Shown piece after piece: positions 1 through 16,138 of a stretch of DNA of 16,138 nucleotides. Position 1 is the stretch's first letter; every line of letters begins with the position of its first letter. This stretch comes from Kiritimatiellota bacterium (GTDB lineage: Bacteria > Verrucomicrobiota > Kiritimatiellia > JAAZAB01), in contig VSJD01000179.1 in the NCBI GenBank assembly GCA_008636095.1, forward strand, positions 1-16,138. Direction: 5' to 3'. Below the pieces are notes generated by a model that worked only from the letters and a program-made list of their open reading frames with translations, had not been told where the DNA came from and did not search any database. Both the position numbers and the translations under genes were made by a program.

Positions 1-1
1 T

Positions 2-1321
2 TCCTCAAAAGGCGTGTTTAAGGCGGAAGGGAATTCGGATAGCGTATGTGATCATAGCGTTTATCATCATAGTCCTGAACTGCGCATAATGTGCGGAGAG
101 AATGAATCACTGACACGAATGAAATTTACGGTTGTTGAAGACCGGGTTTGCCGGACTTTGCCACATCCGGAAAAGGATATTGAAGCGGCCGAAAAGGAAT
201 GGGAAGAGTTTCTTTCAAAGATGCCGGCCGTGCCGGAAGAACGGCGAAAATCCGCAGAGCTTTCCTGGTATACCCTTTGGTCCTGCTTCCTTAAAGCTTC
301 CGGATATATCAAATATGATGCGGTCCTGATGTCAAAGCGCTACTTTGCCGCGGTTTGGTCGTGGGACCATTGTTTTAATGCGCTTGCGCTGTCAAAATCC
401 GACTTCAATGCGGGTATTGAGCAGTTTCTGCTTCCGTTTGCCTTACAGTGCAAAAGCGGCGTGCTTCCCGATGGCTGGCAAACAGATCGTATCATTTGGA
501 CTTACGTGAAACCGCCCATTCACGGCTGGTGTATAAAACGGTTGCTTTCCCAGGGCCACCTTGAAACAAAGGTTTTAAGGTATATTTACAACCATCTTGA
601 AAAATGGACGGACTGGTGGTTTAAGTTTCGTGATATTGATCGTGACGGTATTCCCAATTACGTAGATGGAAAAGACAGCGGTTGGGATAATGCCACCGTC
701 TTTGATAAAGGATTTTGTATGGAAACCCCCGACCTTTCCGCCTATCTGGTGATCCAGATGCAGGCGCTTGCCGATATAGCCTTGCGGCTCAAGGAAGACA
801 GGCAAGCGCTTCTCTGGCAGGAGAAAGCCGCGAAGTTGCTGGAACGGCTTTATGAACATTTTTGGGTAAATGATATGTTTGTGGCCAAAACGAGTAGTTC
901 GCACGAATATAACCCTGCCCAAACGTCGTTAATTAATTATATGCCGCTGGTGCTCGGGCAGGATCTGGATAAAGATAAATTTAACATTATGGTCTCCAGA
1001 TTAACGCGTGATTTCCTGACAGACAACGGCCTGGCCTCGGAATCAATCCACAGCCCACACTATGAATCTGAGGGATACTGGCGCGGCCCAATATGGGCTC
1101 CAAGCACCTACCTCTTGGTTGATGGCTTATGGCGCGGCGGGAGAAAAGATCTGGCCGTGGATATCGCTCGTCGCTTTTGCGATATGGTTGAAAGAGCCGG
1201 TGGAAACTATGAAAATTATGATGCCTTGAGCGGCAAAGGCCTTCGTGAAATCGGCTATACCTGGACGGCCAGTGTAAATATTCTGTTTTTGACGGAGATC
1301 CTGTTGCCGGCACAGAAGTGA
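2..1321 (+). CDS. GH63/MGH1-like glycoside hydrolase, 5' end outside window (partial)
   Basis: This is the (alpha/alpha)6-barrel part of a glycosidase of the GH63 / mannosylglycerate-hydrolase-like group, which act by inversion on alpha-glucosyl or alpha-mannosyl bonds. The reading frame is open to the window edge. A GTG at 14 and an ATG at 119 are possible internal starts, but neither has a good ribosome site, and the first ~60 residues look like the end of an N-terminal beta-sandwich plus linker, so I treat the gene as cut off. Numbered from GTG 14, visible motifs are WSWDH (115-119), DSGWDN (221-226), WRGPIW near 358-363 and NYENYD (398-403). By family comparison D225 and E400 are the likely general acid and general base. 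Substrate cannot be read from the sequence. It converges with the GH4 gene, leaving 108 bp with no clear terminator. Its GC content is visibly lower than its neighbours (about 42% in a sampled 60-base line). Confidence 0.8.
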   Translation, partial: SSKGVFKAEGNSDSVCDHSVYHHSPELRIMCGENESLTRMKFTVVEDRVCRTLPHPEKDIEAAEKEWEEFLSKMPAVPEERRKSAELSWYTLWSCFLKASGYIKYDAVLMSKRYFAAVWSWDHCFNALALSKSDFNAGIEQFLLPFALQCKSGVLPDGWQTDRIIWTYVKPPIHGWCIKRLLSQGHLETKVLRYIYNHLEKWTDWWFKFRDIDRDGIPNYVDGKDSGWDNATVFDKGFCMETPDLSAYLVIQMQALADIALRLKEDRQALLWQEKAAKLLERLYEHFWVNDMFVAKTSSSHEYNPAQTSLINYMPLVLGQDLDKDKFNIMVSRLTRDFLTDNGLASESIHSPHYESEGYWRGPIWAPSTYLLVDGLWRGGRKDLAVDIARRFCDMVERAGGNYENYDALSGKGLREIGYTWTASVNILFLTEILLPAQK

Positions 1322-1429
1322 CAGGAGCAGGGTCACTGTTGATATTTGGAGTTCTCCGGATGTGGTACTTCGCGCAGTTTCCTGCAGGCGTCTCGAAAAT
1401 CAGGTGATATTCCGCCTTGTCAGGGGAGA

Positions 1430-3340
1430 TTAACGTTTCCTCTTGCCCCGCTGTACACCCCGCGCGGACATGGAGGAGACTGCCTCCACTCCGCCGGTAA
1501 GTTTTTCGCGGACCACTTCGGGAAGCATATCCCAGCGGATGCCTTTCGCCCGGTCGCGCCGGGACAGGTCGAGCCGTTCGAATCGCAGGAAGATACCGTA
1601 CGCATTGCCTTGGTTCGAATCCAGCGCCACGAGGATTTCATGCTCGCCCTTTGCCGCGTCGAACGGCACTTTGGCCTCATCGGCGCGCGCGGGGGTCGAG
1701 CCGTGCGGATCAAAGAACGATTCCTTACCGTCAATCCACGCCTTGACGGGTCCATCGTAGCCCAGGAGCATGGCCAGGCGCATGGGTGTTTTACAGCGGA
1801 TGCGCGCGGCATAATACACCAGCGCCGGACCGGCTTTACCCAGCTCCGCATGCCGGTCGCAGAAGTTGCCCCAGAACACCTGCGGAGCCAGGCCCAGCGC
1901 CCGTTGATCCCGAGGATAAACCCGTGTCGCCAGGTCGGTCGGCGGCAGGATTTTACTCACCCGCGGCGAGGTCACAAATTCCGATTTCGGCTCCAGCGGC
2001 CGGAACGTGTCGGCGGGAATCAATACCTTCGGTTTGACGCACCACGTCGGGATGTAGGCCTTTTCCGCCGCGAAGAGCTCCTCGGCCATGGCCCGGATTT
2101 CACCCAGTGAGCAGACCGCGGCCGACAGCGGGTCCACCATCATGGCATGGATCACCGCCTCGCGGTCGCCTTGTAATATTCCCTGCACGCAGAGCTCGAA
2201 GACCGCCATGTTCGCGCGGCAGAGCGCCGCGCATTGTTCCGGCAGGGGCCCGAAATAGGTTGGCATGAATCCGCGGCGGTCCACCAGGGTCGCCACCTCC
2301 ACGACACCGGTCAGCGGAAGATTGGGAATGAGATTGGTATTCGGCACGGAGGCGTAGACGACCTTCTTGCGATCGAACATGTGTGCCTCGATGATATCGG
2401 AGGCGTATTCATGCCCGCGCTTCAGCGAGATCTCGCCTTTTCCCTCGGCCATCTCTTTGCGACGCTGGTCGACTTCCTTTCGCCAAGTCGGCCAGTTGTC
2501 CGCGTAGAAGCTCGAACCGCCCTTGTAACCCTGACGGCAATGAAGTTTCAGCAGGTCCTTGCGCTTGCGGTAGTACGGCACATACTCTGAAAAATGACCG
2601 CAACTCTCGGTGGACCAGTAGCCCAGATTCTTAATCAGGTCGGTGCGGACGGGAAAGGCTTCGATGATCTCCGGCCGTTCGGTGGCGGAGCGCAGGCGGG
2701 CACGCATATCCTGCCCTTTGAACTTGAGCACGGTGAACCAAGCCAGGTGATTGATGCCGCCGCATTGCCATTCCATCTCGTTGTAGGGAATGCCCAGGAT
2801 ATCGGCGATCTCCCGTGAATTCCCTTGCACGCCATGACACAGCCCCACGAACGGCTGGTCAGTGACGCGCGTGGCGCCCAGGGTCATGATGGACATGGGA
2901 TTCGTGTAGTTCATGATGAGCGCGTTTGGGCAATATTTCTGCGCATCCCGGAGGATGTCAATAAACGGCGGGAGCGTGCGCAGGGCCTTCATGACGCCGC
3001 CGGGCCCGATGGTGTCGCCGATACACTGGTCGATGCCGTACTTGAGCGGAATATCATTATCATGCCGGACGCATTGCATGCCGGAGATTTCGATCGTGCT
3101 GATGAGATAGTCGGTTCCCTTGAGGATTTTTTTGCGGTCGGTGGAGGCTTCGATCTGCCACCCGTTCTTGCCCATTAGCTTGAAGATGCGCGCCATCAGC
3201 CGGGCATTGATAGCCAGGCGCTGGGCGTCGATATCCACAAGGCCGATGACGCCCTCGTCCAGTCCCGCGATGTTCAGAATGTCGGTGAACAGCGGCTGTG
3301 TAAACCCGCTGCCGGCTCCCAGCAGTGTCACTTTCGGCAT
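1430..3340 (-). CDS. GH4 family NAD+/Mn2+-dependent glycosidase (alpha-galactosidase-like) with extra C-terminal module
   Basis: This 636-aa protein starts with the Rossmann signature GAGSGF (8-13) of glycoside hydrolase family 4, whose members use NAD+ and a divalent metal in an oxidation-elimination mechanism. NYTNP lies at 144-148. The metal-binding pair by family comparison is Cys168 (in LCHG) and His198 (in GGINH). HEYAS and a VPNTNLIPNLP stretch further on match alpha-galactosidases of the MelA/AglA type, but alpha-glucuronidase or alpha-glucosidase activity is possible. GH4 enzymes are usually 430-480 aa. Here about 170-190 more residues follow, including GYDGPVKAWIDGKE and a segment ending in GIFLRFER, which looks like a beta-sandwich sugar-binding module. 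No signal peptide is seen, which fits a cytoplasmic enzyme. An AAGGGA ribosome site (3347-3352) supports the start. It lies downstream of the IMP cyclohydrolase gene on the same strand, with a possible small ORF between. Confidence 0.88.
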   Translation of the reverse strand: MPKVTLLGAGSGFTQPLFTDILNIAGLDEGVIGLVDIDAQRLAINARLMARIFKLMGKNGWQIEASTDRKKILKGTDYLISTIEISGMQCVRHDNDIPLKYGIDQCIGDTIGPGGVMKALRTLPPFIDILRDAQKYCPNALIMNYTNPMSIMTLGATRVTDQPFVGLCHGVQGNSREIADILGIPYNEMEWQCGGINHLAWFTVLKFKGQDMRARLRSATERPEIIEAFPVRTDLIKNLGYWSTESCGHFSEYVPYYRKRKDLLKLHCRQGYKGGSSFYADNWPTWRKEVDQRRKEMAEGKGEISLKRGHEYASDIIEAHMFDRKKVVYASVPNTNLIPNLPLTGVVEVATLVDRRGFMPTYFGPLPEQCAALCRANMAVFELCVQGILQGDREAVIHAMMVDPLSAAVCSLGEIRAMAEELFAAEKAYIPTWCVKPKVLIPADTFRPLEPKSEFVTSPRVSKILPPTDLATRVYPRDQRALGLAPQVFWGNFCDRHAELGKAGPALVYYAARIRCKTPMRLAMLLGYDGPVKAWIDGKESFFDPHGSTPARADEAKVPFDAAKGEHEILVALDSNQGNAYGIFLRFERLDLSRRDRAKGIRWDMLPEVVREKLTGGVEAVSSMSARGVQRGKRKR

Positions 3341-3364
3341 GAATATTCCCTTCTGTTACTTTGG

Positions 3365-3526
3365 TTAAGAATCACGTTTGCTCAGAATCCAGACCCCGAT
3401 CCGACTGATAAGAAATTGCTTTTCTGGTGGCATGGGCATCCGCCCATCGAAACCAACCTGACGAAGCTTTTTCATGATAATTCTGTCAGCGAAGCAGAGG
3501 ATGCCTTCGGTGTCATTTTTTCCCAT
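3365..3526 (-). CDS. possible small protein, 53 aa, unknown
   Basis: An ATG at 3526 opens a 53-codon frame ending in TAA at 3365-3367. The product begins MGKNDTEGIL, has MKKLRQ at 18-23 and ends SKRDS. It fills most of the 220 bp between the IMP cyclohydrolase stop and the GH4 start, with gaps of 34 and 24 bp that would suit an operon. Against it: no Shine-Dalgarno sequence is visible before either Met1 or Met18, and I recognise no family. It may be a remnant of a longer gene or chance coding. A short hairpin (TGGGC, 4-nt loop, GCCCA) falls within it. Confidence 0.25.
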   Translation of the reverse strand: MGKNDTEGILCFADRIIMKKLRQVGFDGRMPMPPEKQFLISRIGVWILSKRDS

Positions 3527-3560
3527 ACATAGTGCCGAGGAGTCATTAAACTAAGCGGCC

Positions 3561-4247
3561 TCAAGTCATAATCCTATACGTCTTCTGCACGGCATCGAAC
3601 GGGCATTTGGCAAGATAGGCGGCAATGGCGGTGTCGTAGGCGGCGGTATGGGCAAAAGCCTTGCGGGCCAGGTTGAAACGGGTATTAAGCGATAACGTGC
3701 CCCCGGCCTCTTTCAGTTCCGCCACAATCGCCGGGTAATCGGCGGGATTAGTGACGGAGGCCACGCGCAGGAAATTTTTTGCCGCGGCGCGCACCATGCA
3801 CGGTCCGCCGATATCAATGTTGGCCCGTGCCTGCTCGGATGTCACCCCGCTCTTGGCAATGGTCTGGGCAAAGGGATACAGGTTGACGATTACCATGTCA
3901 ATGGCCACGCCTTTTACGCGCTGTAAATCCGCCGCGTGGGCCGGATTATAGGTTTCGCTTAACAGACCCAGGTAGATTTTGAAATCCAGCGTTTTGACCA
4001 GTCCGCCCTGCATCTCCGGCTGGCCGGTATAGTCGGAGACCTGTACAAGATGCTTTTTGGCCAAGTCCGCGCCCAGACATTTCTGGAGCGCCTGGAACGT
4101 GCCGCCCGTGGAATAAAGGGTCAGAGACGGATTGATCCGCACCAGTTCGGGAATAAACGCCTCCAGTCCGGCCTTGTCCGACACGCTCACCAGCACATGT
4201 TGAATACGCACCGCGTCATCAATCTGTTCCACAAAATTAATCGCCAT
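3561..4247 (-). CDS. purH: stand-alone IMP cyclohydrolase (PurH N-terminal, MGS-like domain only)
   Basis: This 228-aa protein matches the N-terminal half of bifunctional PurH, which closes the ring of FAICAR to give IMP, the last step of purine synthesis. Visible family motifs are SVSDKAG (21-27), STGGT (46-50), DYTGQPEM (72-79), KTL (85-87), NLYPF (122-126), NIDIGGP (143-149), RAAAKN (153-158) and FAHTAAYD (198-205). Residues equivalent to the catalytic Lys66, Tyr104, Asp125 and Lys137 of vertebrate ATIC are kept as K85, Y124, D145 and K157. The usual RVKTLHPK is changed to LVKTLDFK, losing the Arg64 equivalent and the His-Pro. The frame stops cleanly and the AICAR transformylase half (~320 aa) is absent; only 220 bp separate this gene from the next. 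A strong AAGGAGG (4253-4259) five bases before the ATG fixes the start. The family call is firm; the activity is inferred. Confidence 0.85.
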   Translation of the reverse strand: MAINFVEQIDDAVRIQHVLVSVSDKAGLEAFIPELVRINPSLTLYSTGGTFQALQKCLGADLAKKHLVQVSDYTGQPEMQGGLVKTLDFKIYLGLLSETYNPAHAADLQRVKGVAIDMVIVNLYPFAQTIAKSGVTSEQARANIDIGGPCMVRAAAKNFLRVASVTNPADYPAIVAELKEAGGTLSLNTRFNLARKAFAHTAAYDTAIAAYLAKCPFDAVQKTYRIMT

Positions 4248-4281
4248 GGAAACCTCCTTAGAAATTTCCCGCTATGCGGGA

Positions 4282-4312
4282 ATGGTTAATGGATAATGGT
4301 TGATGGTTAATG
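4282..4312. repeat. degenerate 7-bp tandem repeat
   Basis: Four and a half units of ATGGTTA with single-base variants (second unit ATGGATA, third ATGGTTG) run head to tail. The period is exactly seven bases. Similar heptamer arrays of different sequence occur in two other intergenic regions of this window. Confidence 0.75.
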
Positions 4313-4372
4313 ACAGAATCGTTCGATAATGCAAAACTAAGGCATATAATCAGAAAGATGTCAATTTAACGT

Positions 4373-4392
4373 AAAGACGCAAAGACGCAAAG
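4373..4392. repeat. 8-bp tandem repeat AAAGACGC
   Basis: Two exact copies of AAAGACGC plus the first four bases of a third lie upstream of der. Similar AAAGACGC runs occur as dispersed intergenic repeats in other bacterial genomes, as far as I recall; no function is suggested by the sequence. Confidence 0.7.
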
Positions 4393-4508
4393 ATTAATAA
4401 TTGCTGTTTTTTGCCGGCCTTATTTGTTGTATGCTAAATGGCCTTATCCAGCGAGGCCACATCAAGGCGCGGTAAACCCTGCGTTCCGCTGGGCAAGCAC
4501 AGAATATA

Positions 4509-4547
4509 CCACGCTTTGAGCGTGGCTTGTCCCGCAAGGCGGGGACA
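4509..4547. repeat. two adjacent hairpins just before der start
   Basis: CCACGC/GCGTGG with a five-base loop (4509-4525) is followed by TGTCCCGC with a three-base loop and GCGGGGACA (4528-4547), one G unpaired. The second ends four bases before the der ATG at 4552, so the GC-rich 3' arm replaces a normal Shine-Dalgarno region. It may be a REP-like repeat or a translational control hairpin. Confidence 0.6.
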
Positions 4548-4551
4548 CACC

Positions 4552-6051
4552 ATGACGGAATTACTTTCAAAACAAAATACGTCCTGCGCGGTGGCGATTG
4601 TCGGCCGGCCGAATGTCGGCAAGTCGGCAATCTTCAACCGGTTGGCCGGCCAGCGGGTGGCGATCGTCCACGCGGAGCGCGGCGTGACCCGGGATCGGCT
4701 GGTGCGCGAAGTGCTGTGGGACGACCGCCGCTTCGAATTGATTGACACCGGCGGACTGGGCCAGCTTGAAGCGCCGGGCGACCCCGCGATCCTGCCCAGC
4801 GAGCGACTGGAAGCCCTTGTGCGGCGCCAGGTTGAAATTGCCGTCCAGGATGCCCTCGCCATTATTTTTGTCACCGATGTGGAAACCGGCGTTCTGCCCC
4901 AGGATGCGGAAGTGGCCGATTTTCTGCGCAAGAGCGGCAAGCGCGTATTCGTTGCCGCCAACAAGGCCGACCATGCGGGGCGCGATGCGCAGGCGGCCGA
5001 ATTCGAGTCCTTTGGTTTTGCCGTATTTCCCGTTTCTGCCACCCATAACCGCGGGTTTAAGGCCCTGATGGCCGCCGTCCTACCGACCCTGCCGGAAATG
5101 GAAAACAGTACGCAACAGGCGCCACTGCGGGTGGCAATTGTCGGGCGTCCGAATGTCGGCAAGTCCTCGTTCATCAACCGGCTGTTGCAAAGCGACCGGG
5201 TCATTGTATCGGCCATGCCCGGCACCACGCGCGACAGCGTGGAAATCCCCTTTGTGGTTGGCCGGGATCTTCAGGCGCGGCATTATGTATTGACCGATAC
5301 CGCCGGCATCCGGCGCGCGGGCAAAATCCGCCAGGCCGTGGAGTTTTTCAGCCTCGACCGCGCCACGCGCAGCATTGCCGGCGCAGATGTCGTGGCGCTT
5401 GTGCTCGACGCCACCCAGGGGCCAACGGCGCAGGACAAGACCATTGCCAGCCTGATTCAGAACCATCGCAAGGGGTGTCTCCTGCTGATCACCAAGTGGG
5501 ATCTGATGACCAAATGGTCCGAGCTCGAATATCGCGAGGCGCTGGGCAAGGCCGTGCCGTTTTTAAGTTCGGCGCCGGCCGTGTTTGTCTCATCCAAAAC
5601 CGGATTTAACATCCGGCATTCCATTGAAACCATGGATGGTGTGGCGGCCCAGATCAGCACGCAACTGCCCACGGGTGTATTGAATCGCACACTGATCCAA
5701 GCCTACGAGCGGGTTGCGCCGCCATACGTCAAAGGCAAACGCCTGAAAATATTTTACGCCACCCAGGTGGGCATAAAGCCGATAACGATCTTGCTCTTTG
5801 TGAATGATTCTACTAAACTCATTCCTGCCTACGAAGCATACTTGATGGGCGCCTTGCGTAAAACATTCGGCTTGGAGGGGGCACCCATTGTTTTCCAATT
5901 GAAGCAACGTGTTGCACGGTCCGGTACACCGGCTAAAAAAACGAGCAATCATTCTACCTGCCCGTCACAACCTTGGCGACGGCGGGAACCGGGCACCACC
6001 CGTCAAGGGCGGGTCCGCCTGCGGCGGAAAGGATCGCCGGGACGCCACTAA
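4552..6051 (+). CDS. der: ribosome assembly GTPase Der (EngA)
   Basis: Der is an essential double-GTPase that acts in maturation of the 50S ribosomal subunit. Both G domains are complete: Walker A GRPNVGKS at 18-25 and 198-205, switch/G3 DTGG at 65-68 and DTAG at 249-252, and G4 motifs NKAD (137-140) and TKWD (314-317; NKxD is usual, so Asn is replaced by Thr). A KH-like domain fills about 376-453, with PYVKGKRLKIFYATQ as its hallmark. I chose ATG 4552 because homology starts soon after it; the frame is open back to 4438 but that part reads through hairpin DNA. The protein is 499 aa, against roughly 440-490 in the family. The excess is a basic tail (454-499) encoded by palindromic repeat DNA, probably unstructured. 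It is transcribed alone, divergent from the IMP cyclohydrolase gene. Confidence 0.95.
   Translation: MTELLSKQNTSCAVAIVGRPNVGKSAIFNRLAGQRVAIVHAERGVTRDRLVREVLWDDRRFELIDTGGLGQLEAPGDPAILPSERLEALVRRQVEIAVQDALAIIFVTDVETGVLPQDAEVADFLRKSGKRVFVAANKADHAGRDAQAAEFESFGFAVFPVSATHNRGFKALMAAVLPTLPEMENSTQQAPLRVAIVGRPNVGKSSFINRLLQSDRVIVSAMPGTTRDSVEIPFVVGRDLQARHYVLTDTAGIRRAGKIRQAVEFFSLDRATRSIAGADVVALVLDATQGPTAQDKTIASLIQNHRKGCLLLITKWDLMTKWSELEYREALGKAVPFLSSAPAVFVSSKTGFNIRHSIETMDGVAAQISTQLPTGVLNRTLIQAYERVAPPYVKGKRLKIFYATQVGIKPITILLFVNDSTKLIPAYEAYLMGALRKTFGLEGAPIVFQLKQRVARSGTPAKKTSNHSTCPSQPWRRREPGTTRQGRVRLRRKGSPGRH
6014..6028. repeat. small palindrome TCCGCC-3-GGCGGA inside der 3' end
   Basis: A perfect 6-bp inverted repeat with a TGC loop lies in the last codons of der. 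An identical stem with a TAA loop occurs at 6344-6358 in the nrdJ leader. It forms part of a wider GC-rich patch (about 5960-6045) that encodes the odd Der tail. Confidence 0.7.
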
Positions 6052-6075
6052 CTGCTCAGCGAGCGAAGAAGACAG

Positions 6076-6097
6076 CCCGACCTCTTGGAGAGTCGGG
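6076..6097. repeat. 22-bp palindrome, copy 1 (downstream of der)
   Basis: The element begins CCCGACCTC and ends GGAGAGTCGGG with TT between. It matches the complementary strand of a copy inside glnE (13656-13677) at 20 of 22 positions, the two differences being the central TT versus CC. It could act as a der terminator stem, but no T-run follows. Confidence 0.75.
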
Positions 6098-6139
6098 AAG
6101 AATTCAGAACGAAATATGCCCCAGAAGACAGTATTCTCA

Positions 6140-6174
6140 TTCTGAATGCTGACTTCTGAATTCTGGCTTCTGAG
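6140..6174. repeat. degenerate 7-bp tandem repeat (TTCTGAN)
   Basis: Five consecutive heptamers read TTCTGAA, TGCTGAC, TTCTGAA, TTCTGGC and TTCTGAG. The period is exactly seven, as in the array at 4282-4312 and the fold-back repeat at 9363-9415. Confidence 0.75.
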
Positions 6175-6238
6175 TAGTTCTGGCAAACGGGTCATAATGA
6201 ACTACTTACAGGACTAAGAAAATAAGTTTATTTTTTTC

Positions 6239-6267
6239 TTGCCATATACTACAGGTAGTGGTAAAAG
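6239..6267 (+). promoter_or_regulatory. candidate sigma70-type promoter for nrdJ
   Basis: TTGCCA (6239-6244, five of six to TTGACA) is followed after 17 bases by TAAAAG (6262-6267, four of six to TATAAT). The first candidate NrdR box lies between them, where a repressor would block polymerase. A second -10-like TAGATA at 6303 is an alternative. Confidence 0.35.
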
Positions 6268-6302
6268 CTTAAACGACTTGGTTTTGGTAGCACATATAGT
6301 GG
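6246..6302 (+). promoter_or_regulatory. candidate NrdR operator: two NrdR-box-like sites
   Basis: NrdR is the ATP/dATP-sensing repressor of ribonucleotide reductase genes and binds paired 16-bp boxes close to ACACWATATATWGTGT. Site 1, ATACTACAGGTAGTGG (6246-6261), contains the perfect inverted repeat ACTAC-AG-GTAGT and fits about 11 of 16 positions. Site 2, GTAGCACATATAGTGG (6287-6302), fits about 10 and is good only in its right half. Starts are 41 bp apart, near four helical turns, whereas three turns is usual. Position upstream of nrdJ supports the idea; the match itself is imperfect. Confidence 0.4.
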
Positions 6303-6343
6303 TAGATAATTTACGGAAAACGGCCTTTCATGCCTTAGGCAGA

Positions 6344-6358
6344 TCCGCCTAAGGCGGA
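6344..6358. repeat. small palindrome TCCGCC-3-GGCGGA in nrdJ leader
   Basis: Same stem as the element at the der 3' end, here with a TAA loop. A smaller hairpin TGCC-TTA-GGCA precedes it at 6331-6341. Both would lie in the nrdJ 5' UTR, 23 bases before the ribosome site. Confidence 0.65.
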
Positions 6359-6394
6359 AATTGACGTCCTTTCCGCTATTTAGGAGAGAGTGTT

Positions 6395-9340
6395 ATGCTT
6401 GAAAAGCGTGAACCCGCTGGGTTGGCCTTGGGATTAGATATCAGTAAAATTAACGCTGACGCGACCATGAACAGTTCGCCAAAAACAAGGAATTCCCGCC
6501 AAACCGGCCAAGCCCAGGCGCCGAATCAAGCTGCGCGGAAAAAAGGCTTAACCATGACGCCGTTGTTTACCCGTCCTGGGGTTGACCCCTTCGACGAAAT
6601 CGAATGGGAAAAGCGGCGCGCCGTCATCAAGAACGATAAAGGCGAGGTGGTGTTCGAATCCAACGAGATCGAAGTGCCGAAAGCCTGGTCCATGCTGGCC
6701 ACTAATATTGTGGCCTCCAAATATTTTTACGGTGCGCACGGCATGGACATCCAGGAAAAATCCCTGCGCCAGCTGGTGCATCGCGTGGCACGCACAATTG
6801 CCGACTGGGGCACGCGGGATGGATACTTTGCAACCACCGCGGACGCCGAGACGTTTTACCGGGAGCTGTCCTACATTTGTGCGAATCAATATGGCGCCTT
6901 CAACAGTCCGGTCTGGTTCAACGTGGGGCTCCATCAGGTATACGGGCTATCCTCAGCCAACAAGTCCTGCTATTACTGGAACCCGGATGCGGCCAAGATC
7001 GAACGCACGAGCGATTCCTACAAGCATCCGCAGTCGTCGGCCTGTTTCATTCAATCGGTTGCCGACAGCATGGAAGACATCATGCGCCTGGCCGGGTCGG
7101 AAGCCATGCTCTTTAAGTACGGTTCCGGCACCGGCACGGACCTGAGCACATTGCGGAGCAGTCGCGAGAAACTTTCCGGCGGCGGTGTGCCCTCAGGTCC
7201 GTTGAGTTTCATGCGCGTGTTCGACCAGGTTGCCGCAGTCATCAAGTCCGGCGGCAAAACGCGCCGCGCCGCCAAGATGCAGAGTCTCAAGGTGGACCAT
7301 CCCGACATCGTGGAATTTATCCAGTGCAAAGTGAACGAGGAGAAGAAAGCCCGTGCCCTGATCAAGGCCGGCTATGACGGCTCTTTTAATGGCGAGGCCT
7401 ATTCCTCAGTCATGTTCCAGAACGCCAACCTTTCGGTGCGGGTCTCGGACGAGTTCATGAAGGCCGTGGATGCGGGGACAGTCTGGCACACGCGTGCCGT
7501 GACGACCGGCGACATCGTGGACGTACTGGAGGCGCGCACGGTGATGCAAAGCGCCGCCGAAGCGGCCCACTTCTGCGGCGACCCCGGATTGCAGTATGAT
7601 ACCACCATCAACCGCTGGCATACCTGTTCCGCCAGTGGGCGGATCAATGCCAGCAATCCCTGCTCGGAATACATGTTTATGGACAATAGCGCCTGCAATC
7701 TGGCGTCCATCAACCTGACGAAGTTCTCGGATGCCCAGCACGTGTTCGATGTCCAGCGGTTTCAGCACGTGGTGCGCATCCTGATCATTGCCCAGGACAT
7801 CCTGGTGGACAACGGCAGTTACCCTACGCAAGAGATTGCTGAAAACTCGCATCTGTTCCGCCCCCTCGGCCTGGGTTATGCCAACCTGGGCGCCCTGATC
7901 ATGAGCCTCGGCAAGCCCTATGACAGCGATGAAGGTCGCGCCTTTGCCGGCGCGGTCACCGCGCTCCTGACCAGTTACGCGTATACGGCCTCGGCGGAGA
8001 TTGCCGCCACGCGGGGTCCGTTCGAGGAATACGCCAAAAACAGCGCATCCATGATGGCCGTGCTGGGCATGCACCGGGATGCGCTGATCCGCGTTAAACA
8101 CGATCAATGGATTTCGCCGCTCACCCGCGAAGCCCACCAGGCCTGGGACAACGCCATCGAGGCCGGCCAGCGGTTCGGGTTTCGCAATGCCCAGGTCACC
8201 GTGCTGGCGCCGACCGGCACGATCGGATTCATGATGGACTGTGACACCACCGGCGTGGAACCCGATATCGCCCTGGTCAAATACAAACAAATGGCTGACG
8301 GCGGGCTGTTTAAAATCATCAACCAGACTCTGCCGATTGCGCTGAAACGCCTGGGCTATACGAACGAGCAGATCACCGCGATACTTGCGCACGTGAACGA
8401 GCACGACACGATCGAAGAAGCGCCCGGCCTGAGCCCGGAGCACCTGAAGGTCTTTGACTGCGCGTTCAAGCCCAAGAAGGGCAGTCGCTTTATTGACTAT
8501 CATGCGCACCTGAAAATGATGGCGGCTGTCCAACCGTTTCTTTCCGGTGCGATCAGCAAAACCATCAATATGCCCGCCACGGCCACCGCGAAGGATGTGT
8601 TCCAGGTGTTCATGGACGGCTGGAAACTGGGCCTGAAAGCCGTGGCAATTTACCGCGACGGCTCGAAGGGCATTCAACCGGTTACCACGAGCAGAGCGGG
8701 CGATGCGGCGACCGCGCCAGAGGGCGCCGAATCCATAGCAGCCAGTCCCAAGCCGTTCCGGCACCGGATGCCCCTGACGCGCCAGTCCATCACGCACAAA
8801 TTCGAGGTGGGCGGTCACCAGGGCTACCTGACCGTGGGCCTTTACGAAGACGGTACGCCGGGGGAATTGTTCATTACCATGGCCAAGGAAGGCAGTACCG
8901 TCGGCGGTATTATGGATGCCTTCGGCACTGCCATTTCCATGTGCCTCCAGTACGGCGTTCCGCTCAGCACGCTGATTGAAAAATTCTGCCACAGCCGCTT
9001 CGAGCCAAGCGGCTTTACCAAGAACCCGGAAATTCCCTATGCCAAGTCGCTGGTGGATTATATTTTTCGCTGGCTTGATTTGACTTTCCCGGATGGCCGG
9101 AATCAGACTATGCGGCTGCTGCGGCCAAGTCACGACCTTGCCGAATCCAAGCCGGAGGTTGCCGCCGCCGCCGCGATGCCAACCAATGCGGTCGCCACGC
9201 CGTCCGAGGTCAACGCGCCCGCGCAATTCAAGGATATGCAGGCCGATGCGCCGCCGTGCGATAAATGCGGTGCCATTACCGTGCGCAACGGCGCCTGTTA
9301 CCGTTGCTTCAACTGCGGCAATTCCATGGGATGCTCGTAA
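6395..9340 (+). CDS. nrdJ: adenosylcobalamin-dependent (class II) ribonucleotide reductase
   Basis: This 981-aa enzyme reduces ribonucleotides to deoxyribonucleotides using a cobalamin-derived radical, so it works with or without oxygen if B12 is available. By family comparison the active site is N421, C423 (thiyl radical) and E425 in NPCSEYMF, with the redox pair C217 (in SSACFIQS) and C434 (in NSACNLAS). APTGTIGFMMDCDTTG and SKTINMPATAT are further class II hallmarks. The C-terminus (about 955-981) has CDKC and CYRCFNCG, a zinc-ribbon-like tail with a final MGCS that would shuttle electrons to the active site. The start at 6395 follows AGGAGAG by six bases, a clear ribosome site, although homology to the core only becomes strong near residue 55. 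The first ~50 residues are polar and probably disordered. Candidate NrdR boxes lie upstream, and pgpA follows after two hairpins. Confidence 0.95.
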   Translation: MLEKREPAGLALGLDISKINADATMNSSPKTRNSRQTGQAQAPNQAARKKGLTMTPLFTRPGVDPFDEIEWEKRRAVIKNDKGEVVFESNEIEVPKAWSMLATNIVASKYFYGAHGMDIQEKSLRQLVHRVARTIADWGTRDGYFATTADAETFYRELSYICANQYGAFNSPVWFNVGLHQVYGLSSANKSCYYWNPDAAKIERTSDSYKHPQSSACFIQSVADSMEDIMRLAGSEAMLFKYGSGTGTDLSTLRSSREKLSGGGVPSGPLSFMRVFDQVAAVIKSGGKTRRAAKMQSLKVDHPDIVEFIQCKVNEEKKARALIKAGYDGSFNGEAYSSVMFQNANLSVRVSDEFMKAVDAGTVWHTRAVTTGDIVDVLEARTVMQSAAEAAHFCGDPGLQYDTTINRWHTCSASGRINASNPCSEYMFMDNSACNLASINLTKFSDAQHVFDVQRFQHVVRILIIAQDILVDNGSYPTQEIAENSHLFRPLGLGYANLGALIMSLGKPYDSDEGRAFAGAVTALLTSYAYTASAEIAATRGPFEEYAKNSASMMAVLGMHRDALIRVKHDQWISPLTREAHQAWDNAIEAGQRFGFRNAQVTVLAPTGTIGFMMDCDTTGVEPDIALVKYKQMADGGLFKIINQTLPIALKRLGYTNEQITAILAHVNEHDTIEEAPGLSPEHLKVFDCAFKPKKGSRFIDYHAHLKMMAAVQPFLSGAISKTINMPATATAKDVFQVFMDGWKLGLKAVAIYRDGSKGIQPVTTSRAGDAATAPEGAESIAASPKPFRHRMPLTRQSITHKFEVGGHQGYLTVGLYEDGTPGELFITMAKEGSTVGGIMDAFGTAISMCLQYGVPLSTLIEKFCHSRFEPSGFTKNPEIPYAKSLVDYIFRWLDLTFPDGRNQTMRLLRPSHDLAESKPEVAAAAAMPTNAVATPSEVNAPAQFKDMQADAPPCDKCGAITVRNGACYRCFNCGNSMGCS

Positions 9341-9362
9341 AAAAACAGTGCGGCATTCGTAG

Positions 9363-9415
9363 TTCTTCGTTCGTGGTTCTTGGTTATCAGATAACGAAGA
9401 ACGAAGAACAAAGAA
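9363..9415. terminator. 25-bp fold-back repeat after nrdJ, possible terminator
   Basis: Two 25-base arms (9363-9387 and 9391-9415) pair at 21 positions around a CAG loop, starting 22 bases after the nrdJ stop. The arms are themselves degenerate heptamer arrays (GTTCTTC on the left, ACGAAGA on the right). No T-run follows, so it is a repeat that could stall or protect a transcript rather than a classic terminator. Confidence 0.5.
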
Positions 9416-9435
9416 ATTAGGCCTTCGGCAACTTT

Positions 9436-9494
9436 GCCGTTCTCACGAACGGTCCCTACACCGAACGGGTGTAGCCGCGGTTCGTTAGAACCGC
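9436..9494. repeat. 27-bp-arm nested hairpin before pgpA
   Basis: Arms 9436-9462 and 9468-9494 match at 20 of 27 positions around a five-base loop. The inner stem is CTACACC/GGTGTAG, perfect, and the outer part pairs GTTCTCACGAAC with GTTCGTTAGAAC with one mismatch. It ends 21 bases before the pgpA ATG, so it would sit in its leader. Probably a dispersed REP-like element. Confidence 0.65.
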
Positions 9495-9515
9495 TATGTT
9501 TCGAAATTCCTGTGT

Positions 9516-10103
9516 ATGAACTTTCTGAAACTGTTGCCCATGCCTTTCATCAAATCCATGGAATTAGCCCGTGCATCCGGCTGGCGCAAGCCGATCATTC
9601 TGCTGGCCACTGGTTTTGGCTTGGGGCTTAGTCCGGTGGCGAGCGGCACGGCCGGAACGTTACTGGGCTTGCCGATTATGCTCGGCCTGGCGCCGCTCTG
9701 GGCGCACCCAGCGTTCTGGGCGCACCCGGTGTTCCGGGCGTATTCCGGAAGCGGCGTCTTGATGGTGCAGATGATCGCGGCCTTAGGCTTGACCCTGCTG
9801 GCCATCCCGATTTGCGATGTGGCCGAAAAACATTTCGGTCGCAAAGACGATGGGCGCATTGTTGCCGATGAATTCATGACCTTCCCCATCGGCCTGCTGG
9901 GATTACCGCTCTGCCCCTGGGTGCTTGCCCTGGCTTTTTTCACCAACCGGGTGTTCGATGTGCTCAAGCCGTTTCCGGCGAAGGGCCTGCAACGTCTGCC
10001 CGGCGGCCTGGGGATTGTGGTGGACGATGGCGTGGCGGCGTTATATAGCTTGCTGGTTAATCACGCGGTATATTACCTGGTTCTACGGTATGGCGTGAGT
10101 TGA
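9516..10103 (+). CDS. pgpA: phosphatidylglycerophosphatase A
   Basis: PgpA is an inner-membrane enzyme that removes phosphate from phosphatidylglycerophosphate to give phosphatidylglycerol. Family hallmarks are GFGLGLSPVASGTAG (33-47), KDDGRIVADE (110-119, the metal- and phosphate-binding core), RVFDVLKPFP (145-154) and GGLGIVVDDGVAALY (163-177). Hydrophobic stretches near 26-60, 82-101, 122-143 and 173-191 look like membrane segments. At 195 aa it is longer than E. coli PgpA (172 aa). Much of the excess is a loop at about 62-77, with WAHP occurring twice, which is encoded by the 18-bp repeat element at 9701-9751. No good ribosome site is visible at ATG 9516; Met9 (9540) is an alternative start. 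The stop lies two bases from the convergent oxidoreductase stop, so no terminator separates them. Confidence 0.88.
   Translation: MNFLKLLPMPFIKSMELARASGWRKPIILLATGFGLGLSPVASGTAGTLLGLPIMLGLAPLWAHPAFWAHPVFRAYSGSGVLMVQMIAALGLTLLAIPICDVAEKHFGRKDDGRIVADEFMTFPIGLLGLPLCPWVLALAFFTNRVFDVLKPFPAKGLQRLPGGLGIVVDDGVAALYSLLVNHAVYYLVLRYGVS
9701..9751 (+). repeat. 18-bp-unit element inside pgpA
   Basis: Two 18-bp units (9701-9718 and 9719-9736; the second is GGCGCACCCGGTGTTCCG) are followed by GGCGTATTCCGGAAG. The same arrangement, two units then a GTATTC-GG-AAG tail, occurs in glnE at 14319-14369. In pgpA it is read on the plus strand as WAHPAF/WAHPVF. Both units are multiples of three, so the frame is kept. 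Confidence 0.8.
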
Positions 10104-10105
10104 AA

Positions 10106-11353
10106 TCAGCGCTTCAGCAGGTGCTGCGGGTCCGTGGTCCGCTGAACTTTAACCGTTTTTTTCACAAATTTTGATTCCCGTTGCAACCGGTTTAACAGGG
10201 CGTCATATTTTGAGCGGTTGATCGGCAGGTTGACCCAGCGGCCCTCGTGGGACGAGAGTGTGACGGCATTGGCCAGTTCCAGGGAGGCGATCCCGCTGGC
10301 TCCCGGCGTTGCCAATTTATCGCCGAATAGAATGTGGCGCACCATATTGGTCAGCACCTTGGCGTGTCCCGGCTGGCTTTCCGGGATGACCTGAAGCGGG
10401 GCCTCGTAATCTTCATAGGACGAATGAACCTGCGGAATATTAATCGGCACCTGGAACACGTTCGGCTTGGCCCACATATCTTCACAGGTTTTAATGTGCG
10501 TCCGGATGCCAGGGTGAAAATGATATAAGGACAACTCACCGTCCCGCAGGACCAGCTTGCCTTTTTCGCCGAACAACTCGATCAACTGGCCGGGCCCGGT
10601 TTCACAGGTTGAGCAATAGAGGTAACCGGTGCCGCCGTTCGGGAACTTGAGCAGGGCATCGGCCTGGTCCTCAACCTCGATATGATGCATGCGGGTACAG
10701 GTGCGGCCGAACACGGCGCTGGGCAAACCACAAAACTGGACGAACAAATCCATCATGTGCGGGGCCTGGTTCATCATGACCCCGCCCCCCTCGCCCTTCC
10801 AGGTCGCCCGCCAGGCGCCGGAGTTGTAATAACACTGGTTGCGGTATTCCAGCACCATCAGTGTGGCGCGGTAAATCTCGCCCAGCTGGCCGCTGCGGAT
10901 AAGGTCCTGCGCTTTGCAGACGGCTGGTTCCAGCCGGCGCTGGAACATGATGGCAAAAACCACGCCGTTTTTCTTCGCGGTCACCACCATTCGGTCGGCG
11001 GTGGACACCCGCTCGGTCAGCGGCTTTTCTGAAATCACGTGCAGCCCCGCATTCATGCAGTCCAGGGCGGGCTGGTAATGAAACGGATGCGGCGTCACAA
11101 TCGCCACCACATCGCACGCTTTCGCCTTGATCAGCTCGAGATGATTACTGAAGCTGGGCACACCAAATGTCCGGCCGGCCTCTTCCGCCGCCGCGCGATT
11201 TACATCACAGACCGCCGTGAGCCGGGCATGAGGAATCATGCTCATGATCCGGCAATATCCCTGGCCCATGCCCCCGGCGCCGATGACACCGAACCGCAAA
11301 GTGCGGTTCTTGCGGCTTGCCGATGAACGTTGCATGCGTTGCTTGCTGCTCAT
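10106..11353 (-). CDS. Gfo/Idh/MocA family NAD(P)-dependent oxidoreductase
   Basis: This 415-aa protein has the family's N-terminal Rossmann fold with GAGGMG (25-30), the end-of-beta2 acidic residue D51, and the dinucleotide/substrate motif EKPL (110-113). The C-terminal alpha/beta domain carries GGGVMMNQAPHMMD (190-203), in which H200 is the likely catalytic histidine by comparison. Family members oxidise or reduce a hydroxyl of sugars, inositols or amino sugars; the substrate here is unknown. I chose ATG 11353 because AGGAG precedes it by six bases. An upstream GTG-ATG at 11398/11395 would add 15 residues and almost touch the previous stop. It follows the acyltransferase-like gene with a 46-bp gap, so the two are probably co-transcribed. 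No signal peptide or Tat motif is evident. The lysine/arginine-rich first 20 residues are unusual. Confidence 0.9.
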   Translation of the reverse strand: MSSKQRMQRSSASRKNRTLRFGVIGAGGMGQGYCRIMSMIPHARLTAVCDVNRAAAEEAGRTFGVPSFSNHLELIKAKACDVVAIVTPHPFHYQPALDCMNAGLHVISEKPLTERVSTADRMVVTAKKNGVVFAIMFQRRLEPAVCKAQDLIRSGQLGEIYRATLMVLEYRNQCYYNSGAWRATWKGEGGGVMMNQAPHMMDLFVQFCGLPSAVFGRTCTRMHHIEVEDQADALLKFPNGGTGYLYCSTCETGPGQLIELFGEKGKLVLRDGELSLYHFHPGIRTHIKTCEDMWAKPNVFQVPINIPQVHSSYEDYEAPLQVIPESQPGHAKVLTNMVRHILFGDKLATPGASGIASLELANAVTLSSHEGRWVNLPINRSKYDALLNRLQRESKFVKKTVKVQRTTDPQHLLKR

Positions 11354-11399
11354 GCTAATCTCCTGTCTTAGTGAGTTGGCACCTTGATTTTGCATCACG

Positions 11400-12659
11400 T
11401 CAGTTTAGTGACCATTCATGACTGCGGTAATACTGCGTTCCGAATTTATCCACGTCATCCAATAACATGAACATACCGCCATTGTGCCAGACGTGCCCGG
11501 CCTGCAGATATTCCAGGACAGCGCGCTGTAAACTGGTTTGACGGGGCGCGGTGGCGGCGTCGAACTTTTCCTGAAAGAAAATGAACTCCAGTGCAGCGGA
11601 TCCGCCGACGTCGTGCGGAAACAGGTAGAGCTCACGCAGGTATTGGACCAGGTTGGCGGTCGGCGGCAGGATCCTTTCCAGCAGTGGACTAAGCATCCAC
11701 GAGCCGCAGACGAAGGCCACCGGGCTTTTTTCAGGATAATAGCGGCGGAAGAAATCGCGCGCCTGGCGCATGGATTCCCCGCATTTAGCATGCGCCATGT
11801 TACCGCCGGCGGGTATATGCATACCCAGAATGATGTCCCCTTTTTTTAAAACGCAAACCCATTCGGAAAGCGGCAGGCGGACTTCTTCCCGGCGCACAAT
11901 TCCGCGCGGCGAAATGGGATTGCCCATTGCCGCAATATCGGTTACCCGCAGGGCCGTTACCCATTCTTGAGCAGGATCCGGCACATCGCTCAATCCGTCG
12001 ACGAAACCATCGGGCATGACTTTGATTCCCTCGCCCGCCAAGGCCACAACCTGTCCGGTTCGCCGATGACGGTAAACGATGTGCGGCAGATTGCACGGAT
12101 TGAGCCAGTATTCGAAACGGCCGATCCGGAAATACAGATTGTCGGCCAAATAATTCCTCAACCAGTAATATGCCCCGGTTACGAGGCCTAGCCTGCCGGC
12201 ATGGGCCATGTGATAATTAATGCTGAAACATCGGACTTGCTGGGCGGTCTCGTGCGTGACGTCCTCAGGCAGGCCCAGTGTTCGATGATAAGCTCTCAAC
12301 CGGGGAATCCAGGCCAGGCCGAGCAAAAGATGAAAAACCCCTGCCTGCTTTCCGAGCGCATGTTCCATTTTCGGAAATTTACATTGTGTCCGGTCGGAGC
12401 ATTCGAAAGTGCGCCAATAAATATACCACGCCATACAGCTTAATGCCGGATTGTCCCGGATCCTGGCGGCCGTTTCACTCAATAGGGGATCAACCTCCGC
12501 TGTAAAACCGGCATATTCCCGGCTGAGCTGGAATTCCTGCGGATCGAGGAAAGAAATGCCTTTCGGCGGATAGGCCGCCATGGCCTGGTCCCAGAATGGC
12601 TGAATCGTCTCCTGCAGTTCCGTTTCCTGCAATTCCGTCAAAACATCTTTAAGATTCAT
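11400..12659 (-). CDS. GNAT-like acyltransferase domain protein (NAT_N/GNAT_C type), function unknown
   Basis: This 419-aa protein resembles the poorly studied two-domain acyltransferase-like family whose halves are called NAT_N and GNAT_C. Features that suggest it are MAWYIYWRTFE in the N-terminal part, LPHIVYRHRRTGQVVALA in the middle, and the C-terminal run LGMHIPAGG, then FFRRYYPEKSPVAFVCGSW and ERILPPTANLVQYLRE. The last segments match the pattern I recall for GNAT_C. No membrane segment or signal peptide is seen. The protein is rich in aromatic residues. No substrate is known for the family as far as I recall, so acyl transfer is an inference from the fold. It is directly upstream of the Gfo/Idh/MocA gene and likely in one operon with it, hinting at a sugar or cofactor derivative. 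Ribosome site is weak (AAGGA about 11 bases upstream). The glnE gene ends 194 bp upstream. Confidence 0.65.
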   Translation of the reverse strand: MNLKDVLTELQETELQETIQPFWDQAMAAYPPKGISFLDPQEFQLSREYAGFTAEVDPLLSETAARIRDNPALSCMAWYIYWRTFECSDRTQCKFPKMEHALGKQAGVFHLLLGLAWIPRLRAYHRTLGLPEDVTHETAQQVRCFSINYHMAHAGRLGLVTGAYYWLRNYLADNLYFRIGRFEYWLNPCNLPHIVYRHRRTGQVVALAGEGIKVMPDGFVDGLSDVPDPAQEWVTALRVTDIAAMGNPISPRGIVRREEVRLPLSEWVCVLKKGDIILGMHIPAGGNMAHAKCGESMRQARDFFRRYYPEKSPVAFVCGSWMLSPLLERILPPTANLVQYLRELYLFPHDVGGSAALEFIFFQEKFDAATAPRQTSLQRAVLEYLQAGHVWHNGGMFMLLDDVDKFGTQYYRSHEWSLN

Positions 12660-12853
12660 GGCCTGCTTGATCCTTAAATCAGAAACCAGGGCATGGCATC
12701 AGCCCGAAAAGTCTTTTTGTTTTTCCTGGACAAGGCATCACCCCGGCGGAATTGGAGGAACATACCCCAGGCTGATCTTCTACAGTTAATTTGGTAAGAC
12801 TATAAAAAAACAACAATGAAACGCTGGTGTTCGTGCAAAATTAAAGTGGCAAC

Positions 12854-15800
12854 CTATCTGCCCCGCTTTGTCCCCTGATTGGTTTTGAATTTCACTTTAT
12901 CATGAAAACTGTCTTTTTCAACTGTTTCCTGCGCGGCCGCGAGAAAATACTGGGTGTAGGTTCGGCGCACCCGTTGCTGGCAGGTATCCAGCTCAATCAT
13001 CAGGCGCTCTGCCGTACTATCCGGACCCAGGACCCGCCGTGCCAGGGCGGCGCGCGCATCTCCCGATTTCGGAACAGCATGAATCTGGCGATCCTCGAAA
13101 ATCTGCAGGATATGCTCCACGCGGCGCAAAAACGTGTAATCCGTCTGCAACTGGCCAACCACCGCCTCCGGCAGGAGACCGCACGTTTTCAAGCGCTCCA
13201 GCGCGGAGAGCGTGTTCCCATCCAACAGCTCGCTCTGGTGGGGGGCATGAATTAACTGGAACCCCTGAACGAGGAACTCAATGTCCCGGATCCCGCCCAG
13301 TCCGCTCTTCACATCGGTGCTCCCCGTCTTCCCGATGGCTGTTTCCCGTAAAGTTTCAATGGAAAGGATGATCGCTGCGGCCGGCCGCGGCTGCATGAAA
13401 ATCGGCCGGACATGTTCCAACAAGGCGGCGCCCAAGGCCGTATTACCCGCCACGGGACGCGCCTTGAGCAAAGCCTGGATTTCCCAGAGCGCGGCCTTCT
13501 TCGCATAATAATCCGCGAGCCCCGTAACGGTATAGACCAACTGGCCGGCGTTGCCATAGGGCCGCAGGCGGAAATCCACCCGGTAGGCGTGCCCTTCCTC
13601 CGTGTGCGCGGACAGGTTTTGACCGACCTGCTTCAACACGCGGGCAAACAACTCTCCCGACTCTCCGGGAGGTCGGGACTCCCGCCGGACACCGGCTAAC
13701 GAAGCCCCGGGCGAACCCGGCGTCCCGGGCGCACCCGGCGTCCTGGGCAACGCATCGGCGCACACTCCCAATAAATCAATATCGGAACTATAATTCAACT
13801 CTCGGCCGCCCAATTTGCCGAAGGCCAGAATGCAAAAACTGTTCTCCCATGTTTGCCGTTCCTGGACACTGCCCCCGCCTGCAACGCTGGTAGCACTGCC
13901 TGCCCGCAATGCTACGCATAGCGTTGCAGGCGGGCAGGCAGGTGCGCCGACGCTTTCCCAGGCCCATTCCAGGGCAAGCCGGATGGAGGCTTCTGCCAGG
14001 GCCGATAGTGAGGCTGTAATGTCCTGGATGGGCGCATGCAGGCAGATATCGCGCGTGCCGATGCGTAAAATCTCCCTGCGCCGGAAGCGCCGCAGGCCGT
14101 TGGGCTGGTCCGCAGGCGTACACCCGGACACAAATGCGCGCAGATCGGCTTCGATTACATCGCGGGGACGCTCGGCGTGCAGAATTGTGGAATTGGTGAC
14201 CCAGTCGAAAAAATCAGGATTGCGAATGAGTGTATCGGCCAGGAACTGGCTGGCCGAAAAAATACCCATGAGAATTTCCAGCCGGCGCGGCTGGGATAAC
14301 AGCAATTGAAAATGAGCGGGCGCACCCGGCGTTCCGGGCGCACCCGGCGTTCCGGGGGTATTCGGCAAGGACCGCACGAAGCGCTCCCAGTTGTTTAGAG
14401 CCATGTCCGGATCGGCGACCCGCCGCAGGAAATCACAGGCCAACACGGCCAGGCGGGCAAATAGTTCCTGTTGGGCCGCCTGCCCGCAGTCGCTACCGCT
14501 CCAGCGTTGCGGGCGGGCAGCGCCGGCCAGCTTGCGCAGATTTACGTTAGCCCGTTCCGTGTCCCGGAATCCCGCCTTGATCAGGATACGATCCCGCAGA
14601 TCCGGTGGCACCGTCCCGGAGAGCACGAGATCGGCCACATTGCCGATGGCTTGCCCCGGCATGGAATCGCGGCCGAAATGGTGTTCCATGAATGCGCGCA
14701 CGACGGCCGTGTGAGTTTCAAAGTCCACGCGCAACTGCTGTTCCGGCTCCAGTTCGTCGCCGCGCTGGTAGCCCATGCGCCGGGCCAGGTGCGCGAATTC
14801 TTCCGATCCTTCCGGCGGCAGGAATAAATCGCGGGCTGAGCCGCGTAACATGCGCAGACCGTTAATGAGCTGGCGTAAAAAATAATACGCCGCCGTGAGC
14901 CGCTGGCTTTCGTCCGGGGTCAGTACGCCCAACTCCGCGAGCGCGCTCAGGGCTTCGTGAATGCGCGGGGTTCGCAGCCGGGGCGATTGGCTGCCATGCA
15001 TGACCTGCAGGATCTGGACATCGTATTCCAAATCCACCAGGGCGCCGGGGCTGAATTTGGCATTATAGCGGTCGGGGGCGGTTTTTTCCGAGAGCTGGCG
15101 GGCGCGCAAATCACGTAGGTCCTGGATATTCACGTGGCGGATGGAATATACAAACTCATCCCGCAGGCGCTCGACCTGTGCGCCGAGGGCGGGATCCCCG
15201 CCGACGGTTCGCAGGCGCGCGAGGGCCAGGCGCTCATAGGCATGCGCCGGGCCGCCCGGGCCGTAGTAGCGGCAGAAACTTTCCAGACTGCATGCCATGG
15301 GGCCGCCGGCGCCGTATGGTCGCAGACGCGTATCCACGTGAAAAATACCTTCACGTTTGGCCTTGACCACCTCCGCCAGCAGGCGCACAAAACGGTCAAA
15401 ATATTCGGAGTTTTCAACGACTTCCGGTCCGTCTGTGTGCCCGCTGTCGCTATAAACGAACAATACCTCGATATCCGAGGCATAGCCCATGGCAACCCCG
15501 CCAAATTTGCCCAGGCCGCAAAGGGTCCAGCGGGCCTCCAGCCCGGCCACGGTACGCGGAATTCCAAACCGCGCCTGCAGATTGCACCGCACGATGTCGG
15601 CGGCGGTGCGGATCACCAGTTCCGCCAGGCTGGTCAGTGCTTCTGCAAATGCGCGTACGTCCGCGGCCGGATTCAGAATATGGTCCAGGTCAATGAGAAA
15701 TAGTTCCCGGTCCTTGAAGGCATTCAGCCGCCGGCCTTGTTCCTCGAACCGGGATTCGCCGTGCAAGCGTGCCTGTAAATCCGTTTCCTGTTCTGCTGCC

Positions 15801-16138
15801 GTGCGGGCAAAGTGATGGTCGGCCACGTGCGGCTGGAGCATCGGCAGGAGCGACTCGTACTGCAGGCGGACAAAATCCTCCCACACAAAATCGCTGGCAC
15901 CCAGCAGGCGTGCCAGGTCCTGCAGGGTGCGGGGATTGGAGAACATCTCGACCCACTGCCCTCGCTCCGGCAGTTTAAGCACCGCATCCACCATCTGCTC
16001 GAACCGGCACAACGCTGCATAGGGATCAGGCGCGTGGCTGACAAAATAAGTGAATTGCTTGGTCAGCAGGACCGCCAGCCGAATGCGGTCCAAGCTCGCG
16101 CTTCCCTCCGTTAACGCGTGTCCGCTGCCATCGAGCAC
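12854..16138 (-). CDS. glnE: glutamine synthetase adenylyltransferase/deadenylylase GlnE, 5' end outside window (partial)
   Basis: GlnE adds AMP to, and removes it from, glutamine synthetase in response to nitrogen state. Residues are numbered from the window edge. The N-terminal deadenylylase half has GLGKFGG (208-214) and SDIE (221-224), then a RLRPYG motif. The C-terminal adenylylation half has FGKLGG, SSDID with D786 and D788, and RLRPYGNAG. In the first half the usual DxD is D222-x-E224. Homology already starts near the edge (FSNPRTLQDLARLLGAS), so probably only a short N-terminus is missing. In-window length is 1094 aa against about 950 for E. coli GlnE. The surplus includes five insertions encoded by repeat DNA, near residues 540-553, 592-607, 734-755, 798-810 and 821-828, giving runs such as TPGAPGTPGAP. 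All sit between predicted conserved blocks and all keep the frame. The gene is upstream of the acyltransferase gene on the same strand. Confidence 0.93.
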   Translation of the reverse strand: MLDGSGHALTEGSASLDRIRLAVLLTKQFTYFVSHAPDPYAALCRFEQMVDAVLKLPERGQWVEMFSNPRTLQDLARLLGASDFVWEDFVRLQYESLLPMLQPHVADHHFARTAAEQETDLQARLHGESRFEEQGRRLNAFKDRELFLIDLDHILNPAADVRAFAEALTSLAELVIRTAADIVRCNLQARFGIPRTVAGLEARWTLCGLGKFGGVAMGYASDIEVLFVYSDSGHTDGPEVVENSEYFDRFVRLLAEVVKAKREGIFHVDTRLRPYGAGGPMACSLESFCRYYGPGGPAHAYERLALARLRTVGGDPALGAQVERLRDEFVYSIRHVNIQDLRDLRARQLSEKTAPDRYNAKFSPGALVDLEYDVQILQVMHGSQSPRLRTPRIHEALSALAELGVLTPDESQRLTAAYYFLRQLINGLRMLRGSARDLFLPPEGSEEFAHLARRMGYQRGDELEPEQQLRVDFETHTAVVRAFMEHHFGRDSMPGQAIGNVADLVLSGTVPPDLRDRILIKAGFRDTERANVNLRKLAGAARPQRWSGSDCGQAAQQELFARLAVLACDFLRRVADPDMALNNWERFVRSLPNTPGTPGAPGTPGAPAHFQLLLSQPRRLEILMGIFSASQFLADTLIRNPDFFDWVTNSTILHAERPRDVIEADLRAFVSGCTPADQPNGLRRFRRREILRIGTRDICLHAPIQDITASLSALAEASIRLALEWAWESVGAPACPPATLCVALRAGSATSVAGGGSVQERQTWENSFCILAFGKLGGRELNYSSDIDLLGVCADALPRTPGAPGTPGSPGASLAGVRRESRPPGESGELFARVLKQVGQNLSAHTEEGHAYRVDFRLRPYGNAGQLVYTVTGLADYYAKKAALWEIQALLKARPVAGNTALGAALLEHVRPIFMQPRPAAAIILSIETLRETAIGKTGSTDVKSGLGGIRDIEFLVQGFQLIHAPHQSELLDGNTLSALERLKTCGLLPEAVVGQLQTDYTFLRRVEHILQIFEDRQIHAVPKSGDARAALARRVLGPDSTAERLMIELDTCQQRVRRTYTQYFLAAAQETVEKDSFHDKVKFKTNQGTKRGR
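13656..13677. repeat. 22-bp palindrome, copy 2 (inside glnE)
   Basis: The complement of the copy downstream of der (6076-6097), differing only at the two central bases. Read on the minus strand it encodes RPPGESG in a GlnE loop just before the conserved FARVLKQ helix. Confidence 0.75.
13710..13745. repeat. 18-bp-unit element inside glnE, copy A
   Basis: Two units, GGCGAACCCGGCGTCCCG and GGCGCACCCGGCGTCCTG, lie 32 bp from the palindrome at 13656-13677. They encode part of the TPGAPGTPGSPGAS run that follows the SSDIDLLGVCAD motif. Unlike the pgpA copy and copy B, there is no GTATTC tail. Confidence 0.78.
13875..13937. repeat. palindromic element inside glnE, copy C
   Basis: A perfect 14-bp inverted repeat (CCGCCTGCAACGCT at 13875-13888, its complement at 13920-13933) encloses a second pairing, GTAGC (13890-13894) with GCTAC (13911-13915). 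The part from 13900 to 13937 closely resembles copy D at 14480-14520. It encodes a Gly/Ala/Ser-rich stretch between the ALEWAWESVG helix and the FCILAFGKLGG strand. Confidence 0.78.
14319..14369. repeat. 18-bp-unit element inside glnE, copy B
   Basis: Two identical 18-bp units GGCGCACCCGGCGTTCCG (14319-14336, 14337-14354) are followed by a GGGGGTATTCGGCAAG-like tail. The pgpA element has the same unit number and the same tail. On the minus strand it encodes NTPGTPGAPGTPGAP, between NWERFVRSL and the LLLSQPRRLEIL segment. Confidence 0.8.
14480..14520. repeat. palindromic element inside glnE, copy D
   Basis: Starts CTGCCCGCAG, has GCTACCGCT in the middle and ends AGCGTTGCGGGCGGGCAG, giving a CTGCCCGC/GCGGGCAG-type stem. 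It aligns with copy C along most of its 41 bp. It encodes an inserted segment (AARPQRWSGSDCGQAA region) between NLRKLAG and QQELFARLAVLA. Confidence 0.75.

Follow-up and report, generated by a model that had tools for sequence, protein, structure and literature searches.

REPs inside open reading frames (ORFs) have been described in several species. In that study they are short, mostly extragenic palindromes, some lying wholly within ORFs, the GTAG ones being most numerous in Opitutus terrae; double insertions occur in uvrA, linkers or loops are proposed for the inserted parts, and the presence of REPs in repair genes is remarked on (PMC3733652). RPEs and MITEs fused in frame to genes have also been reviewed, and the review gives RPEs of 105–146 bp inserted in frame in conserved genes, tolerated by the enzyme in one tested case (Gmk), and a 107-bp Correia MITE with an open form in genes and a related intergenic form (PMC2229807).

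Here we analyze three families of very short repeats in the glnE gene of an uncultured Kiritimatiellota bacterium: family A, a palindrome of 37–40 nt with an imperfect hairpin; family B, a tandem unit of 18 bp that contains a small inverted repeat; and family C, a 24-bp palindrome. The original prediction named the RPEs of Rickettsia as the precedent. RPEs do stand in frame in genes, but they are not the sole precedent, intragenic REPs including those of Opitutus terrae being reported in PMC3733652. Like those REPs, A is mostly extragenic with some copies wholly within ORFs, single genes with two insertions are found here too, and O. terrae belongs to the same superphylum. Family A shares with REPs a palindrome of 20–40 bp, many copies and a location mostly between genes, but it lacks the GTAG/CGTC tag, was not found beside the Y1 transposase genes of the genome, and is not a classical REP. 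B differs in being an 18-bp tandem unit, and the present comparison sets filled against empty sites inside a single genus. As with RPEs, the insertions are in frame in conserved genes and absent from close relatives; however, they measure 18–42 nt and lie outside Rickettsia, in uncultured environmental Kiritimatiellota-like MAGs rather than obligate intracellular hosts, and a single gene carries several families. The 40-nt form of A, set against the rest of the family, resembles the open and intergenic Correia forms, although the present repeats are far shorter than MITEs and the repeats at their junctions vary in length from 1 to 8 nt. No paper on these families was present among the matches listed for Kiritimatiellota/Verrucomicrobia repeats and intragenic palindromes, with subscription literature outside the scope. 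The kind of element is known; the untagged palindrome, the 18-bp family and the same-genus empty sites appear to be new.

Results

Five in-frame repeats in glnE

The window, meaning the whole 16,138-nt stretch of DNA analyzed (contig C229), comes from a fragmented 3.8-Mb MAG (G000; 357 contigs, 87% complete), which was compared with genomes of the same genus (G001–G004) and the same family (G006). Its features are as follows.

6075..6098, + strand: family C copy, noncoding, 3 mismatches (pattern search)
9516..10103, + strand: pgpA (phosphatidylglycerophosphatase A), Pfam PgpA 6.4e-34
9697..9740, + strand: family B in pgpA, two units, other frame (AHPAFWAHPVFR); G002 and G004 have a single unit here and G003 an empty site
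12854..16138, – strand: 3' part of glnE, 1094 codons, Pfam GlnE 5.6e-90 and GlnD_UR_UTase 2.1e-42; Foldseek matches to both E. coli GlnE domain structures (1v4a, 3k7d)
13655..13678, – strand: S5, family C, 24-bp palindrome, in frame (pattern search)
13709..13747, – strand: S4, in-frame family B element of two 18-bp units (tandem repeat span 13706–13748, 2.4 copies, 92% match)
about 13873–13942, + strand: S3 outer, partial copy of palindrome A, split by the inner copy
13899..13935, + strand: S3 inner, complete 37-nt palindrome A (covariance model 61.5 bits)
14318..14356, – strand: S2, in-frame family B element of two 18-bp units (tandem repeat span 14317–14356, 2.2 copies, 100% match)
14479..14518, + strand: S1, palindrome A, 40-nt form (covariance model 55.7 bits)

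The glnE reading frame runs off the contig end, its 5' end lying beyond the contig; an N-terminal glnE fragment of the same genome, with an 18-mer site (S6), stands at the end of contig C289. In the 3' part, A occupies S1 and S3, B occupies S2 and S4, and C occupies S5. The two 18-bp-unit elements and two palindromes of the original prediction are all present, the 37-nt one sitting inside a second, partial copy, and the palindrome given there as 22 bp is really the 24-mer of S5. All five sites keep the reading frame, as had been claimed, but the accompanying description of Gly/Pro/Ala/Ser linkers does not hold at S1, which encodes ARPQRWSGSDCGQ. Three further sites, the 18-mer in pgpA, the 24-mer at 6075–6098 and the 18-mer of the C289 fragment, had not been listed.

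Six 18-mer matches at ≤3 mismatches stand in the window against 0.10 expected, and four A-arm matches at ≤2 mismatches against 0.23 expected; 0/200 shuffles reached six or four, respectively. Reversed patterns gave 0 matches in the own genome, except for the looser A-arm pattern (1 vs 58). glnE is the most decorated gene that we met, as the claim of clustering in one gene implied, but two insertions are also found in a glycosyltransferase, in a C70 ORF (one A, one C), in MurB and in hflX of G002. A plasmid origin of the glnE DNA was rejected, with zero megablast matches in the plasmid collection.

Filled and empty sites in relatives

Comparison at both protein and DNA level confirmed that the inserts are relative-specific. 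In an alignment of 16 GlnE rows (the window and 15 relatives), S1 is shared with P0001, S2 with P0005 and, in a shorter form, P0007, and S4 with P0003 and P0006, while S3 is confined to the window. At the S1 site P0004 has an insert whose residues, known from the protein only, fit A in the opposite orientation; a longer insert occupies the place of S5 in P0003 and P0007, and near S2 the extra residues of P0013 and P0018 differ from those of the window. In glnE DNA, G002 has S1 filled and S2–S5 absent; G003 has S2 filled and S1, S3, S4 and S5 absent; G004 has S2 and one unit at S4, without S1, S3 and S5; and G001 is without S1–S3, while P0009, a GlnE row from a contig equal in length to that of G001, is without the 18-mer at S4. 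The net insertion is 42 nt at S1, and S2 is a 36-nt insertion shared by G003 and G004. Two further glnE sites are S6, an 18-mer array in G002, G003, G004 and the own C289 fragment, and S7, where the insert of G002 contains a family C match. The glnE of G004 (C3:15908-18934) is broken across frames, with a TGA in one match, reflecting assembly frameshifts or a decaying gene. On the glnE tree S1 takes three changes, S2 two and S4 three; with 8 of its 13 inner branches open, the tree is too unresolved to tell gains from losses.

P0003 and P0005–P0007 also have DDRRQT/DGRQTTDD-like peptides between 'ETAIGKT' and 'DVKSGLGG', which are found in L069, L210, L219 and L262 as well; their recurrence in several proteins suggests yet another in-frame repeat family.

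In an AlphaFold model of GlnE (60 sequences, mean pLDDT 85.6, pTM 0.83), S1 corresponds to about residues 541–554, S2 to 591–606, S3 to 735–755 and S4/S5 to 797–824, with pLDDT <50 at 735–755 and 806–821. All five sites are loops in this predicted structure, each insert joining two helices or a strand and a helix, as the original prediction anticipated.

Insertion junctions

Filled and empty sites are also available in pheT, hflX, a glycosyltransferase (two sites), a 5'-nucleotidase and pgpA. The net insertions of 36 nt in pheT and 39 nt at each glycosyltransferase site equal the element minus one base, a rule that is not general, S1 having gained 42 nt for a 40-nt copy of A. Apart from pheT and the two glycosyltransferase targets, which have 1 nt in common with the element, junction repeats read by eye are 6 nt at S4, whose empty form contains CCCGGG, and at S1 (GGGCGG, with one mismatch), 7 nt in pgpA (GGGCGCA), and 8 nt in hflX, whose empty form contains the left end of A (CCTGCCCG), and in the 5'-nucleotidase (CCGGGCGG, with a mismatch); the pgpA and 5'-nucleotidase sequences are parts of the 18-mer. 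Both glycosyltransferase sites represent one target sequence, CAACCCG^CTGG. The base at –1 of A is T in 1 of the 62 copies (of 76) taken into the flank table.

Family A is mostly extragenic

Many other copies of A, B and C are found in the genome, in agreement with the original prediction. Matches to the A arm number 58, 115, 114, 27 and 29 in G000–G004 and 31 in G006, against 1, 3, 1, 6, 6 and 2 for reversed controls. Of the 58 genomes, the other 52 are mostly close to control. The exceptions are G057 (24, control 0), G008 (20, control 2) and, more weakly, G014 (34, control 15). G057 belongs to another family of the class, and the two members of its genus, G024 and G047, have 4 and 1 matches; the excess in G057 could represent a separate expansion or transfer.

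Scoring 150 of 3414 first-look candidates with the covariance model gave 122 matches, corresponding to at least 93 distinct A places. Seventy-six copies were classified by location using gene calls from a home-made codon score, 17 low-scoring places being left out: 45 have noncoding sequence to either side, 20 have coding sequence to one side, 9 stand in frame inside genes and 2 belong to none of these classes. By the strict rule the in-gene rate is 9/76, compared with 51% of 2424 random points (binomial 7e-13), and 45/76 are noncoding on both sides versus 13% of random points. Family A is therefore mostly extragenic and avoids genes. The nine genic copies lie in glnE (2), PheT, HflX, a glycosyltransferase (2), an aminotransferase/CobQ fusion, a DEAD-box helicase read as DinG-like and the C70 ORF, which is without a Pfam match; two one-sided copies, in the LarA-like C218 (Pfam Lar_N) and in C121, look genic when read.

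Length distinguishes these copies: all 9 strictly genic ones measure 37 or 40 nt, and 37 of the 67 others equal 1 modulo 3 (Fisher 0.0097, or 0.042 with C218, whose copy is 39 nt long, and C121 moved to the genic group). The 40-nt TCC form of A, defined post hoc with the genic copies already known, is genic in 5/5 cases versus 4/71 for the rest of the 76 (Fisher 7e-6, or 4e-5 if an unclear sixth own-genome match, C54:5569, is taken as non-genic); a wider definition gives 5/10 versus 4/66 (Fisher 0.0013). Across four genomes there are 13 TCC-form matches, of which 10 lie in frame within genes beyond doubt and 3 are unclear; the ten represent about six independent sites.

Copies of A nested within other A copies were seen. 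A also occupies the centre of a different palindromic repeat (CCCTGTGGCAA...GCCACAGGG and similar sequences) at C90:3263, C129:1061, C275:13287, C341:1060, C324:6143 and C132:4420. Covariation of the hairpin is moderate, both bases having changed in 2 of the 14 pairs (5 cells); shuffles equalled the cells and the score in 0/500 cases and the number of pairs in 154/500. Membership of a known RNA family was rejected, the five Rfam matches at E ≤1 each scoring far under the gathering score.

Families B and C

The 18-mer has 15, 0, 2, 3 and 6 matches in G000–G004 and one in each of three genomes outside the family. Weak single units at window positions 15247–15263 and L226:1824-1840, and two hits in relatives (L229 and L233), were left out as chance. 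The 11 own-genome B sites are all inside ORFs: glnE S2, S4 and S6, pgpA, C282 (MutL), C307 (5'-nucleotidase), C51 twice (MurB), C251 (radical SAM), C280 (unnamed) and C302, which starts at the contig edge and was read as Sua5 from its G002 counterpart. The weakest flank scores belong to C282 (0.08/0.07) and the second C51 site (0.16/0.05). In C282 (L221) the 18-mer lies in the MutL linker, between the N-terminal and dimerization domains. On an assumed coding fraction of 85–87%, 11/11 genic sites have a chance probability of 0.17–0.22; an all-genic distribution, expected by chance one time in five or six, was rejected as proof of targeting. Four of the six frames of the common 18-mer are used (PGTPGA, ARNAGC, GGPGVP, and AHPAFW or DPASRV); the Arg-rich frames PERRVR and RTRRSG are found at none of the few own-genome sites. 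Openness of the 18-mer in six frames was rejected as a sign of adaptation, 58% of random same-GC tandem 18-mers being equally open.

Family C has 35, 6, 10, 16 and 9 matches in G000–G004 and 30 in G006 (control 0). Among the 26 of 35 own-genome matches that were classified, 6 stand in frame within genes, 9 are noncoding, 1 lies between opposite genes, and 10, including the glnE copy, are one-sided. The three families are nearly restricted to the genus, A and C being present also in one genome of the family.

Y1/RAYT transposase genes

Four Y1_Tnp genes are present in the own genome, one of them over the REP_Tyr_transpos cut-off (104 vs 80 bits), and are candidates for moving the repeats. No A copy was found in the four Y1 loci L037–L040 (10,951 bases, E ≤5). 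A RAYT gene at L038:1326-1914 has copies of another, GTAG-type palindrome, TGTAGAGCCGG...CCGGCTAT, on either side; this is likely a REP family of the own genome.

Discussion

The reading that we favor, with a probability of roughly 0.83, is that the repeats are copied widely and that genic copies in frame and in loops are kept by selection. At least three very short repeat families, two palindromes and an 18-bp unit, would spread by copying through the genomes of a single genus and land at many places. Genic copies causing a frameshift, a stop or a broken fold would be lost, and those with a net length that is a multiple of three in a surface loop would persist as lineage-specific linkers; we infer both this purging and a near-neutral effect on the enzyme. 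The original prediction left open whether the elements tolerate or target loops, and 'tolerates' is the better supported: A avoids genes, and the 11/11 genic B sites are compatible with chance. The 18-mer may move by microhomology-guided copying, for instance template switching or gene conversion, given that 6–8 nt of the unit are present in targets that are still empty; the palindrome may move in the same manner or be mobilized in trans by a Y1-type transposase. The microhomology idea is weakened by the glycosyltransferase and pheT targets, which share 1 nt with the element, and the favored reading itself by S1 (42 for 40 nt) and C218 (39 nt), which break the length rule, and by a glnE tree that leaves gains and losses unseparated.

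It is possible, though doubtful, that the genome's own RAYT/Y1 transposase mobilizes A in trans as a REP-like miniature transposon, with B and C as bystanders. The four Y1_Tnp genes, including the one over the REP_Tyr_transpos cut-off, fit this model, as do the size, imperfect hairpin, extragenic bias and copy number of A, and a preferred target is hinted at by the common CAACCCG^CTGG and the rarity of T at –1. However, the four Y1 loci contain zero A copies, the L038 RAYT has its own, different GTAG-tagged palindrome, and A is nearly without tags, GTAG and CGTC each being within 6 nt of an end in 1/76 copies. A RAYT may be missing from the assembly because the genome is 87% complete.

We think it rather unlikely that the 18-mer and the 40-nt TCC form are adapted to genes and pass from one coding loop to another through microhomology, glnE serving as a local nursery; if this were true, the genus would keep trying new linkers in core proteins. 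That the inserts are kept as useful to the proteins, for example in tuning GlnE, seems improbable. glnE has 3 of the 11 18-mer sites versus 0.013 expected (1.3e-3 after multiplication by 3300 genes), a rough statistic for a gene picked on account of the cluster, and the two Arg-rich frames are absent from own-genome sites, but close relatives manage without each insert and the host proteins are unrelated to each other. Ancestral loops deleted in some relatives are a very improbable source: the two or three changes needed by S1, S2 and S4 leave room for losses, but S3 is in the window alone of the 16 rows, the inserts have matching repeat copies at other places in the genome, and more distant GlnE proteins are mostly without inserts, with P0013 and P0018 differing near S2. 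It is hardly credible that peptides such as PGTPGA are protein-level low-complexity linkers whose DNA likeness comes from GC-rich codons; random 18-mers are often open in all six frames, as noted, but one DNA is read in at least four frames, on both strands and in unrelated proteins, and A and C copies also occur outside genes. Metagenome assembly or binning artefacts, which a fragmented MAG might raise, are extremely unlikely: G002 shares S1, G003 and G004 share S2, all three being separate MAGs of other studies, and the frame is kept throughout the glnE sites of the window.

The filled and empty sites form before-and-after pairs of small insertions in core proteins within one genus. Such pairs make it possible to test the tolerance or use of selfish inserts by proteins and the way in which tiny repeats move, and the findings extend intragenic palindromic repeats to 18-bp units and to several families per gene.
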